This document shows positions 1-64,000 of a stretch of DNA of 64,000 bases, piece after piece. This stretch comes from Cerasicoccus sp. TK19100. GTDB taxonomy: Bacteria; Verrucomicrobiota; Verrucomicrobiia; Opitutales; Cerasicoccaceae. Every line of letters starts with the position of its first letter. The stretch's first letter is position 1. The notes below the pieces were generated by a model. That model did not search any database, was not told where the DNA came from, and worked only from the letters and a program-made list of their open reading frames with translations. The position numbers were made by a program, and so were the translations under genes. The DNA is taken from NCBI RefSeq assembly GCF_027257155.1, contig NZ_JAPWDU010000008.1, forward strand, positions 118,949-182,948, in the 5' to 3' direction.

Positions 1-1342
1 CTGTCGATCCAAAATCGATGCAAGCGTACTGATCAGACTCAACCTTGAGGGCACCAAGGTAAAACCAGTCGCCGCGCGAACTCCTATCTTCCTGAAACTC
101 TAAACGAATCTTACCGAGATGGTCAGGGAACACTCCTGAAAGAACCGATATGACAGATGTATTATTCGCCGCATCCAATATCGCGGTAGTCTTTGCTTCA
201 CCATACGCAGTAACGTGCGTAGTCCGCGACGGATCCGTTGCATTACCAGTCATCCTTGAGGCCGAAAAAGTTAACGTGTAGGATTGGTCTGGATGTAGGC
301 CAGATAATTCAATCACTGGCCGAGTTCCGTTATTCGCATAAAATGAGTCTTTCATTGCCTCAGCAGTAAAGTCGCCGTTTGCGGCATTGCTACCACTGCT
401 ATTGATTCCGTCAAATCCACTCTGGAAGCTGAGATCAACATGACTATCGACATGTGACGCGTAGTCGATCAGATCGTAATTTACGCCGATCGCACTAGTA
501 GTGATATTATTCCAGCCAGCATCCGCGGTTGGATAACTGCTCGATCCAAAATCGATATACAGCGTGGTCAATTGCGGAACTTGGGGCGGCAACGAACTTC
601 CAAGCGGAACAACATCTAAAAAGCTATCTCCGATACGTAGCTCATCCATCATCTGCTCATGAGCGCGAAAGCTAATATAGGCCTCAGAAATATTGACCAG
701 TCCAGTGTTAGCACTGTCATTTAAACTGAAACCGCTGCCAGATGTTGGGACGGTCACACCATCAACAACTGGATTAATCCATAGCTCTCCAGCGCTCCCT
801 AGCTTAAAACAATAAACCAGCAGAAACACATCCGCACCTACCGTCGAAAATTCGCCTCCGGGAATATTACCCAGAAATTTAGATGTATGGCTGCTGACAT
901 TGTTCCAGCTCTTACCTGCTCCATAATTCTGAACACTGCCCCATGCGTTACGCTGCAAGCGAATCCCGAATCCACATTCACTGCTAGAGCTGACTCCTCC
1001 GGGAGCCCTCAACAACATACTGACCCAAACTTCCGACTTCGCACTCAGGTCAATATCATTGAAATCAGCCAGCAAAGATCGCGTACCGCTTCCCCAACTC
1101 GTCGTTGAGCTAGCACAACCGCCATTCACTTGTAGACTGCCATAAGTCAAACCTGTGGGCAGATATAGTGCGTCATCATCTACAGACGCAGTACTCCAGT
1201 TTCCTGACGATGCCGCTGTTAGCTTATCCGGATCATTTCCGTACTCAAAACCTTCATAGTAGAGGAGGTCTGCCGTCATGCTTTGAAGGGTAATACACAA
1301 GCATACTAAGACACCCACAATTGATTTATTACAAATAATCAT
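1..1342 (-). CDS. Secreted LamG-like protein with repeated IDFGSS-type domain, 3' end outside the window
   Basis: The reading frame starts at ATG 1342 on the minus strand and stays open to the window edge, so the C-terminus is missing. It opens with a hydrophobic signal peptide (MIICNKSIVGVLVCLCITL), and the mature part begins LLYYEGFEY, the usual start of verrucomicrobial LamG/concanavalin-like lectin modules. From about position 570 down to 20 it encodes a second beta-rich domain that starts YIDFGSSSYP and contains WNNI, DSFY and IELSGLHPDQSYTLTFSASR. At the very edge a further IDFGS start appears, and 16 bases there match those near position 541, so the domain is probably repeated in tandem. 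The same domain occurs in the next two genes. A carbohydrate- or surface-binding extracellular role is inferred; no catalytic residues are visible. The frame is likely to end in a PEP-CTERM or similar anchor, which cannot be checked here. Confidence 0.75.
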   Translation of the reverse strand, partial: MIICNKSIVGVLVCLCITLQSMTADLLYYEGFEYGNDPDKLTAASSGNWSTASVDDDALYLPTGLTYGSLQVNGGCASSTTSWGSGTRSLLADFNDIDLSAKSEVWVSMLLRAPGGVSSSSECGFGIRLQRNAWGSVQNYGAGKSWNNVSSHTSKFLGNIPGGEFSTVGADVFLLVYCFKLGSAGELWINPVVDGVTVPTSGSGFSLNDSANTGLVNISEAYISFRAHEQMMDELRIGDSFLDVVPLGSSLPPQVPQLTTLYIDFGSSSYPTADAGWNNITTSAIGVNYDLIDYASHVDSHVDLSFQSGFDGINSSGSNAANGDFTAEAMKDSFYANNGTRPVIELSGLHPDQSYTLTFSASRMTGNATDPSRTTHVTAYGEAKTTAILDAANNTSVISVLSGVFPDHLGKIRLEFQEDRSSRGDWFYLGALKVESDQYACIDFGST

Positions 1343-1516
1343 CGCAGTTTATTTTTGGGGGTTATGTTGTAGATATGCGCCTTCGCTCAGCTCCGGCGCA
1401 GTAGAAAATCAGACAAAAATACTTAAATAATTACTTCCCTTTTAAATATTATTTTCGTATATGAATATACTTTATATCTTATTTGATATTAAATATAAAA
1501 GTGAGTGATGCCGGTC

Positions 1517-3919
1517 TCATTCGAGAACAAACAACCGAATGAATCGCTGAGCGCCATCTGAGAGCTTAGTATTGTCTCGTGCACAATACCTGGTTGCCGA
1601 GTCCTCGATGACAGTTACGTGCGGTCCACCTTGGTTCCAGACAGACAGGTCACCACTTACTTGCGCTTCAAGCAAACCATGGGCACTTGGATTGCGAACC
1701 ACATCGACCATCAAATAAATCGCATCCCCATCCTGGTGTAGCATAATGTCAGGCGCGGCCGAATGCGCAGAAGGATCTGTCCCAAGCTCGAACTCAATGA
1801 TGTTTGCCGTGCCATCTCCATCCGGATCAGATTCGCCATCCGCATCTGCTCCAACCAGCCCATGGCGGGCCGCCCAAAAACCAAAATCACTGGCATAGGG
1901 CATCTGCTCATTAATTCTTAAAAAGCCGATATAGCCATAAGCTTGTTCAACGCCCTCGGCATCCAACGGTTCGACCAGGAGCGTTAATCCACCGAAGTCA
2001 TCGACAACGATGTCGGACAAAGTCACGTAATCATCTACGTTATCACCTACATCGATGTAAACCGATTGACCTCCCACAGAGTAGCGCGTAATACGCGGCC
2101 CAACTCCACTGCGAGACGCAAACAGATCCATTTCGATGATGGCGGTAGGATCAAGTCCTTCAATCCGCAACGCCCCCACGCCCCCACCATTAACATAAAA
2201 AGCATCACTAGTGACTTCCTGCGGCGCGAGAATTGAGCCCTGTTTGCCCGCTGTAGTAATCCCCGAGAACGCATCGATTACCTCGACCGAAACTGCTGTC
2301 GGATGAGTCGTTCCATCACTAAGGACGACCACATCCAATCGAGAGCCAGCTGCCGTTTGGGATAGTGAATTCCAGTAATGGCCACCGGAATCAGCCACCG
2401 ACGCCAATAAATCGGCCGAACCCAGATCCAGCAGCCAAGTCCGACTCAGCACCTCATTGGTCATTACCAACGCTGCCGGACTCGATATATAGGACTCCCC
2501 TTCTTCACCATAGATTCTTGCCTCATATTTTCCAGCATGACTGAGATCAACGGCATCCAAAACCAACTCAGCTGAAACTTCCCCGACTAGCTCAACGCCG
2601 TTATGATCCCAGCGGATTTGTGTGGCGAGGCCATCATACTCCACTGAAAAAGTGACGCGCTCCCCAACAAATGCCGCAACATCACGGGGGGATTTGATAA
2701 TCCGCAAAGGTGGCACTTCACCTTCATAGACAATCCCCGCACCCATCCCAGCGAGGATTTCCTGAGACCAAGCGGCCCGCCCTCCGGTCCCCAAGTGGAT
2801 TCCATCCGCCGAAAGCGTGTGCTGATTTTTCAGGAAATAATCATAGGCATCGACAATGGGCTTGTTTGCCACCGAATCAAACGCGCTGGGCACAAGCTCC
2901 TCAACCAATGGATCAACAATTTGCAGATTGTAAGGCAATGATCCATTACCTTCATTGATGCCACCAAGCACGGGAGGATCGTCCTTATAATCACGAAACG
3001 TAAGTCGCATCGGTATCGGTTGTATACCAGCATCTATCAGCGTCGTGTAGATGCGGCGCAAATTTGCCTCAATCTCCGCATTCGATTCAGAGCCCTCTAC
3101 ATATGGCCGATCGGCGCTAACGTCATTACCACCAAGATGCACAAAGGCATACTTTGCCCGCGGGTGAAGTGCAATTGCCTGCTCTAGTCGATTCGGCGAC
3201 CCTTGTAACCATGAGTTACTGTAGGTGCCACTAATCCCCAGGTTAAATAGAACCGGGTCCCAAGTATCGCCGTACAGCTCCTGAACCCGCTCCTTGAACA
3301 GCCTCATATCAGTGCCCTGACTACTGATCGAAGCCCCGATCATCAGCCAGTAATCATCCCTCCCAAGCCTATCGTAGGCATGCAGCTCTAAATTACGTAT
3401 ATCCATTTTGCTTACGGAAGGATTCGCAGTAATCCTCAGACGAAGCCATGCCGAGCTTTCCATGACAGGCAGTTCTACTTTCTGGGCCCGCCAGATCATA
3501 TTCTCATTTTGCTGCCAAAGGGTGATTGGCAAAGGGCTCCAGCTACCATCGACTCCGTCCTGAGAATCAGAAGACACTTCCGCCTCAACCAAGTAGTCTT
3601 TGATGGTTGCGGTAAAGGTCATGAAGCCGCCTTCTAACATCGCAGGAAGCTGCATCGTGCCAATCCACTCTTCGCCCCCCGCTATTCGAATACTTGCTGG
3701 TGTGAGACCTTCAAGCATCGCATCAGAAAAAGCACCCGCACTGTGCGTATCATATGCTGCTAGCGGCTTCACCCGCAGACCAGTTGCCGGAGCAGCTGGA
3801 CTAGACGAAGCGTAGAAAAAGACACTGATAGCGACAACAGAGAGTCGTTGAAATATTCCCCGTTTCACAGGGAAACGCACTCTCTGCCTGATAAAAGCAA
3901 GGGGCCAGTTGAGATACAT
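1517..3919 (-). CDS. Secreted SGNH/GDSL-family esterase-like protein with Ig-like, IDFGSS-type and EF-hand-rich C-terminal domains
   Basis: 800 residues with an N-terminal signal segment (about residues 22-42). Residues 50-185 form a beta-rich N-terminal domain. An SGNH hydrolase domain follows at about 188-395, with block I GAS (Ser197), block III GGND (Asn265) and block V DGIH (Asp372, His375), so the hydrolase looks catalytically complete. An Ig-like domain covers about 405-490. Residues 495-670 are a copy of the LDLGS/WNSL/DAFYVNG/RIEGLDP domain shared with both neighbours. Residues 675-730 carry the verrucomicrobial DADGESDPDGDGTANIIEFELGTDP-type calcium-binding segment. Family knowledge suggests extracellular de-acylation of a polysaccharide; the substrate is unknown. 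It is transcribed away from the PEP-CTERM gene at 4133, so the region around 3920-4132 holds divergent promoters. Confidence 0.85.
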   Translation of the reverse strand: MYLNWPLAFIRQRVRFPVKRGIFQRLSVVAISVFFYASSSPAAPATGLRVKPLAAYDTHSAGAFSDAMLEGLTPASIRIAGGEEWIGTMQLPAMLEGGFMTFTATIKDYLVEAEVSSDSQDGVDGSWSPLPITLWQQNENMIWRAQKVELPVMESSAWLRLRITANPSVSKMDIRNLELHAYDRLGRDDYWLMIGASISSQGTDMRLFKERVQELYGDTWDPVLFNLGISGTYSNSWLQGSPNRLEQAIALHPRAKYAFVHLGGNDVSADRPYVEGSESNAEIEANLRRIYTTLIDAGIQPIPMRLTFRDYKDDPPVLGGINEGNGSLPYNLQIVDPLVEELVPSAFDSVANKPIVDAYDYFLKNQHTLSADGIHLGTGGRAAWSQEILAGMGAGIVYEGEVPPLRIIKSPRDVAAFVGERVTFSVEYDGLATQIRWDHNGVELVGEVSAELVLDAVDLSHAGKYEARIYGEEGESYISSPAALVMTNEVLSRTWLLDLGSADLLASVADSGGHYWNSLSQTAAGSRLDVVVLSDGTTHPTAVSVEVIDAFSGITTAGKQGSILAPQEVTSDAFYVNGGGVGALRIEGLDPTAIIEMDLFASRSGVGPRITRYSVGGQSVYIDVGDNVDDYVTLSDIVVDDFGGLTLLVEPLDAEGVEQAYGYIGFLRINEQMPYASDFGFWAARHGLVGADADGESDPDGDGTANIIEFELGTDPSAHSAAPDIMLHQDGDAIYLMVDVVRNPSAHGLLEAQVSGDLSVWNQGGPHVTVIEDSATRYCARDNTKLSDGAQRFIRLFVLE

Positions 3920-4132
3920 TCAACTTTATGTTCTTTTTAATTACATATTAGTCAAATAAAAAACAAAACCTTGGGTCAATCCGCTCCATCACAAACCTGC
4001 AAAGCATTCTACCGGTTAGTTGAGGCGATTTCATATTTGTATTTTTTTAATTCTTTTCTTGATTTCATCGGCGACCTTCGTTTCAATTCTCGAAAAATCT
4101 AACCCTAAACTCCTCACACCAAGTAAATACCC

Positions 4133-4813
4133 ATGAAAACTCTCATCACTACTTGCATTGCTGTAGTCGGCCTTAATTGCAGCGCATTAGCTCAGGTCGT
4201 AATGGTAAACTTTAGCAGCACTAACAGCACCTCTCCCAGTGCACCCGGCGCCGAGTGGAATAACATCACCAATTTCACAACAGCCACTAGCGATGTTGCA
4301 CTCATTGACTACACCACAGGCCTTGATACTGGCTTCAGCCTGTCCATTACAGATTCTTTTAAAGACATCGGCGGACAGTCTTTTGCGGCCTATGGCAACT
4401 TCACTTCCCAGTCCCTCAGCAGCTACTTCTACGGCGACTCAGCGGATCCGAACGCAGCTATCGAAATCACTGGCCTCGACCCAAATACCAAATACACTTT
4501 TGATCTTGTAGCTGCACGCGATACGACTACCAACAGAACCACTGAGTATACACTCACCGGCGATTCAGTCACTATCGTTACCAATGCCGCAGGCACGCCC
4601 TTTTCAACCGCAAACATTGCGACTGCCAGCGCCATCTCACCCGATGCCACTGGCAAGATTACGATCGACATAAAAGTTGCGAGCGACTCTAGCAGCAGTT
4701 TCTTCTATTTGAACGCCATGCAAATCACAGCGATCCCTGAGCCCAGCACGTATGCATTGGCTGTCGGCGCTTTGGGACTGGGCATGGTAATGCTTCTCAA
4801 ACGTCGCAAGTAG
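4133..4813 (+). CDS. PEP-CTERM sorting domain protein with one IDFGSS-type domain
   Basis: 226 residues: a signal peptide (about 1-20), a single beta-rich domain (about 22-200) and a C-terminal PEP-CTERM signal, seen as IPEPSTYAL, a hydrophobic stretch and the basic end LLKRRK. Such signals are recognised by exosortase, so an exosortase system should exist elsewhere in the genome. The central domain aligns by eye with domains in the two upstream proteins: VNFSSTN corresponds to IDFGSSS, EWNNITN to GWNNITT, and IEITGLDPNTKYTFDLVAAR to IELSGLHPDQSYTLTFSASR. The protein has no catalytic motif and is probably a surface or matrix binding protein. A strong terminator follows. The start is the first ATG before the signal peptide. 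Confidence 0.88.
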   Translation: MKTLITTCIAVVGLNCSALAQVVMVNFSSTNSTSPSAPGAEWNNITNFTTATSDVALIDYTTGLDTGFSLSITDSFKDIGGQSFAAYGNFTSQSLSSYFYGDSADPNAAIEITGLDPNTKYTFDLVAARDTTTNRTTEYTLTGDSVTIVTNAAGTPFSTANIATASAISPDATGKITIDIKVASDSSSSFFYLNAMQITAIPEPSTYALAVGALGLGMVMLLKRRK

Positions 4814-4857
4814 CCTTTCCCAGTAAAGCCTTTAACATACTGGTGGTGAACTTTGTA

Positions 4858-4891
4858 AAGCGGGTGGATGCGAAAGCGTCCACCCGCTTTT
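4858..4891 (+). terminator. Rho-independent terminator after the PEP-CTERM gene
   Basis: A perfect GCGGGTGGA / TCCACCCGC stem (4860-4868 with 4879-4887) is extended by A-U pairs on both sides and followed by a short T run. It begins 45 bases after the stop codon. Confidence 0.85.
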
Positions 4892-5223
4892 GCGTTCAAT
4901 ACAACAGTGCACGCAACGTGAGCCCTCGAAGCGTCGAACCACCAGCGCCCATCGAACACTTGAATGCAGCGCTCACAAGCCAGTAACAGAGGGCACTTAA
5001 TGAATCTTCACGACGCGCGCGATGCACATGCACCATAGCCGCCGCATCTGCCTTCATTGACGGCAAGAAAACCACACAGTACGATAGCGCCCGCCACAAT
5101 ACCCAGCGGTAAATCCCGTGGCCCGAAAGTCCATTAATTCAACTAAGCTGAAGAGTATCTTCTATTGAATAGCAGCGGATCCGACTCTGGAATATGTATT
5201 CCCTCAGCGACTATAAAAAAGCC
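4892..5223. other. Gene-free interval
   Basis: About 330 bases between a terminator and the 3' end of the GH130 gene. Only short frames without recognisable protein character are present. A small perfect palindrome, GGAATATGTATTCC, lies at 5189-5202. No RNA gene or repeat was recognised. Confidence 0.5.
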
Positions 5224-6405
5224 TTACGATCCTGGCTGGGCGTCAATTAACGAAATACGCTGCGCCACACATTCAGCCGAATAAAAAGGGTCTTCTGGCG
5301 TGTTAACACAGTAGTCTACGAGCCGATCAATAGTGCTGTAGGCCACATGCGTTCGCGTATCACCGGAAGCATAATAAATTAGAACGGAGTCATCAGCCTG
5401 CTTCACCCATCCGTTTGCAAATGTTATATTACACAAATCGCCTACACGTTCGTCTTCCCAAGCTGCGATGAAGTGCCCTGCGGGAGAATGAATCACCTTC
5501 CATGGCTCGACCAGGTCGGTCATAAAAATATAGAGCACATAACGTAAGCCAGTCGCCGTATTTCGGACGCCGTGCGCAAGGTGCAGCCAGCCCTTTGATG
5601 TTTTGATTGGCGCAGGCCCTTGCCCATTCTTGACTTCCTTAACAGTATGATAAACGCGTCTCTCCATCACACGCTCATCGTGTATGACTGCAGCGCACAT
5701 GGAGTCGCAAAAACCATAGCCAATGCCACCACCAGATCCTGCATCAATAAAGCCATCCTGTGGACGTGTGTAGAGCATGTATCGCCCATCAATAAACTCA
5801 GGGTGTAGCACGACATTCCGTTGTTGAGGAGAAGGCGTGACCAGATCTGGCAATCGCTCCCAATGTTCCAAGTCTTTAGTCCGAACGATACCGCATTGCG
5901 CTTCCGCCATGGACGTATCCCCTTCTGGAGCATTGGGGTCCTTTCGCTCAGTGCAAAACAGCCCATAAACCCAGCCATCTTCATGCTTCACCAAACGCAT
6001 ATCATAGACATTGGTGTCCAATCTTTCGGCGCTCGGTATGACGAGAGGCTTCTGACGGAATACGAAGCCATCAATTCCCGTTTCGGATTCCGCTAAAGCA
6101 AAGAAAGATTTTCTGTCATTCCCCTCCATCCGAACAGCCAACACAATTTTGCCATTACACAAAATCGCGCCCGCATTGAATGCGGCGTTCACCCCCTGAC
6201 GCTCCAAAAGAAAAGGATTGCGCGACTGATCGAAATCATAACGCCATTCCAGTGGAGCGTGATCTGCGGTGACCACCGGATTCAGGAAGCGAAGATACAC
6301 TCCATTGTCCCAACGCTCATCCACCGAGTTACGGCGTTTCAGCAAATTCTCATGCTTAGAGCGCAAGCGTGCAGCCCTTGTTTCGAATGACTCAACTTTA
6401 AACAT
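5224..6405 (-). CDS. GH130 subfamily 1 phosphorylase, probably 4-O-beta-D-mannosyl-D-glucose phosphorylase
   Basis: 393 residues, the usual length for the family and cytoplasmic (no signal peptide). From memory of characterised Bacteroides and Ruminococcus enzymes, it is collinear with mannosylglucose phosphorylase over its whole length: WRYDFDQSRNPFLLERQGVNA, GNDRKSFFA, NVYDMRL, QQRNVVLHPEF, YTRPQDGFIDAGSGGGIG, HLAHGVRN and YYASGDTRTHVA. Asp135 in YDMR is the expected general acid. The reaction converts beta-1,4-mannosyl-glucose plus phosphate to mannose-1-phosphate and glucose, the last step of the epimerase-dependent mannobiose pathway. No mannobiose epimerase gene is in this window. The subfamily call is firm; the exact substrate is inferred. 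The upstream 140 bases separate it from the putative lipoprotein gene at 6546, read in the same direction. Confidence 0.9.
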   Translation of the reverse strand: MFKVESFETRAARLRSKHENLLKRRNSVDERWDNGVYLRFLNPVVTADHAPLEWRYDFDQSRNPFLLERQGVNAAFNAGAILCNGKIVLAVRMEGNDRKSFFALAESETGIDGFVFRQKPLVIPSAERLDTNVYDMRLVKHEDGWVYGLFCTERKDPNAPEGDTSMAEAQCGIVRTKDLEHWERLPDLVTPSPQQRNVVLHPEFIDGRYMLYTRPQDGFIDAGSGGGIGYGFCDSMCAAVIHDERVMERRVYHTVKEVKNGQGPAPIKTSKGWLHLAHGVRNTATGLRYVLYIFMTDLVEPWKVIHSPAGHFIAAWEDERVGDLCNITFANGWVKQADDSVLIYYASGDTRTHVAYSTIDRLVDYCVNTPEDPFYSAECVAQRISLIDAQPGS

Positions 6406-6545
6406 AGTAATTTTTAATCGATGAATTCACTTACTTATTCCCCAAACGCAGACACACATTGTTAACAGGAAAAACACCGTGCGCATATTCGCGCCCAAGG
6501 CATGTCTGTCCCATCTAAAGACTAATACAATGTGCGCATCTCAAT

Positions 6546-7244
6546 CTACTCATCGACTGCAGGCTGATAATCTGCCACCGAGAATATCTCAACCCGCTCT
6601 CGACGCCGCAGGCTTTCGACAATGAAGATCAAATAGCGCACGTTGGATTCTTGCGGCCACTGGCTATTATAGATGTCTTGCAACTTCTCGTTACGGATAG
6701 CGAGGATCTGTAGCTGAACGTTCTGATTCGGTTCAATATCCGGTGAAACCTTCTCACTGGTTTTCGGATCTAGGCGAAATTTGCGTTCTCCATATACTAC
6801 GCCGAGAGTGCGGTCGGTTAGGTTAAAATACCACGAACTTCCGTATGGAAAGCCCTCCAATGAAACATCCATCGCATAGATTCGAATTTCACCAGTAGAC
6901 GGCTGCTGGGTAAAGAGCAACAGCCACTCCTTAACATCACCACTAAGCTCTACCGAATCGATGATCTCCGGTTCTGCGCCTGCGACTTCCGCAGGCCGGT
7001 AGAAAGTCAAAGTCGACGGCCCAAGATAGGCATATTCTTTTGACCAAAAAGACTGCGGCACAGTGATCTCAACCGGTTCGCCAACTGAATTATAGAACAA
7101 TCCCTGGGGACTGCTTTGATAACCAAGCGTACGAAATTTTATTTGTATGTTCTCGTTCGCATTTTCAGCAGCAGCCTTGAGGCAACCACAACCAATAAAT
7201 ATACCGAATAGAAAAACGGTTAGACTTCGTCTGAGCTGAGCCAT
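6546..7244 (-). CDS. Putative lipoprotein or secreted protein following Verru_Chthon A
   Basis: 232 residues with an N-terminal hydrophobic segment ending FGIFIGCGC, an imperfect lipobox, followed by a beta-rich domain with no motif I recognise. Its start overlaps the end of the upstream Verru_Chthon A gene by 25 bases, so the two are almost certainly co-translated. The mature part contains PQSFWSKEYAYLGPSTLTFYRP, which is reminiscent of a surface-associated accessory protein. A role with the pseudopilin-like partner is inferred only from the overlap. Confidence 0.7.
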   Translation of the reverse strand: MAQLRRSLTVFLFGIFIGCGCLKAAAENANENIQIKFRTLGYQSSPQGLFYNSVGEPVEITVPQSFWSKEYAYLGPSTLTFYRPAEVAGAEPEIIDSVELSGDVKEWLLLFTQQPSTGEIRIYAMDVSLEGFPYGSSWYFNLTDRTLGVVYGERKFRLDPKTSEKVSPDIEPNQNVQLQILAIRNEKLQDIYNSQWPQESNVRYLIFIVESLRRRERVEIFSVADYQPAVDE

Positions 7245-10200
7245 CGTAATGAAATGATTTTATACCTGCGACCATATCCATCGCCCGGCCGTTGTGGTTT
7301 AAAGTAGTCCAATTGAGTCGGATCCGACCCGCTCGGTTCCACTGCCCCGGGAACGCGCTGAACGATGACCTCCAGCCAAGCCTCAGCTAGGGTATTCATT
7401 GAAATGTCGAGAGATTCTCCATATGCCCGGATCCGAAAAGTGTCAGACCTCACCGTCAACATACTCCCCAGAGCCAACAGCAAATCTCCTTGCGTCAAGT
7501 AGCCCGGCATACCGTTGGCCAACTTCTGCATATTACCATCACTCGTTTCTAGATTGGTCCAATCCAGATAATCCAGCCGGGTATTGATTCCTGACTCAAC
7601 CGAGAAATCAGGATGGGTATTCACTGGATCTTCGGCATCCAACTCAGTAGCCCAAATCGCAGCCTGCAACGGCCCCGCCAGCCCGGTTTCATCTGTTGCC
7701 AGCGAGCGATTCACAAAATCCCCAAGCGACAAGAATGGGCCACGCGCTTTCACCTGCTCAACAATATTGCCAGCCAATGCACGGATCTGGGCATCGGACA
7801 AACGCGAAAATCCCCGCCATGCGTCGAGGCTCGATCCATTGGGCAAAGTAAACTTTCCAAAAGGCGCACCTGCTTCATCATCAGTGGACAATGTAACTTC
7901 AGGCCCATCTAAATAATGGATCACAGAATCCCGGAGCCCCCCCAGCACAACCGCCCAGGCATCCACCGACGTTGAGTTCACATTAAAAGCGCCATCATTC
8001 ATTAAATTAGCCGCAGACCAATCGTAGGCATCAGCCCGCAGCTTCCCATCATTATCCAGGAGGCGCGCCTGTATCTGATTAAGCCCTTCCCCATCGTTCG
8101 TATGGAGACGCACCTGGGGATTCAACAAAGTTTCTGTCCCCGATAGCAGCCCCGGGAGTTGCTCCTCCAGCGACTTCTCCTCATCAAACACATCTACCTC
8201 CTGGTCGCAAAGCGTTGAGAAAAAATAGCCATCCCAAAGCTCACGGTTTAGCAAATAGCTATAATCCGGATAATAAACATCATAGAAAGTCCCATTATCG
8301 CCACGGTCATGCTCAACCGCGCCCATCAGACTATCTCGAGCGATCATCGGCGATGCAAATGAATTGCCAACCGGATGCATCGCATCGCCTCCACGCAATC
8401 CCACATTAGCATGCATTAGCTGGCCGATGGAAGACAAGGGAGCCGTAGGCACTTCATACAAAGTCACGAACGATTCACCACTTGCATTATCTGGCCCCCA
8501 GTAACCATGATTATCCGGCCCAATCGCAACCGCGCCTGGCAATGCAGACAGCGGCTCCAACTCACGTTTCCACCCGGATGCATTGCCAGTGTGAACGCGT
8601 CTCTTCGGAAAAGGAAAGGCACTCGTTTGCCCACGCGGATTAACATGGCCTGGCATCGCCAACGCATCGACATCCGAGTTCGGCATAAGGTAGCAATCGA
8701 ATCTCGCAAAGGGGCGCTTCGTTCCGATGTCCGCAAAAAGAAATTTTCCGCCGCCAATTGGCGCATCAACCCAATCCTGAGGCTCCCAACTCGACGGAAC
8801 CAACTTATCATAAAACTTGTAACTCCATAACCTTGGCTGCGATGAATCACTTTTGGACGAGTTCCAGCGCTTATCCCAATCGGTTATCAAGTAGCCGCTG
8901 ACACTCATCCAGTAGAGGTCCATAATCCTTAGGCTAAATTCTTGATCCATTTTTCCGGTGATCCCCGTCGGAATGGCGACACCACCTTGATAATTCCAAC
9001 CCTCTAAGGCCTCGATACCGTGCTCATTCCCACTGTCCGAGCCAGTATTTCCATAATCGATTTCGGAATACATCACAGGGCTGGAGTTCCCAAGGGAATA
9101 GACACGCAACTCTCCGGGAGCCAGCGTGTCGACATCACCCCCGTTGCCAATAATGAAGCTCTGCCCTTGCCCGGTGAACCAGTTGCTCACGGAACTGTCG
9201 GTCAAGTGCTCAAGGCGCACTTTGTCAAAATCAGTTCCGGTTCCGAGACCTCGAATCTCAACGGGATCCTTTGTATGAAATGCGAACTGCAACGGATAGG
9301 TATACTTCCCTGTCGCCATTCTCACCTTAATACCAAGAAACTCTAAGGATACGTTGTAGGGATTCCACAGCGTCACAACCGGATCCCAAATAACATCGAC
9401 CGCATGCGTGTGATCAGACCCTGCCGGCAGGACATCCAAAGCGGAATCTACCGGCCGCACACGGATACTGTAAAGGTATTGAACATTGGTTACTATTGGC
9501 GATAGCGCCGCATCGGTCGCACGAAGCAATGGAGTGCCAATAACAGCCTCTTCCGTGTCCTTGCCCAATGGATCTTCGGTATAACTATAGCCCAAGTTCA
9601 ATAAACTCGAAGTGGACTTGTCCGATGAATAGTTCGTCGGCAGTGGCAGATAGCCACGAGACCCGATCGAAGGAAGCCCCAAGCTTGAAAAATTTAAATC
9701 CTTGTATTGCCGGTAGTAGTTACGAAGGAGATGCCATGTGGGCCCATGGACGACATAATCGTCACCCTCTACCGAGAAAACATACGCCGCCTGATGATCC
9801 GCATACGGAATGTTCTCCTGCCCGGCAAAGAACGCGGATGAATTGAATTCAGCATCATCCATCTCAAATGCTAAACTGAGATCTTTCTTAAATCCACCAT
9901 CCCGTACATTAGTAAACAAACCTGACGAATAGCCAGTCAGAGAGTGAAAATAGCCTGGGCTGACATTCGCAACGTTACTGTCGAGCAAGGCAAGGTCAGA
10001 CAATTCAGACACAAAAGGAAGACGAGAGTCATTTACCGGAATATCTTGCATGCCGTCGATCATTCGCAAATCAGCAACCTGTCCCGCCGCCATAGCCTGC
10101 CACTTGGCAGGTGTATCTGTTGAAGGAGCTTCCGGTTCAGGTAAATTAATGCGCGCCTTGATCCCCTCATCGCCAACCCACCAGGCATAGCGTCCTACAG

Positions 10201-10741
10201 TCCTATCTTCGGCGTCATCAATGAGCACCTTGGGAACCACGACTACGTCGTCAGGCTTACCATTATTGTCGATATCTTTGCTGACATCGACACTCCCCGA
10301 ACCGACCAACAGAACATCTGTTTTGCTTGTGCTGCGGCCATCCCCATCAACCGGTGTTTGGTATTTACGCGCTGCATCCACTTGCCCCGGGAACCCCGAG
10401 ACCAGGAAGACCGGTGAGTCTGCAGCATTTGGCGAACGCGAATCATAAACAACCGTCCAGTTCCCATTTTCCAGCGGGACCTGATCATCGATAGCCGCCG
10501 CCGCGCTCACACGCTGGTCATCACCTGCGTATTTTTGTAGATTCCCCAACGCCATGTGCAGACCCAGCAGAGCATTTTGCTGCGCCTGCAATTGCTCCTT
10601 GGCATGAACCCCGCTGTTTAATTCAATCCGAACTAAGGTGGTCAGGCTTAGAATCAACATCAGGATAAAAGCCATCAGACTAATGGCCACAATTAACGCG
10701 AATCCTTCAGTCTTCTGTCTTTTCTGTTTTATGTGGGGCAT
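7220..10741 (-). CDS. Verru_Chthon cassette protein A-like large pseudopilin-type protein
   Basis: 1173 residues. After a short basic leader the sequence EGFALIVAISLMAF begins a prepilin-type hydrophobic helix (about residues 13-40). The residue after the probable Gly cleavage site is Phe, and the usual Glu at +5 is absent, as in GspK-type minor pseudopilins. The next 1100 residues are a large extracytoplasmic region with repeated LPEPEAPSTD-, SGYSSGLF- and VDVIWDPVVTLWNPYN-type stretches typical of the Verru_Chthon A family. The N-terminal QQNALLGLHMALGNLQKYAG segment is diagnostic. In other genomes this protein sits with cassette proteins B, C and D; none is seen here. It lies between glycosidases and overlaps the putative lipoprotein gene downstream. 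Function is undetermined; export or surface assembly through a type II-like machine is the family guess. Confidence 0.8.
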   Translation of the reverse strand: MPHIKQKRQKTEGFALIVAISLMAFILMLILSLTTLVRIELNSGVHAKEQLQAQQNALLGLHMALGNLQKYAGDDQRVSAAAAIDDQVPLENGNWTVVYDSRSPNAADSPVFLVSGFPGQVDAARKYQTPVDGDGRSTSKTDVLLVGSGSVDVSKDIDNNGKPDDVVVVPKVLIDDAEDRTVGRYAWWVGDEGIKARINLPEPEAPSTDTPAKWQAMAAGQVADLRMIDGMQDIPVNDSRLPFVSELSDLALLDSNVANVSPGYFHSLTGYSSGLFTNVRDGGFKKDLSLAFEMDDAEFNSSAFFAGQENIPYADHQAAYVFSVEGDDYVVHGPTWHLLRNYYRQYKDLNFSSLGLPSIGSRGYLPLPTNYSSDKSTSSLLNLGYSYTEDPLGKDTEEAVIGTPLLRATDAALSPIVTNVQYLYSIRVRPVDSALDVLPAGSDHTHAVDVIWDPVVTLWNPYNVSLEFLGIKVRMATGKYTYPLQFAFHTKDPVEIRGLGTGTDFDKVRLEHLTDSSVSNWFTGQGQSFIIGNGGDVDTLAPGELRVYSLGNSSPVMYSEIDYGNTGSDSGNEHGIEALEGWNYQGGVAIPTGITGKMDQEFSLRIMDLYWMSVSGYLITDWDKRWNSSKSDSSQPRLWSYKFYDKLVPSSWEPQDWVDAPIGGGKFLFADIGTKRPFARFDCYLMPNSDVDALAMPGHVNPRGQTSAFPFPKRRVHTGNASGWKRELEPLSALPGAVAIGPDNHGYWGPDNASGESFVTLYEVPTAPLSSIGQLMHANVGLRGGDAMHPVGNSFASPMIARDSLMGAVEHDRGDNGTFYDVYYPDYSYLLNRELWDGYFFSTLCDQEVDVFDEEKSLEEQLPGLLSGTETLLNPQVRLHTNDGEGLNQIQARLLDNDGKLRADAYDWSAANLMNDGAFNVNSTSVDAWAVVLGGLRDSVIHYLDGPEVTLSTDDEAGAPFGKFTLPNGSSLDAWRGFSRLSDAQIRALAGNIVEQVKARGPFLSLGDFVNRSLATDETGLAGPLQAAIWATELDAEDPVNTHPDFSVESGINTRLDYLDWTNLETSDGNMQKLANGMPGYLTQGDLLLALGSMLTVRSDTFRIRAYGESLDISMNTLAEAWLEVIVQRVPGAVEPSGSDPTQLDYFKPQRPGDGYGRRYKIISLRWLSSDEV

Positions 10742-10803
10742 GACTTTGGGGTATTACACTGGCTCGATTGATCGACCGTAAGCCATTAAATATTCATAAG
10801 CCT

Positions 10804-12915
10804 TTATTGTAAACGTAACTCACACTCAGCCCAATTCACCGCTGGCAGAGTCAGACTCCCATCAGCATTCTGAACGACCTTCACTTCCGTAGGTTCGGGA
10901 TCTCCGACCCATCGAGTGACTTGCATTTGCCATGTGGTATGATCAGCGGGCTGCTTCATATCTCGAAGCGTAACCACATCTGCCAGCTCGCTATGATTGG
11001 CATCCAGCATCGTGCGGCTCATCAACAGATGCTGGCTCTCCCCCAAGGGCTTTCCATCCAGAGCCACGACGACAACTGTCATGAAGCGTCCTTCGCCTCC
11101 CAACTGTAAGCATCTCAAGCCTTCTGGATCAGCCGAATCGATATAGCCTGAAAATATCTCGGTCTGCTGAGCCGACACGCTCAACTGCATCCTTCGCATA
11201 TCCTTAACGATCTCACCAGTGTCCGAGACCAATGGGTTCTTGGGATTCTCATGGAACCAAGGCGACATCGCCTGCGTTTCCGGCTCTGGACCATAGGCTT
11301 TTCGGATAGCATGAATGTTCTGCCATCCCTCCTTCACCTGGTTTTTGCCATGCATCAACCCCTGGTAATCACCGGCAGTAAGCGGATCATCAATCCACAC
11401 GACCACCGGGTCCTCGCTGGGGCGGATCAAGCCGTTGCGAAAAACATACCCTAGCGAGCGCAAATGGTCCTGCATCATCATGTCACTCATCATCTCACCC
11501 AAATGGGCGTCGCGGTCTGGATTTTTCGACAAGCCATCCGGCCCCATGTTGCGGTCACCATGATTCCATGCAAACCAGACCAGGCCATCCCAATCATGCA
11601 ACAAGCCATAGGATACCATCCCAACGAGGAGCATCGTACGGTAAGGCTTCTGTTGTTGGATATTGTCGCTTCCCTCAGCCTGATTCAGTTCACCGATAAA
11701 GAAGGGTTTCCCATACTGTGCGTTACGCGATACTTTATAAATTCCGTCTTCCAGGCGTTTCGCAATTCTAGGATCTGCATAGCTATGATTCTCAATCCAG
11801 TCGGCGTGCTCAAAATGCATTTCACCAACATTATCACCACGCCAAAGATTCGAGTAGGTAACCGGAACACTCGAGCCTGCCTCAGCGATTGCTGCTTTCA
11901 TTCTAAGAAAATACTCCTCGTCCAGACTGCGCAAGAATCGTGCACGGACATCCTTGAGATTGCCTTTCACCTTATAAATGTCCTCTGGCTCATAGCCCTC
12001 ATCCGCGCAAAAAGCCTCCCATTTTTGAATCATCTTGTTCTGGAAGTATTCTGGAAAACGGTTGCCGCAGATAATGGCATACTCGAGCGAAGACTCGTTC
12101 AGCACTTCCATGGTCAAAACCTGAGGATCTTCCGCATAGGTAAGACCCGTGTATGGATTCTTATGGCGGAGCAAATTCTGGATAAACTCAATCGAGAGCA
12201 GTGCGCTTCGCTCATCGATTACGGGAAGCGCCTTTCGGCTGTCCATTGCCTTCTTCCAATGCCAGTCATTCAATTCCTGCATGGCAGCTGACCACTCGGC
12301 CTCATCTGCAGCATCGGTTTCCCGAATAGAAACATCCCCCGGAAGAAAGTAGCGCGTGAAGTGAGTGGAAAATGCCAAATATATCCCCTTCTCACGAAGC
12401 TTAGCATTCAGGTAGTCAAAACGGTCCAACGCTTCCGAATCAAACTTGCGCGAAGTATCATCGTAGGTCAGCAGAGCACCTGCCTCCATGCCATAAATCC
12501 AATCCTTGCTCCTTCGCAAAACATGGTGCGGCCGTACCAAGTTTATCTCCCGCTCCGCCAACTCGTCGGCGATTGTGTTCGCCTGCTTATGGGTGGGAAA
12601 CAACGCAACGAGATTGAGGCCCCAGAAACGAACAACCTCTCCCTGTGGATTGACAAAATGCCCATCTTCTATCGTCAACGGCTCAATCTCGTTGGAATCG
12701 TGCTCCTGAGCATCCTCAGGTGTCTGCGAAGACTTCGCCACGCTGTGGCTTGGTATCGCCGCACCGGCACCGGTAGCGCTACCGTTCGTGTCCACATTGG
12801 ATGCTGCATGACCAGCCAGTGAACTGACGAGAAGCGCCAAAATGCTCAGAGCAAACACACGGGGATGAAGCTCGGGGTAACGATTTATAATCCCAAAGAA
12901 AACAGAATGGATCAT
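10804..12915 (-). CDS. Secreted clan GH-A glycosidase (GH5-like)
   Basis: The frame can be read from TTG 12933, but ATG 12915 is preferred because GGAGG lies 11 bases upstream and a signal peptide (FALSILALLVSSLAGHA) follows. Residue numbers below count from 12933. An approximately 45-residue low-complexity linker precedes the catalytic domain (about 85-500), which has the GH-A signatures: FWGLNLVALFP near the N-terminus, the acid/base Glu280 in EVLNESS and the nucleophile Glu415 in FFIGELNQAEG. Residues 580-709 form a beta-rich C-terminal domain. The closest general class is cellulase/mannanase-like GH5 or a related family; mannan as substrate is inferred from the nearby GH130 enzyme. It is followed after 62 bases by the Verru_Chthon A gene in the same direction. 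Confidence 0.82.
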   Translation of the reverse strand: MIHSVFFGIINRYPELHPRVFALSILALLVSSLAGHAASNVDTNGSATGAGAAIPSHSVAKSSQTPEDAQEHDSNEIEPLTIEDGHFVNPQGEVVRFWGLNLVALFPTHKQANTIADELAEREINLVRPHHVLRRSKDWIYGMEAGALLTYDDTSRKFDSEALDRFDYLNAKLREKGIYLAFSTHFTRYFLPGDVSIRETDAADEAEWSAAMQELNDWHWKKAMDSRKALPVIDERSALLSIEFIQNLLRHKNPYTGLTYAEDPQVLTMEVLNESSLEYAIICGNRFPEYFQNKMIQKWEAFCADEGYEPEDIYKVKGNLKDVRARFLRSLDEEYFLRMKAAIAEAGSSVPVTYSNLWRGDNVGEMHFEHADWIENHSYADPRIAKRLEDGIYKVSRNAQYGKPFFIGELNQAEGSDNIQQQKPYRTMLLVGMVSYGLLHDWDGLVWFAWNHGDRNMGPDGLSKNPDRDAHLGEMMSDMMMQDHLRSLGYVFRNGLIRPSEDPVVVWIDDPLTAGDYQGLMHGKNQVKEGWQNIHAIRKAYGPEPETQAMSPWFHENPKNPLVSDTGEIVKDMRRMQLSVSAQQTEIFSGYIDSADPEGLRCLQLGGEGRFMTVVVVALDGKPLGESQHLLMSRTMLDANHSELADVVTLRDMKQPADHTTWQMQVTRWVGDPEPTEVKVVQNADGSLTLPAVNWAECELRLQ

Positions 12916-13159
12916 CAACTGATAGTCCTCCAAAATTGTTGCCGCGTCAACACATATGTTTTGTAAAAATACATTTATGAAGCATAACCCCCTAAATCAC
13001 TGTCCATTTTACCCAATATAGAACATATAATAGGCAAAAATCGAGCCTAACTGACCATATACAGCTCGGCGCTGCGGTAAATGCGCCATTTCCATCTTGC
13101 AATTTGATCTTTTTAGAAACAAATACTTGGATTTAACATAAACAACCACCCTAATTCAT

Positions 13160-13648
13160 ATGAAAAACGTAGTTCTTACCGTAATCTCCTTGCTAGCAAG
13201 CTTGAGCATCGCCACTGCGAACGTGCACCAATCAGCTTCGGGATCCCAAGCTTACAGTGGCAGCAACAATGCAGTGACCGCAGAAAAGATGGAAACCGAA
13301 TCCTTTGACGGCAACACATGCGCGCGCGTCACAGCTAGCATGCCACGCTGGGGCTACGTCACCTACTGGATGGGCATTCCAACGCCAGCGGGCACTTCAA
13401 TCATTAAGTTCCGCCTCTACAATAGCGGTGAGGAAACCACAACCTACTCGGTCTACCTGGATAGTAATGGCAAGCATGAGCCCTTGGGAGAACTGACAAT
13501 TCCAGCAGACACCCCAGCCAACAGTTTCGTAGACGTCGAACTTTCCGTATACTCGGATACCAAGTGGAGCGGAATCACCCTTAAGCGCACCGGTGAATCC
13601 AATGGCCCAAGCCCATGGATCCAGAAGGTGAGCGTGATCCTCGACTGA
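13160..13648 (+). CDS. Small secreted beta-rich protein, unknown function
   Basis: 162 residues with a clear signal peptide (MKNVVLTVISLLASLSIATA). The mature part of about 140 residues is predicted by eye to be a beta-sandwich: alternating hydrophobic strands with YVTYWMGIP, IIKFRLYNSGEETTTYSVYL and TKWSGITLKRTGE. Its size and pattern resemble a free-standing carbohydrate-binding module, but I cannot assign a family. It stands alone between a divergent GH-A glycosidase gene and a strong terminator, so it is probably highly expressed as a single-gene unit. Confidence 0.75.
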   Translation: MKNVVLTVISLLASLSIATANVHQSASGSQAYSGSNNAVTAEKMETESFDGNTCARVTASMPRWGYVTYWMGIPTPAGTSIIKFRLYNSGEETTTYSVYLDSNGKHEPLGELTIPADTPANSFVDVELSVYSDTKWSGITLKRTGESNGPSPWIQKVSVILD

Positions 13649-13671
13649 GCAAACCAAGCTTGCACTTTTAC

Positions 13672-13698
13672 AAAGCGACGCATCTGCGTCGCTTTTTT
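13672..13698 (+). terminator. Rho-independent terminator after the small secreted protein
   Basis: Ten-base-pair perfect stem AAAGCGACGC / GCGTCGCTTT with loop ATCT, ending in six T residues, 23 bases after the stop codon. Confidence 0.92.
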
Positions 13699-13837
13699 GT
13701 ACCTCACCGAACGGTCCTCCAACGAGGTTCACATCTAACTCGCGTTGATATCTGCGCCAGCCGAATAATGCCCGCAGCAAGCCGTGCCTACTGGAAAACG
13801 ATTCCAAGCGGCTTCCAACTTTCCGTCAGAACACCCA

Positions 13838-15796
13838 TTAACAGAGGGTCATTTTAAACCGAAAAACGGCGTCATCTTCATACCACATGGGAAAATTCGT
13901 GCCCCATTTATTGTTGTAGAGATTATACGAAATGACACCAGCATTACTCGGTATCCTCTGACTAAAATCCAACAAGCTGGCACCACCCGGGGCTATCAAA
14001 GTCGCATCGTATGCCGAAAGCAAAACACGCCCCGCACGGACATCACGCTCAACCGCATGAAGATTGCGATTTCCACACGGGACTACATCCGCCGGATCAA
14101 TCCACGAACCCAGTTTATTGAACCTCCACGAATCACCGTCCAGCAGAACGGGCTCAAAGTCGTACCAATAGGCCTCGGGCATCCGACTAGCCTGCTTTTC
14201 CTGCCACTCAAGACGAATGAAAAGCTCAGCGCCATCGGCCTTCAGTTCAACCCAGACAACGCCGGCACCCAGGCTTTTTAAGGATGCATCAGGCAACTGC
14301 AGTCGCAGACGAGCACGGCATCCGTCCTCATTCAGCTCCAGATTCGCCAACCTAGCAACATGCACCGCCGACTTAGCAACCGCGGTTAGCCCCGGCTTTG
14401 CAAAGTCTCTCCAATTCCAGTCTGCCTTGCCGCGAATATACTGATCATAATAGCGATCATAATCAGCCTTCGAGAATGTCTGGTGCCGAAAAACTCCCAG
14501 CTGTTTCGTGGGCGAAGCCAGCGAATACTCAACACGGGGATGCCTTAAACTAACGATACCACCGGTCGTCTCATCTAGCTTTAATTCAAACTGATCAAGT
14601 TTGAACGAAGACGCCGGATCACCCTCAACCCAGCCACGACTGCGACCAACACTGGGCTTCAACTGCTCAAATGATTCAAGTGCCGTCACCTTTAACGATT
14701 CAGGCAGCTTAGTCAGCGCAGCGTTAATATACCCTCGCTGCTCGTCCCAAGACTTTTCCAATTTTAAAAAGTTCGCTTCAGTGCGAGCTCGGGAAAATGC
14801 CAACGGCCCGTAACGACGCCAATCGCGCAAGTGCGTCTTTAAGTCCATCCCCCAAGTATGCTCTGCAATTAGAAGGAGTTGCTCACCAAATGATAAATCG
14901 ACGTCGCCCGCCTCTTCGAGTTTGCCATTAGCAATCCAATCCTCCCTCAATCGGCAAAGCGTGTGGAATTGCGCAACCTTCATCGGGTCAGTTCCCACGC
15001 CATGTATCCAAGTGTCGCCGATCTCTGACTCCACAACCGGATATTGGTCCCGGCCCTCCCAAATCGCTGGCTCGATGACATCCAGCCCTCCCGGCGTGAT
15101 CACGGCATTCGGGAAACGTTCCCCTAATCGTGCATAAACCAACTCAATCTCTTTCGGATTCTGTGGCCCTAAATTATCTCCAGTCAGATTAACTGAAAGC
15201 GCCTTCCCACCGGGATAAAATGAAACGCCACCGTAATTTTCTTCGTAAGAAACCACAACCTCTGCTCCATCCTTACGCCAAAGGAAAGTAGAAGGCACTT
15301 GCGGCAATGCTGAAGCGGGGTTCACCCCCAAGTGCAAAAAGCGAATACCAGCCTCGGCCAACAAGGGAACGATACCGATAGTATGCCCGGGTACATCTGT
15401 CATTTTCGCCCCCCGAGTCACACGCCCAAAGCGACGATCCAAAGCCTCAGAAAACTTCAATCCGAGCCGACACAACGATGCCGGCATCAGCTCGCAATGC
15501 GGAGTGAACGGTAAGGCATGCCAGTAAAAATCACCTGCTGCAATGGCCTCCTCCATCCGCTGGCGACCTTGCGCATTCGCATGCTCCAAATAGTGGTAAG
15601 CCAGCCAGGAACCGGTCGTCCAAACAAACCGATGCGAAGTCCCGCGAGTCTTCTCTGCCAGGGACAGCGAGGACGGAATAAAATCCTCCATGTAGCGCCT
15701 CAAAACAGACCTGGAGAAATCGGTAAAACCGATATCCAAATGCGTCTTAAAGACCAATCCAACTTCGGACACTTCCGTATTCACGCTGTCAGCCAT
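13838..15796 (-). CDS. DUF5054 family protein, GH38 alpha-mannosidase-like
   Basis: About 652 residues from ATG 15796; an upstream TTG frame exists but starts less plausibly. The first residues, VFKTHLDIGFTD, match the HxD metal-binding start of GH38-like enzymes. TDVPGHTIGIVPLLAEAGIRFLHLG carries the Asp expected to act as nucleophile, and LLIAEHTWGMD supplies another metal-ligand His. No signal peptide is seen, so it should act in the cytoplasm. DUF5054 proteins are structurally related to alpha-mannosidases, but no substrate has been proven to my knowledge. It is read divergently from the 369-residue unknown protein at 16083, with which it may share regulation. Its C-terminal half is beta-rich, as in GH38. 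Confidence 0.8.
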   Translation of the reverse strand: MADSVNTEVSEVGLVFKTHLDIGFTDFSRSVLRRYMEDFIPSSLSLAEKTRGTSHRFVWTTGSWLAYHYLEHANAQGRQRMEEAIAAGDFYWHALPFTPHCELMPASLCRLGLKFSEALDRRFGRVTRGAKMTDVPGHTIGIVPLLAEAGIRFLHLGVNPASALPQVPSTFLWRKDGAEVVVSYEENYGGVSFYPGGKALSVNLTGDNLGPQNPKEIELVYARLGERFPNAVITPGGLDVIEPAIWEGRDQYPVVESEIGDTWIHGVGTDPMKVAQFHTLCRLREDWIANGKLEEAGDVDLSFGEQLLLIAEHTWGMDLKTHLRDWRRYGPLAFSRARTEANFLKLEKSWDEQRGYINAALTKLPESLKVTALESFEQLKPSVGRSRGWVEGDPASSFKLDQFELKLDETTGGIVSLRHPRVEYSLASPTKQLGVFRHQTFSKADYDRYYDQYIRGKADWNWRDFAKPGLTAVAKSAVHVARLANLELNEDGCRARLRLQLPDASLKSLGAGVVWVELKADGAELFIRLEWQEKQASRMPEAYWYDFEPVLLDGDSWRFNKLGSWIDPADVVPCGNRNLHAVERDVRAGRVLLSAYDATLIAPGGASLLDFSQRIPSNAGVISYNLYNNKWGTNFPMWYEDDAVFRFKMTLC

Positions 15797-16082
15797 GATA
15801 TCATTCAAAATCAAGTATTTTTCACAAACCGAGTAGCTGGCAATCAACTGTCCACAGCATAGACTGAAGATAGAATCGAAAATGTTTCAATAGGCCAGCG
15901 AAGTCGCATCCCCCTTTAGAATCGCATGCCGTTTAATCAGTCAACCTATTTGTTATTTTTAAGAACATATCTACAAATACACCGATCTTCGGTCGCCACG
16001 TAGGCTTACCAAAGACAAGAAAAACCATGAGCATTCTTCAAGCATTGACACGATTTGTTCTTTTTGAAAACATTACATCCTG

Positions 16083-17192
16083 ATGCCTACCCGCAATCCA
16101 ATGGACACACATCCCGAATTACCGTTACCAGTTTTTTCAACAGACAGCTACTGGAACCAACCCATACCAGCAAACGCGAAAGCAGACAACTTCAGCAACC
16201 ACTGGGTTAAATTGCTCAGCGAAGTCCGACCGGGCATGGGAATGCACATCAACCTGGAGAATTGGACCATCCCCGTCTTTAAAGCAGACAACACCACGCC
16301 GCGCCACAAACTAAAGCCCAAGCTGCTGCGATGCCATCTCTCGCAAGGACACGTCAAAGCCAGTGAGCGAAAACTCAACGGCACCCACCCACTTGGCCTC
16401 CATCATTCCGTGCGGGACATCGAGATCCCGATTCCAGATCATGCCGCTCCAGATGCCCAGCAAGACGCACACATGTCGATAGTCGACACCGACAATGGTC
16501 GCGTCTACGACCTATGGCAATGCCGCCGGGAAGCAGACGGCAGCTGGCACACCAATTCAGCAATTGCTTACGAGCTAGGCGGATCCGGAGTCTTCACACA
16601 AAATGACTTGGAAGGCATTGAGAACGACGAGAGCGTTCACTTTTACGGTCCCTGTCGAGCAAGTGGAGTTCCGCTACTCGCAGGCCTGATTCTCCAAGAG
16701 GAAATCACACGTGGGCACATCGCCCACAAGCTCGCCTTTGCGTGCCAAGTGCCAGCGCTACAAAGACACGTCTCGCCACCGGTTTGCTGGACCGACGGTT
16801 GGCACCCATCAGGCCTCCCGCAAGGATGCACACTGCAACTCAACCCAGATCTGGACTTGGACCAATTCAGTCTTTCAGCGGCCGCGCGAGTGGTTGCACG
16901 TGCACTGCAGGAATATGGCGCAATCCTGGTTGACTATGCGGATTCTGTAACTCTCTCAGGTGAGTTGCTCTCACCTCACACTGGGATGTCTTGGTCGCAG
17001 TTACTAGATGAAGAAGCGCTATCAAGTATCGGCTTCGAGAATTACCGCGTCATCGAAACCGGCCCAACTTGCAACATGGGCAGCCATCCAGTCTACCATC
17101 AGGGCATATCCAAGCGTTATTACGACTACATCGAGAACCAAGGCGCAGAAGAACTCGTCGACCATGAGCCTTGGCGAAAAGCTTTACCATAA
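16083..17192 (+). CDS. Conserved protein of unknown function in a carbohydrate locus
   Basis: 369 residues without a visible signal peptide. Features include a start with FSTDSYWNQPIP, HLSQGHVKASERKLNGTHPLG, DAHMSIVDTDNGRVYDLWQC, AYELGGSGV, GVPLLAGLILQEEITRGHIAHKLAF, and a C-terminal YGAILVDYADSVTLSGE. I recall similar secreted actinobacterial proteins with the order 'DAHM..VD', 'YDFWQ', 'GLLAGIIRPEEL..GHIDHAL', 'ALARYGMYVGDT', but not a proven function. The conserved His, Asp and Trp positions could form an active site; that is inference. It is divergent from the GH38-like gene and closes the accessory carbohydrate region. ATG 16083 is the first in frame; ATG 16101 is also possible. Confidence 0.75.
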   Translation: MPTRNPMDTHPELPLPVFSTDSYWNQPIPANAKADNFSNHWVKLLSEVRPGMGMHINLENWTIPVFKADNTTPRHKLKPKLLRCHLSQGHVKASERKLNGTHPLGLHHSVRDIEIPIPDHAAPDAQQDAHMSIVDTDNGRVYDLWQCRREADGSWHTNSAIAYELGGSGVFTQNDLEGIENDESVHFYGPCRASGVPLLAGLILQEEITRGHIAHKLAFACQVPALQRHVSPPVCWTDGWHPSGLPQGCTLQLNPDLDLDQFSLSAAARVVARALQEYGAILVDYADSVTLSGELLSPHTGMSWSQLLDEEALSSIGFENYRVIETGPTCNMGSHPVYHQGISKRYYDYIENQGAEELVDHEPWRKALP

Positions 17193-17527
17193 ATAGGCCG
17201 CGCAAACTTCCAATCATCCAACTACCCTTAATTCCAATGACTCCTTGTTCATGTCCCAAAAAATCCGGGGCACCCATCGGGGTCGTTTGAGTAGAAAACG
17301 CCCCACCCCTGATCTCCAACTCAGATATAGCAGCAGGAAGCTCACCGTTGATTGAGCAGAAATCACCATAGATACAACTGACTGGGCGCATTGCCGGAGC
17401 CAGCGGCCCAGCAAACTCGGTGATTAAGAGACAGCATATACGCTGCAATATATTTAAAATCTTCCCTGGCTAATCTCACAATAAGAGCACCAGGCCAGGA
17501 AAACAGCACCTCGCGTCATTAGGGGAG
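17193..17527. other. Gene-free interval at the end of the carbohydrate region
   Basis: About 335 bases. A minus-strand frame of 132 codons (17050-17448) overlaps the end of the previous gene and shows a fragment IRGGAFSTQTTPMGAPDFLG that could be a decayed coding remnant, but I do not recognise it. No RNA gene, terminator hairpin or repeat was found. Confidence 0.4.
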
Positions 17528-17947
17528 ATGGCGCGAGGTGAACTTTTTTTGTTTCACACTTCGATAGGCATATACACCGATAATAAGCTGCAAAAACTGA
17601 ATGGCACTCCCGAACTCGACAAATGCATCAGAAAATTGTTTGACCCAATAAATTTTATTGGCCGGATAGAAGATCTGGATAGCTTTATTGATAATTTCAA
17701 TCAATACCTAGCATTTGACAAATGGCGCGTCAGAAGGAACAACGAAAAAATTGAATTCGAGAAACTTGATGATGTTAAAATTGAAAAATGTAGCGCTCAA
17801 CAAGAAGCAGACGAAGAACAATTCCTGAATCAAGAATTCAAGGCGATCTCGATCGATGCCTTACATCTTGATCCAGCAATTTCAGATACAATCAAAAGCA
17901 GACTCGAAGAAATTAGAATATGTCTGACCAATATTCCCACCCCTTAA
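17528..17947 (+). CDS. A/T-rich orphan protein, possibly the remnant of a longer gene
   Basis: 139 residues starting at ATG 17528, six bases after a GGGGAG sequence that could act as ribosome binding site. It is charged and helical with LFDPINFIGRIEDLDSFIDNFNQYL and lacks membrane segments. This central stretch resembles C-terminal parts of proteins found in phage-defence islands, but I cannot name a family. Codons are visibly A/T-rich compared with both flanks, and the gene lies just beyond the 3' end of a tRNA-Ser gene, a common integration point. The simplest reading is a small acquired gene or a 3' fragment of a lost one. Confidence 0.55.
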   Translation: MARGELFLFHTSIGIYTDNKLQKLNGTPELDKCIRKLFDPINFIGRIEDLDSFIDNFNQYLAFDKWRVRRNNEKIEFEKLDDVKIEKCSAQQEADEEQFLNQEFKAISIDALHLDPAISDTIKSRLEEIRICLTNIPTP

Positions 17948-18058
17948 GTGGACTCTGGTCTTTGTTTGCCAACGCTTTCCGACTCTTGCCGTGTGCCGCG
18001 CGAACGCGAGCCCGTTTTGATAGGAATTTGGTAGGAATTCCGTAAGTCGTTGATGTAG

Positions 18059-18148
18059 TGGCGGAGAGGGCGGGATTCGAACCCGCGGAAGCGTTTCCGC
18101 TTCGCATCTTTAGCAAAGATGTGCTTTCGGCCACTCAGCCACCTCTCC
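18059..18148 (-). tRNA. tRNA-Ser(GCU)
   Basis: On the minus strand the gene begins GGAGAGG and ends CCTCTCCGCCA, forming a seven-pair acceptor stem with encoded CCA. The anticodon arm is CATCT-TTGCTAA-AGATG, giving anticodon GCU for serine. The long extra arm typical of class II tRNAs (GCGGAAACGC region) is present. The 3' end points to the A/T-rich orphan gene. Confidence 0.96.
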
Positions 18149-18192
18149 ATCGCCAAAGAAAGGATGAAAAACACAGTGCTCTGACAAAACTG

Positions 18193-18687
18193 TCAACGCT
18201 TTTCAGACGAAGTTTCTACCGGAATTGGCGGCGGCTGAATTGGCTTGGTCAGGTGGCTGATTTTCCAGCACACCTGCAACTGCCCTAAAAAGATCGCCAC
18301 ACCGCCAATCGCAGTACCCCACTTCAGCACCATTTGCGAGCGCGCCACTGCATCCGCCCATAAATAATCCGGGACATCGCCCATCACCAGCTCCATCCAC
18401 TCGCGCGCGAGCTCCCAATGCTCAGGCTTCACCATGTAGCGACCGGCATAAAAAAACGATACGCCAATCACCAGGCCGAGGAGAAACTGCGTGACCATGA
18501 TTCGCTTCCACCCGGCAATATCATTGGCACGCACCCGTTTCAAACTGAGTAAATCGCCGACCCCGATCACAATCAGCACGGCATTAACCACCAGACTGAT
18601 CCAATCCAGCACCACCAGCGAATAAATCACGCCCGGCACGGCGAAAGCAATCAGCAGCCAGGCGCAAATGTGAATCCAGCGAACCAT
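18193..18687 (-). CDS. Small integral membrane protein, unknown function
   Basis: About 164 residues from ATG 18687 (MVRWIHICAWLLIAFAVPGV); the frame extends a further 13 codons upstream without a good start. Hydrophobic segments lie at about 6-22, 26-45, 65-85 and 130-150, so four membrane helices are likely. The C-terminus is proline-rich and charged (KPIQPPPIPVETSSEKR). No family was recognised. It lies between tRNA-Ser and a divergent DUF3127 gene. Confidence 0.65.
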   Translation of the reverse strand: MVRWIHICAWLLIAFAVPGVIYSLVVLDWISLVVNAVLIVIGVGDLLSLKRVRANDIAGWKRIMVTQFLLGLVIGVSFFYAGRYMVKPEHWELAREWMELVMGDVPDYLWADAVARSQMVLKWGTAIGGVAIFLGQLQVCWKISHLTKPIQPPPIPVETSSEKR

Positions 18688-18808
18688 GGGGTAATGCTGC
18701 CGAAGTGCCACCCCCGGGCAAGGCAATCTTGGCGACTACGCGGCGAATTTTGCCTGTTGCCGGAAATAGTTTTGCGCTCCGCAGCAGGATCCTCTTAGAA
18801 AGACCTCC

Positions 18809-19159
18809 ATGTATGAATTAACAGGAAAAGTGAAGCTCGTGATGGAAGAGCAAACCTTCGGCAGTGGCTTCAACAAGCGCGAATTCGTCGTGACCACTGC
18901 AGAGGAAAAATACCCGCAAGACATCAAGTTCGAGACCGTGAAGGACAAAACCTCGCTACTCGATGGCGTTTCCGAGGGTGACGAAGTGACCGTCAGCTTC
19001 GATGTGCGTGGCCGTGAGTGGAAGGGCAACTACTACGTGAACCTAAACGCATGGAAAATCGTTGCGGGCTCTGGCAGTAAGGGAGGCAGCGATGAGCCGC
19101 CCCTGGACTACTACGACAACAACGCCGAATCCGAAGAGGAAGAAGACGTCCCGTTCTAA
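18809..19159 (+). CDS. DUF3127 protein with SSB-like acidic C-terminal tip
   Basis: 116 residues. The N-terminal 85 residues ([49 protein letters not shown]) match the DUF3127 family, a small OB-fold-like domain. The last 30 residues are an acidic, disordered tail ending EEEEDVPF. That ending closely follows the conserved tip of bacterial single-stranded DNA-binding protein (acidic residues, then I/V-P-F), which recruits replication and repair proteins. A role in ssDNA or nucleoprotein transactions is inferred. The rpmG gene follows 87 bases downstream on the same strand. Confidence 0.85.
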
Positions 19160-19246
19160 GCAAATTGGCGGGTAAATTTAAGAGTTGCCAAGGGCGGATT
19201 AGCCGTCCATTTTGACCGGCTTTTCCAACTTTAGACCCAACCAACC

Positions 19247-19417
19247 ATGGCACGAGATACCGTAATTTTAGAATGCACCGAAGCGCGCAAGGAAAACAAG
19301 CCTGTGTCGCGTTACATGACTACGCGCAATAAGAAGCTCCAAACCGAGCGCGTCGAAAAGAAGAAGTACAATCCGCATCTTCGCCGCCACACGGTGCACC
19401 GCGAAATCAAGAACTAA
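19247..19417 (+). CDS. rpmG: 50S ribosomal protein L33
   Basis: 56 residues, [20 protein letters not shown] at the start and [11 protein letters not shown] at the end, matching L33 of the large ribosomal subunit near the peptidyl-tRNA exit. The four-cysteine zinc ribbon is absent (only one Cys), so it is the zinc-independent form. The gene is too short for many ORF finders. It is followed by a terminator hairpin. Confidence 0.96.
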
Positions 19418-19440
19418 TCGCGGCCATAGCCTTTAGCAAC

Positions 19441-19473
19441 AAGCCAGTCTCCTCGGAGGCTGGCTTATTTTTT
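19441..19473 (+). terminator. Terminator hairpin after rpmG
   Basis: AAGCCAG pairs with CTGGCTT (19441-19447 with 19460-19466), with extra inner pairs and a TTATTTTTT tail. The hairpin overlaps the stop codon of the convergent gene ending at 19465. Confidence 0.8.
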
Positions 19474-19770
19474 GCGTCGAATGCTTGGTGGGCGGGTGTT
19501 TGAGCGCTTTCGAGCGATCATTTTGTTCGCCCCCGGGAAGCGAATCGGCTCATCCGGGGCATCACGACGCGCAGATCGCCACTTGTCACGATGGTTGCGA
19601 ATCCAATCTAGCAAAGCACGTTCGAAGCCGATATCGTAACCGAGCTTTTCGGACTCGATCCACTTGTGGCGCAAAATTTCTTCCCGCTCAGCCAAAAATT
19701 CTTGGTAAAGGCTTGAGCGCTGCACCAAATCTTCCCCGCCGGGGATGATTTTTCGTTCTGGAGCTTTCAT
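19465..19770 (-). CDS. Small conserved-looking basic protein, unknown function
   Basis: About 101 residues from ATG 19770 (MKAPERKIIPGGEDLV); the frame can be extended ten codons upstream. The core LAEREEILRHKWIESEKLGYDIGFERALLDWIRNHRDKWR is amphipathic and helical, and the C-terminus is strongly basic (IARKRSNTRPPSIRRKK), which suggests nucleic-acid binding. I recognise the 'KWIESE.GYDIGFE.ALLDW' pattern from other bacterial hypothetical proteins but know of no function. The gene converges on rpmG and overlaps its terminator. Confidence 0.65.
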   Translation of the reverse strand: MKAPERKIIPGGEDLVQRSSLYQEFLAEREEILRHKWIESEKLGYDIGFERALLDWIRNHRDKWRSARRDAPDEPIRFPGANKMIARKRSNTRPPSIRRKK

Positions 19771-19910
19771 GCTGGAGACGTTGTGGAATTGGGCATCCAC
19801 GCCGTGTCACATACGGGCGTTGTTTCAGTTAGGTTAATCGGATTAAAAAGACATCACTAAAACTTGTAAAGCACCTTAGTTTCGATTTACGCCAAAATAA
19901 TTCATGGAAC

Positions 19911-20981
19911 TCAAACAGGAAACTCACGTCTGAGCCGTTCAGCGATCTCCAAAAACACCTTGCTGGCAACGACTTGCGGGTCACTCACCACGATTGGGAT
20001 TCCCTGATCGGACCCCTCCCGGAGTAAAGGCTCCAGAGGGACCTCCCCCAGAAATACGGTCTCCAGGGCCTCGGCAGTCCGTTTGCCACCCCCCTGGCCG
20101 AAAATATACTGGCGGGAGCCGTCCGCCGCCTCGAGGTAGCTCATATTCTCAGCCACACCGATAATAGGCACGTTCACCTTGCCAAACATCATGGCTCCAC
20201 GGCGGGCAACGTTCACCGCGGCAGCCTGCGGGGTGGTCACCACGATGGCTCCGCGCAGCGGCAGAGTCTGCACCAGGGAGAGCTGGGCGTCACCCGTGCC
20301 GGGTGGCAAGTCGACCACCAGAAAATCCAGCTCGCCCCATTCGACGTTGGCCGCGAACTGCTGGATGGTCTTCATAATCATGGGGCCGCGCCAAACGACC
20401 GGCGTTTCCTCGTCGATCAGGAGGCCCATCGACATCACGCGGACGTTAAAATTCTCCACCGGAATCAGCATCTCGCCGCGAATTTCCGGCTGCTGGCTCA
20501 CGCCCATCATCAGCGGTGCCGACGGGCCGTAAATGTCGCAGTCCATCAGGCCGACTCGGCGCTTGCGGCCATTCTCCGTGAGGACCTTGTCCAGCGCGCA
20601 GGCCAGATTGACCGAAAATGTGCTCTTGCCAACACCCCCCTTGCCACTGGCCACAGCGATAATGTGCTTCACGCCCGGGAGCGCTTGCTGGGCCGGACCG
20701 GTCACTTGCTTGCCACCTGCGGCTGGGGGCGGTGTGTTCGGCTTGCTTACGGCCACGCTCACCTCGACCTCTGTCACGCCATCCAGACGCGACAAGGTAT
20801 TTTCCACGTCGCTCTTGACCTGCGTCGGCACGCGTGGATCGGCAGTCGTCAGCGCCAGGCCGACCTTGGCCGTACCATTGGCAAATTCGATGTTTTTAAC
20901 CAACCCGAAGGAGACGATATCCCGGCTGAAACCGGGGTATTTTACGCCCTTCAAGGCTTCTTCAATTTGGGTGGTATCCAT
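19911..20981 (-). CDS. mrp: Mrp/ApbC-family P-loop ATPase for Fe-S cluster transfer
   Basis: 356 residues. The N-terminal 90 residues are the MIP18/DUF59 domain (IEEALKGVKYPGFSRDIVSFGLVKN). The Mrp/NBP35 ATPase domain follows, with deviant Walker A GKGGVGKS, the switch region MDCDIYGPSAPLMMG and Walker B DFLVVDLPPGTGDAQLS. Family members carry Fe-S clusters to apoproteins in the cytoplasm. The usual C-terminal CxxC after ENMSY is missing here: the segment reads ENMSYLEAADGSRQYIFGQ. The gene stands alone between convergent and divergent neighbours. Confidence 0.92.
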   Translation of the reverse strand: MDTTQIEEALKGVKYPGFSRDIVSFGLVKNIEFANGTAKVGLALTTADPRVPTQVKSDVENTLSRLDGVTEVEVSVAVSKPNTPPPAAGGKQVTGPAQQALPGVKHIIAVASGKGGVGKSTFSVNLACALDKVLTENGRKRRVGLMDCDIYGPSAPLMMGVSQQPEIRGEMLIPVENFNVRVMSMGLLIDEETPVVWRGPMIMKTIQQFAANVEWGELDFLVVDLPPGTGDAQLSLVQTLPLRGAIVVTTPQAAAVNVARRGAMMFGKVNVPIIGVAENMSYLEAADGSRQYIFGQGGGKRTAEALETVFLGEVPLEPLLREGSDQGIPIVVSDPQVVASKVFLEIAERLRREFPV

Positions 20982-21224
20982 GTGAGTGAGGGAAAAGTTT
21001 TTTAGACGCTAACTAGACAGCGGGTGAGGTTAAGTAAAATCGACATGTCCGTTTTACCAAAGCAAACGAATCTACCTAAACGACTATACTAACACCAGAT
21101 GAGAGGTGCCTGACCACTTTAATCTTTTTCCTTTTTCCTTTAGTCTCCTCAGCTGCTCAGGACATGAGGCATATTTTTTGAAAATCCGGTTGAACCGTTT
21201 CCACGTCATGATTGTCTTTAGACC

Positions 21225-22418
21225 ATGCGCTTGTTTCGACTTTTGTGCCCGGTGATCGGGCTACTTTTCGCCATTCAGTTTAACGCCCACGCTCAGGGGT
21301 ATGTCATCGAGAAAACGACCGATAAAAAGGTCACCCCGATCGCCGTGGACAGCAGTGACAGCTCCACGGAAGCCCTGGCAAAAATTGCCTTCAACAGCCA
21401 TGGTGCCTTCCGCTTGGTCAAACCCAGCAGCGCGAGCGCGGTAATCAAACTGACCCCGGTCGGAGGCAACCAGTGCAACGTGAAAGTCGTCTCTGGCAAC
21501 CCGGCACAAGTGCTCTTCCAAGACACCGCCACCGGCGACAGCGCGAACAATGCCACGCTCCGTGCTTGCGATATGGCCGTCAAAGCCCTGACGAATGCAC
21601 CAGGTTATTTCGCCGGCACCATTGCCTTTGTCGCCGATCGCACTGGCGGCAAAGAAATCTGGATGGGCGACGTCTTTTTCCGCACCGCCAAACCAGTCAC
21701 CAGTGACAAGGCCAACGCCCAGCGCCCCTACCTCACGCCGGATGGACGCACCCTCTTCTACCGCAGCTACATGCATCGTTTTTCTGATGTTTACAAGCAG
21801 GACGTCGCCAGCGGTCGCCGCACGGTCTTTGCCAAATACAAGGGCACCAACGCCGGCGGTGCCGTGAGCCCAGACGGCCAAAACGTCGCACTGATCCTCT
21901 CCTCCCCCGGCAACTCCGAGCTTTTCATCCAGGACATCAATCAATCGCGCAAACCGCGGCGCCTCACCACCAATCGCTACGTGGAAGCCGACCCCACTTG
22001 GTCCCCGGATGGCCGCCGCCTCATCGTGACCAGTGACATGGCGGGCGGGCCACAGCTTTACGAAATCCCTAGCCAAGGCGGCGTCCCCTCGCGCCTGCCA
22101 ACCAACATCAGTGGCTATTGCGCCGAGGCCAACTGGAATCCGGTTGACGCATCCAAGATCGCTTTCACCGCCAACATGGGCGGCGGCTACGAAATTGCAT
22201 TGTATGAGTTTGGCCAAGGTGCCGCCAAGGCATTAACCAGTGTCTCCGGCAATGCCATGGAACCAGTCTGGCTCAACGACGGTCGCCACCTCATCTACAC
22301 TGAGGAAGCCCGCGGCGGAGCGACCAAGCTGGTGATCCTCGACAGCGAAACCGGCAAGCGCACCGTAATTACTCCCTCCAATTTCGGCAACGCCTCGCAG
22401 GCAGCCTTCGTATATTGA
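21225..22418 (+). CDS. Secreted TolB-like beta-propeller protein
   Basis: 397 residues: a signal peptide (MRLFRLLCPVIGLLFAIQFNAHAQ), an N-terminal alpha/beta domain of about 110 residues and a six-bladed WD40-like propeller. Propeller blades show repeated motifs such as IAFVADRTGGKEIWMGD, RPYLTPDGRTLFYRS, AVSPDGQNVALI, PTWSPDGRRLIVTSD and EPVWLNDGRHLIYT. The arrangement matches TolB, the periplasmic component of the Tol-Pal envelope system; no tol or pal genes are adjacent, so an unrelated propeller is possible. A repeat element follows 61 bases downstream. Confidence 0.85.
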   Translation: MRLFRLLCPVIGLLFAIQFNAHAQGYVIEKTTDKKVTPIAVDSSDSSTEALAKIAFNSHGAFRLVKPSSASAVIKLTPVGGNQCNVKVVSGNPAQVLFQDTATGDSANNATLRACDMAVKALTNAPGYFAGTIAFVADRTGGKEIWMGDVFFRTAKPVTSDKANAQRPYLTPDGRTLFYRSYMHRFSDVYKQDVASGRRTVFAKYKGTNAGGAVSPDGQNVALILSSPGNSELFIQDINQSRKPRRLTTNRYVEADPTWSPDGRRLIVTSDMAGGPQLYEIPSQGGVPSRLPTNISGYCAEANWNPVDASKIAFTANMGGGYEIALYEFGQGAAKALTSVSGNAMEPVWLNDGRHLIYTEEARGGATKLVILDSETGKRTVITPSNFGNASQAAFVY

Positions 22419-22479
22419 GGCACCCACCGCTCGTAGCATAGGCGTCCCGCCTGTGCCCCAATCAATCTGATTTTTCAGA

Positions 22480-22625
22480 GGTGGCGGTCGATATCCCTAT
22501 CGGCCAAAGCCTGAAACCGATAGATTGAATCTGTACGCGTGAAGCCATACCCACGAATTGAAGCTGTAACTCAATCACAGCCCAATTTGCCAATCCTCTG
22601 GCCGATAGGGATATCGGCCGCCACC
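22480..22625. repeat. 146-bp inverted-repeat (MITE-like) element, copy A
   Basis: The element starts GGTGGCGGTCGATATCCC and ends with the reverse complement of that sequence with one mismatch, giving 27-bp terminal inverted repeats. The interior of about 92 bp aligns with copy B at 23511 without large gaps. No coding frame fits inside. It lies between the TolB-like gene and the 3' end of surE. Confidence 0.88.
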
Positions 22626-22648
22626 TTTAAACTGCTGCAACGAGCCCC

Positions 22649-23422
22649 CTACACGCCCGACACGTTCCCGAAATTCAGGCGGGTGTAGCTGATGTTACCG
22701 CGCAGGAGGCAGGCCCAGTCGTAGGGGCCGTCGGTCGGCGGCTCGCCGTCGGCATATTGGAAATCGAAAGACGCCGGGCCGCTCTTCTTAAAGAGGCACT
22801 TAATGCCAAACGGCGACAGCGCGGTCTCCTCGATGTTGGCCGCAGCGGTTGTCTGGGAGGGGAAATTGTAATTGTGGACGACGAGGCCGTCCTGCCCCTC
22901 CTTTAACCTTTGCGATGCGAAGTCACGGGCCCAGTCACCAGCGGCTTCCAGGCTGGTGACTAGCTCGCCCTCGGCCATGCCATGGTTTTGCCGAAGTTTC
23001 TCGTAGGCGGAGTCCGGTACCTGATGAGAAAACGCCAATGCGGGCAGCCCCCAGGCCGCGCCTTCCAGAGCGCCCGCAACCGTGCCCGAAGAGAAAATCA
23101 ACGGTGCCATGCAGTTAAAGCCCAGGTTGATACCGGAGCAAACGCCGTCCGGTCGGTCATCGGCCAGCAAGTGGCCCATGGCGATGTTCACGCAGTCACT
23201 CGGCGTGCCATCGAGCGCAAATGCGCGGCACGGAAAATTCTCATACTCAGCGAGGTGCACCTGCCCCTGCCGGCTCATCGCCCGACCGATCCAGCTTTTC
23301 TCGCCCATCGGCGCGGCGACCGTTACGCGAAAATCCTTAACGAGTGCGTCCACGAGCACGCGCAAAAAATAGGAGTCGATGCCGTCGTCGTTCGTGACAA
23401 GCAGGTGCTTTTTCTCTGACAT
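22649..23422 (-). CDS. surE: 5'/3'-nucleotidase SurE
   Basis: 257 residues, normal for the family and cytoplasmic. The active-site start LLVTNDDGIDS supplies the metal-binding DD pair; GTPSDCVNIAM and SGINLGFN carry the remaining conserved residues (Ser, Asn). SurE dephosphorylates nucleoside monophosphates and polyphosphate and is linked to stationary-phase survival. The gene is bracketed by two copies of the 146-bp inverted-repeat element (22480-22625 and 23511-23655), so its promoter lies in or next to copy B. Confidence 0.95.
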   Translation of the reverse strand: MSEKKHLLVTNDDGIDSYFLRVLVDALVKDFRVTVAAPMGEKSWIGRAMSRQGQVHLAEYENFPCRAFALDGTPSDCVNIAMGHLLADDRPDGVCSGINLGFNCMAPLIFSSGTVAGALEGAAWGLPALAFSHQVPDSAYEKLRQNHGMAEGELVTSLEAAGDWARDFASQRLKEGQDGLVVHNYNFPSQTTAAANIEETALSPFGIKCLFKKSGPASFDFQYADGEPPTDGPYDWACLLRGNISYTRLNFGNVSGV

Positions 23423-23510
23423 GCTGACAGGTTAGCCGCTGGCCCGGTGACGTAAACCGTTAATTGCCGCGCCACAGAATCGTTGCGCTAAAAAGCAAAA
23501 CGGTCCTTGG

Positions 23511-23655
23511 GTGGCGGCCGATATCCCTATCGGCCAGAGCATGCAACGAATAGATAAAATCGATCCGCGCGACGCCGTATTCTCGAATTAAAGCTATTGT
23601 CGCAACGCTGACTTATCTGTCTCGCCTCTGGCCGATGAGGACATCGGCCGCCACC
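23511..23655. repeat. 145-bp inverted-repeat (MITE-like) element, copy B
   Basis: It starts GGTGGCGGCCGATATCCC and ends GATGAGGACATCGGCCGCCACC, so the terminal inverted repeats are imperfect. Copy B differs from copy A at many interior positions but keeps length and register. It lies between the divergent or adjacent starts and ends of surE and the SMP-30 gene. Confidence 0.88.
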
Positions 23656-23677
23656 TTCCAACATAAAGAGACCGAGA

Positions 23678-24547
23678 CTAGCCCCAGGCCTTGGTGGGAA
23701 AGCCCTTGGCTTTGACGTCGGCCACAAACACCTTGCCCGCGTGAGGCTGATCGGCGCGGTCCTCGTCGGACAGCCCATTGATCGAGGTGGTGATGTAGAG
23801 CTTGTCGTAATCCTTGCCCCCGAAGCAGCAGCTGGTGCAATTCGCGGCGGGCATTTGGACTTTGCCAATTTTCTCGCCGGTGCGCGGATCGTAGTGGGCA
23901 ATTTGCCACCCGGCCCAGTGCCCAATCCACAGATTGTCATCCTGGTCGATGCACATGCCGTCGGGTTTGCCGTCCTCGGGCGGGATCTCGATCACGACCT
24001 GTTTGTTGCTCAAGTGGCCGGTGTTCAGATCGTAATCAAACTTCCAAATCTGACGCGAGGGCGTGTTGATATAATAAAGCGTATGGCCATCACGCGTCCA
24101 AGCCAGACCGTTGGAGTTACAGACCTCGCCCAAGATTTTTTCGCAATGGTCGCCGCTGGCCGAGAGCGAGTAAAGCGAGGCACCGACAGGATCGCGCGCG
24201 TAGGAAATCGTGCCCGCCACGAAACGGCCGACCGGGTCGCATTTGCCGTCGTTAAAGCGGTTGGCGTCGCTGCCGGCCTCGGGGTCAACGATCAGGCTCA
24301 GTTCGCCGTCTTCCGATAAATGATGAATGCCGTTCTCCAGGCCGCAGATAAAGCCGCCGTTGCGCGCGGGCGCAGCAACGCCAATCGGCGTGGGAAATTC
24401 GTGAATGAGGACAGACTCATCGCCTTCAATGCGACGCAGCTTTTTGTTGTCGATGTCGACATAGTGCAGCATGCCGTCATGCCAAAAAGGGCCTTCCCCC
24501 AATTGGGCGACGTGATTAGTAACAGGTTGTGGCGTGTAGATCTCCAT
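23678..24547 (-). CDS. SMP-30/gluconolactonase family protein
   Basis: 289 residues, cytoplasmic. It shows the family's six-bladed propeller pattern: metal ligand Glu in LGEGPFWHDGMLHYVDI, SNGLAWTRDGHTLYYINT with the conserved Asn, and KPDGMCIDQDDNLWIGHWAGW with the conserved Asp. The C-terminal block CTSCCFGGKDYDKLYITTS also fits. Members hydrolyse sugar lactones such as gluconolactone; the substrate cannot be fixed from sequence. It is divergent from the Gre-family gene at 24611, 63 bases away. Confidence 0.9.
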   Translation of the reverse strand: MEIYTPQPVTNHVAQLGEGPFWHDGMLHYVDIDNKKLRRIEGDESVLIHEFPTPIGVAAPARNGGFICGLENGIHHLSEDGELSLIVDPEAGSDANRFNDGKCDPVGRFVAGTISYARDPVGASLYSLSASGDHCEKILGEVCNSNGLAWTRDGHTLYYINTPSRQIWKFDYDLNTGHLSNKQVVIEIPPEDGKPDGMCIDQDDNLWIGHWAGWQIAHYDPRTGEKIGKVQMPAANCTSCCFGGKDYDKLYITTSINGLSDEDRADQPHAGKVFVADVKAKGFPTKAWG

Positions 24548-24610
24548 GGAGTTATTTCAACCGAGCGGCTTTGGCTTGGCAAGATTGCAACGAAATTTTA
24601 AACGATCGCC

Positions 24611-25084
24611 ATGTTGGAAAAATCTCAGGTCATCGACGCGTTGATCGAAAAACTGCGCACCGAGCTCGTCGCCGCCGACCACGCCTCGCGCGATGCCGCA
24701 GCCTACGCCACCGACGAGGAATCCCGCGCCGAGAGCAAATGGGACACCCAGGGTCTTGAAGCCTCCTACCTCGCCGCCGGCCAGGCAGGCCAAGCTAAAC
24801 AACTCGCCGAAGCGCTGAGCATCCTGCAAGGCCAACGCAGCGATCTGGCCCGCCCATGCAGCTCCGTCCAGCGCGGTGCCCTCGTCCAGTGCAAGCTGGG
24901 TCGCGCGACCGAATGGTTTTTCTTCGCCCCCAGCGGTGGTGGCGAAACGCTGACGCTCGACGGCACGGAAGTCACCGTCATTACGGCGGACTCCCCTCTG
25001 GCTCATCGGCTGCTTGGCCTGAGCGCGGGTGGCGATTTCACCCTGCCCAACGGTGCACCCGGCAGCGTGCTGGCGGTGCTTTGA
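24611..25084 (+). CDS. GreA/GreB-family transcription factor
   Basis: 157 residues. An N-terminal helical hairpin (about 1-80) with KLRTELVAADHASRDAAAYATDEESRAESKWDTQ is followed by a C-terminal FKBP-like domain (about 85-157) with SSVQRGALVQCKLG, TVITADSPLAHRLLG and LPNGAPGSVLAVL. This is the order found in GreA/GreB and related factors that bind the RNA polymerase secondary channel. The coiled-coil tip lacks the usual two acidic residues in a clear context, so it may be a non-cleaving member. It follows a divergent promoter shared with the SMP-30 gene. Confidence 0.8.
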   Translation: MLEKSQVIDALIEKLRTELVAADHASRDAAAYATDEESRAESKWDTQGLEASYLAAGQAGQAKQLAEALSILQGQRSDLARPCSSVQRGALVQCKLGRATEWFFFAPSGGGETLTLDGTEVTVITADSPLAHRLLGLSAGGDFTLPNGAPGSVLAVL

Positions 25085-25226
25085 GTTAGAGTAAATGGGT
25101 CACCGACAGGACCGTAAAGATAGAGCCTGACACGGAAATGCCATGCCTGCCTGCGGATGGCTGAAGCCAACCGCATACGCCGACGGTGCAGACTTCGGCA
25201 AGCTCAGTCGAGTCACGGGATGCTGC

Positions 25227-25481
25227 CTAGTAGCGGTCGTCGTTGAGGGCGGCGCGGCCGGGCTCTTCGCGGTTGAAGGGCGACTCGTAGGATTGCTCAC
25301 GCTGGCGGGCTTTGTTGCCCTCTTCGACCTTTTCGAGATAGTCCTCGGTCGTGGTGGTTTTACCCGTCAGTACAGAGCCAACCGGGGTTGCCTCGATATC
25401 GCGCTCCGGCTCATTGCCACAGGCGGAAATGAATACAGCGCCTACAATCAGGCAGGAAGAGATGATCAGTGGCATACGCAT
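25227..25481 (-). CDS. Small lipoprotein, unknown function
   Basis: About 84 residues from ATG 25481; an upstream start at 25496 is also open. The signal MRMPLIISSCLIVGAVFISAC ends in a good lipobox (ISAC), so it is a lipoprotein. The mature part is hydrophilic and helical, EDYLEKVEEGNKARQREQSY, with a predicted short coiled coil. No family was recognised. Confidence 0.75.
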   Translation of the reverse strand: MRMPLIISSCLIVGAVFISACGNEPERDIEATPVGSVLTGKTTTTEDYLEKVEEGNKARQREQSYESPFNREEPGRAALNDDRY

Positions 25482-25564
25482 AGCATAGACAATCATTACC
25501 TGAAGGCGGCGATGGTCAAGCGCTTATGCAATATTCAGTCCGTGCACAGGATCGGTATAGCTGG

Positions 25565-25597
25565 CAAAAAAAAGAGCCGGCCCGGGGCCGACTCTTT
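25565..25597 (-). terminator. Terminator after the phosphoglucomutase gene
   Basis: On the minus strand AAAGAGTCGGCC pairs imperfectly with GGCCGGCTCTTT, followed by a run of eight T residues. It starts about 20 bases after the stop codon at 25617. Confidence 0.9.
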
Positions 25598-25616
25598 CGA
25601 AATGGTTGATTCGTAT

Positions 25617-27584
25617 TTAGCCTTCGGCGCGCTTGCGGGCCTCGGCGTCGATGGCGGCTTCCATGGCCTTGAGCTTGGCCTTGGTTTCTTCCTGCACCTT
25701 GGGCAAGTCTTCCGCTGAGGCGACGTCTTCCTTGCCGAAGCAGTAGAACTTGATCTTAGGCTCGGTGCCTGAGCCGCGAGCGGCGAACTTGTAGCCGTTT
25801 TCGAGCGTGAAGAAGTAGAAGTTCTCCTTCGGGATCTTCTTGCCGTCGGCGTCCTTCAAGTCGTCCTTGCCGAAGTCGATCATCTCCTTGACGCCGATGC
25901 CGCCGATTTCCTTCGGGGGATCGTTGCGGAAGCTGGTGATGATGTTCTGAATCGCCGATGCGCCGGACGCGCCTTCGAAGTAGATGTTGATCAGCGACTC
26001 TAGGTGGTAGCCATACTTCAGGTGAATTTCGTCGAGGTATTCCTGGAAGGTCTTGCCGAGCTTCTTCAGGTAGGCGGCGAGTTCGCAAATCATGAGGCAG
26101 GCGGCATTGGCATCCTTATCGCGGACGCGGTCGCTGGCCAGGTAGCCGTAAGACTCCTCACCGCCGAACACGTAGAAGGTGCTGTATTCCAGGAGTAGCT
26201 GGGCGCGGGTAGACAGGTCTGTCTGGTCGTAATCGAGCGCGATGCCCTCTTCCTCAAACATCTTTTCCTCGAGCTCGCTCTGGTAGATGCCGAGCTTTTC
26301 GCCGATCCACTTAAAGCCGGTCAGGGTGTTGATGCACTTCAGGCCGTTGGCCTTGGCGATCTTTTCCTGCAAAGGCGTGGTGACGAAGGTCTTGATCAGC
26401 GCAGCGTGCTGAGTGCCCTCGACTGGCAAGATGCCGATTTCCTGGAGGGTCTTCACACGGTATTCGGCGAGCATGGAGCCGGTCATGTTGCCGGTGAAAA
26501 GCGTCCACTCGCCATGCTTATCGGGCGCGGCCAGGGCCATGCGGTCGCAGTCCGGGTCGGTGGCGAGCACGAGGTCAGCGCCGACTTCCTTGGCCTTGGC
26601 GACGGCCATCGACAGCGCCTCGGAGTTTTCCGGATTCGGCGACTTAACGGACGGGAAACGCGAGTCCATCACCCACTGCTCGGGCACGTCGATCACTTCA
26701 ATGCCAAACTCCTTGAGCAACGGCACGGAGGCCACGCCGCCGGTGCCGTGGATCGGCGTGAAGACGGCCTTCGGGTGGATTTCTTCCAAAATGTCGGGAT
26801 CGAGGACGTTGTCTTCGAGCACGTCGAGGTAGCTCTCGTCGGCCGTCTCGGGCAGAGTGACAACCTTGCTGATGTCCACATCGAGAAACTCCGGCAGCTC
26901 GCTCCACTCCACAGCCCGCACTTCGTCGATGATGCCTTCGGCATGCGGGGAGACGACTTGCGCGCCGTCGTTGAAGTAAGCCTTGAAGCCGTTGTCGTGC
27001 GACGGATTGTGGCTGGCGGTGATGACCACGCCAGCGGTCGCGCCGAGGTCGCGCACGGCAAATGACAGCGCCGGCGTCGAACGCGGGCCGTCAAAAATCA
27101 TCGCCAAGCCGCCGAGCTTGGTCCAGGTGCTCGCGGCGAGCTCGCAGAAATGGCGCGAGAAATAACGCACGTCGTGCGCGATGACGAGCTTCGGCACGTC
27201 GTAGATTTCTTCTTCCTTCAGGTATTCGGCGCAGTAGCGGTAGAGGCCAATCACTGCGCGGGCGACATTGAAGTCGTTCAGCACATTGGTGCCGACTGCG
27301 GCGTGCTCCGGGCTGTCCTGGTGGCCGGGCGTGCCGGTCTCGGACTTCGCGGATACGCGGCCGATGGTGCGCCCGCGCATGCCGCCGGTGCCAAACTTCA
27401 TCTGCTGGTAGAAGCGGTCGTTCAGTTCTTCCCATTCGCCAGCGGCAACGAGTTCCTCGATCGACGCCGACGCCCACTCAGGCAAGAAGCCGCCAGAGAC
27501 GAAGGCTTCAAGATTTTCCACGGAAGAGGCCAGCAGCTTTCCATCTGCGCCTGCCTGCTTGATTTGTTCCAACACGGTAGCCAT
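25617..27584 (-). CDS. Phospho-sugar mutase (phosphoglucomutase/phosphomannomutase superfamily)
   Basis: 655 residues. The phosphoserine loop is TASHNPSHDNGFKAY (near residue 190); the metal-binding loop is ATDPDCDRMAL; the sugar-binding loop is GGEESYGYL; and the phosphate-binding C-terminal loop is RGSGTEPKIKFY. The enzyme interconverts hexose-1- and hexose-6-phosphates. It would accept glucose-1-phosphate or mannose-1-phosphate, the latter being a product of the GH130 enzyme at 5224. A terminator follows and the long 5' gap separates it from the hybrid kinase gene. Confidence 0.95.
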   Translation of the reverse strand: MATVLEQIKQAGADGKLLASSVENLEAFVSGGFLPEWASASIEELVAAGEWEELNDRFYQQMKFGTGGMRGRTIGRVSAKSETGTPGHQDSPEHAAVGTNVLNDFNVARAVIGLYRYCAEYLKEEEIYDVPKLVIAHDVRYFSRHFCELAASTWTKLGGLAMIFDGPRSTPALSFAVRDLGATAGVVITASHNPSHDNGFKAYFNDGAQVVSPHAEGIIDEVRAVEWSELPEFLDVDISKVVTLPETADESYLDVLEDNVLDPDILEEIHPKAVFTPIHGTGGVASVPLLKEFGIEVIDVPEQWVMDSRFPSVKSPNPENSEALSMAVAKAKEVGADLVLATDPDCDRMALAAPDKHGEWTLFTGNMTGSMLAEYRVKTLQEIGILPVEGTQHAALIKTFVTTPLQEKIAKANGLKCINTLTGFKWIGEKLGIYQSELEEKMFEEEGIALDYDQTDLSTRAQLLLEYSTFYVFGGEESYGYLASDRVRDKDANAACLMICELAAYLKKLGKTFQEYLDEIHLKYGYHLESLINIYFEGASGASAIQNIITSFRNDPPKEIGGIGVKEMIDFGKDDLKDADGKKIPKENFYFFTLENGYKFAARGSGTEPKIKFYCFGKEDVASAEDLPKVQEETKAKLKAMEAAIDAEARKRAEG

Positions 27585-27707
27585 ATCTCAGCAGACTAGG
27601 CAGGATTGGGGCGTTGGATAAACAAAAAACTGCCACGCAGATTCGTTACAAGATTGTTGAATTGGTGATGGCCATTTCCCGGTAAATTATTTTGAGTAGC
27701 ATCCCCT

Positions 27708-30700
27708 ATGGACGAACGGTCATCGTCTGCCTCCCCCGGGGCTGCTCTTCCTGACAACGTAAACGAGGAAATCCATCGTTTGCGGGAAGCCTTGCGCGCC
27801 AGCCAACAGAAAGCCGAGCGTCTCCAACAGCGGGTGAACCTCTACTCCAACGCCCAACTACTCGTCAGCATGGGCAGTTGGGAGATCAACCCGGAAACGG
27901 AAACCATCTCCCTCTCGCCCGAACTGCGCAAACTCTTCAACATTGATCCCGACTACACGCCGACGATTGATGCCATCCTGGAGCGTGTCGCCCCGGAGCA
28001 TAAATCTGCCGCCCATGACCTGTTAGCAGGCCCACTCAGCGAGGGTGAAACCCGCACCGCACGCATCCGAATCGACCCCCATCAAGGCGGCAGCCTATAC
28101 CTCCGCATCAGCGCACACATCGGCATCATGGCCAACGGCCAGGCGCGGCGATTTGGCATCGCGCAAGACATCGCAGAACTCGCCGAGGCCGAGCGCGTCA
28201 TCAAGGAAAAAGAAGAGCGCTGGCAACTCGCATTGGAGGGCAGCCAAGACGGTGTTTGGGACTGGGACCTGACAACGAACAACGTCCATTACAGTGACCG
28301 CTGGAAGAATATGCTCGGCTATGAAACGGATGATCTGCCGGATGGCTACGATACCTGGGCACAGCTAATCCACCCGCAGGACCTCGACCCCGCAACTACA
28401 GCTATTTCGGACTACCTGGAGGGCCGCACCAAACACTACTCCACCGAGTTTCGCATGCGGACCAAGGACGGAGACTGGCGCTGGGTACTTTCACGCGGCA
28501 TGGCGATCTTTAATCAAGACGGTGCCCCCACCCGTATGCTTGGCACCCATACCGACATCACCGAGCGCAAAAAACAGGAAGAGGCCTTTAAACGCCTGTC
28601 TCTGATCGCAAGCAAGACGACGACGGGCGTCGTGATGACCGACGCCAAAGGCTTGCTGACCTGGGTCAACAAAGCCTTTGAGAGAATGACCGGCTACTAC
28701 ATGGAAGAAGTCCTGGGCAAATCCCCAGGCTCCATTCTGCAAGGCTCCGCCTCGGATAAAAACATTGCCAAGCAGATGCGCGACTGCGTGCGATCCGGTC
28801 AGGGCTTCCATGTCGAAATTTTAAACTACCGAAAATCGGGCGTCCCCTTCTGGGTCGAGGTCGAAGCGACGCCGATTCACGACGTCAATGGCAAGCTGGT
28901 AAACTTCATTGCGATCTCGAACGACATCACCACCCGACGGCTCGACCGCGAGCGAATCGAAGAGAGCGAGCGTCGCTTCCGCGACATCAGCAATGCGGCC
29001 GGGGAGTTTATTTGGGAGCACGATGTGAATGGCTATTTCACCTACGCCTCAGACCGCGTCAAAGACGTTCTCGGCTACTCGCCGGGAGAGTTCATCGGCC
29101 GGCACCCGTCTGAGATTTGCGTGCCCTCATTCAAAGATCAACTGAGCACGCGCATGCTCGGCCACTTCCGGCGGGAGGAAACCTTTACCGGCTTTGAGGT
29201 GCCCAACATCTGCAAGGACGGCAGCACCGTTTGGCTCAGCATCAGCGGCGTGCCCATGCATGACCGCAACGGCCAGATGGTCGGCTTTCGCGGCGCGGCG
29301 ATGGACATCACCCAACGCAAACAGGCCGAAGACGAGCTTTCCAAGCTCTACCAGCGCTTTCAGTTGGCCACCAACTCCGCCCGCATTGGCATTTGGGAGT
29401 TCGACTTCGCGACTAATACCCTGGAGTGGGACAGCATCATGTTTGAGATCTACCGACTGCCCTACGACCGATTTACCGGTAAGATGGACGCCTGGTCCCG
29501 CGTGATGCTGCCCGAAGACAACCCGAATTTTCAAGCCACGCTCGAGACCGCCATCGAGCGCGGTGGCAATTACCGGCTCAACTTCCGTATCCGCTGGCCC
29601 GAGGGAGACATCCGGCACATCACCGGCAACGCCCTCGTCATGCTAAATGAAGACAACCAGCCCGCGCGCATCATTGGCAGCAGTTGGGATATCACTGAGC
29701 AAAAGCGCGCCGAAGAAGACGCCATTGCCGCGCGGGATACGGCCGAGGAAGCCAACCGCGCCAAGAGCGCCTTCCTGGCCATGATGAGCCACGAAATCCG
29801 CACCCCGATGAACGGCGTGATCGGTATGCTCCAGGCCCTCAGGGAGTCCAACCTGGATGACAACCAAAAGGATTACGTCGACATCATCGAGTCCAGCAGT
29901 GGCTCGCTAATGACGATCATTGACGACATCTTGGACTACTCCAAGGTCGAGGCAGGTCGCCTCGTGCTAGACCTGCGCCCGATCAATATCGCCACCGTAG
30001 TCACCAGCGCCCTGTCACTTTACACCACGCACGCCGCGGAGAAAAAGCTGGAGCTGGTTCACCGCATCGACAATCGCGTCCCCCCCGCCGTATTGGGCGA
30101 CGAAATGCGCATCCGCCAGGTAATTGTCAACCTGATCAGCAACGCTATCAAGTTTACCGACCGCGGTCGCGTGACCATCAAGGTTTCAGCCAACGAGATC
30201 GGTGACGGTACCGTGCAGTTGCATTTCTCCGTGGCCGACACCGGCATCGGCTTCAGCAAAGAGCAGGCCGAGTCGCTCTTCGAGCCCTTTGTCCAGGCGG
30301 ATACCTCGATCACCCGTCGCCACGGCGGCACCGGCCTCGGCCTGGCCATCAGCCGGCGTCTGGTTGAGCTAATGGGCGGCCAAATCTGGTGCGAAAGCTC
30401 ACGCCTGTTGGGCACGATCTTCCATTTCACGGTCAACGCCGAAGTCACCGACGCAAGTAAGCTCACCAGCAAGCAGAATCCAGAACTGGGCCGCGTAAAC
30501 TACGAGGGCCGCATTCTCCTGGCCGAGGACAACCCCATTAACCGCAAGGTTGTGCAATTCGTCCTCAACCGTCTGGGCTGCGTCGTCGACCACGCCGAAA
30601 ACGGCCAAGAGGCGATCGACATGTTTGCCCGGGATACCTACGACCTCGTGCTGATGGATGTTCAGATGCCCGAGTTGGATGGCCTCGCCGCCACCCGTGG

Positions 30701-30887
30701 CATCCGCCAAATGTCCGGCGACACAGAAACGCCGTGGATCATCGGCCTATCCGCCGCCGCGATGAAAGAGGACCGCGAGGCCGCCTACAATGCTGGCATG
30801 AATGACTTTCTCAACAAGCCCCTCAAGCCTCAGGAGCTCGAAGCCGCCCTCCGCCGCGCCCCTCAAATAACGGAAAGCGCGGGCTGA
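27708..30887 (+). CDS. Soluble hybrid histidine kinase with five PAS domains and a receiver domain
   Basis: 1059 residues, with no membrane helix in the sequence, so it should be cytoplasmic. A short coiled coil (about 20-45) leads into five consecutive PAS domains (about 45-165, 170-285, 290-415, 420-545, 545-670), each ending in a DITERK-like linker. HisKA contains HEIRTPMNG with the phosphorylated His near residue 695; the HATPase domain has [11 protein letters not shown] and [14 protein letters not shown] domain ends the protein, with the phospho-acceptor Asp near 984 in [13 protein letters not shown]. No output regulator is adjacent, so it is an orphan kinase. No ligand can be assigned. 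Confidence 0.93.
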
Positions 30888-30895
30888 GGCATCGC

Positions 30896-31615
30896 TTAGT
30901 ACAGCGCCACCACGTGCCCTTGGGCGAGCTTGATCACGAAGACGCCCCAGTTACTGGCCAAGTGCGCCGCCATACAGGGAATGAGCGACTTCTGCGGATT
31001 TATCGCCCAGAAGCGCATCAGGTAGAACCAGAGCGAATTCAGGAACAGAAATGCGCTTGTGAACCACGGTTTGAGCGAGAAATCCCAGACCAGCGTCCCT
31101 TGCCAGACCTGCCAGCCTGCGGCGTCCTCGGGCATATCGAGCTCCCAGAAAAAGGGGTGCAGGATCGTAAACAGGAAGGAAAATCCGACGGCGCTACCGA
31201 TCAACGCGGCCTTACCTTTGTTCGTCACCACCAGAAATCCGCGGAAAATCAGCTCCTCCACGAAAGCCGCCGTGGTAATCGAGATTAAAAACAGCCAGGT
31301 AATGTCCGACTGCTCGCCGGAGATGCCAAGGGCGATTTCCCCACCGGTTTCGAGCCCCAGAATCACGAGCGCGCCGATGATGGCGATCCACACAGCCTTC
31401 ATCGGGGCGGGCGTCGCGCCCGGGAAGCCGCCTTTAACCGACTCACCACGCTGACCTGCGCGAAAGTCGTCGAGCCACATTTTAAACACGTAGATCGAAA
31501 TCGCCGCCATGATAATGATCATCGTCGGGTCACTCTGCATGTCGGAAACATTGTCCGCATCCGGCGCGGCTTCTGCTAGAGGTATAAAGATCGAATAAGG
31601 GTAATTAATTGCCAT
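30896..31615 (-). CDS. CPBP-family intramembrane metalloprotease
   Basis: About 239 residues from ATG 31615 (MAINYPYSIFIPLAEA); the frame is open upstream to 31729 but those residues lack membrane character. Membrane helices occur throughout, and the conserved CPBP motifs are present: EELIFRGF (EExxxR), the FxxxH-type segment ILHPFF and HLASNWG (HxxxN-type). CPBP proteins act as Rce1-like intramembrane proteases or as membrane-protein chaperones. The gene converges on the histidine kinase with eight bases between their stop codons. Confidence 0.85.
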   Translation of the reverse strand: MAINYPYSIFIPLAEAAPDADNVSDMQSDPTMIIIMAAISIYVFKMWLDDFRAGQRGESVKGGFPGATPAPMKAVWIAIIGALVILGLETGGEIALGISGEQSDITWLFLISITTAAFVEELIFRGFLVVTNKGKAALIGSAVGFSFLFTILHPFFWELDMPEDAAGWQVWQGTLVWDFSLKPWFTSAFLFLNSLWFYLMRFWAINPQKSLIPCMAAHLASNWGVFVIKLAQGHVVALY

Positions 31616-31746
31616 GATGACCAATGGTGTTAATCTAAAAGCACAATCGCTCCAGTTTTTGACATAGAGTTCGTTGTGGTTGTAGTTGACTCCCTTTGGC
31701 TTTAAAGTCTCTTTTTGAAGTAAATTCAAAATTCTTATATTTATCC

Positions 31747-32787
31747 ATGCTCGCCACCGACCAGAAACGTTCTGACGCGCTGACCTCCGTCGCCGCGATC
31801 ATGGAGCCTGTGTCCGAACACATGGCGGCGCTGACCCGTTTTCTCGACGGGCAAGTGGAATCTTTTGAGCCGGAAGTGCGTGACATGGTGCGCTACTGCT
31901 TGGTCAACCAAGGTAAGCGCATCCGCCCGATGCTCCTGTTTTTCAGCAACTGGGCCGCCGATGGCAGTGTAAACCACGACGCCGTGCGTGCAGCCGCAGT
32001 CGTGGAGCTCGTACATTTGGCCACCCTTGTCCATGACGACATCCTGGACGACGCCGATATCCGCCACAATTCAGACACTGTCAGCGCCAAGTGGGGCCCC
32101 CACGTGGCCGTGCTGCTGGGAGACGCCCTGTTCGCCCAGGCCCTGAATCTCGCCAGTGATTTCCCCACGGTCGAGGTTTGCCGCGCGGTATCGGCCTCCA
32201 CCCGCCGCGTCTGCGCAGGCGAAATCCGCCAAACCTTCGAGCGCGGCAACGCCGCCCTGTCGCTGGACGATTATTTCCACGTGATCGACCTGAAGACCGC
32301 TGAGCTGTTTAAAGTCAGCTGTTTCCTCGGTGCTCACCTGGCCGGCTTTGAGCCTGCGGTGGTCGAGGCTTACGCGGAGTTTGGCCGTCGTCTCGGCGTG
32401 GCCTACCAGATTTTCGACGACATGGCCGATATCCTCGGCGATGAGACCAAAATTGGCAAAACGCTAGGCACCGATCTCGCCAGTGGCAAATACACCCTGC
32501 CACTTATCCTGCTGCAGCACCGCGTCGAGGGCCAGGCTAAGGAAGCACTTAACGCCGCCAAGCAGTCCACGGACGCCAATACAGACCAATCCGCCGTCAT
32601 TGAGTCTCTCCAAAATGCCCTGCGCGACCTGGGTATCCAAGAGGAGGTTTCCGAACGTTTCGAGGCCGAACTCGCCGCGGGTGACGCCGCACTGGCACCC
32701 TATGTGGACCGCCCATCAGCCCAGCGCCTTCTCTCCCTGAGCAAATTTGTCCGCACGCAAATGGGCCGCATTGCCCCGGCATCGTAA
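31747..32787 (+). CDS. ispB: Trans-polyprenyl diphosphate synthase (IspB-like)
   Basis: 346 residues from ATG 31747; a frame start 17 codons upstream lacks homology-like sequence. The first aspartate-rich motif is HDDILDDADIRH and the second is FDDMADILGDE, flanked by GKRIRPMLL and GDALFAQAL. These are the Mg2+-binding signatures of chain-lengthening prenyl synthases. The likely role is making the octa- or longer side chain for menaquinone, in agreement with menB later in the window. Chain length cannot be read from the sequence with certainty. Confidence 0.9.
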   Translation: MLATDQKRSDALTSVAAIMEPVSEHMAALTRFLDGQVESFEPEVRDMVRYCLVNQGKRIRPMLLFFSNWAADGSVNHDAVRAAAVVELVHLATLVHDDILDDADIRHNSDTVSAKWGPHVAVLLGDALFAQALNLASDFPTVEVCRAVSASTRRVCAGEIRQTFERGNAALSLDDYFHVIDLKTAELFKVSCFLGAHLAGFEPAVVEAYAEFGRRLGVAYQIFDDMADILGDETKIGKTLGTDLASGKYTLPLILLQHRVEGQAKEALNAAKQSTDANTDQSAVIESLQNALRDLGIQEEVSERFEAELAAGDAALAPYVDRPSAQRLLSLSKFVRTQMGRIAPAS

Positions 32788-32894
32788 GTCACTCTGGGGC
32801 AGCTATTAAAGACGAAGCTGGCTCACGCTGGCGTTCGACGATTTCGGTTGCAAAGGGTGAAAATTTGCCTAGGCTGTTATTAACCTAATGCAGC

Positions 32895-33533
32895 ATGGCT
32901 GACGCTTCAACAGCTTCATCTTCGGTTGTGGCTTCGCGCAACCAAGTCGCCGAGAATCCTTCGGCGAGTGATGACGCTGTGCTCGTAAAGCGGGTTCAAG
33001 CGGGCGAAATGGCTGCCTTCGACCAGCTCGTCAGCAAATACCGCGAGCGGCTCTTCTCGGTGGTTTACAACTTAACCTCCAATCGCGACGACGCCAACGA
33101 CCTCACCCAAGAGGCGTTCATCCGCGCCTTCCGCTCAATCAGCAAATTCAAGGGCAAGTCCTCCTTCTTCACGTGGCTCTACCGCATCGCGGTCAATACC
33201 ACGATCACCCACCTCAAGCGCAGCCGCAAACGCCGGTTTTTCAGCTTTGAGCAGATGGACGAAGAAGGCCCGGCATCGGCCAAACTGGAGTCTCTCGCCT
33301 CCCGCGCCAAGACCGATAAGCCAACTTATATGCGCGAACTTCAGGAAAAATTGAACGATGCGCTACAAAAGTTGTCTGTTAAACACAGAACCGTTGTTGT
33401 TCTTTACGAGATCGAGGGGCTCAGCCATCAGGAAATTGCGGAAATCACCAAAACTTCCGAAGGCACCGTTCGTTCTCGTTTGCACTATGCAAAGCAACAA
33501 CTTCGGGAAACGCTAAAGGACTACTTGGAATAA
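32895..33533 (+). CDS. ECF-type RNA polymerase sigma factor
   Basis: 212 residues: sigma region 2 (about 30-105) with DDANDLTQEAFIRAFRSISKF and FFTWLYRIAVNTTITHLKR, and region 4 (about 150-210) with LSVKHRTVVVLYEIEGLSHQEIAEI and EGTVRSRLHYAKQQLRE. This resembles RpoE-type factors. The next gene encodes a TM protein of the usual anti-sigma size and the third an HtrA-like protein, an order reminiscent of an envelope-stress operon. Gaps of 27 and 18 bases suggest one transcript. Confidence 0.93.
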   Translation: MADASTASSSVVASRNQVAENPSASDDAVLVKRVQAGEMAAFDQLVSKYRERLFSVVYNLTSNRDDANDLTQEAFIRAFRSISKFKGKSSFFTWLYRIAVNTTITHLKRSRKRRFFSFEQMDEEGPASAKLESLASRAKTDKPTYMRELQEKLNDALQKLSVKHRTVVVLYEIEGLSHQEIAEITKTSEGTVRSRLHYAKQQLRETLKDYLE

Positions 33534-33560
33534 CACCTGCTGTTAGCCGAATTTTTTATT

Positions 33561-34130
33561 ATGCAAAAGCCTGATTCGCAAAAAGCGGAAAAGACGACCC
33601 TTGAGGAACTTCTGAGCCTCAAGCAGCATGAACGACCTGACGACGCCTACTGGGCGCGTTTCGAACGTGAACTCCACGCCAAACCTTGGCAGAAGATGGT
33701 GGCGCAACCTGCTTGGTGGCGTCGCGCTTGGAGCCGCGTCCAGGAAAGCATGCACCCGGCACTCCCGGTTGCTTCGACCGCCACGCTGGCGATCATCGGC
33801 TACTGGGGCGTCACCATGACCTCCACGGCGGAGCTGTCGCCAGCCGACACACCAGCCGCGCCCATGGTTGCTGCCGTTGAAGCACCTGCAGCCACGAGTG
33901 AGCCAGCAGTAGAGGCACCCAACCAGGCCATGCCCGAATCAGCCAACCAGCACTTTGTGGTCGGCGCATTTTCTTCCACATCTTCGAAAGACCCTGCGTT
34001 TACGACGGTTGCCGCAACCCACTACATGCCCGCCAGCCAGCGTGACGGTGTCCACTTTGCCACCAACGCACTGGATACCGCATCACACACCACCCTGGCC
34101 ATGGCCACCGGCCCCGTGCGCTCATTCTAT
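33561..34130 (+). CDS. Single-TM protein following an ECF sigma gene, candidate anti-sigma factor
   Basis: 190 residues. The N-terminal cytoplasmic part contains LEELLSLKQHERPDDAYWARFERELHAK, a pattern I recall from verrucomicrobial proteins encoded beside sigma factors. One membrane segment lies at about 70-90 (LPVASTATLAIIGYWGVTM). The remaining 100 residues are Pro/Ala-rich and presumably outside the cytoplasm. No zinc-binding HxxxCxxC motif is present. The anti-sigma role is inferred from position. Its stop codon ends 18 bases before the HtrA-like gene. Confidence 0.75.
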
Positions 34131-34151
34131 TAAGGTCCAACCTTGCAGACC

Positions 34152-35413
34152 ATGCCCCCATTTATTGGCAATAAGCTGAGCGCATTGCTCATCGCTGTTT
34201 TTTTTTAGCCATTCCAGCCCTATTCGGTCAGGCGGACGCCAATGGCGGTGCCCTTAGCCTGCAAAAGCGGGTGATCGATATTTATCAGGAAAATAAGAGC
34301 GCTGTCGTTACCGTTTACGCAGCGCACAATCCTGAGCAGGATGACGGCCGACCCGCCCTTTTCATCGGCACCGGCTTTTTCATCAGCAGAGATGGGCATA
34401 TCCTCACCAATACCAATACCATCTTCGGTGCGGACCGCATCTGGGTGGAGCGTGACGGCGTAGGCTACATCGCCGAAAACATCGGCAGCGACCCACTCAC
34501 CAACGTGGCCATCATCAAAGCGCTCGCCCTCCCCAGCGACTTCAAGTACCTGCGGTTCACCGAAAAGCCCAACCCTCCCGAAATCGGCAGCATCGTCGTC
34601 GCCCTTACCAGTGAGATCGGCATGGCTCCTGGCCCTTCCATGGGCCTCATCAACGGATGGAACACCCGCTACGGCGACCGCATTTTGCCCACCATCTACC
34701 TGCGCTCCGACGTCCCCTTCGACGGCGGTGAGGGTGGTTCGCCCATTTTCGACATCAGCGGATCCCTCGTCGGCATGATGATCGTTGCCCTGCCGGAAAT
34801 CCGCTCCTCCTTCATCCTTCCCGCCCGCGCCGTGCAGCGCATTCGCGACGATATTCTGTTCTCCGGCAAGGTCACTTTTGCCCATTTTGGTTTTAGCACG
34901 ATGCAAAAGCCGGACTTCACCAACGGGCCCCACGTAGAGGTTGAAGATGTCGACCCGAACGGTCCGGCCGGCAAGGGCGGCATCCAGGCTGGCGACATCC
35001 TGATCAAAGTTGGGGATTTCGAAATAAAAACCGACGAAAACCTGCGCACGGCCTTCTTTTACACCCGCCCGCATGAACTCGTTACCGTCGCCGTGAAACG
35101 TGGCGAAGAAACGCTGGAACTGCCAATCCGCGTTGGCGTCCGCGAAGCCCCTCCCACCGCCATGCCGCCCGTCCAGAAATCTCCGGAGGAAACCTACGAG
35201 TCACTCCAAGGCCCCAGGCCAGATGATTCCGGCGATAAAGCCGCTAAGCCCACACAAGCAGCAGACTCGCAGACTCAAGATTTAGCGACGCCAACCGCGC
35301 AAGAATCCACCGACAGCCCACCCGTTGAAACGATGGAGGCCAGCTCACCAGAGACCGCCAGCGAACCATTGACACCTTCTCCCAAGGAGAACGATGCCGC
35401 CATGGGTTCGTAA
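34152..35413 (+). CDS. HtrA-like pseudoprotease with PDZ domain; signal peptide out of frame at a T9 tract
   Basis: The uninterrupted frame starts at GTG 34271 (380 residues). An upstream ATG at 34152, preceded by AAGG, encodes MPPFIGNKLSALLIAVFF and then stops at TAG directly after a run of nine T (34198-34206). Adding one T would continue with LAIPALFGQADANGG and join the long frame, giving a secreted protein of about 420 residues. The body is a trypsin-like domain plus a PDZ domain (PNGPAGKGGIQAGDILIKVGD) and a Pro/Thr/Glu-rich tail. The catalytic positions read TNTNT for TNNHV, PLTNVAI for PRTDLAL, and GEGGSP for GNSGGP, so His, Asp and Ser all appear replaced. A binding or sensing role in the sigma operon is inferred. 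Confidence 0.8.
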
Positions 35414-35513
35414 GACACTTTAAATTGCTCACCATTTCTTACGGAAAAAATACGTACAAGAAAGGGCTTGCGCCGCTGTCTTCATCTTCCCATATTTCGC
35501 GTTTACATTTGAT

Positions 35514-35591
35514 CGGGGCGTAGCGCAGCCTGGCTAGCGCATCTGCTTTGGGAGCAGAGGGTCGGGGGTTCGAATCCCTCCGCCCCGACCA
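35514..35591 (+). tRNA. tRNA-Pro(UGG)
   Basis: The acceptor stem is CGGGGCG / CGCCCCG and CCA is encoded. The anticodon arm is TCTGC-TTTGGGA-GCAGA, giving anticodon UGG for proline. The T arm GGGGGTTCGAATCCCTC is standard. The gene stands alone between the HtrA-like and NnrS genes. Confidence 0.96.
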
Positions 35592-35759
35592 ATTATTCAT
35601 CTTTATTGGCGGTGTCTGATCGGGATTAAATTTCCACGGCAAAGGACACAATTCAGGCCATAACGATCAGTCCTAAAACAGTAGGACTACACCAGCGAAA
35701 CTAGCCGGGCATCGGCCGCCGCAGAGTGGTAATTTTTCGCAATGCGATTCAACACCGAG

Positions 35760-36983
35760 CTACTCGTTGTCCTCCTGGCCTAGTAGTCGGAAGAGCGAGC
35801 AGGCCCAGATTACGATACCCAGAATCCAAACCAACGCCGCGTAGCCAAGGTGGCTCATGCGAATGTCGGGCAACCAATCGGCGCTCACCCGGGTGAGCAT
35901 CGCGAGCCCAACGAGCCCCAATAAAGCATAGACAGACTTAAGCTTCCCGCGAAACAAATGGGACTGGCCACTGTGGCCAAGGATAACCCGGCTCGCCACG
36001 GTGAATGTCAACAGGCTAAAACCCGAGATGAACACCACGTGAATGAATGCCGCTTGTCGCTCGGGCCAAATTGCCATCAGGACGTAGCCCAACGGTATAG
36101 AGATCAGCGATATCCGCATGGCGAGCGCCAACGCGCCTTTTTTAAACTTGGCGGTGTGAATCGGAAGCTCGCGGTAGAAATACAACAACACGCCAACGGC
36201 TCGCAGTGCATACCCCCAGCGGAGTTGCCCACCGGCCTCCAAAGCAAAACTGCCCAGCACCAGCAACCCACAAAATAAAGCAAAGATCGCACGGGGAATC
36301 CAGCCAGCGGGCAGCTTGCGAGACTCAGGGAAAGCCTGACGATTAGGCATACCGAAGAATCTCGGTATGAGGAACGCACCAATGCCCATTACCGGCAGCA
36401 ACAAGTAGCCCTGGTAAAGCGCAAGCCGTGAGAAGTTCGCGAAAAACGGGCTGACCGATTCCGGAACCAGATGCATGGCTACCTGCGTTGCGCCGCCAAC
36501 CAGCGCGCAAGCGAGCCCCATTAAGACCAGTGTGAACCCAGGCGGTGGCGTATCCTTACGACTTGGGAACCGCGCCATGAGACTGCCCATGAGCAGCAGT
36601 ATCGAAAGCGTAAACAGGTAGTCGCCCCACAAGTGGTTGCCTGCCAGATGACACGCGCTCGCAAGCAAAAGCGCAGTCGTCCAGCTAAGGCTTTCCTCCA
36701 GGCTGAAACGTCGCACATCAAGAAGCCGGGGAAAAGCCGTCCCCAGAAAACCGACCACGAAGCAAGTCAGGAAGCCCTCGATCATGATCCGAGCATGCAT
36801 TAGCCCCGGATAGAAATCGATAAGCTGCCAGACATATGCCGGCCATAGCGCAACAGCGAACACACCCATAACGGTGCCGACTGCAAACAGCAGCCGATAG
36901 GGTTCGCCCGCTGCGACTAAACTCCAGTAGCCCGGCGCTTTCCGCCCGATTCCACTGACTGAGGGACTGCCTTGCGCTTGCAT
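35760..36983 (-). CDS. nnrS: NnrS-family heme/copper membrane protein
   Basis: 407 residues with about twelve membrane helices. Conserved NnrS features include YRLLFAVGTVMGV, PGLMHARIMIEGFLTCFVVGFLGTAFPRLL, LYQGYLLLPVMGIGAFLIPRFFG and AAFIHVVFISGFSLLTFTVASRVILGHSGQ, with several His residues that may ligate heme and copper. NnrS proteins protect cells during nitric oxide exposure. It is co-directional with the YecH-like gene, 24 bases downstream of that gene's stop, and close to an Rrf2-type regulator, which supports the nitric oxide assignment. Confidence 0.92.
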   Translation of the reverse strand: MQAQGSPSVSGIGRKAPGYWSLVAAGEPYRLLFAVGTVMGVFAVALWPAYVWQLIDFYPGLMHARIMIEGFLTCFVVGFLGTAFPRLLDVRRFSLEESLSWTTALLLASACHLAGNHLWGDYLFTLSILLLMGSLMARFPSRKDTPPPGFTLVLMGLACALVGGATQVAMHLVPESVSPFFANFSRLALYQGYLLLPVMGIGAFLIPRFFGMPNRQAFPESRKLPAGWIPRAIFALFCGLLVLGSFALEAGGQLRWGYALRAVGVLLYFYRELPIHTAKFKKGALALAMRISLISIPLGYVLMAIWPERQAAFIHVVFISGFSLLTFTVASRVILGHSGQSHLFRGKLKSVYALLGLVGLAMLTRVSADWLPDIRMSHLGYAALVWILGIVIWACSLFRLLGQEDNE

Positions 36984-37007
36984 CGTGTCATCCTTACCTG
37001 GAATTTG

Positions 37008-37265
37008 TTAATGGTTGCACATGGCGCTGGGGTCGAACTTGAAGGCATCGGGCTCACCGACAAATTTACCCTTGGCGGCCAATGCTTCGATCAGCTCACT
37101 GGCAGTCATGTTGCCCCCGGAGCAAATGCCAAAACGTGCGCCTTCGCCGAATTTTTCATTGATCGCGGCAAGCAAACTCTCGCGTGAATAGGTGAGCCCA
37201 GACTCGTCCATCATTTGGAGAACTGCGTGGCCGTGAATCTCATCGGTGGTATAGTGTGTCATCAT
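37008..37265 (-). CDS. YecH/DUF2492-family small metal-binding protein
   Basis: 85 residues that match the YecH family: MTHYTTDEIHGHAVLQMM at the start and a C-terminal CxH-type end (SAMCNH). The pattern IHGHAV...MMDESG...ARFGICSGGNMTASELIEALAAKGKF supplies His and Cys residues for metal binding. The family is found beside nitric oxide genes. It probably forms one transcript with nnrS. Confidence 0.85.
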   Translation of the reverse strand: MMTHYTTDEIHGHAVLQMMDESGLTYSRESLLAAINEKFGEGARFGICSGGNMTASELIEALAAKGKFVGEPDAFKFDPSAMCNH

Positions 37266-37404
37266 ATTATTGGTTCAAAGATGAGCCCAGCATAGCGGAT
37301 TGAAACTCCATATCAATAAATAAATACCTTTTATTCTTGAATTGGTTTAATTTGTCGGTTGAGATGCACTGTAAACAGCGATACAACCACCTTGGCTTTA
37401 GTTA

Positions 37405-37848
37405 ATGTTTCGATACGGAAAGACGGCACAAAATGCGGTTTCCGCCATGAGTTATCTGGCGGAAGTCTATGCTGATGGCGCTCGCCTGAGCTCTCAGGAT
37501 ATTGCAAACAAGCGAGCAATTTCAAAGCCGCTCGTAGCCAAGCTGCTGGTGGTGCTATCCCAGGCAGGCTTGGTAAACGGCGCACCAGGCCCGCGCGGTG
37601 GCTATGCTCTGGCGCTTGATCCGTCGGAGATTTCACTGCTGGAAATTGTTTCGCTTTTTGAGAAAGTCGAAGACCGGAGCCTGTGCCCGTTTGGGCCGGA
37701 TTGGTGCGGCAACGGAGCCCCCTGCCCACTGCATGATCAGCTCGTAGCGCTGACGGATCAGATGTATCAGTTTTTAGCCGGGACGAAGCTGGATGCATTT
37801 TCACCGGAAGGAGCCTTGCTGGAAGGCGAAAGCTGCAGTAGCAGCTGA
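37405..37848 (+). CDS. Rrf2-family regulator, NsrR-like
   Basis: 147 residues. The N-terminal winged helix reads YGKTAQNAVSAMSYLAE, SSQDIANKRAISKPLVAKLLVVLSQAGLV and GPRGGYALALDPSEISLLEI. Three cysteines follow as C-x6-C-x5-C (LCPFGPDWCGNGAPCPLHD), the spacing expected for an Fe-S cluster sensor such as NsrR or IscR. It is divergent from the YecH-like/nnrS pair, with 139 bases between the starts, the natural place for its operator. No confident operator palindrome was found by eye. Nitric oxide sensing is inferred from the neighbours. Confidence 0.9.
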   Translation: MFRYGKTAQNAVSAMSYLAEVYADGARLSSQDIANKRAISKPLVAKLLVVLSQAGLVNGAPGPRGGYALALDPSEISLLEIVSLFEKVEDRSLCPFGPDWCGNGAPCPLHDQLVALTDQMYQFLAGTKLDAFSPEGALLEGESCSSS

Positions 37849-37859
37849 CGCCAGTTCTC

Positions 37860-40800
37860 CTATCTCGTCAGCTTCAGACTGACCACCTGATAGGGACCAA
37901 AGGAGACGGTGCCTTCGCAATCAACGGAGGTATTGTCACCAAGGTCCGTTAACGAAGTCTGCCACCCGTCCCTGACCTGAATTTTTGCTTTTCCACGACG
38001 ACCGGCTACTTCGTGAAGGCGCACCACGAGGCCACCGTTCACAGTTGGTTTTACCCAGTGCGGGATCAGCGTTTCCCCACCCTCGATCAACTCAATGGGC
38101 GATTCGATTCCCTGGCCAACATAAGCCACTGGATCCGTAAACAAGGTATCAGCTAAAGACGCCGGTTGGCACTCACGTGGCAGTTCTGCGTCATACCGCC
38201 CAATCGCCAATTGAATGCGATGCTCACCCATATCGCTAAAGGGAGACTTGATATCCAACCGCGTCAAATGCGGCGGCCACGCCGTCGAATGCGAATCATA
38301 ACCGGTAACCCGCGGACTGCGCACCAAGCTAAGCCCTACCGCCCCTTCACGGACAGTGGCGCCGTATTTATCCTTCGTCACGACGAACAAGCCTTCGCGC
38401 TCGCCTTCATCGAACACTGCTAAATAACGGCTAAAGGGCGTCTCCCATTGCGCCTCGGACAACACTCCATCCGGAATTTGCCTACGCAAAACGCTGCCAA
38501 AGGGCGCTCCGAAACGCGCATTAATCGCCGAATACTTTGTCGGAAAAAGTAGCTTGAGCAATGTCTCCGGCTCACGCCAGTCCAGCTCCACTTCGACATG
38601 CACGAGCGGGCTACCCGCTTCCAGCATAAATTTAACCGTGGCCTCACTGTCCTTGCCAATCGCACGTTTCACGGCGAAACCTACTTGATGATTGCCTTCA
38701 TCAATCAGCGAGATGCTGGGCTTTGCATCGCAAAGTTCACCAATATTCAGCACGTGCCGGTCGATGTCCCAAGCATCAAAATTCGCTGCGTGGTCCGGGT
38801 AAAGCATCAGTTGCCCAATTGCCCCGGTTAAAGGTACCTCTACCCCTTCCCAAGTCAGCTCATCAATCCAGCCATTGTCATTCAGATGGAACTTCACCAA
38901 GCCGTTGGACACCGTTTGCCCGTTGGCTTTAACTGGCTTCGGTTGCGCCTCAGTAGCGGCGGAAAGCGGCACACCAGCCAATGCTGGCAAGCTGATATAC
39001 GTCGCGCCATTTGGGCCATCCACCCACTTTTTAACTGGCACCGAATGGGGATTAAAATAGCAGCGATCTCCAGAGGTCGCTAGCGCATGCTCTGCCTGAG
39101 CCACCTGCTCTGCGGCATGCTGATCAAGCTCCGGCAGACCTTCAAAATATACATCCCAAACCGAGCTGCCGGGGATATAATCATGGAACTGCGCAAAGAC
39201 CAATCGCTTCCAGGAAGTCTCCATGTCCCAGGATCTTCCAGTTAGCGCCGATACGGCTTCGGCCACCTGCATCGCTCGCTCCAGATTGCGGAAGCTCGCT
39301 TTCAAATTCCCATGTGTGGTGTATGTCCCACGGTGATATTCCAAATAGCATTCGCCCTGATAGACGGGCAGATCGTCGCGCACTTGGTTGAGTCGCTCGA
39401 AGAAGCTTTCCGGCTGATCCCATTCCACATCCGGCATCCCGGGTAGTGCGCCCAGTCGGCGGGCACGCTCCAGCATTTCATCCGTCGCTCCGCCACCGCC
39501 GTCGCCATAACCGGTAGGCAGCAAATATTCGTCATGAATGTCCGCTTGTTGGTTCGCGTGCATGGGAGCTTTTACGTCATTAATGCCCATGTGCGTCACG
39601 TAGCCAGACTCTTGCGTCACGTGCGCCAGAATCTCTGAGCCGTCGCTTCCACGCCAAATAAAACTACTGTAAGGAAAGCGGTTAATCGCGTTCCAAGTCA
39701 TCTTGGTTGTGAAAAAATATTCTACGCCCGTTTGACGCATGATCTGCGGCATGCAAGCCGAGTAGCCAAAGACATCCGGCAGCCAAGTGAGCTTTGAAGG
39801 CGTGCCATTGATCGCCTCGAAACCGCTTTGCCCGAGAGTAAAGCTGCGGGACAATGCCTCACCGCAGGCAATCAATGTATCCGACTCCACATACATTGCA
39901 CCGGTCGCCTGCCACTTGCCAGAGCCGATACGACCCTTGACGCGCTCATAAAGCTCCGGTTCCCGTCGGGCCACCGCTTCGTAGCTCGCCGGCTGACTGT
40001 AGGCAAAACGGTATTCCGGATACTCGTCCATGAGCCGGTCCGCCGTAGCAAAAATATTGATCGCCTTGAGCTCTCCCATGCGCTCCGGCCAAATCCAAAC
40101 CAAGTCCAAATGCGCGTGGCCCGTCAGCACACACTTGGCAAACGTCTTATCCGAGCGCATCGCTTGATAGAGCTCGCCCAGACTTTCACGCAATGCCGGA
40201 ACGCCATGCTGATCCAGCGCGTTCACGGCGTTCTCCATACCACGGAGCAGCTTGCGGTAGACCGGCGAAAACTTGTCGACCGGCGCTTGCTGACCGGCGG
40301 CATTCAAGCCGATGGGAACCTGCGAATTCTCGCGGTTTCGCTGATCCATGGCTAAATCGAAAAGGCATTTCAGGTCATGGTAAGCCTCCCAAGCTTCATC
40401 GTTTCGTTTCATCACCGAGGCGCTTTCGAAGTAGCTCCCTGCCGCATCCATGCCATTCGCATTCGGGTGCCAGATCGCGCTTTGAATACAGCTCGACTGG
40501 ACCCAGACTTCACTGACGCCAGCGGGCAAGCGGCAACGTGTATGCGCGACGTTAAAGCCAAAGTATGCCTTGCCATCGATATAGAGCGTCGCCTCGCCTT
40601 GGTCTTTCCACTCCAGCCAGGTGTTTTCATCGGCGGCGGCGGGCAGCTTCACCAGGCACCAGCGTTGATCGAATAGCCGGCCCCAAAACGAACAAGGTTT
40701 CACCTCCGCGCGCGTCAGCTGTTGCCCCTCGGCTAAGGTCAATTGCTCCGGCCGTGCCTCCGAGGCTTCGACATCGACTGGATGACGGTCATACCAGATC

Positions 40801-40874
40801 GACTTCGACAGGCGGTTAATGGCGGCGTTAACCCGGTTGGGGATCAGTTGGGGAAGGTGGTGATTGGGAAGCAT
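37860..40874 (-). CDS. GH38 alpha-mannosidase
   Basis: About 1004 residues from ATG 40874 (MLPNHHLPQLIPNRVNAAIN); the frame extends 19 codons upstream. GH38 signatures are clear: zinc-binding HAHLDLVWIWP, the nucleophile region LTWLPDVFGYSACMPQI (Asp in LPDVFG), and the third metal His in FAQFHDYIPGSSVWDVY. The N-terminal 250 residues are the family's beta-rich domain and the C-terminal 400 residues are beta-sheet. No signal peptide is seen, so it is cytoplasmic and should act on imported mannosyl oligosaccharides. It is divergent from an AraC-type regulator, 74 bases away. Confidence 0.95.
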   Translation of the reverse strand: MLPNHHLPQLIPNRVNAAINRLSKSIWYDRHPVDVEASEARPEQLTLAEGQQLTRAEVKPCSFWGRLFDQRWCLVKLPAAADENTWLEWKDQGEATLYIDGKAYFGFNVAHTRCRLPAGVSEVWVQSSCIQSAIWHPNANGMDAAGSYFESASVMKRNDEAWEAYHDLKCLFDLAMDQRNRENSQVPIGLNAAGQQAPVDKFSPVYRKLLRGMENAVNALDQHGVPALRESLGELYQAMRSDKTFAKCVLTGHAHLDLVWIWPERMGELKAINIFATADRLMDEYPEYRFAYSQPASYEAVARREPELYERVKGRIGSGKWQATGAMYVESDTLIACGEALSRSFTLGQSGFEAINGTPSKLTWLPDVFGYSACMPQIMRQTGVEYFFTTKMTWNAINRFPYSSFIWRGSDGSEILAHVTQESGYVTHMGINDVKAPMHANQQADIHDEYLLPTGYGDGGGGATDEMLERARRLGALPGMPDVEWDQPESFFERLNQVRDDLPVYQGECYLEYHRGTYTTHGNLKASFRNLERAMQVAEAVSALTGRSWDMETSWKRLVFAQFHDYIPGSSVWDVYFEGLPELDQHAAEQVAQAEHALATSGDRCYFNPHSVPVKKWVDGPNGATYISLPALAGVPLSAATEAQPKPVKANGQTVSNGLVKFHLNDNGWIDELTWEGVEVPLTGAIGQLMLYPDHAANFDAWDIDRHVLNIGELCDAKPSISLIDEGNHQVGFAVKRAIGKDSEATVKFMLEAGSPLVHVEVELDWREPETLLKLLFPTKYSAINARFGAPFGSVLRRQIPDGVLSEAQWETPFSRYLAVFDEGEREGLFVVTKDKYGATVREGAVGLSLVRSPRVTGYDSHSTAWPPHLTRLDIKSPFSDMGEHRIQLAIGRYDAELPRECQPASLADTLFTDPVAYVGQGIESPIELIEGGETLIPHWVKPTVNGGLVVRLHEVAGRRGKAKIQVRDGWQTSLTDLGDNTSVDCEGTVSFGPYQVVSLKLTR

Positions 40875-40948
40875 AGAAGAGCCACAAGTATAGCAGAAAG
40901 CATCCAGAGCAGTCTTGCGAACCACCGACAATTTATTACGCTTGCTTG

Positions 40949-41791
40949 ATGTTCAAACTCTCGACCTTTGACTGGCCCAAGTCGTACGCCTGCACATACG
41001 AGGCCTACAACTACCAGTTTGTCCCCGAGCCGCATGTGCACGCACAGGACTATCACGAATTCTTTTGGATCGAGAGCGGGCGCGGATGCCACCTGATAAA
41101 CAGTGAGCGCCGGCTAATGGAAACGGGATACTTCTGCCTCGTCCGCGCCGACGATGCACATGGGTTTTCGGCATGGGAGCCAGATGGAAAAATACGGCTG
41201 ATCAACTTCGCTTTCCCTTCCGTGATTTGGGAAAAGATTCGGGCTAATTTCTTTGCGGAAAGAGCCTGCTTTTTTGATCTAAAGCCAATCGAGAAACGCG
41301 AATACCAGATCGCCATCGACGAACGCGAACGCCTCCGCCAAATGGGCAATGACCTTGCCGCAGGTCGCTGGAACGAAACCAACGCCGCCGCCTACCTGCA
41401 CGGCGTGCTCGCCATGCTGGACAACCACGACCGCGAAATGCCGCCCCACCCCGCGACGCCTGATTGGCTGACCCACGCCATCCGCCGCATCGAAACTTGG
41501 CCGAATTTCGTGGGAGGCGTGCCGGAGTTTGTCCGCATCGCCGACCGCAGCCACGAACACGTGAGCCGTGATTGCCGACGCCTGCTCGATACAACCCCGC
41601 GTGAGATCGTAAACCGCGCTCGCCTCAAGTGGGCTTCCATGCAGTTAGAAACGACGCAAAAGGAAATTGTCGACATCGCTCACGACTGCGGTTTCGAAAA
41701 CCTGGGCCACTTCTACAAGCTCTTTAAAACACAACACCAGACCACCCCGCGCCAATACCGCATCCGCCACGGCATTCCAAAATGCTTCTAA
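40949..41791 (+). CDS. AraC-family transcriptional regulator
   Basis: About 280 residues. The N-terminal cupin-like ligand domain contains EPHVHAQDYHEFFWIESGRGCHLI. The C-terminal helix-turn-helix pair includes NRARLKWASMQLETTQKEIVDIAHDCGFENLGHFYKLFKTQHQTTPRQYR. Start ATG 40949 was preferred to the TTG one codon upstream. It is divergent from the GH38 gene, suggesting that it regulates mannoside use. It ends about 74 bases from the convergent AraC gene at 41865. Confidence 0.93.
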   Translation: MFKLSTFDWPKSYACTYEAYNYQFVPEPHVHAQDYHEFFWIESGRGCHLINSERRLMETGYFCLVRADDAHGFSAWEPDGKIRLINFAFPSVIWEKIRANFFAERACFFDLKPIEKREYQIAIDERERLRQMGNDLAAGRWNETNAAAYLHGVLAMLDNHDREMPPHPATPDWLTHAIRRIETWPNFVGGVPEFVRIADRSHEHVSRDCRRLLDTTPREIVNRARLKWASMQLETTQKEIVDIAHDCGFENLGHFYKLFKTQHQTTPRQYRIRHGIPKCF

Positions 41792-41864
41792 CGCATGACA
41801 TTTCCTAGCACCTGTTAGAAATGATTTTTGCCGAAGCTAGCGGAGAAGGCGATGCATGCCACAC

Positions 41865-42737
41865 CTACCGCAAAACCAAACTAAAATTCTGGCGGCGGCG
41901 CAGTTCATTCGGTGTGCAGCCCATTTCCCGTTGAATGAATCGCGTGAAAGCCGCCGACGAGCCGAAACCAACACGCTCTGCGATTTCGGCCAGCGACAAA
42001 CGCGAACTCCGCATCAGTGCCATGGCCTGATGAAGTTGATAATTCGCGCGGTAATAACGAATTGTCACGCCGGTTTCCTGCTCAAAGCGATTGCGAAACT
42101 GCCGCTCCGACAAACCGATTTTTCGCGCAACGACCTCCAACGTCCACCCCTCGACTATTGCTTGCAGGACCAGTGTTTGCGCCTCGTGAACCCACGAACT
42201 GGCCATAGGTTTCTTCGCCAAAATCGGGCGCTCGCGCTCCTGCCGGATAAACCGCAAGAGGAGGCGATCCAGCACCGGCAACAGCTCTTCGCGAGCCTGC
42301 CTTTCATTGCTTCGCGACAACACGGCGATCTCTCGCCACAGGCTCAAGCATGCCTCATCCTGCGGCATGGCACGCGGTTCAATGTCTTCAATGCCTGCAC
42401 TCGCCTCCGCTAAATCGAAGGTAATAAACAGCCAACGCAGTGCGTCTTTTTGTAAATTAAAATAGTGGTGAAACTGAAACGGTCGCACGAGATATGCATC
42501 GCGCTCGCGCAACGGAATCTCCGCGCCGTCCACAATCACGCTGCCGGGCGTGTCCAGCACTAGCATGAAAACAAAGCGATGGTGCGAGCGGTTGGCAAAG
42601 TGCGTTTGCTGCAGCGACGCGCGGTCGTTACGCATGAAAACGATCGCATTCTGGCTGACGGGCCGCAGCGACTCCCCCACCCCATGATAGAAATTTTCCG
42701 GGGTCGGCAGCTTATGTGGGAAGTCAACGTCAGCCAT
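41865..42737 (-). CDS. AraC-family transcriptional regulator
   Basis: 290 residues with an N-terminal cupin domain (ETDxxLVRPFQFHHYF-type block: RERDAYLVRPFQFHHYFNLQ) and a C-terminal AraC domain (LEVVARKIGLSERQFRNRFEQET, SLAEIAERVGFGSSAAFTRFIQREMGCTPNELRR). It starts 75 bases from the divergent NagB-fusion gene and is a likely regulator of that amino-sugar operon. The inducer is unknown. Confidence 0.93.
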   Translation of the reverse strand: MADVDFPHKLPTPENFYHGVGESLRPVSQNAIVFMRNDRASLQQTHFANRSHHRFVFMLVLDTPGSVIVDGAEIPLRERDAYLVRPFQFHHYFNLQKDALRWLFITFDLAEASAGIEDIEPRAMPQDEACLSLWREIAVLSRSNERQAREELLPVLDRLLLRFIRQERERPILAKKPMASSWVHEAQTLVLQAIVEGWTLEVVARKIGLSERQFRNRFEQETGVTIRYYRANYQLHQAMALMRSSRLSLAEIAERVGFGSSAAFTRFIQREMGCTPNELRRRQNFSLVLR

Positions 42738-42812
42738 ATAATTGCCGAAATGATCAAATAAATTTCCGATAATGGCAATAATCTACATTCAAGGAAATGA
42801 TACACTGGATAA

Positions 42813-44729
42813 ATGAGCGAGAGTGCCCTTTCCGAATTAACCCAGCGCGAGCAAATCGCGACCCGCATTTACCCTTCTGCCGACGAGGCTTGTGCCTACG
42901 TGGCGGACGCCATTTCCCAACTGATCCAACAGCGCAACGAAGCCGGCAAGCCAACCGTCCTTGGCCTGGCCACTGGCTCGACCCCCGTGCGCCTTTACCG
43001 CGAGCTGATCCGCCGCCATCAGGAGGAAGGCCTGTCCTTCGAGCGCGTCATCACCTTCAACCTCGACGAGTATTACGGCCTCTCGGGTGACCACCCAGAG
43101 AGCTACCGCCGCTTCATGCAGGACCAACTCTTCGACCACATCGACATCAAGCCCGAGAACACCCATGTGCCCGATGGCCTTGCTCCGCGAACGGACGTCT
43201 TCGCCTCCTGCCATCAATACGAACAAGCCATTCTCGACGCTGGCGGCATCGATATTCAAATCCTCGGCATCGGTCGCACCGGCCACATTGGCTTTAACGA
43301 GCCCGGCTCCGGGCCGGAGTCACGCACGCGCCTGGTCACGCTGGACTCGCTGACCCGCCGCGACGCCGCTCGCGATTTTCTCGGCGAGGAAAACGTCCCG
43401 CGCCACGCGATCACGATGGGCGTGGGCACCATCCTCGATGCGCGAAAAGTTTTCCTGTTGGCCTGGGGCGAGTCCAAGGCACCGGTCCTGGCGGAGTCCG
43501 TCGAAGGCCCGCAAACGGAAAGCATTCCCGCCAGTTTTTTACAGCTGCATAAGAACTGCACATTCTGCATCGACAAGGCCGCCGCCAGCCGCCTCACCCG
43601 CGAACGCCACCCATGGCTCGTTGGCCCGGTGGAATGGGATAGCGCCATGATCCGCAAGTCCGTGCTTTGGCTGGCGCGCAAAACCGACAAGGCCTTGCTC
43701 AAGCTCACCGACGAAGATTACACTGAAAATGGCATGGCCGACCTGCTCACCGAGAAGGGCTCCGCCTACAATCTGAACATCGACATCTTCAACGTCACCC
43801 AACACACCATCACTGGTTGGCCGGGTGGCAAACCCAACGCCGACGACTCCAACCGTCCCGAGCGCGCCTCGCCATTTCCCAAGCGAAGCCTGGTGCTCAG
43901 CCCCGAGCCGACGGACGACGTATTTTGCCTCGGCGGCGTTATTCACCGGCTGGCCAACCAGGGGCACGATGTCACCGTCGCCTACATGACCTCCGGTAAC
44001 CTCGCAGTGCCCGATCCCGACGCCCGACGCGCCATTGAGCTCATCAACGAAATGGGCGAGAGCATCCAGGACGATACCGAGGTAAAGCACGCCCGTCTGT
44101 TAGAGCAACAACTCAACGAAAAGGGTCTGCTTGGCGAAGACACGCCGGAGCTACGCCAGCTAAAGGGCCTCATTCGCCGCGGCGAAGCACGCTCATCCGC
44201 CCGCCAGTTGGAGCTCGCGCCAGAGCAACTGCGCTTCCTCGATCTGCCCTTCTACGAGAATGGCCGCTACCGCCGCTTTAAAACCGACGAGGCAGATGTG
44301 GCCGCCATGGTAAAGCTGCTGGAGGAAATTCAACCGCACCAAATTTTTACCACTGGCTTGGGCCAGGACCCGCTTTCCTCGCCAGCACTTTGCTTCGATG
44401 TCCTGCTGTCCGCCCTCAAGAAATGCAAAGACAGCGCCTGGCTCAAAGATTGCCTTTTCTGGCTCTATCGCGGTCCGGGCGCGGAATGGGAAATGCATGA
44501 GATCGACATGGCCGTGCCTCTCTCTCCGGATGAGTTGGAATTTAAAATCAAGGGCATCTACCAACACCAGACTCAGCGCAGCCAGTCGCCGTCAGCTTCC
44601 CGACAAAGCGAAAATTCTTGGAATCTCGCCAGCGAGTTAAACCGCACCACCGCAAATTACTATGACCAACTTGGACTATCTGAATACGAAGCCATCGAAT
44701 GCTTCAAACGGTTCGAACCCCATGCTTAA
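42813..44729 (+). CDS. nagB: Glucosamine-6-phosphate deaminase fused to a PIG-L/LmbE-like domain
   Basis: 638 residues. Residues 1-270 are a NagB deaminase: LGLATGSTPVRLYREL, ITFNLDEYYGL, ILGIGRTGHIGFNEPG and AITMGVGTI. A linker leads to a PIG-L-like domain (about 350-630). NagB converts glucosamine-6-phosphate to fructose-6-phosphate and ammonia. In the PIG-L part the expected zinc motif SPHPDDD reads SPEPTDD, and the later DPHGTH region reads DPLSSP, so the deacetylase site looks lost, although the surrounding sequence is well preserved. It is the first gene of an operon with the ROK kinase, whose start overlaps its stop by eight bases. Confidence 0.92.
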   Translation: MSESALSELTQREQIATRIYPSADEACAYVADAISQLIQQRNEAGKPTVLGLATGSTPVRLYRELIRRHQEEGLSFERVITFNLDEYYGLSGDHPESYRRFMQDQLFDHIDIKPENTHVPDGLAPRTDVFASCHQYEQAILDAGGIDIQILGIGRTGHIGFNEPGSGPESRTRLVTLDSLTRRDAARDFLGEENVPRHAITMGVGTILDARKVFLLAWGESKAPVLAESVEGPQTESIPASFLQLHKNCTFCIDKAAASRLTRERHPWLVGPVEWDSAMIRKSVLWLARKTDKALLKLTDEDYTENGMADLLTEKGSAYNLNIDIFNVTQHTITGWPGGKPNADDSNRPERASPFPKRSLVLSPEPTDDVFCLGGVIHRLANQGHDVTVAYMTSGNLAVPDPDARRAIELINEMGESIQDDTEVKHARLLEQQLNEKGLLGEDTPELRQLKGLIRRGEARSSARQLELAPEQLRFLDLPFYENGRYRRFKTDEADVAAMVKLLEEIQPHQIFTTGLGQDPLSSPALCFDVLLSALKKCKDSAWLKDCLFWLYRGPGAEWEMHEIDMAVPLSPDELEFKIKGIYQHQTQRSQSPSASRQSENSWNLASELNRTTANYYDQLGLSEYEAIECFKRFEPHA

Positions 44730-46119
44730 CCCCCTCTCCATTCAGTCCAAAATCACGCCCGCGCTCGACCCCGGGTTCATGCCGGCCTCGCTGTGGAATC
44801 GCCGCTACCGCGAGCTGGCAAGGCAGTCTTCCGGCATGCGTGAGGTCCGCTTTACTATCACGCGTCCAACCGGAGAAGCCTGGTCCTTCGACACAATCAT
44901 GCTGCCAGACACGCCGCAAAACGCGGAGATCAATTGGCTATACGCTGAGCGGTTGGTAAAATTCCTTCTCTGGGCCTGGGGCGGCAGTTGCATTTATATC
45001 AACGGTGCCCGCGAAATCACCGCGATGCTTCGGCAGACTTACTGCGCCGATGGCAAGCGCGCCTTCGACCACGAGTTCATGGGCAATACTTGCTTTGGCG
45101 AGGCGCTCAGTATCGAGATCGGCGAAGCTCCGGCGAACCATGGCACGAGCTCGAAACCCAGCAATGCGCGCAAGCTCGACGGTTGCCGGATCGGCTTCGA
45201 TCTCGGCGGAAGTGACCGCAAATGCGCAGCGCTGATCGACGGCGAAGTCGTTTACTCCGAGGAGGTGAAGTGGGATCCGTATTTCCAGGAAGACCCGGCG
45301 TATCATTTGGCAGGCATTCGCGACAGCTTGCAACTCGCCGCCAAGCACCTACCCCGCGTCGACGCCATCGGCGGAAGCGCTGCCGGTATTTACATTGCCA
45401 ACGAGCCACGCGTGGCCTCGCTCTTTCGCGGGGTGAATCCGGAAAACTTCGACCGTTCGATCCGCGGCATTTTCAAGCAATTAGCCGACGAATGGCAGGT
45501 CCCGCTTGTAGTCGCCAACGACGGCGACGTCACCGCACTGGCCGGCTCGATGTCACTCGGTGACAACGCAGTGCTCGGCATTTCGATGGGCACCAGCCTC
45601 GCGGCCGGGTATGTTGACACCCAAGGCGAAGTCCTCGGCTGGCTGAACGAACTCGCCTTTGCGCCGATCGATTACCGGATCAATGCGCCCATCGATGAGT
45701 GGAGCGGCGACGGTGGTTGCGGCGTGCAGTATTTCTCCCAGCAAGCCGTTGCCCGCTTAATCCCGGCTTCCGGCTTGGACATCGACGACCACCTAAAACT
45801 CCCGGAAAAGCTCGAAGCCGTTCAAGCTGCGATGAAGACGGGGGACGAACGCGCCGCCAACATCTACGACACCATCGGGGTTTACTTCGGCTACGCGCTC
45901 GCGCACTACGCCGACTTTTATGACTACCGCCACATCTTGTTCCTCGGTCGCGTGAGCTCAGGCGAAGGCGGACAACGCCTCCTCGATAAGTCTCAACACG
46001 TGCTGGAGCAGGAGCATCCAGAGCTCGCGGCGCAGATCAAAATCAGCACGCCCGACGAAAAAATGAAACGCCACGGTCAGGCCATTGCCGCCGCCAGTTT
46101 GCCAACCATTCAAGCCTAA
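44722..46119 (+). CDS. ROK-family sugar kinase with N-terminal extension
   Basis: 465 residues from ATG 44722, which overlaps the stop of the NagB fusion by eight bases; an upstream start at 44662 overlaps it by 68 bases and is less likely. The ROK domain (about 145-460) has GFDLGGSDRKCAALIDG, VDAIGGSAAGIYI, VVANDGDVTALAGSMSLG and ISMGTSLAAGYVD. The ROK zinc-binding CxCGxxGC motif is reduced to GGCGVQYFSQQA, so no zinc site is evident. The first 140 residues are a separate domain of unknown type. A hexosamine or hexose kinase role fits the operon. The substrate is not proven. Confidence 0.85.
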   Translation: MLNPLSIQSKITPALDPGFMPASLWNRRYRELARQSSGMREVRFTITRPTGEAWSFDTIMLPDTPQNAEINWLYAERLVKFLLWAWGGSCIYINGAREITAMLRQTYCADGKRAFDHEFMGNTCFGEALSIEIGEAPANHGTSSKPSNARKLDGCRIGFDLGGSDRKCAALIDGEVVYSEEVKWDPYFQEDPAYHLAGIRDSLQLAAKHLPRVDAIGGSAAGIYIANEPRVASLFRGVNPENFDRSIRGIFKQLADEWQVPLVVANDGDVTALAGSMSLGDNAVLGISMGTSLAAGYVDTQGEVLGWLNELAFAPIDYRINAPIDEWSGDGGCGVQYFSQQAVARLIPASGLDIDDHLKLPEKLEAVQAAMKTGDERAANIYDTIGVYFGYALAHYADFYDYRHILFLGRVSSGEGGQRLLDKSQHVLEQEHPELAAQIKISTPDEKMKRHGQAIAAASLPTIQA

Positions 46120-46977
46120 ATGATGATCCCTCTTTCCCACGAACAAGCCGAGCTGTTCATCCCCGACGAAGCACTTGGCAGTGAAGCCATTTCCCGCACC
46201 ACGCACCTGGGCATCGGTGCCCATCAGGACGACTTGGAGTTCATGGCACTGCACGGAATTTTGCAGTGCTTTCAGCGCGATGACCAGTGGTTTGGCGGCG
46301 TCACCTGCACCGACGGCGCAGGCAGCGCGCGCACCGGCCCCTACGCCGACTTCACCGATGAGCAGATGAAGCAAGTGCGCGTGCAGGAACAAAACACCGC
46401 TGCCATCATCGGCCAATACAGCTTCATCGCTCAGCTTGCGCATCCCAGTAGCACCTGCAAACAAGGTGCCCTGCGTCAGCCCGTGATCGACGACTTAAAA
46501 CGCATTCTCGAAACCGCGCGACCAGACTGTGTTTACACGCACAACCCCGCTGACAAGCACGCGACACACATCGGCGTGTTTCTGGCAACAGTGGCAGCGA
46601 TCCGAGCGTTGCCCAAAGAAGCACGTCCCAAGCAACTGATTGGCTGCGAAGTGTGGCGTTCCCTTGATTGGCTGAACGACGAGGATAAAACCATTCTCCC
46701 GCTGAGCAAGCACCCGAACCTCGCCGCGTCGCTCAACGGCGTGTTTGATTCACAAATCTCCGGAGGCAAACGCTACGACCTAGCGGTGGAAGGTCGTCGC
46801 CTAGCTAACGCGACGTTCTTCGATTCCCACTCGGTCGACCAACACAACCGCGTCGCCTTCGCGCTCGACCTAACGCCACTCATTGAGGACGACGATCTCT
46901 CACCCGCTGAATACGTGAACCGCTACCTCACGAAATTCACACAAAGCGTGCAGGCTCAGTTTGAGAGCTTAGCCTAA
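46120..46977 (+). CDS. PIG-L/LmbE-family deacetylase
   Basis: 285 residues. Zinc-binding motif GAHQDDLEF, followed by the conserved SARTGPYADFTDEQM loop, and a His-containing motif HNPADKHATHIGVFLA, so the active site is intact. Family members deacetylate N-acetylglucosamine derivatives. The gene starts directly after the ROK kinase stop, so it is in the same operon. It may provide the deacetylase activity missing from the degenerate PIG-L domain of the fusion two genes upstream. Confidence 0.92.
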   Translation: MMIPLSHEQAELFIPDEALGSEAISRTTHLGIGAHQDDLEFMALHGILQCFQRDDQWFGGVTCTDGAGSARTGPYADFTDEQMKQVRVQEQNTAAIIGQYSFIAQLAHPSSTCKQGALRQPVIDDLKRILETARPDCVYTHNPADKHATHIGVFLATVAAIRALPKEARPKQLIGCEVWRSLDWLNDEDKTILPLSKHPNLAASLNGVFDSQISGGKRYDLAVEGRRLANATFFDSHSVDQHNRVAFALDLTPLIEDDDLSPAEYVNRYLTKFTQSVQAQFESLA

Positions 46978-47133
46978 ACCGCCGGGAAATTATTGGACGT
47001 ATTGGATGAGACAGGCGAGCCGTTGTCCGCAAGAGGCAAAGGCATTTTTAAACTGCCCATCCAGAAAGGGCGACTTTTACTGAAAGCGACGAAGCGAGTT
47101 TGACCCGGACCGGGTGGCCCGTAAATTGCCGCA

Positions 47134-48105
47134 ATGAGTTTGCGCATTTATGTGGACTTCAAGATGCCCCCCGATGCTCGCCAGTGGTTGGAAAACAACG
47201 TTGGCGAGCACGAGTTGATTTTCCCATTGCAGCCGATGACGTCGGTGCTCGCCAAGCCAGAGCCGGACCCGCAATTTCAGACGGCGGATATCGCCTTTGG
47301 TCAGCCGAGCGTCGAGTCAGTCCAACAAGCGACCAACCTTCGCTGGCTCAGCATCAGCTCATCCGGGATGACGCGCTACGATAACGACGCGTTCCGCACC
47401 CTGATGCAGGAACGGCAAACGGCCGTCACCCACAGCGCCACGGTGTTTAACCGCGCCTGCGCACTCCACGCCTTTAGCTTCATGCTCGCCGAGGCCCGCA
47501 AACTGCCCGAGGCGCTGCAGACCCAGGTCGCGCACTCCAGCCCTGGCTGGCCAGACATCCGGGCGCGCTCGACCTTACTCGAAGGCGACAGCGTGCTGAT
47601 CGTTGGCCACGGTGCGATTGGCCGTCGGTTGGTCGAGCTGCTGCAGCCGCTGGGCATGCAGATAAAAGGCTACCGGCGGCGTCCACGCGGCGACGAAGGC
47701 ATCCCCATGGTCACCGAGAAGGAGTATCCCTTCGCACTGGCCTCCGCCGATCACGTGATCAACATCCTCCCCGAAAGCGATGCCACGCGCCACTTCTTTA
47801 ACGCCCGCAGCTTCGCCACGATGAAATACGGCGCAGTGTTTTACAACATTGGCCGCGGCGCCACTGTCGACCAGGATGCGCTGGCAGAGTTTCTGTTGTT
47901 CAAGAAACTCAAAGCCGCCTGGCTGGACGTCACCACCCCTGAGCCCTTACCGCGCGGGCACATGCTGCTGTCTTTACCAAATTGCCACATCACACCGCAC
48001 ATTGCCGGCGGTCATCACGGCGAACACATGACGCTGGTGCGCCATTTTATCGACAACCTGCGCCGCTTCGAACAAGGCGAGACCTTGGTGGATCGGGTGA
48101 TGTAG
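47134..48105 (+). CDS. D-2-hydroxyacid dehydrogenase
   Basis: 323 residues. The NAD-binding fold is seen at VLIVGHGAIGRRLVELLQPLGM, the Arg motif in FYNIGRGATVDQDAL, and the Glu-His pair in TTPEPLPRGHMLLSLPNCHITPHIAGG. The N-terminal 100 residues are the catalytic domain. The enzyme interconverts 2-keto and D-2-hydroxy acids; the substrate is unknown. It stands alone, with 156 bases between it and the amino-sugar operon. Confidence 0.93.
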   Translation: MSLRIYVDFKMPPDARQWLENNVGEHELIFPLQPMTSVLAKPEPDPQFQTADIAFGQPSVESVQQATNLRWLSISSSGMTRYDNDAFRTLMQERQTAVTHSATVFNRACALHAFSFMLAEARKLPEALQTQVAHSSPGWPDIRARSTLLEGDSVLIVGHGAIGRRLVELLQPLGMQIKGYRRRPRGDEGIPMVTEKEYPFALASADHVINILPESDATRHFFNARSFATMKYGAVFYNIGRGATVDQDALAEFLLFKKLKAAWLDVTTPEPLPRGHMLLSLPNCHITPHIAGGHHGEHMTLVRHFIDNLRRFEQGETLVDRVM

Positions 48106-48125
48106 CCAATCTTAGGCGGATAGAA

Positions 48126-48584
48126 CTACCACTTAGCTCGTGGTCGTTGAGCTGGGTGCTCTTGCCTAAAATAAGCTACAACATCCCTCCTCAGATATAA
48201 ATTCCAAACCGCAATAGCCACTGCAATCAAAACCATAAAGGCCAAAACACTTCCGGGCACATCCTCGAATTTTGGGTCCCAAAAACCGAAAAGACAGATA
48301 CAAATAACGGCTCCCAACAATACATGCCGGGTCCAAGGCAAAGCACTGTAAATCAAGCTACCCAGGATGATCATCCCGATACCCATAGCGCAGAATACAG
48401 CGCCGTATCCGGTTGACCAAAGTTCTTGAGCGTTTATCTGCCGTCCGGAGTCCACCTGAGAGAGCGGACTCATTGAGGCAAAAACTGCGATAGGTCCAAG
48501 CAACCAGCACACAACGACAAGCTCCCTTAGAAAGTCAGGGATGGATTGTAGGCGCAGCCAGAATTTAACGATGTAAGCCTTCAT
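48126..48584 (-). CDS. Small integral membrane protein, unknown function
   Basis: 152 residues with about four hydrophobic segments (ELVVVCWLLGPIAVFASM, GAVFCAMGIGMIILGSLIY, HVLLGAVICICLFGFW and VLAFMVLIAVAIAVWNLYL). It starts with a basic amphipathic stretch and ends with EHPAQRPRAKW. The coding sequence is A/T-richer than its neighbours. No family was recognised. Confidence 0.65.
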   Translation of the reverse strand: MKAYIVKFWLRLQSIPDFLRELVVVCWLLGPIAVFASMSPLSQVDSGRQINAQELWSTGYGAVFCAMGIGMIILGSLIYSALPWTRHVLLGAVICICLFGFWDPKFEDVPGSVLAFMVLIAVAIAVWNLYLRRDVVAYFRQEHPAQRPRAKW

Positions 48585-48654
48585 CTAATGATGTGAGAAT
48601 GCTTACAATTTATGATAGGAACAATTTAATTTAAAGGCAATTATTCCTATAAGA

Positions 48655-49497
<843 letters not shown>

Positions 49498-49517
49498 GGC
49501 TTAAAGTGGTTTTTTGA

Positions 49518-49588
49518 AAACAGAAAGATCGGGAAGAACGGAAAGTCAACTGCATCGAAACTTCCCGCTCTTCCCGATCTTCCTGTTT
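49518..49588. repeat. Long inverted repeat between gcvH and menB, possible terminator
   Basis: Arms 49518-49546 and 49560-49588 are complementary over 29 bases with three mismatches; the left arm contains GATCGGGAAGAACGG. The loop is 13 bases. It follows the gcvH stop codon by nine bases on the minus strand and precedes the menB start. It may serve as a terminator for gcvH, though the T run is weak, or be a repeat-family copy. Confidence 0.75.
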
Positions 49589-49596
49589 AAATTATC

Positions 49597-49974
49597 TTAC
49601 TCGCAAATCTTGGCGTAAGCCTCGGCATCTAGCAGCGCAGGCGCTTCGGAGTCGTCGATCTTCACCTTGATCATCCAGCCTTCGCCGTAAGGGTCGCTGT
49701 TGACCAGCTCGGGCTCGCCGTCGAGGGCTTCGTTGATCGCGACCACCTCGCCGCTGACGGGCGCGTAGAGATCGGATGCGGCCTTGACGGATTCGACCGT
49801 GCCAAAGGTTTCGCCCTTTTCGATCACATCGCCCACGGCGGGCAGCTCGACAAAGGTGATGTCACCCAGGCTGGTTTGCGCGTGATCGGTGATGCCGATG
49901 GTCGCGCCGTCATCTTCTGCGCGCAGCCATTCGTGTTCTTCGGTGTATTTAAGGTCGGCCGGGATATTAGACAT
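49597..49974 (-). CDS. gcvH: Glycine cleavage system H protein
   Basis: 125 residues. The lipoylation motif [22 protein letters not shown] contains the modified lysine, and the start [16 protein letters not shown] is typical. H protein carries the aminomethyl group between P, T and L proteins. None of those genes is adjacent. No glycine riboswitch was recognised upstream of the start. Confidence 0.96.
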
Positions 49975-50058
49975 AGTGAGAGTGGTTCTGGTTAGAGATC
50001 AAAATTCAAACGACCATCCCGCCGACACAGTCCCCCGCCCCGCGAGATGAGGGCCCGC

Positions 50059-50304
50059 TTAGGCACCCTTCTTGCGCAGCATCTGGTCAACGCGCGTCAC
50101 GCGGAACAGGCAAAGCGCCAGCCAGGCGAATCCCGCCATGACCAAAGACGTATAGGCCGTGAAAAAGAAACGCCAGCCAGCCTCGTAGAAAGGCACGTGC
50201 GGCGGAATCACGACGAAAAAGAAGAATAAAAACACCACGCCACAGACGACCACATCAATGAGGGCGCCGAGCGGAGTTACCAATTTGCGTTTTTCAGCTT
50301 CCAT
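50059..50304 (-). CDS. Two-helix membrane protein, unknown function
   Basis: 81 residues with two hydrophobic helices (about 15-32 and 50-66) and basic ends. It contains PPHVPFYEAGWRFFFTAYTSLVMAGFAW. Similar small membrane proteins occur in Verrucomicrobiota, but I cannot name the family. It is 84 bases upstream of gcvH on the same strand. Confidence 0.65.
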   Translation of the reverse strand: MEAEKRKLVTPLGALIDVVVCGVVFLFFFFVVIPPHVPFYEAGWRFFFTAYTSLVMAGFAWLALCLFRVTRVDQMLRKKGA

Positions 50305-50371
50305 AGCAAAGTCGCGCAGTATGGCGCGGTGATCAACCGACGGTCAACGCGAAAAACCACCACCAGCGCGA

Positions 50372-50998
50372 TTAAACGCGAGCCGCCTGCAGCCAGGTCT
50401 TGGCCATTAATCCGTGACCAGCCGGGCTTGGGTGCACGCCGTCATGCGCCCAATAGGCCATTTCCTGACGGGTGGCAGCCTGGGCAAAAACGCCGTCAAA
50501 CGGGACAAATATCGCCTTATATTCACGGGCCAACTCACGGGCGACATGGATTTTCGGGTCCAAATCGGCCCGCCACGCCTTGCGGTCTTCAGGGATCGGC
50601 AGCAGGAACGGCTCGCAGATGATGAGCTGCTCAACCTTGTCTTTTACGCGGTCGAGGATGCCGCGGTAGCCCTCCTCGTATTGCTCGGCGCTGGTCGGAT
50701 CGTTCTGGTCGAAGGCGCGCCAGCAGTCGTTGACGCCGATCAGGATCGAGAGCCAGTCGGGCTTTAAATCGATGCAATCCTCGTCCCAGCGGGCCGCGAG
50801 GTCCTTCACGCGGTTGCCCGAAATGCCTTTGTTGATGAACTTCAGGTTCGCCTCGGGATAGCGCGAGGCGAGCAGCGAGGCCACGATGCGCACGTAGCCG
50901 TGCCCGTAGCAGTTAACGTTGGTACGGTCGCGACCACAGTCAGTAATGCTGTCGCCTTGAAAGAGAATGGTTTGTCCGGGTTTAAAGGGGTGTCCCAT
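50372..50998 (-). CDS. SGNH/GDSL-type hydrolase
   Basis: 208 residues from ATG 50998 (MGHPFKPGQTILFQGDSITD); five more codons are open upstream. Catalytic blocks: QGDSITD (Ser), NKGISGNR (Gly), IGVNDCWRA (Asn) and DGVHPSPAGH (Asp, His). No signal peptide, so it is cytoplasmic. The best family match is the lipase/acetylxylan-esterase type of SGNH hydrolases; a sugar de-acetylase is plausible. It is divergent from the DinB-like gene at 51135. Confidence 0.93.
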   Translation of the reverse strand: MGHPFKPGQTILFQGDSITDCGRDRTNVNCYGHGYVRIVASLLASRYPEANLKFINKGISGNRVKDLAARWDEDCIDLKPDWLSILIGVNDCWRAFDQNDPTSAEQYEEGYRGILDRVKDKVEQLIICEPFLLPIPEDRKAWRADLDPKIHVARELAREYKAIFVPFDGVFAQAATRQEMAYWAHDGVHPSPAGHGLMAKTWLQAARV

Positions 50999-51134
50999 GA
51001 CCGTGAAGATCATACAAAAATGGTGTTGGCGAAAAGCATATTATTTGGCAATGGTTGCGCTCAACACACCTTGGACAGAGAAGTTTCTGTAAGGATTTGC
51101 AGCGGCCGACGTCTCAAGCTCGAACGTAGACATT

Positions 51135-51638
51135 ATGCCAGAAATTGTAGATGACAACATCGCCTGCTTGCGACAAGGCGTCACGCTGCTAGTGGAGTTG
51201 GGCGACGCCGCGTTTTCCGAGGGCCAAACGCTGTGCTTTGGCAGCTCAATTGGCCAGCATCTGCGGCACAATATCGACCACGCCTATTGTTTCCTGCGGG
51301 GCCTCGCCAGCGGCAATATCGACTACGACGCCCGCGCCCGCGACTCGCGGCTGGAAACCGATGTCGCCTACGCCAGCGACGCACTGGAGGACCTGGCCAA
51401 GGAACTGGCGACCATCAGCGAGGCCGATCTGGAAAAACCCGTCACTGTGATGATGGACTCCGGTGCCGCGATCCCCACCCCGGCGCACTCCACCGTGCGG
51501 CGAGAATTGCAATTTTTGCTGAGCCATACGGTGCACCACTATGCGCTGATCAGCACCATTCGCCGCATCCAGGGCTGCGAGACGCCAGCCGAGTTTGGCG
51601 TCGCTCCGTCCACGCTCAAACACCAGCTCGCGGAGTAA
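51135..51638 (+). CDS. DinB-like metalloprotein
   Basis: 167 residues of the DinB/YfiT helical fold. The metal-binding histidines are in GQHLRHNIDHAYCF and LLSHTVHHYALI, and the order of helices matches the superfamily. Members are thiol-dependent or unknown-function enzymes. The NRDE gene follows with three bases between stop and start, so the two form an operon. Confidence 0.85.
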   Translation: MPEIVDDNIACLRQGVTLLVELGDAAFSEGQTLCFGSSIGQHLRHNIDHAYCFLRGLASGNIDYDARARDSRLETDVAYASDALEDLAKELATISEADLEKPVTVMMDSGAAIPTPAHSTVRRELQFLLSHTVHHYALISTIRRIQGCETPAEFGVAPSTLKHQLAE

Positions 51639-51641
51639 GGC

Positions 51642-52388
51642 ATGTGCACGGCGACTTGGTGGAACGGCGCAGACGGCTACGAGCTGTTTTTTAACCGCGA
51701 CGAGCTCAAGACGCGTGACCTCGGCCTGCCACCACGCGAAGAACTGCTCAATGGCATTCGCTACCTCGCACCGCTCGATCCTACCGGCGGCGGCACTTGG
51801 CTACTCGTCAATGAATTTGGCCTGACCATCTGCCTGATCAACCAATATCCGGACAACCCGCGCAGCCCCGGCGCTCACCGCATCAGCCGGGGGCGGCTCG
51901 TCCGCAGCTTTGCCGACTGCCGGGACATCGCCGAGGTAAAAAGCCGCATCGCCGGCGCGGACCTCTGCCGCTACGAAGCGTTCTTACTCATCGCCGTCCA
52001 GCCCGGCCACGCCGGCCAAACGTTTACCTGGGACACCCGTTGCCTGTCGCAAAAGCAGGTTACCCAGCCGCAGCCCTTCACTTCGTCCAGCCACTTGCCC
52101 GACGAAGTCCTGCGCAGTCGACGCCGACGCTTCGGTGAGCTGATTCGCCTGCGTGGCGGCGATCCCACGCCCGACGACCTGCGCGCCTTCCACGAGCACT
52201 TCGCGCCGGAGACCGCGGCGCACTCCGTCTTTATGTCCCGCAGTGACGCCAGCACCGTCAGCCTTTCGCACGTGATGGTGGATCACGAAACGATCACGCT
52301 CGAATATGCGCCCCGCATTCCGGGTGCCTTTCAATTCGACCGCGCGCACCGCCACCAGTTGCCCCGCCGCCAAGCCTGCGTCGCCTAA
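51642..52388 (+). CDS. NRDE-family (TANGO2-like) protein
   Basis: 248 residues. The N-terminal Cys2, revealed by the start MCTATWW, and the motif FNRDELKTRD match the NRDE/TANGO2 family, whose members are Ntn-hydrolase-like. TGGGTWLLVNEFGLTICLINQYP is also typical. The biochemical role is not established; heme or acyl-CoA links have been proposed for TANGO2. The gene follows the DinB gene at once, and a hairpin repeat follows. Confidence 0.9.
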   Translation: MCTATWWNGADGYELFFNRDELKTRDLGLPPREELLNGIRYLAPLDPTGGGTWLLVNEFGLTICLINQYPDNPRSPGAHRISRGRLVRSFADCRDIAEVKSRIAGADLCRYEAFLLIAVQPGHAGQTFTWDTRCLSQKQVTQPQPFTSSSHLPDEVLRSRRRRFGELIRLRGGDPTPDDLRAFHEHFAPETAAHSVFMSRSDASTVSLSHVMVDHETITLEYAPRIPGAFQFDRAHRHQLPRRQACVA

Positions 52389-52413
52389 CCAGCGTCATGA
52401 CGACGACTCTCAA

Positions 52414-52504
52414 GGTAGGGCGCAGTCTCCAGACAAGCCGCCGCGTCCAGTTGACTACGTTTTTCACTCCAACGTGGCGGCTTGTCTGGAGACTGCGCCC
52501 TACC
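52414..52504. repeat. 32-bp-arm inverted repeat with T run, between the NRDE gene and the fusion gene
   Basis: The left arm GGTAGGGCGCAGTCTCCAGA (52414 onward) and the right arm ending TCTGGAGACTGCGCCCTACC (ending 52504) pair over 32 bases with one mismatch; the loop is 27 bases. The right arm is followed by CTTTTTT. It looks like a repeat element and could also act as a transcription terminator. The fusion gene's start at 52513 is only nine bases past its end. Confidence 0.9.
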
Positions 52505-52512
52505 CTTTTTTA

Positions 52513-55101
52513 ATGGCCGCCAAACACCCAATTCGGCGCTGGTTCTTGATCGCGTTTTTAATGCTGTTGGCGGCGTCGACGCTGGTGCGTTGGCAACTCC
52601 CGGCCGAGGGCGAACTCCTGCCCGAGCAGCAGCGCATAACGCTGCCCGAATACAACGATACACAACCCACAGGCCGCGACATCCAAATCGCCTACCGCGA
52701 CTTGCCAGCCAACGATTCCGATGCGCCGACAGTGGTCATCATCCACGGTAGCCCAATGGGCTCGCGGGCAATGGACCAGTTGATCAGCGAATTGCGAGGA
52801 AAGTATCGCCTTATCGTGCCCGACTTGCCCGGCTTCGGCGGATCGACGATCAACGTAGCCGACCACTCCGTTGAAGCCCACGCCTACAATGTGCGCGACC
52901 TGCTGACGATGCTCGACATCGAGCAGGCCCACGTCGTCGGCTACAGTCAGGGCGGCGGCGTGATTCTCCACCTGGCCGACCTCGCGCCCCAGCAGGTTGC
53001 CTCGCTCACCATGCTGTCCGCCATCGGTGTGCAGGAGCTGGAGTTGCTGGGCGACTACACGCTAAACCACGCGCTCTACTCCGCGCAGTGGCTCGGGCTC
53101 TGGTCGCTACAAAACTTTTTCCCGCACTTTGGCACCATGGATCATGGGCTGCTGAATGTTGCCTACGCGCGCAATTTCACCGACACCGACCAGCGCCCCC
53201 TCCGCGGCTTGCTCGAAAATTACGACGGCCCGATGCTGATTCTTCACGGCGAAAAGGACGCCATGGTCCCCTTTGCCGCGGCCACCGAACACGCCCGATT
53301 GGTGCCCCAAGCCTCGCTGCAAACCTTACCCGACGAGGGCCACATGATCCCCTTCACGCACGAGGCGTGGACAGCAAACCGCATTGGCGAATTCGTCGGC
53401 CAGGTCGAACGCGGCGAGGCAACCCTGCGCAACCAACTCAGCCCCGAGCAACTCGCCGCCGCCAAGGAAAACGCTCCGCCGCCCGCCCCCGCCCGTGGCG
53501 GCGCGCTCGTGTTTTACTTCGTCGTGCTGATCCTGGGTTCGTTTATTTCGGAAGACCTCTCTTGCATCGCTGCTGGTATCCTTGCCTCGCAGGGCGTGAT
53601 CGATTTCTGGTCGGCCACCATTGCGAGCTTGCTCGGCATCTTCCTCGGAGACGTCGGGCTCTACGCGCTGGGCCGCTGGCTCGGGCACCCGTCTCTCCAT
53701 CGCGCGCCGATGAAGTGGTTCCTCAAAGAGCAGGACCTCGAAGCCGCCGAAGAGTGGTTCAAGCGGCGCGGCCCGGCGTTGATTTTGCTCACGCGATTCA
53801 TTCCCGGCTCGCGGCTGCCCACCTATTTTGCTGCGGGCGTGCTGCGCGCGCCCTTTGGTCAATTTACGTTTTACCTGATGCTCGCGGCCGTCATCTGGAC
53901 TCCGATTCTTGTCGGCGCGTCGATGTTCCTCGGCCAACAGTTCCTCGACTTCTTTGGCCGTTTTGAAAAGTGGGCACCCCTGCTCTTCCTCGCGTTTATT
54001 TTCGGGATGCTTTGCATCACAAAGTTAATTACGCCCCTGATGACCTGGGAGGGCCGCCGCCTGATGCTCGGCAAATGGCGGCGCACGACACAGTGGGAGT
54101 TCTGGCCGTTCTGGGCCGTGTACCCACCGGTCATTGCTTACGTGCTTTTCAAGGGCGTGAAGCATCGTCGCCTGGCGCTCTTCACCGCCGTCAACCCAGC
54201 GATGCCGATGGGTGGCTTTGTCGAAGAATCCAAGGCCGACATCCTGCGCGGCCTCGCTGGCGCGGGCGATGTGATTGGCCGGTGGATCCTGCTCGCGCCA
54301 GCACCGCTCGAATCGCGGCTCGCTCAGTTCGAAGCATTTCTCAGCGACCAACAACTCACCTACCCCATCGCGCTCAAGCCCGACATCGGCCAGCGCGGCG
54401 AGGGCGTCAAGATCATCAAAGACCACGCCCAGGCCGGTGATTATTTAACGCGCTGTAAGCTGCCCGTCATTGCGCAAGAGTTCCTCCCCGGCCGGGAGTT
54501 CGGCGTGTTTTATTACCGCCTGCCCAACGAACAAACCGGCGTCACCTGGGGCATCACCGACAAACGATTCACGAGCGTAACCGGCGATGGCAAGCACTCA
54601 CTGCGCCACCTGATTCTTGCCGACGACAGGGCCGTCTGCATGGCACCACACTTTCTGAAGAAGCACATCAAGCACCTGAACGATGTCCCTGCCGAAGGCG
54701 AGCAATACACCGTCGCCGACCTCGGTACTCATTGCCGCGGCTCGCTGTTTCTCGATGGCTCCCACTTGATCACGCCCGCGCTCAGCACCGCGATCGACGA
54801 AGTAAGCCAGCACTACGAGGGCTTCTACTTTGGCCGCTACGACGTCCGCGCGGAAAACGAGGAAGCGCTGCAACGCGGCGAGTTTCGCGTTATCGAGCTT
54901 AACGGCGTTTCCTCCGAAGCCACCTGGATCTACGACCCGCAGCACTCCGTATTCTTCGGTTGGCAAACGCTCATCGCGCAGTGGCGCATTGCATTCCAAA
55001 TCGCTGAGCAAAATCGCCAAAACGGCACGTCCCCCGACAAAGCCCTCGATGTCATCCGCCTGATTCTGCGCCAGCGAGAGCGTGAAGTTTTCGAAGCATG
55101 A
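52513..55101 (+). CDS. Three-domain protein: alpha/beta hydrolase, DedA/VTT membrane domain, ATP-grasp-like domain
   Basis: 862 residues from ATG 52513; upstream in-frame starts lie inside the repeat and encode no sensible sequence. A membrane helix (about 9-24) precedes an alpha/beta-hydrolase domain (about 50-298) with Ser145 in GYSQGG, Asp249 in GEKDAM and His277 in EGHMIP. Residues 328-500 are a DedA/VTT domain with SEDLSCIAAGILASQG and RFIPGSRLPTYFAAG. A linker with another helix (about 531-546) is followed by an ATP-grasp-like domain (about 600-820): KPDIGQRGEGVKI, EFLPGREFGVFYY, FGRYDVRA and RVIELNGVSSE. The three activities on one chain suggest a membrane lipid or cell-wall precursor pathway. 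This is inferred; I know of no described example. Confidence 0.88.
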   Translation: MAAKHPIRRWFLIAFLMLLAASTLVRWQLPAEGELLPEQQRITLPEYNDTQPTGRDIQIAYRDLPANDSDAPTVVIIHGSPMGSRAMDQLISELRGKYRLIVPDLPGFGGSTINVADHSVEAHAYNVRDLLTMLDIEQAHVVGYSQGGGVILHLADLAPQQVASLTMLSAIGVQELELLGDYTLNHALYSAQWLGLWSLQNFFPHFGTMDHGLLNVAYARNFTDTDQRPLRGLLENYDGPMLILHGEKDAMVPFAAATEHARLVPQASLQTLPDEGHMIPFTHEAWTANRIGEFVGQVERGEATLRNQLSPEQLAAAKENAPPPAPARGGALVFYFVVLILGSFISEDLSCIAAGILASQGVIDFWSATIASLLGIFLGDVGLYALGRWLGHPSLHRAPMKWFLKEQDLEAAEEWFKRRGPALILLTRFIPGSRLPTYFAAGVLRAPFGQFTFYLMLAAVIWTPILVGASMFLGQQFLDFFGRFEKWAPLLFLAFIFGMLCITKLITPLMTWEGRRLMLGKWRRTTQWEFWPFWAVYPPVIAYVLFKGVKHRRLALFTAVNPAMPMGGFVEESKADILRGLAGAGDVIGRWILLAPAPLESRLAQFEAFLSDQQLTYPIALKPDIGQRGEGVKIIKDHAQAGDYLTRCKLPVIAQEFLPGREFGVFYYRLPNEQTGVTWGITDKRFTSVTGDGKHSLRHLILADDRAVCMAPHFLKKHIKHLNDVPAEGEQYTVADLGTHCRGSLFLDGSHLITPALSTAIDEVSQHYEGFYFGRYDVRAENEEALQRGEFRVIELNGVSSEATWIYDPQHSVFFGWQTLIAQWRIAFQIAEQNRQNGTSPDKALDVIRLILRQREREVFEA

Positions 55102-55188
55102 AGTAAAAATTATACCCTCACCTTTAATCATAAATCAAAGCACTAAACATCTTGCAGTATAGACATCGTCCCGTTCAATGGGCGCGAA

Positions 55189-55581
55189 ATGAAAATCGTC
55201 AATGCACTGCTGGTTATCATACTCTTGGCTTTTGCGGGCTTCCTCGTGTTTGGGAGCAACGACAACCGGCCAAGACAAGTAATACTGTCTGTCTTGCCCT
55301 TTGATATGGTTCCGCAGCGCTGGGCGATCATGGATAAACGCATCTTTCCGCCCAGGACATATAAGGTCAACGGAGGCTTGGTCCAAAGTAAGCAACAGTA
55401 TCATCTCATCTGCCTTGGCGAAGCGACTCGCGAGACATACTCGTTCATCGTGCCCGAGCAGGTGTATTTCGAAATTCAGCGCGGTCACATCTTCGGCCAT
55501 GAAGATGTCAGGCAGTGGTATCGCATTCAGGGTGCGCCCGAGATACCCGTGCTCCACTTCAACGCAACGGAACACTCCTAG
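55189..55581 (+). CDS. Small membrane-anchored protein, unknown function
   Basis: 130 residues with an N-terminal hydrophobic anchor (NALLVIILLAFAGFLVFGS) and a mature part without known motif. The plus-strand frame is preferred to an overlapping minus frame because of this anchor. The mature part contains RTYKVNGGLVQSKQQYHLICLGEATRETYSF and ends with FNATEHS. It may be transcribed with the preceding fusion gene, 87 bases upstream, but no link is proven. Confidence 0.55.
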   Translation: MKIVNALLVIILLAFAGFLVFGSNDNRPRQVILSVLPFDMVPQRWAIMDKRIFPPRTYKVNGGLVQSKQQYHLICLGEATRETYSFIVPEQVYFEIQRGHIFGHEDVRQWYRIQGAPEIPVLHFNATEHS

Positions 55582-55896
55582 CAGCTCAATCCAACTCAAG
55601 AAATCCGGCAAGCCACATTGAGTTACCAGAGCTCCCCAAACTTGATGCCCGGGGCCTTGGCCAGATACTTACCCATTGATACTAGCGCACAATTCGCCAG
55701 CATCAACGGCGCACAGATTCACTACGAATGTGAAAGTGCCCCCCTAGCCATACTCGGTATCTCAGAACGAAGAGAAAAGTTCTGGTGTGCTTGACGTGTA
55801 GTCCCCGTGGACAAGGGTTCGGACAATCGACTGCGAGATTTGCGGCGTTGGGACCACTGCATGTTAGCGGTTAGAGATACCGATGAAAAAACGACG
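55582..55896. other. Interval with a short possible hydrolase fragment
   Basis: About 315 bases between a small membrane protein and a beta-helix lipoprotein gene. A 49-codon frame starting at ATG 55645 and ending at 55794 reads FASINGAQIHYECESAPLAIL, like the start of an alpha/beta hydrolase (INGxxIHYE), then degrades and stops. It may be a decayed gene remnant. No RNA gene or strong hairpin is seen. Confidence 0.4.
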
Positions 55897-57762
55897 CTAT
55901 TCGCCAGCGCGTGGGCGCGGGATCGTCGGCATTGGCTGGCCGTAGGGCAGCGCGCCGGCATCCGGTCGTAACGCTGGATTGGCGATGTCCGCTTCGAAGC
56001 CGGGCAAGTCCCGACCAAAGACACTCTTGAGGTCGATGCCCGCACCGCGAGCCGGGCTTTGCTCAGTCAAGGCGAGGTCCAGCGGCTCCAGTGAGACGAA
56101 CGGCAACTGGTCGTCTTCCACCCAGCGGCTGTGGACATCCATGGAAAGCTTTTCGGCCAAGGCCTTGGAAGCATCCCACGAAGAGCTGTCGGGCTGGCGC
56201 ACAAAGACATTGTAATCGCCGGTCCAGTTGGGGTCGACGGACTCGCCCGTGTTGCCCCACCAGCGCCCGGCGTAAAACAGGTTATTATAGACGTGGTAAT
56301 TGGGCGTGCCGATGCCGCGCACCTTGTTGCTCATGATCGCGGTCCGGGCGGTGCTGGTGTTGTGGTAAATGTAAACCTCGGCCGGGTTCAGCTCCAGCTC
56401 GCCGTAGAAACGGATGTCCTCGCGATTGTCGGCAAAGAGATTACGATACAGATAAAGCGGGCCGACATCGATCACCTTAACGCGCAAGGCGCAGCGCGAA
56501 CGCAAGACGAGGTTGTCATGCCACTGGCCGTTGATCTCCGCGCTGTTGGGCTCCAGCGAATCGTCGTTCATGTCCTCGATCAGGTTGTGGTGGATGTTCA
56601 GGTTTTGGTTGTACTGCGTCCAGCCCATGCGCTCCTCGGCCGTTGAGCGCCAGTGGTCCCAACCGGTGCTGCTGATGCCATCCCATTGATCGTGAATGTG
56701 GTTATCGTGAATCTCGTGCCCGCCGAGAGTCTGGTCGATCATGACGCCCCGCATGTCATACCAGCCACCCCGCTTGTGCGCGGTCCAGGTCTCCCAGGAA
56801 TTTTCTTTGGGCAGGTAGTTGCTGTAGGGGTTTTGAAAAATCTCACAGTAGCGCACGGTGCAGTCGCGGCTCCCATGCCCGAAGCGCACGCCATCGCGAG
56901 TTGGCCCGATGCGGCATCCGTCCACGACCACGTGGCTGGCGTTGACCACCCCCACGCCCAGCGGCGTATTGCGAATCTCGAAACCACTGATCTCCACATA
57001 GGACGCGCCACTCACCTTAACCGCTGGCTCGTTGGGCGAGAAGGTAAACGTCGCCTCTGCCGGGTTCGCCTGGTCCTTCAATCGCACGTAAAAGCGGTCC
57101 CCATCGGTCAGGTAAAAGCCCAGGCCATTGATACCATCCCAGGTCGCGCCGCGTCCCTTCGCGTTGATGCCTTCCCGGAAAATCGTGGTCCACTGCCACT
57201 CAGGTTTGGCACCGCTCTTGGCGGTGACGCGCTGTTGATTGAGCAGAGTAAAAAACTGGCCATCCACCGTAACGCAACGCGGGTCAAAAGGCATGCGCGT
57301 TAGCCAGACTCCCGGGCCAATATCAGCGGCTTCCTCCCACTTCACGTCGACTGGAACGCTGCCATCAATCACGGCACCGGCTTCGCCCACGATCCGGATC
57401 GGCTGCTCGACAGTTCCGCCTTCGCTGATGACCAACCGCTCGCGGTAAACGCCCGGCTGCACGCGAATCTCTCCACCGGCCTTCACGCGATCGATGGCTG
57501 CCTGGATCGTGGCCAATGGCGCATCCTTGGCACCGGTCGCCGCATCGTCGCCGTCGTTTGACACGTAAAGGATCTGCGTGGCAACGGGTGCCTTTGCGGA
57601 CTCAATGGTCGCGGACTGGGACGGTGTTTCACTCGCGCCCGATTGGTCTGCGGCGCTGCCATTTTGCCGATCGCCGCAACCAGCGATAAAGCAACTACCG
57701 AGCAGCGCAAGCAGCCCGAACATCAGGCGTGAGCCCGCTCGATACGAGGAGGCGGAGTTCAT
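55897..57762 (-). CDS. Right-handed beta-helix lipoprotein (DUF1565-type)
   Basis: 621 residues from ATG 57762 (MNSASSYRAGSRLMFGLLAL); the frame extends 68 codons upstream without homology-like sequence. The leader ends CFIAGC, a lipobox, so it is a lipoprotein. The first domain, DGDDAATGAKDAPLATIQAAIDRVKAGGEIRVQPG, is the DUF1565 start typical of parallel beta-helix polysaccharide lyases and hydrolases. The following region has many NxHD- and RxCxI-type turns of a beta helix. No catalytic residues are identified. It may act on an extracellular polysaccharide. Confidence 0.85.
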   Translation of the reverse strand: MNSASSYRAGSRLMFGLLALLGSCFIAGCGDRQNGSAADQSGASETPSQSATIESAKAPVATQILYVSNDGDDAATGAKDAPLATIQAAIDRVKAGGEIRVQPGVYRERLVISEGGTVEQPIRIVGEAGAVIDGSVPVDVKWEEAADIGPGVWLTRMPFDPRCVTVDGQFFTLLNQQRVTAKSGAKPEWQWTTIFREGINAKGRGATWDGINGLGFYLTDGDRFYVRLKDQANPAEATFTFSPNEPAVKVSGASYVEISGFEIRNTPLGVGVVNASHVVVDGCRIGPTRDGVRFGHGSRDCTVRYCEIFQNPYSNYLPKENSWETWTAHKRGGWYDMRGVMIDQTLGGHEIHDNHIHDQWDGISSTGWDHWRSTAEERMGWTQYNQNLNIHHNLIEDMNDDSLEPNSAEINGQWHDNLVLRSRCALRVKVIDVGPLYLYRNLFADNREDIRFYGELELNPAEVYIYHNTSTARTAIMSNKVRGIGTPNYHVYNNLFYAGRWWGNTGESVDPNWTGDYNVFVRQPDSSSWDASKALAEKLSMDVHSRWVEDDQLPFVSLEPLDLALTEQSPARGAGIDLKSVFGRDLPGFEADIANPALRPDAGALPYGQPMPTIPRPRAGE

Positions 57763-58065
57763 TGAACAAACGGTATTCGGAGTTTTTTGCACGGTTAAAT
57801 GGAATTGGGGGCGATCAGGGATTTCGACAAACACGGTGCAGTGACGACGCATGGTTTTAACACCTCGCCGCCGCCCCGGCAAGCAATCGAAACTCCAGTA
57901 AATGGAGAACGCCGCCTCCGGTAAAGCAATCTGCAACCAAGCCCATCGCCCCAGATAGTTAACCATTTAAACCAGTAAGCTATTTTCATCACCCGTGCGC
58001 ATTGCCCCACCCTTCTCACTTGCCAGCGGCGGCGAGGGCTGCTTCGCTTGGTCGATTAGACACCC
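57763..58065. other. Interval upstream of the beta-helix lipoprotein and rlmN
   Basis: About 300 bases between divergent genes. The 68 extra codons in the lipoprotein frame (57763-57966) have no signal-peptide character and are probably leader or promoter region. No RNA gene or repeat is seen. Confidence 0.4.
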
Positions 58066-59199
58066 ATGAAATACACGCCCGAGAAACCATTCATTTACGG
58101 AGAGACGCTGGAGTCGCTGCGCGAGCGATTGGCGGCCAATGGTGAGAAGCCATTTCGCGCCGGGCAGATCATGGACTGGCTCTACAAGAAGCGCGCCAGC
58201 TCACCCGAGGACATGACTAACCTCAGCAAACCACTGCGCGCCTGGCTGACCGACACTTTTGAATTTGCCCCCGCCACGCCCGTGCTCGACAAGCGCTCGG
58301 GCGACGTGACGGATAAGCTACTCCTCCAACTTGGTGACCGTTCGCTGATCGAAACCGTGATCATCCGCGCGCCGCAAAAAGGCGTCGGGCAGGACAAGTC
58401 CCGCAAAACGATCTGCATCAGCACGCAGGTTGGCTGCGCGTATGGTTGTAAGTTTTGCGCGAGCGGCCTGGCCGGCTGGAAGCGGGATTTGCACGCGGGC
58501 GAGATCGTGGCGCAGCTGATCGAAGTCTGCCGCCGCGAAGACCCCAACACGCCGCGCGCGAGTGAAGAGCTGGCCAGCTTTGACAACCTCGTCGTGATGG
58601 GCATGGGCGAGCCGCTCGCCAATTACGAGGCGCTCATGCGCGCGCTGACGATCCTCAATGCCGACTGGGGGCTCAACTTCGGCGCGCGCCGCATCACGAT
58701 TTCCACCTCTGGCCTGGTCCCGCGCATCTATGACCTTGCCGAAGAGACGATGGGCTTCCGCCTCGCTCTGTCCCTGCATGGCGCAACGGATGAGGTCCGC
58801 GAGCAGATCATGCCCGTCAACCGCAAGTGGCCGCTCAAGGAATTGCTCCCCGCCGCCAAAGCTTTTTCCGAAAAGCACGGCCGGATGATCACACTGGAAT
58901 TCATCCTGATCCAGGACATCAATGACTCACTCGACCAAGCCCGTGAACTCGCCAAGATCGCCCGCGACCTGCACGCCCACGTCAACCTGATCCCCTACAA
59001 CACCGTGCAGGGCCTGGACTGGATTCGCCCCAGCATCGACCAGCAGGAGGCCTTCGTGCAAATTCTTCACGACGCCGGTGTCTCAGCCACGCTTCGCCGC
59101 GAAAAAGGCCACGACATCAACGCGGCCTGTGGCCAGCTCCGCCTCCAGGAAGAGCGCGAACGCGGCCAGATCGAGCCCGTGCCCGCAAAGGCCCGCTAG
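58066..59199 (+). CDS. rlmN: 23S rRNA (adenine2503-C2)-methyltransferase RlmN
   Basis: 377 residues, normal length. The radical-SAM motif CxxxCxxC is in TQVGCAYGCKFCASG. GMGEPLANYEALMRAL, ARRITISTSGLVPRI and FRLALSLHGATDEVR are family signatures, and the C-terminal TLRREKGHDINAACGQL holds the substrate cysteine. The enzyme methylates A2503 of 23S rRNA and A37 of some tRNAs. Its TAG stop overlaps the stop of the convergent gene in the sequence CTAG. Confidence 0.97.
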   Translation: MKYTPEKPFIYGETLESLRERLAANGEKPFRAGQIMDWLYKKRASSPEDMTNLSKPLRAWLTDTFEFAPATPVLDKRSGDVTDKLLLQLGDRSLIETVIIRAPQKGVGQDKSRKTICISTQVGCAYGCKFCASGLAGWKRDLHAGEIVAQLIEVCRREDPNTPRASEELASFDNLVVMGMGEPLANYEALMRALTILNADWGLNFGARRITISTSGLVPRIYDLAEETMGFRLALSLHGATDEVREQIMPVNRKWPLKELLPAAKAFSEKHGRMITLEFILIQDINDSLDQARELAKIARDLHAHVNLIPYNTVQGLDWIRPSIDQQEAFVQILHDAGVSATLRREKGHDINAACGQLRLQEERERGQIEPVPAKAR

Positions 59200-59933
59200 C
59201 GGATAGAAAAAGTGCCTCCAAAGTCGCGCGCTAGCTCTTGAAGAGAAGAGGAGTGGACACCTTTACCGTAGTGGACCACGTGTACCACCAGCGGATTTTC
59301 ACCATTGTTCGGCGTCAGGTTTTTCATTCGCTTCAGCATGTGAGAACGCTGGCCTAAGCCCACTGTCGTGATCAATACGATATGCTCGGCTCCGTCTTTA
59401 ACCGCTTTATTGTAAGCATTCATGTCGTCACTGAAGCCAAATCGATTACGCTCAATCCATTGCAGGGCGGCCTCTTGGTCTTCATCAGAGTGAGGCCTTA
59501 ATCCTTTCCAGAGCGGCTTGGAGTTATTTAAGTCTGCATAGAGATTAAACTCAACGACGTCATCCATACTATCGAAGCAGCGCCTCATATCGTCACGCAA
59601 CTGATCGCGCTTGATCGGCTCAAAATCTCCACAAAAGATAAAGGCGAACTTATGTCCACGAATCGTGTGTCCGCCAACCCGCACGCTGGCAAAGCTTCGG
59701 TCATACTCCATGCGCCATTCTTTCAGATAGGTCTGATCATCTTCACTGAATCGATCAACCGGCACTTTAAAGGTGCGATTATCCTCCAGGCGAATCGTTA
59801 CTTCGCCGCTTTGCTGGTCATAGTTCACCACACTCGCCTTCAGCGTTTTGCCATCCGTGCTGGTAAACTCGCGCAGATCGCTTGCAGCCAAACTGGAGGC
59901 AAACAAAAGGAAGATAGTCAGTGCTCTAAGCAT
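59196..59933 (-). CDS. Secreted protein with SHD1-like and vWA-like regions
   Basis: 245 residues with a signal peptide (MLRALTIFLLFASSLAASD). Residues 20-75 match the SHD1/SLA1 homology domain of Planctomycetes/Verrucomicrobia proteins (REFTSTDGKTLKASVVNY, FKVPVDRFSEDDQTYL). Residues 85-245 resemble a von Willebrand factor A fold: FAFIFCGDFEPIKRDQLRDDMRRCFDSM is the metal-site strand but without the DxSxS motif, and AEHIVLITTVGLG fits a later strand. It is probably a non-metal vWA-like protein; the function is unknown. It is convergent with rlmN. Confidence 0.7.
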   Translation of the reverse strand: MLRALTIFLLFASSLAASDLREFTSTDGKTLKASVVNYDQQSGEVTIRLEDNRTFKVPVDRFSEDDQTYLKEWRMEYDRSFASVRVGGHTIRGHKFAFIFCGDFEPIKRDQLRDDMRRCFDSMDDVVEFNLYADLNNSKPLWKGLRPHSDEDQEAALQWIERNRFGFSDDMNAYNKAVKDGAEHIVLITTVGLGQRSHMLKRMKNLTPNNGENPLVVHVVHYGKGVHSSSLQELARDFGGTFSIR

Positions 59934-60013
59934 GAACTACCGTAAGACAGTCAGATGCTCAGCATCAAGCAATTCCTCATACTAAAAATCAGCAACAAAC
60001 AAACGGCAAAAGC

Positions 60014-60433
60014 TTAAACCGAGCCTTCCTTCACCGCAAACTTGCCCGAGCCGGTGAACACCAAACCCAGCGAAACCGCGGCCAGCACGATTGGGTAACC
60101 GGCTTCCTTGATGATGTCTCCGCCGCCGTTTATTTTAACAGCCGCGGCAACCACCATCGTAAAAAAGAGGAAGAAGGAGGAGATGCGCGTGCACACGCCA
60201 AGAATAATCAGCAGCCCGCCAACCAGCTCTGCCGTGGCCGCCATGCCGCCCCACAACAAGGGTGCGAAATCAATGCCGAAGATCGCCATACTGGAACCGA
60301 CGCCTTTCAGGCTTTCCGCGCCACCGGCAAACTTCGGGATGCCCGCCGCGATAAAGATGATGCCGGCTGCCAGCCGGATGATCAGCAAGCCGATGTTGGG
60401 GTTGTTGACCAATTGTGTGAGCTTTTGCTTCAT
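60014..60433 (-). CDS. DoxX-family membrane protein
   Basis: 139 residues with four helices. IGLLIIRLAAGIIFIAAGIPKFAGG, GLLIILGVCTRISSFFLFFTMVVAAAVKI and VLAAVSLGLVFTGSGKFAV are the DoxX pattern. DoxX proteins are membrane subunits associated with oxidoreductases; no partner is adjacent. It lies between the SHD1 protein and GH63 genes. Confidence 0.9.
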   Translation of the reverse strand: MKQKLTQLVNNPNIGLLIIRLAAGIIFIAAGIPKFAGGAESLKGVGSSMAIFGIDFAPLLWGGMAATAELVGGLLIILGVCTRISSFFLFFTMVVAAAVKINGGGDIIKEAGYPIVLAAVSLGLVFTGSGKFAVKEGSV

Positions 60434-60550
60434 GCCCGCAATGTGAGCGCGGCGCTGGAAAAAGTCGAGTGTTCGATTCGCGATTTCAACGCCCAGCGAT
60501 CGCGAGTCTACGCGGCTTTATCCACTTAGACCCGCGCCCAACGCGCGCCG

Positions 60551-63226
60551 TCACTTGCACGCGTCTTCGAGCAGCTTGGCGATGAGGCCCGTCCAGCCCG
60601 TCTGGTGGGAGGCACCGCAGCCGCGCCCGTTGTCCCCGTGAAAGTATTCGTAGAAGAGCACCTTGTCCTGGAAGTGCTCGTCGCGATACCATTCGGCGTG
60701 ACTACCATTGACCGGGCGGTCACCGTTTTCGTCGGGCAGGAAAAGCTTGAGCAGGCGGCGGCTAAGATCCTTGGCGGCCTCGTCGAGCGTCACCCAATTA
60801 CCGGATCCGGTGGGCAGCTCTACCTTCAGGCGGTCGCCGTAGAAGTGGTGATATTTTTCGAGCGCTTCGATGATGAGGAAGTTGACTGGAAACCAGATCG
60901 GGCCACGCCAATTCGAGTTACCCCCAAAGAGATAACTCCGCGATTCAGCCGGCTCGTAGGAGACGCAATGCTCGTCGCCGTTAAGCTTCATCACGAACGG
61001 ATTTTCCTCGTGCGCCTTCGACAGCGAACGGATACCGTAGGGCGAGAGGAACTCGTTTTCGTCGAAGAGATAACGAAGCACTTTTTCCATCCGCTCGCGC
61101 GAGGCCAGGCCCAGGAGAAATTTCGGTGAGACATCCTTGCCCGCCGCGAAATCCAAGCACGAAGCCTGTTGGGTGAAGATCTCGTTGTGGCTCAGGAACC
61201 ACTTCATGCGCTTCTTAAAACCGGGCAACGATTCAATGGTTTCGTTGTGCAACAGCTCCACCGCGCAGATCGGCAACAGGCCGACCATGGAGCGGATCGA
61301 CATCGGTATCCCCTGCCCGTCGCCCGTGTGAAGCATGTCGTAGTAAAAGCCGTCATCCTCGTTCCACAGGCCCGTGCCGCCGAGGGTGTTAATCGCCTCA
61401 CCGATGGCCACAAAGTGCTCGAAGAATTTCGACGCCACGCCCTCGTAGGAGGGGTCGCTCGCGGCGAGCTCCAGCGCGATGGAGAGCATCGTCGCGCAGT
61501 AAAACGCCATCCACGCCGTGCCGTCGGCCTGCACCAGCTGCGCATTACCGGGCAAGGGCTTGGAGCGGTCGAAGGCACCGATATTGTCCAAACCGAGGAA
61601 GCCACCCGCGAACAAGTTACGGCCCTCGGGGTCCTTGCGATTCACCCACCAGGTGAAGTTGATCAGCAGCTTGTGAAAGCACTGCGCCAGGAAGTCCAAA
61701 TCGCGTTCGCCGCGCTTGGCCGTCATCTTATAAATACGCCAAACGGCCCACGCATGCACCGGCGGATTTACGTCGGAGAAGTTCCACTCGTAGGCCGGAA
61801 TTTGCCCGTTGGGGTGCATGTACCATTCGCGCAAAAAGAGGATGAGCTGCTGCTTGGCAAAGTCCGGATCGATCTTGTCGAACGGGATCATGTGGAAGGC
61901 CAAATCCCAAGCGGCAAACCACGGGTATTCCCACTTGTCCGGCATGGAAATGACGTCGCGGTTAAAGAGGTGGCCCCAGTCGCCATTGCGGATGTCGCCA
62001 CGGCCTTCGGGCGGCGGCGGGAAGTTGGGATCACCTTCCAGCCATTCGTTGACCGAGTAGTGATAGAACTGTTTCGACTGCAAGAGGCCCGCATAACACT
62101 GGCGCAACACCTCATACTCTGCATCGCAAAGTTTGCCGCCGGTAATGTCACTGTAAAACGTATCGGCCTCGCTTTGGCGCTTCTTAAAGATGTCGTCAAA
62201 GCCTTTGCCAAAGGGGGCCTTCGGCGACTCATCGGCATGGCTCAGCCGCAAGCGGATCGTGCGCTCTTCGCCCCCGGGTATGTAGAGGCTGTAGTGCGCG
62301 GCGGCCTTCGTCCCATGACTGCTGGCGACCGCGCCCAGTTCGCCATCCACGACGTAGCGATGAAAGGCGTCCTTAGTGTGCTTGGCATCATTGGGCGCAT
62401 CGAAAACGGCGCGCGCATTGGTCACGTTTTCCGTGAAAAGATAGTCCGGCGCGTCCTCCGCCCAAAAGTGCATCTCGCCGAGGGTTTCATGCTCGGCAAT
62501 GAGTTTGTTACCCGCGCCTTTTTTGATCGAGGGCTTCATCCAGCAGCCCTCGTGCTTGCAGCCCCAGATCCACGTATTGCGAAACCACAGCTGCGGTAGC
62601 ACGTGCAAATTAGCCCCCTCCTCGCCGCGATTGGCGACGGTGATCTTGATCAAAATATCGTTCGGCCCGGCCTTGGCGTATTCCGCAAAAACATCGAAGT
62701 AGCGGTTGTCATCGAAGGCCCCGGAGTCGAGGATTTCGAACTCGTCTTCATCGAGCCCGCGCCCCTCGCCCTCCTGCCGCATCCACTCGTAGGGAAACTC
62801 GCGCTGCGGGTATTTATAGAGCGACTTCATGTAGCTGTAGGTCGGCGTGGCGTCGAGATAGTAGTAGAGCTCCTTAACGTCCTCACCGTGGTTGCCCTCG
62901 TGGCCGGTTAGCCCATAGAGGCGCTCCTTGAGAAACGGGTCGGCCTCGTTCCACAGGGCGAGGCCGAAGCACAGGCGGCACTCGCGGTCGGTGAAGCCCA
63001 GCAGTCCATCCTCACCCCATCGGTAGGCGCGGCTGCGCGCATGCTCGTGGGGAAAGTAGCGCCACGCATCGCCGTCTTCCGAGTAGTCTTCGCGGACGGT
63101 TCCCCACTGCCGCTCGGAGAGATACGGGCCCCAGCGTTTCCAGTTTTCTTTGCGCTCGGCGGATAGGGTAAGACGCTCCCGTTCGGGATTCGCCGACGTC
63201 TTCTGGGCGGGTTTCTTACGTGGCAT
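60551..63226 (-). CDS. GH63-type glycoside hydrolase
   Basis: 891 residues, cytoplasmic (no signal peptide). The GH63/MGH1 family is indicated by PNGQIPAYEWNFSDVNPPVHAWAVWRIYK, FEFLPGGFLGLDNIGAFD-like block (FAGGFLGLDNIGAFD) and LEKYHHFYGD, along with a C-terminal HGDNGRGCGASHQTGWTGLIAKL. Family members hydrolyse alpha-glucosidic bonds in mannosyl- or glucosylglycerate and oligosaccharides. The (alpha/alpha)6 barrel has acidic residues in the right places, but catalytic identity was not confirmed. The next gene is divergent, a sigma factor. Confidence 0.9.
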   Translation of the reverse strand: MPRKKPAQKTSANPERERLTLSAERKENWKRWGPYLSERQWGTVREDYSEDGDAWRYFPHEHARSRAYRWGEDGLLGFTDRECRLCFGLALWNEADPFLKERLYGLTGHEGNHGEDVKELYYYLDATPTYSYMKSLYKYPQREFPYEWMRQEGEGRGLDEDEFEILDSGAFDDNRYFDVFAEYAKAGPNDILIKITVANRGEEGANLHVLPQLWFRNTWIWGCKHEGCWMKPSIKKGAGNKLIAEHETLGEMHFWAEDAPDYLFTENVTNARAVFDAPNDAKHTKDAFHRYVVDGELGAVASSHGTKAAAHYSLYIPGGEERTIRLRLSHADESPKAPFGKGFDDIFKKRQSEADTFYSDITGGKLCDAEYEVLRQCYAGLLQSKQFYHYSVNEWLEGDPNFPPPPEGRGDIRNGDWGHLFNRDVISMPDKWEYPWFAAWDLAFHMIPFDKIDPDFAKQQLILFLREWYMHPNGQIPAYEWNFSDVNPPVHAWAVWRIYKMTAKRGERDLDFLAQCFHKLLINFTWWVNRKDPEGRNLFAGGFLGLDNIGAFDRSKPLPGNAQLVQADGTAWMAFYCATMLSIALELAASDPSYEGVASKFFEHFVAIGEAINTLGGTGLWNEDDGFYYDMLHTGDGQGIPMSIRSMVGLLPICAVELLHNETIESLPGFKKRMKWFLSHNEIFTQQASCLDFAAGKDVSPKFLLGLASRERMEKVLRYLFDENEFLSPYGIRSLSKAHEENPFVMKLNGDEHCVSYEPAESRSYLFGGNSNWRGPIWFPVNFLIIEALEKYHHFYGDRLKVELPTGSGNWVTLDEAAKDLSRRLLKLFLPDENGDRPVNGSHAEWYRDEHFQDKVLFYEYFHGDNGRGCGASHQTGWTGLIAKLLEDACK

Positions 63227-63326
63227 AACGTGAGAGACTATACGTTAACCTCCGACTTACAACACCTTATCGCATTGACCCGGGGAACTTTATTTCCGAA
63301 TGTGCGTCTACTCCTGAACCACTGCC

Positions 63327-63917
63327 ATGCCCGAGGATTCGCCAGCCAAGCCGGATCTCGACCCCGCTACCTGGGTCGACGAATACGGCGATGCCCTTTA
63401 CAAGTTCGCCTATTTTCGCGTGAACAACCAGGCGCTGGCCGAAGACCTCGTGCAGGAAACCTTCCTCGCCGCCATCAAGGGCAAGGATCGCTTCTCCGGC
63501 AAAGCCAGCGTCAAAACGTGGCTCACCGGCATTTTGAAAAACAAAGTCATCGACTACTACCGGAAAAAAAACCGCACCCAGTCGATGCAGGAGACCGCCC
63601 ATTTCTTCGAGCGCGAGGAGGCCGACCTCTTCAGCGAAGACGGCAGTTGGGACTACGATAACCCCAACGTGCCCAAGGACTGGAATCCCGTGCAAGTGGA
63701 GAAAATGGACCGCAAAGAATTCATGCAGCAGTTCTACTACTGCGCCGACAAGCTGCCGGACAAAATCCGCACCGTGTTCATCATGCGCGAAATCGACGGT
63801 ATCAAAAGCGACCAGATTTGCGAGGAGCTCGACATCACGCCGCAGAACCTGTGGACCATCCTCCACCGCGCCCGCATGGCCCTGCGCCAATGCCTGGAAA
63901 AGAATTTCCTCGGGTGA
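63327..63917 (+). CDS. ECF-type RNA polymerase sigma factor
   Basis: 196 residues. Region 2 is seen in LYKFAYFRVNNQALAEDLVQETFLAAIKGKDRFSG and VKTWLTGILKNKVIDYYRKK; region 4 in RTVFIMREIDGIKSDQICEELDITPQNLWTILHRARMALR. The family uses a partner anti-sigma factor, which would be expected downstream, beyond the window. It is divergent from the GH63 gene. Confidence 0.93.
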   Translation: MPEDSPAKPDLDPATWVDEYGDALYKFAYFRVNNQALAEDLVQETFLAAIKGKDRFSGKASVKTWLTGILKNKVIDYYRKKNRTQSMQETAHFFEREEADLFSEDGSWDYDNPNVPKDWNPVQVEKMDRKEFMQQFYYCADKLPDKIRTVFIMREIDGIKSDQICEELDITPQNLWTILHRARMALRQCLEKNFLG

Positions 63918-63947
63918 GCGAGTTGGAGCAACTGTCTTTGTTTTGGC

Positions 63948-64000
63948 TCATGCTATTTTATAGTTTGGGTTTTTGATGATGGCGTTGAGCATGATGATGA
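63948..64000 (-). CDS. Possible 3' end of a gene on the minus strand
   Basis: A minus-strand frame reading IIMLNAIIKNPNYKIA then stops at 63948. The short stretch has protein-like composition but is too little to identify. It converges on the sigma factor gene with 30 bases between. An alternative is that this DNA belongs to a plus-strand gene start near 63976. Confidence 0.25.
   Translation of the reverse strand, partial: IIMLNAIIKNPNYKIA

What the first reader, a model, noticed from the sequence alone, without database searches (positions are those of the whole stretch)
52513..55101. Single-chain alpha/beta hydrolase + DedA/VTT + ATP-grasp protein
Seen: three domains with their key residues (Ser145/Asp249/His277; RFIPGSRLP; YDVR and ELNG) in 862 residues. 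Known: DedA/VTT proteins move lipid carriers such as undecaprenyl phosphate and phosphatidylethanolamine; ATP-grasp enzymes ligate carboxylates and amines; alpha/beta hydrolases cleave esters or thioesters. Inferred: a self-contained module that releases, flips and ligates a lipid-linked substrate. I know of no described example.
Basis: partly seen in the sequence, partly recalled or inferred. Interest (0 to 1): 0.7.

Follow-up and report, generated by a model that had tools for sequence, protein, structure and literature searches.

The report
Lipid ligase fused to its transporter
A bacterial membrane protein that joins, in one chain, a lipase-like hydrolase domain, a DedA lipid-transporter-type domain and a domain predicted to be an ATP-driven amide-bond ligase recurs in many genomes, often beside TANGO2 and DinB genes, and some of its shorter relatives sit beside ornithine-lipid-type synthesis genes, so it likely remodels amino-acid-containing membrane lipids, a job for which some enzymes are still missing.

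Summary
Window 52513-55101 encodes an intact 862-residue protein: N-terminal helix, alpha/beta hydrolase (Ser145/Asp249/His277), DedA/VTT domain, and a C-terminal domain predicted with high confidence to have the ATP-grasp fold. It is not unique or an assembly error: all 120 listed homologues (one is its own database copy) carry hydrolase plus VTT at similar length; relatives also exist as VTT+ATP-grasp or ATP-grasp alone. It is not self-contained. In 63 loci a DinB gene lies close by on the same strand in 42 and TANGO2 in 27. In the phylum, TANGO2 was found in 21 of 39 genomes with this ATP-grasp against 7 of 348 without. PF13444 (OlsB/OlsF-type N-acyltransferase) genes lie within 8 kb in 13 of 63 loci, each a hydrolase-free form; the window's genome has one OlsF-like gene elsewhere. 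My reading: an aminolipid-modifying module. The ATP-grasp would ligate an amine to the free carboxylate of an N-acyl amino-acid lipid, DedA would move the product, and the periplasmic hydrolase would trim acyl chains. Substrate and reaction are inferred. A Dec 2025 paper states that the gene joining serine to glycine lipids is unidentified. New variant of a known kind; interest 0.62.

The parts
52513..55101 (+). 862-aa alpha/beta hydrolase + DedA/VTT + ATP-grasp protein
52528..52596 (+). N-terminal helix (residues 6-28), predicted membrane anchor; residues 1-8 hold 2 K/R and no D/E, which suggests the hydrolase is periplasmic
   Evidence: AF2 helix 6-28; hydropathy and charge count; topology inferred
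52618..53415 (+). alpha/beta hydrolase domain (residues 36-301); Ser145, Asp249, His277
53500..54039 (+). DedA/VTT domain (residues 330-509): E347, D348, D380, R428, R434 invariant in 121 rows
   Evidence: Pfam PF09335 79.2 bits; conservation; helices
54046..55080 (+). ATP-grasp domain with lead-in helices (residues 512-856): K622, E662, D777, E795, N797 invariant in 121 rows
   Evidence: AF2; structure matches; profile; conservation
51135..51638 (+). DinB_2 family protein (167 aa), conserved neighbour; His41, Arg43, His44, His130, His133, His134 kept in 42 of 42 neighbours aligned (metal-site-like)
   Evidence: PF12867 1.8e-8
51642..52388 (+). TANGO2/NRDE family protein (248 aa), conserved neighbour; Cys2 26 of 27, NRDE residues 25-26 of 27 neighbours aligned
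   Evidence: PF05742 1.2e-8
52414..52504 (.). Hairpin with an unbroken 33-pair stem, followed by a T run, between TANGO2 and the fusion gene; one of many like copies in the genome
   Evidence: -75.3 kcal/mol, z -12.4; 82 match rows in the own genome at E<=0.01, both strands and the query's own place counted
55189..55581 (+). Small 130-aa protein with an N-terminal hydrophobic stretch, downstream on the same strand; a like ORF lies at the same place in C. frondis (L002 10646-11038)
   Evidence: by eye

Best explanation
The 862-residue protein joins an alpha/beta-hydrolase domain, a DedA/VTT membrane domain and a predicted ATP-grasp domain in one chain, and it likely modifies amino-acid-containing (ornithine- or glycine-type) membrane lipids. 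Proposed cycle: (1) an OlsF-like enzyme elsewhere in the genome would make an N-acyl, O-acyl amino-acid lipid whose alpha-carboxylate is free. (2) The cytosolic ATP-grasp domain would phosphorylate that carboxylate and join it to an amine (a second amino acid, taurine or similar), giving a dipeptide-type or otherwise amidated lipid. (3) The DedA domain would move the product to the outer leaflet of the inner membrane. (4) The hydrolase, on the periplasmic side, would remove an acyl chain from the lipid or turn the lipid over. The neighbouring TANGO2 protein would bind or hand over the acyl group, and DinB would act as a metal-dependent partner. Shown here: the domains, their conserved catalytic residues, the ATP-grasp fold of the model, the conserved neighbours, and OlsB/A/F-type genes beside some hydrolase-free relatives. 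Inferred: sidedness, substrate, every reaction step, and the roles of TANGO2 and DinB.
Against: None of the 22 loci with the intact hydrolase fusion (20 Verrucomicrobiota, 2 in the Spirochaetales-record phylum) shows a PF13444 gene in the stretch held, up to 8 kb each side (4 of the 22 hold under 7 kb on one side), so the lipid link for the window's own form is indirect. Seven of 39 ATP-grasp genomes have no PF13444 hit (G150, G176, G224, G261, G305, G376, G074), three of them in the divergent f4 lineage; G224 and G074 have broken ATP-grasp genes. PF13444 is common anyway (216 of 387 genomes). GH3 (OlsH-type) genes do not settle the gap: 7 of 39 against 40 of 348, and 26 of the 47 GH3 genomes are one family, f3. 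In the Spirochaetales-record phylum only 1 of 20 loci has adjacent TANGO2, and 7 of the 28 TANGO2 genomes in the window's phylum lack the ATP-grasp. The second substrate of the ligase is unknown, and no aminolipid of Cerasicoccus was looked up.
Confidence: 0.36

Rival explanations
1. A further route to aminolipid synthesis: the ATP-grasp domain itself makes the N-acyl amide from a fatty acid and an amino acid, and the hydrolase-fold domain does the O-acyl transfer, as OlsH and OlsI do together.
For: OlsI is an alpha/beta-hydrolase-fold O-acyltransferase working with an ATP-dependent amide synthetase (PMC12493201, passages). None of 22 hydrolase-fusion loci shows OlsB or PlsC-type genes nearby, while 13 of the other 41 loci show an OlsB-type gene. 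Some fusion genomes (G176; G150 and G305 judged by open-frame length) lack PF13444.
Against: 17 of 18 sampled genomes with the fusion still carry a PF13444 gene. The hydrolase is predicted to lie outside, away from cytosolic acyl donors. Where OlsB and OlsA-type genes sit beside the ATP-grasp gene, the N-acylation step is already covered (L040, L043).
Confidence: 0.16
2. Lipid salvage: the periplasmic hydrolase frees fatty acids or lyso-lipids from membrane lipids, DedA brings them in, and the ATP-grasp domain re-activates or conjugates them, with TANGO2 taking the acyl group.
Confidence: 0.17
3. Cell-wall module: DedA recycles undecaprenyl phosphate and the ATP-grasp acts like a D-Ala-D-Ala-type ligase.
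Against: UptA score far below its cut-off of 250. PF07478 matches only 2 of 59 aligned members, weakly. By eye I saw no recurrent peptidoglycan gene among the neighbour clusters, which were not all run through a family library.
Confidence: 0.08
4. Heme-related module: TANGO2 is the main actor (heme trafficking) and the rest serves cytochrome assembly.
For: A bacterial TANGO2 homologue, HtpA, is reported to traffic heme (PMC10470608, passages).
Against: The heme role is contested (PMC12782551, passages). By eye no recurrent heme or cytochrome gene in the neighbour clusters. Ligase and DedA have no heme role that I know of.
Confidence: 0.05

Closest known systems
OlsF / OlsB-OlsA ornithine-lipid pathway (and GlsB-GlsA glycine lipids)
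   Same: Neighbour genes of some shorter family members, and one gene in this genome, match these models best; the lipid product has the free carboxylate a ligase would need
   Different: The known pathways end at the one-amino-acid lipid; the passages read mention no ATP-grasp ligase or DedA in them
OlsH-OlsI pathway of Singulisphaera
   Same: ATP-dependent amide formation plus an alpha/beta-hydrolase-fold protein in aminolipid synthesis
   Different: OlsH is GH3-like, not ATP-grasp; separate genes; no DedA domain mentioned
DedA/VTT proteins (UptA, YqjA)
   Same: VTT domain over the Pfam cut-off, with conserved acidic and arginine positions
   Different: Fused to two enzyme domains; far below the UptA equivalog cut-off
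Cyanophycin synthetase, GshF, LysX/ArgX, Ddl
   Same: ATP-grasp fold and Mg/ATP residues; these enzymes join an amine to a carboxylate (reactions recalled)
   Different: 9-17% identity in the structure alignments shown; membrane-linked; substrate unknown
Membrane phospholipase A 6i8w
   Same: Alpha/beta hydrolase alignable from residue 4 to 301, the N-terminal helix included
   Different: No DedA or ligase domain in the aligned chain (310 residues); high rmsd over the whole length

Membership tests
alpha/beta hydrolase superfamily | Pfam model over cut-off, fold, Ser-Asp-His triad | tested here: met
DedA/VTT (PF09335) | Pfam model over its gathering score | tested here: met
   79.2 bits against 33.9
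DedA/VTT (PF09335) | lipid transport across the membrane | not testable with these tools
   needs a transport assay
UptA undecaprenyl-phosphate transporter (NF052604) | NCBIfam equivalog cut-off | tested here: not met
   70.5 bits against 250
ATP-grasp superfamily | ATP-grasp fold | tested here: met
ATP-grasp superfamily | ATP- and Mg-binding Lys, Asp, Glu, Asn | tested here: met
   K622, D777, E795, N797 each 121 of 121 rows; assignment of roles recalled
D-alanine--D-alanine ligase | Pfam PF07478 match | tested here: inconclusive
   2 of 59 aligned members, best E 0.0012; none for the query
OlsB/OlsF aminolipid synthesis locus | PF13444 gene at the locus | tested here: not met
   none within 8 kb of the window's gene; one OlsF-like gene elsewhere in the genome
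OlsF (NF052615), window genome's gene L107 | NCBIfam equivalog cut-off | tested here: not met
   386 bits against 620, best match of the library; OlsF-like, not filed as OlsF
TANGO2 (PF05742), window:51642-52388 | Pfam cut-off, Cys2 and NRDE motif | tested here: met
   35.9 bits against 22.6; Cys2 26 of 27 and NRDE residues 25-26 of 27 neighbours; role of Cys2 recalled
DinB_2 (PF12867), window:51135-51638 | Pfam cut-off and His positions | tested here: met
   35.3 bits against 24.8

The most novel reading that the evidence does not exclude
This ATP-grasp family is the missing class of ligase that adds the second residue to amino-acid membrane lipids (Ser-Gly or ornithine-taurine type head groups). 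In the window's form it is fused to the transporter that exports the product and the hydrolase that remodels it, and bacterial TANGO2 is the acyl-handling partner of that pathway, which would give TANGO2 a concrete biochemical job.
Probability: 0.22. Interest if true: 0.85.

Novelty: new variant of a known kind. Interest (0 to 1): 0.62.

Why it matters
Two open questions become testable with one gene cluster. First, which enzyme joins the second residue onto N-acyl amino-acid lipids: a Dec 2025 paper marks the serine step with question marks and reports that a search of B. dorei for peptide-bond Pfam domains gave no candidate beyond primary metabolism or characterized proteins (PMC12746155, passages). 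The window's protein matches none of the Pfam models named there and only 2 of 59 aligned members match one of them, PF07478, so such a search would mostly miss this family. Second, what TANGO2 does: its function is disputed between heme and acyl-CoA roles (PMC12782551, PMC11867700, passages), and here it is tied to a lipid-linked ATP-grasp by gene order and by genome-level co-occurrence.

Tried and rejected
Sequencing or assembly fusion: rejected, 120 of 120 listed homologues hold hydrolase and VTT in one chain. Rare oddity: rejected.

GH3/OlsH as the replacement aminolipid synthase in PF13444-negative genomes: in 12 chosen genomes GH3 was found in 3, two of them PF13444-negative, but over 387 genomes it is in 7 of 39 ATP-grasp genomes and 40 of 348 others, 26 of the 47 in one family. 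Dropped.

Whether gut Bacteroides, known Ser-Gly lipid makers, carry this ATP-grasp was not tested.

Single origin of the triple fusion: not supported; a tree of 60 ATP-grasp domains needs 10 gains or losses of the hydrolase label, at least 5 forced by well-supported branches. Three of the 63 loci (L042, L048, L126) were left out because their ATP-grasp hits were short.

In the whole-model fold search the 50 rows shown align to the hydrolase part, so the ATP-grasp part was folded alone. The DedA part was not folded alone or compared with solved structures.

Paper searches: DedA + ATP-grasp + hydrolase + fusion (1 paper), DedA + ATP-grasp (3, the first among them), TANGO2 + ATP-grasp (0), ornithine lipid + taurine + ATP-grasp (0), TANGO2 + DinB (0). 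The three papers were opened for those words; they concern unrelated genes or a reference.

Full report

Are all three parts likely active? In 121 aligned rows (query, its database copy P0002 and 119 others) Ser145 is kept in 120, Asp249 and His277 in 121. VTT residues E347, D348, D380, R428, P431, G432 and R434 are kept in 121. ATP-grasp residues K622, E662, D777, E795 and N797 are kept in 121. No part looks decayed in this set. These rows are the closest relatives listed, so distant members were not tested this way.

How widespread. All 120 homologues listed for the full protein are 826-908 aa with hydrolase and VTT Pfam domains; where a source names the organism, names include Cerasicoccus, Ruficoccus, Rubellicoccus, KSB1, Rhodothermales, Acidobacteriota, Blastocatellia and Gemmatimonadota (2574 proteins pass the E-value limit, but many of those may match by one domain only). 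The ATP-grasp part alone finds VTT+ATP-grasp proteins of about 540 aa and ATP-grasp-only proteins of about 340-390 aa. In 387 genomes of the phylum, 39 have the ATP-grasp at E<=1e-15; in 198 genomes of the phylum of the Spirochaetales record L003, 20 have it. It also matches on 28 plasmid records, by name all proteobacteria.

Loci examined. I took wide stretches for 63 loci: 35 of the 39 phylum genomes (G150, G224, G299 and G305 were not fetched wide), two named Cerasicoccus, 20 of the Spirochaetales-record phylum, and 6 of the 28 plasmid records. In 17 of the 63 less than 7 kb is held on one side, so neighbour counts are lower bounds. Architectures in one frame: Verrucomicrobiota 20 hydrolase+VTT+ATP-grasp, 13 VTT+ATP-grasp, 4 ATP-grasp (one of these, L042, is a full fusion with a broken frame); Spirochaetales-record phylum 2, 13 and 5; plasmids 0, 1 and 5. 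A tree shows the hydrolase label gained or lost many times (10 changes, at least 5 forced).

Neighbours. With profiles seeded from some of these same loci, DinB lies within 3.5 kb on the same strand in 25 of 37, 15 of 20 and 2 of 6; TANGO2 in 24 of 37, 1 of 20 and 2 of 6; YHS-like proteins in 7 of 37, 0 of 20 and 1 of 6. In Salinivibrio, the record's annotation shows VTT, 'D-alanine--D-alanine ligase', DinB and NRDE (TANGO2) as four separate adjacent genes. Vibrio sp. THAF191d has the same order followed by a YHS-like protein, a small membrane protein and an OlsF-like gene. Across the 387 genomes TANGO2 is found in 28, of which 21 are among the 39 ATP-grasp genomes and 7 are not (Fisher 2e-18). 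That Pfam search missed at least G000, G164 and G229, where my profile finds it. In G340, G023, G015 and G355 TANGO2 lies away from the ATP-grasp gene, so the link is more than gene order; in G158 it lies about 4 kb from a second, partial ATP-grasp hit. Phylogeny was not corrected for.

The lipid link. PF13444, the N-acyltransferase domain of OlsB, GlsB and OlsF, lies within 8 kb in 9 of 37, 2 of 20 and 2 of 6 loci (same strand in 7, 2 and 2), each confirmed with Pfam. About 0.17 were expected for the 35 phylum genomes, 9 seen. In L040, L043, L047 and L113 a PlsC-type gene accompanies it; the L040 GNAT is closest to OlsB and the L043 PlsC to OlsA, both below the equivalog cut-offs. All 13 loci are hydrolase-free forms; 0 of 22 hydrolase-fusion loci show one. 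For the hydrolase fusion the link is by genome: 17 of 18 sampled fusion genomes carry PF13444, in the window's genome a single 607-aa OlsF-like gene. Over all 39 ATP-grasp genomes it is 32, against 184 of 348 others (p 2.9e-4; phylogeny not corrected for). Among the tool's 14 control genomes PF13444 rings in E. coli and Bacteroides ihuae, so the domain alone does not prove an aminolipid.

Literature (passages only). Aminolipids with two-part head groups, serine-glycine and taurine-ornithine, are listed in PMC12493201. PMC12746155 states that the gene ligating serine to glycine lipids remains to be identified and that a Pfam-based search of B. dorei, PF07478 included, gave no candidate beyond primary metabolism or characterized proteins. 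PMC10191378 calls the flavolipin pathway unknown. Human TANGO2 binds acyl-CoA, lost in an NRDE mutant (PMC11867700); a Shewanella homologue is reported to traffic heme (PMC10470608); the heme role is challenged (PMC12782551). OlsI shows that a hydrolase-fold protein can be the O-acyltransferase (PMC12493201). Two functional OlsF proteins are described in Vibrio cholerae (PMC12186959). The aminolipid review PMC11631085 and the N-acyl tyrosine paper PMC12479983 were searched for the word ligase (the latter also for ATP-grasp): the passages of the first give fatty-acid AMP/CoA ligases, the second has none.

Judgement. That this is a lipid-side module I hold at about 0.75; that the ATP-grasp modifies aminolipid head groups at 0.36; that it is the missing second-residue ligase with TANGO2 as partner at 0.22. 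The weak points are that the hydrolase fusions were never seen beside PF13444, that seven ATP-grasp genomes lack PF13444, and that no substrate evidence exists.

Noticed in passing
window 52414-52504: A hairpin with an unbroken 33-pair stem (-75.3 kcal/mol) and a T run sits between the TANGO2 gene and the ATG of the fusion gene; the own genome holds many like copies (82 match rows, both strands counted). C. maritimus has a different hairpin of the same style at the same place (L001 about 7908-7993, by eye), C. frondis has none there. It could damp read-through into the fusion gene.
   Followed up: partly
L043, L047, L053, L110, L111, L113, L114, L124: YHS-like small proteins recur beside hydrolase-free family members; small membrane proteins that look DoxX-like by eye (the one tested, in L053, has no Pfam match) recur near several of them (cluster). 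No role assigned.
   Followed up: partly
L042, L048, G224:C1:1518207-1519203: Family members with broken frames (several frames or stops), in single genomes; described only.
   Followed up: no
L055 4043-5897: In Komagataeibacter oboediens the standalone ATP-grasp gene sits beside genes annotated as SAM methyltransferase and iron-containing redox enzyme, with a lysophospholipid acyltransferase nearby, a different neighbourhood worth its own look.
   Followed up: no
window 42813-44729: A 638-aa frame that by eye joins a glucosamine-6-phosphate-deaminase-like part to a PIG-L/LmbE-like part; followed by ROK-like and PIG-L-like genes. No family search was run.
   Followed up: no
window 55189-55581: A 130-aa protein with a hydrophobic start follows the fusion gene on the same strand; a like ORF is at the same place in C. 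frondis. Function unknown.
   Followed up: no
L046, L125, L127 (f4 lineage): Divergent hydrolase+VTT+ATP-grasp proteins in small genomes (1.8-2.3 Mb) with no TANGO2, DinB or PF13444 neighbour found; two of the three genomes carry PF13444 elsewhere. They may do something else.
   Followed up: partly
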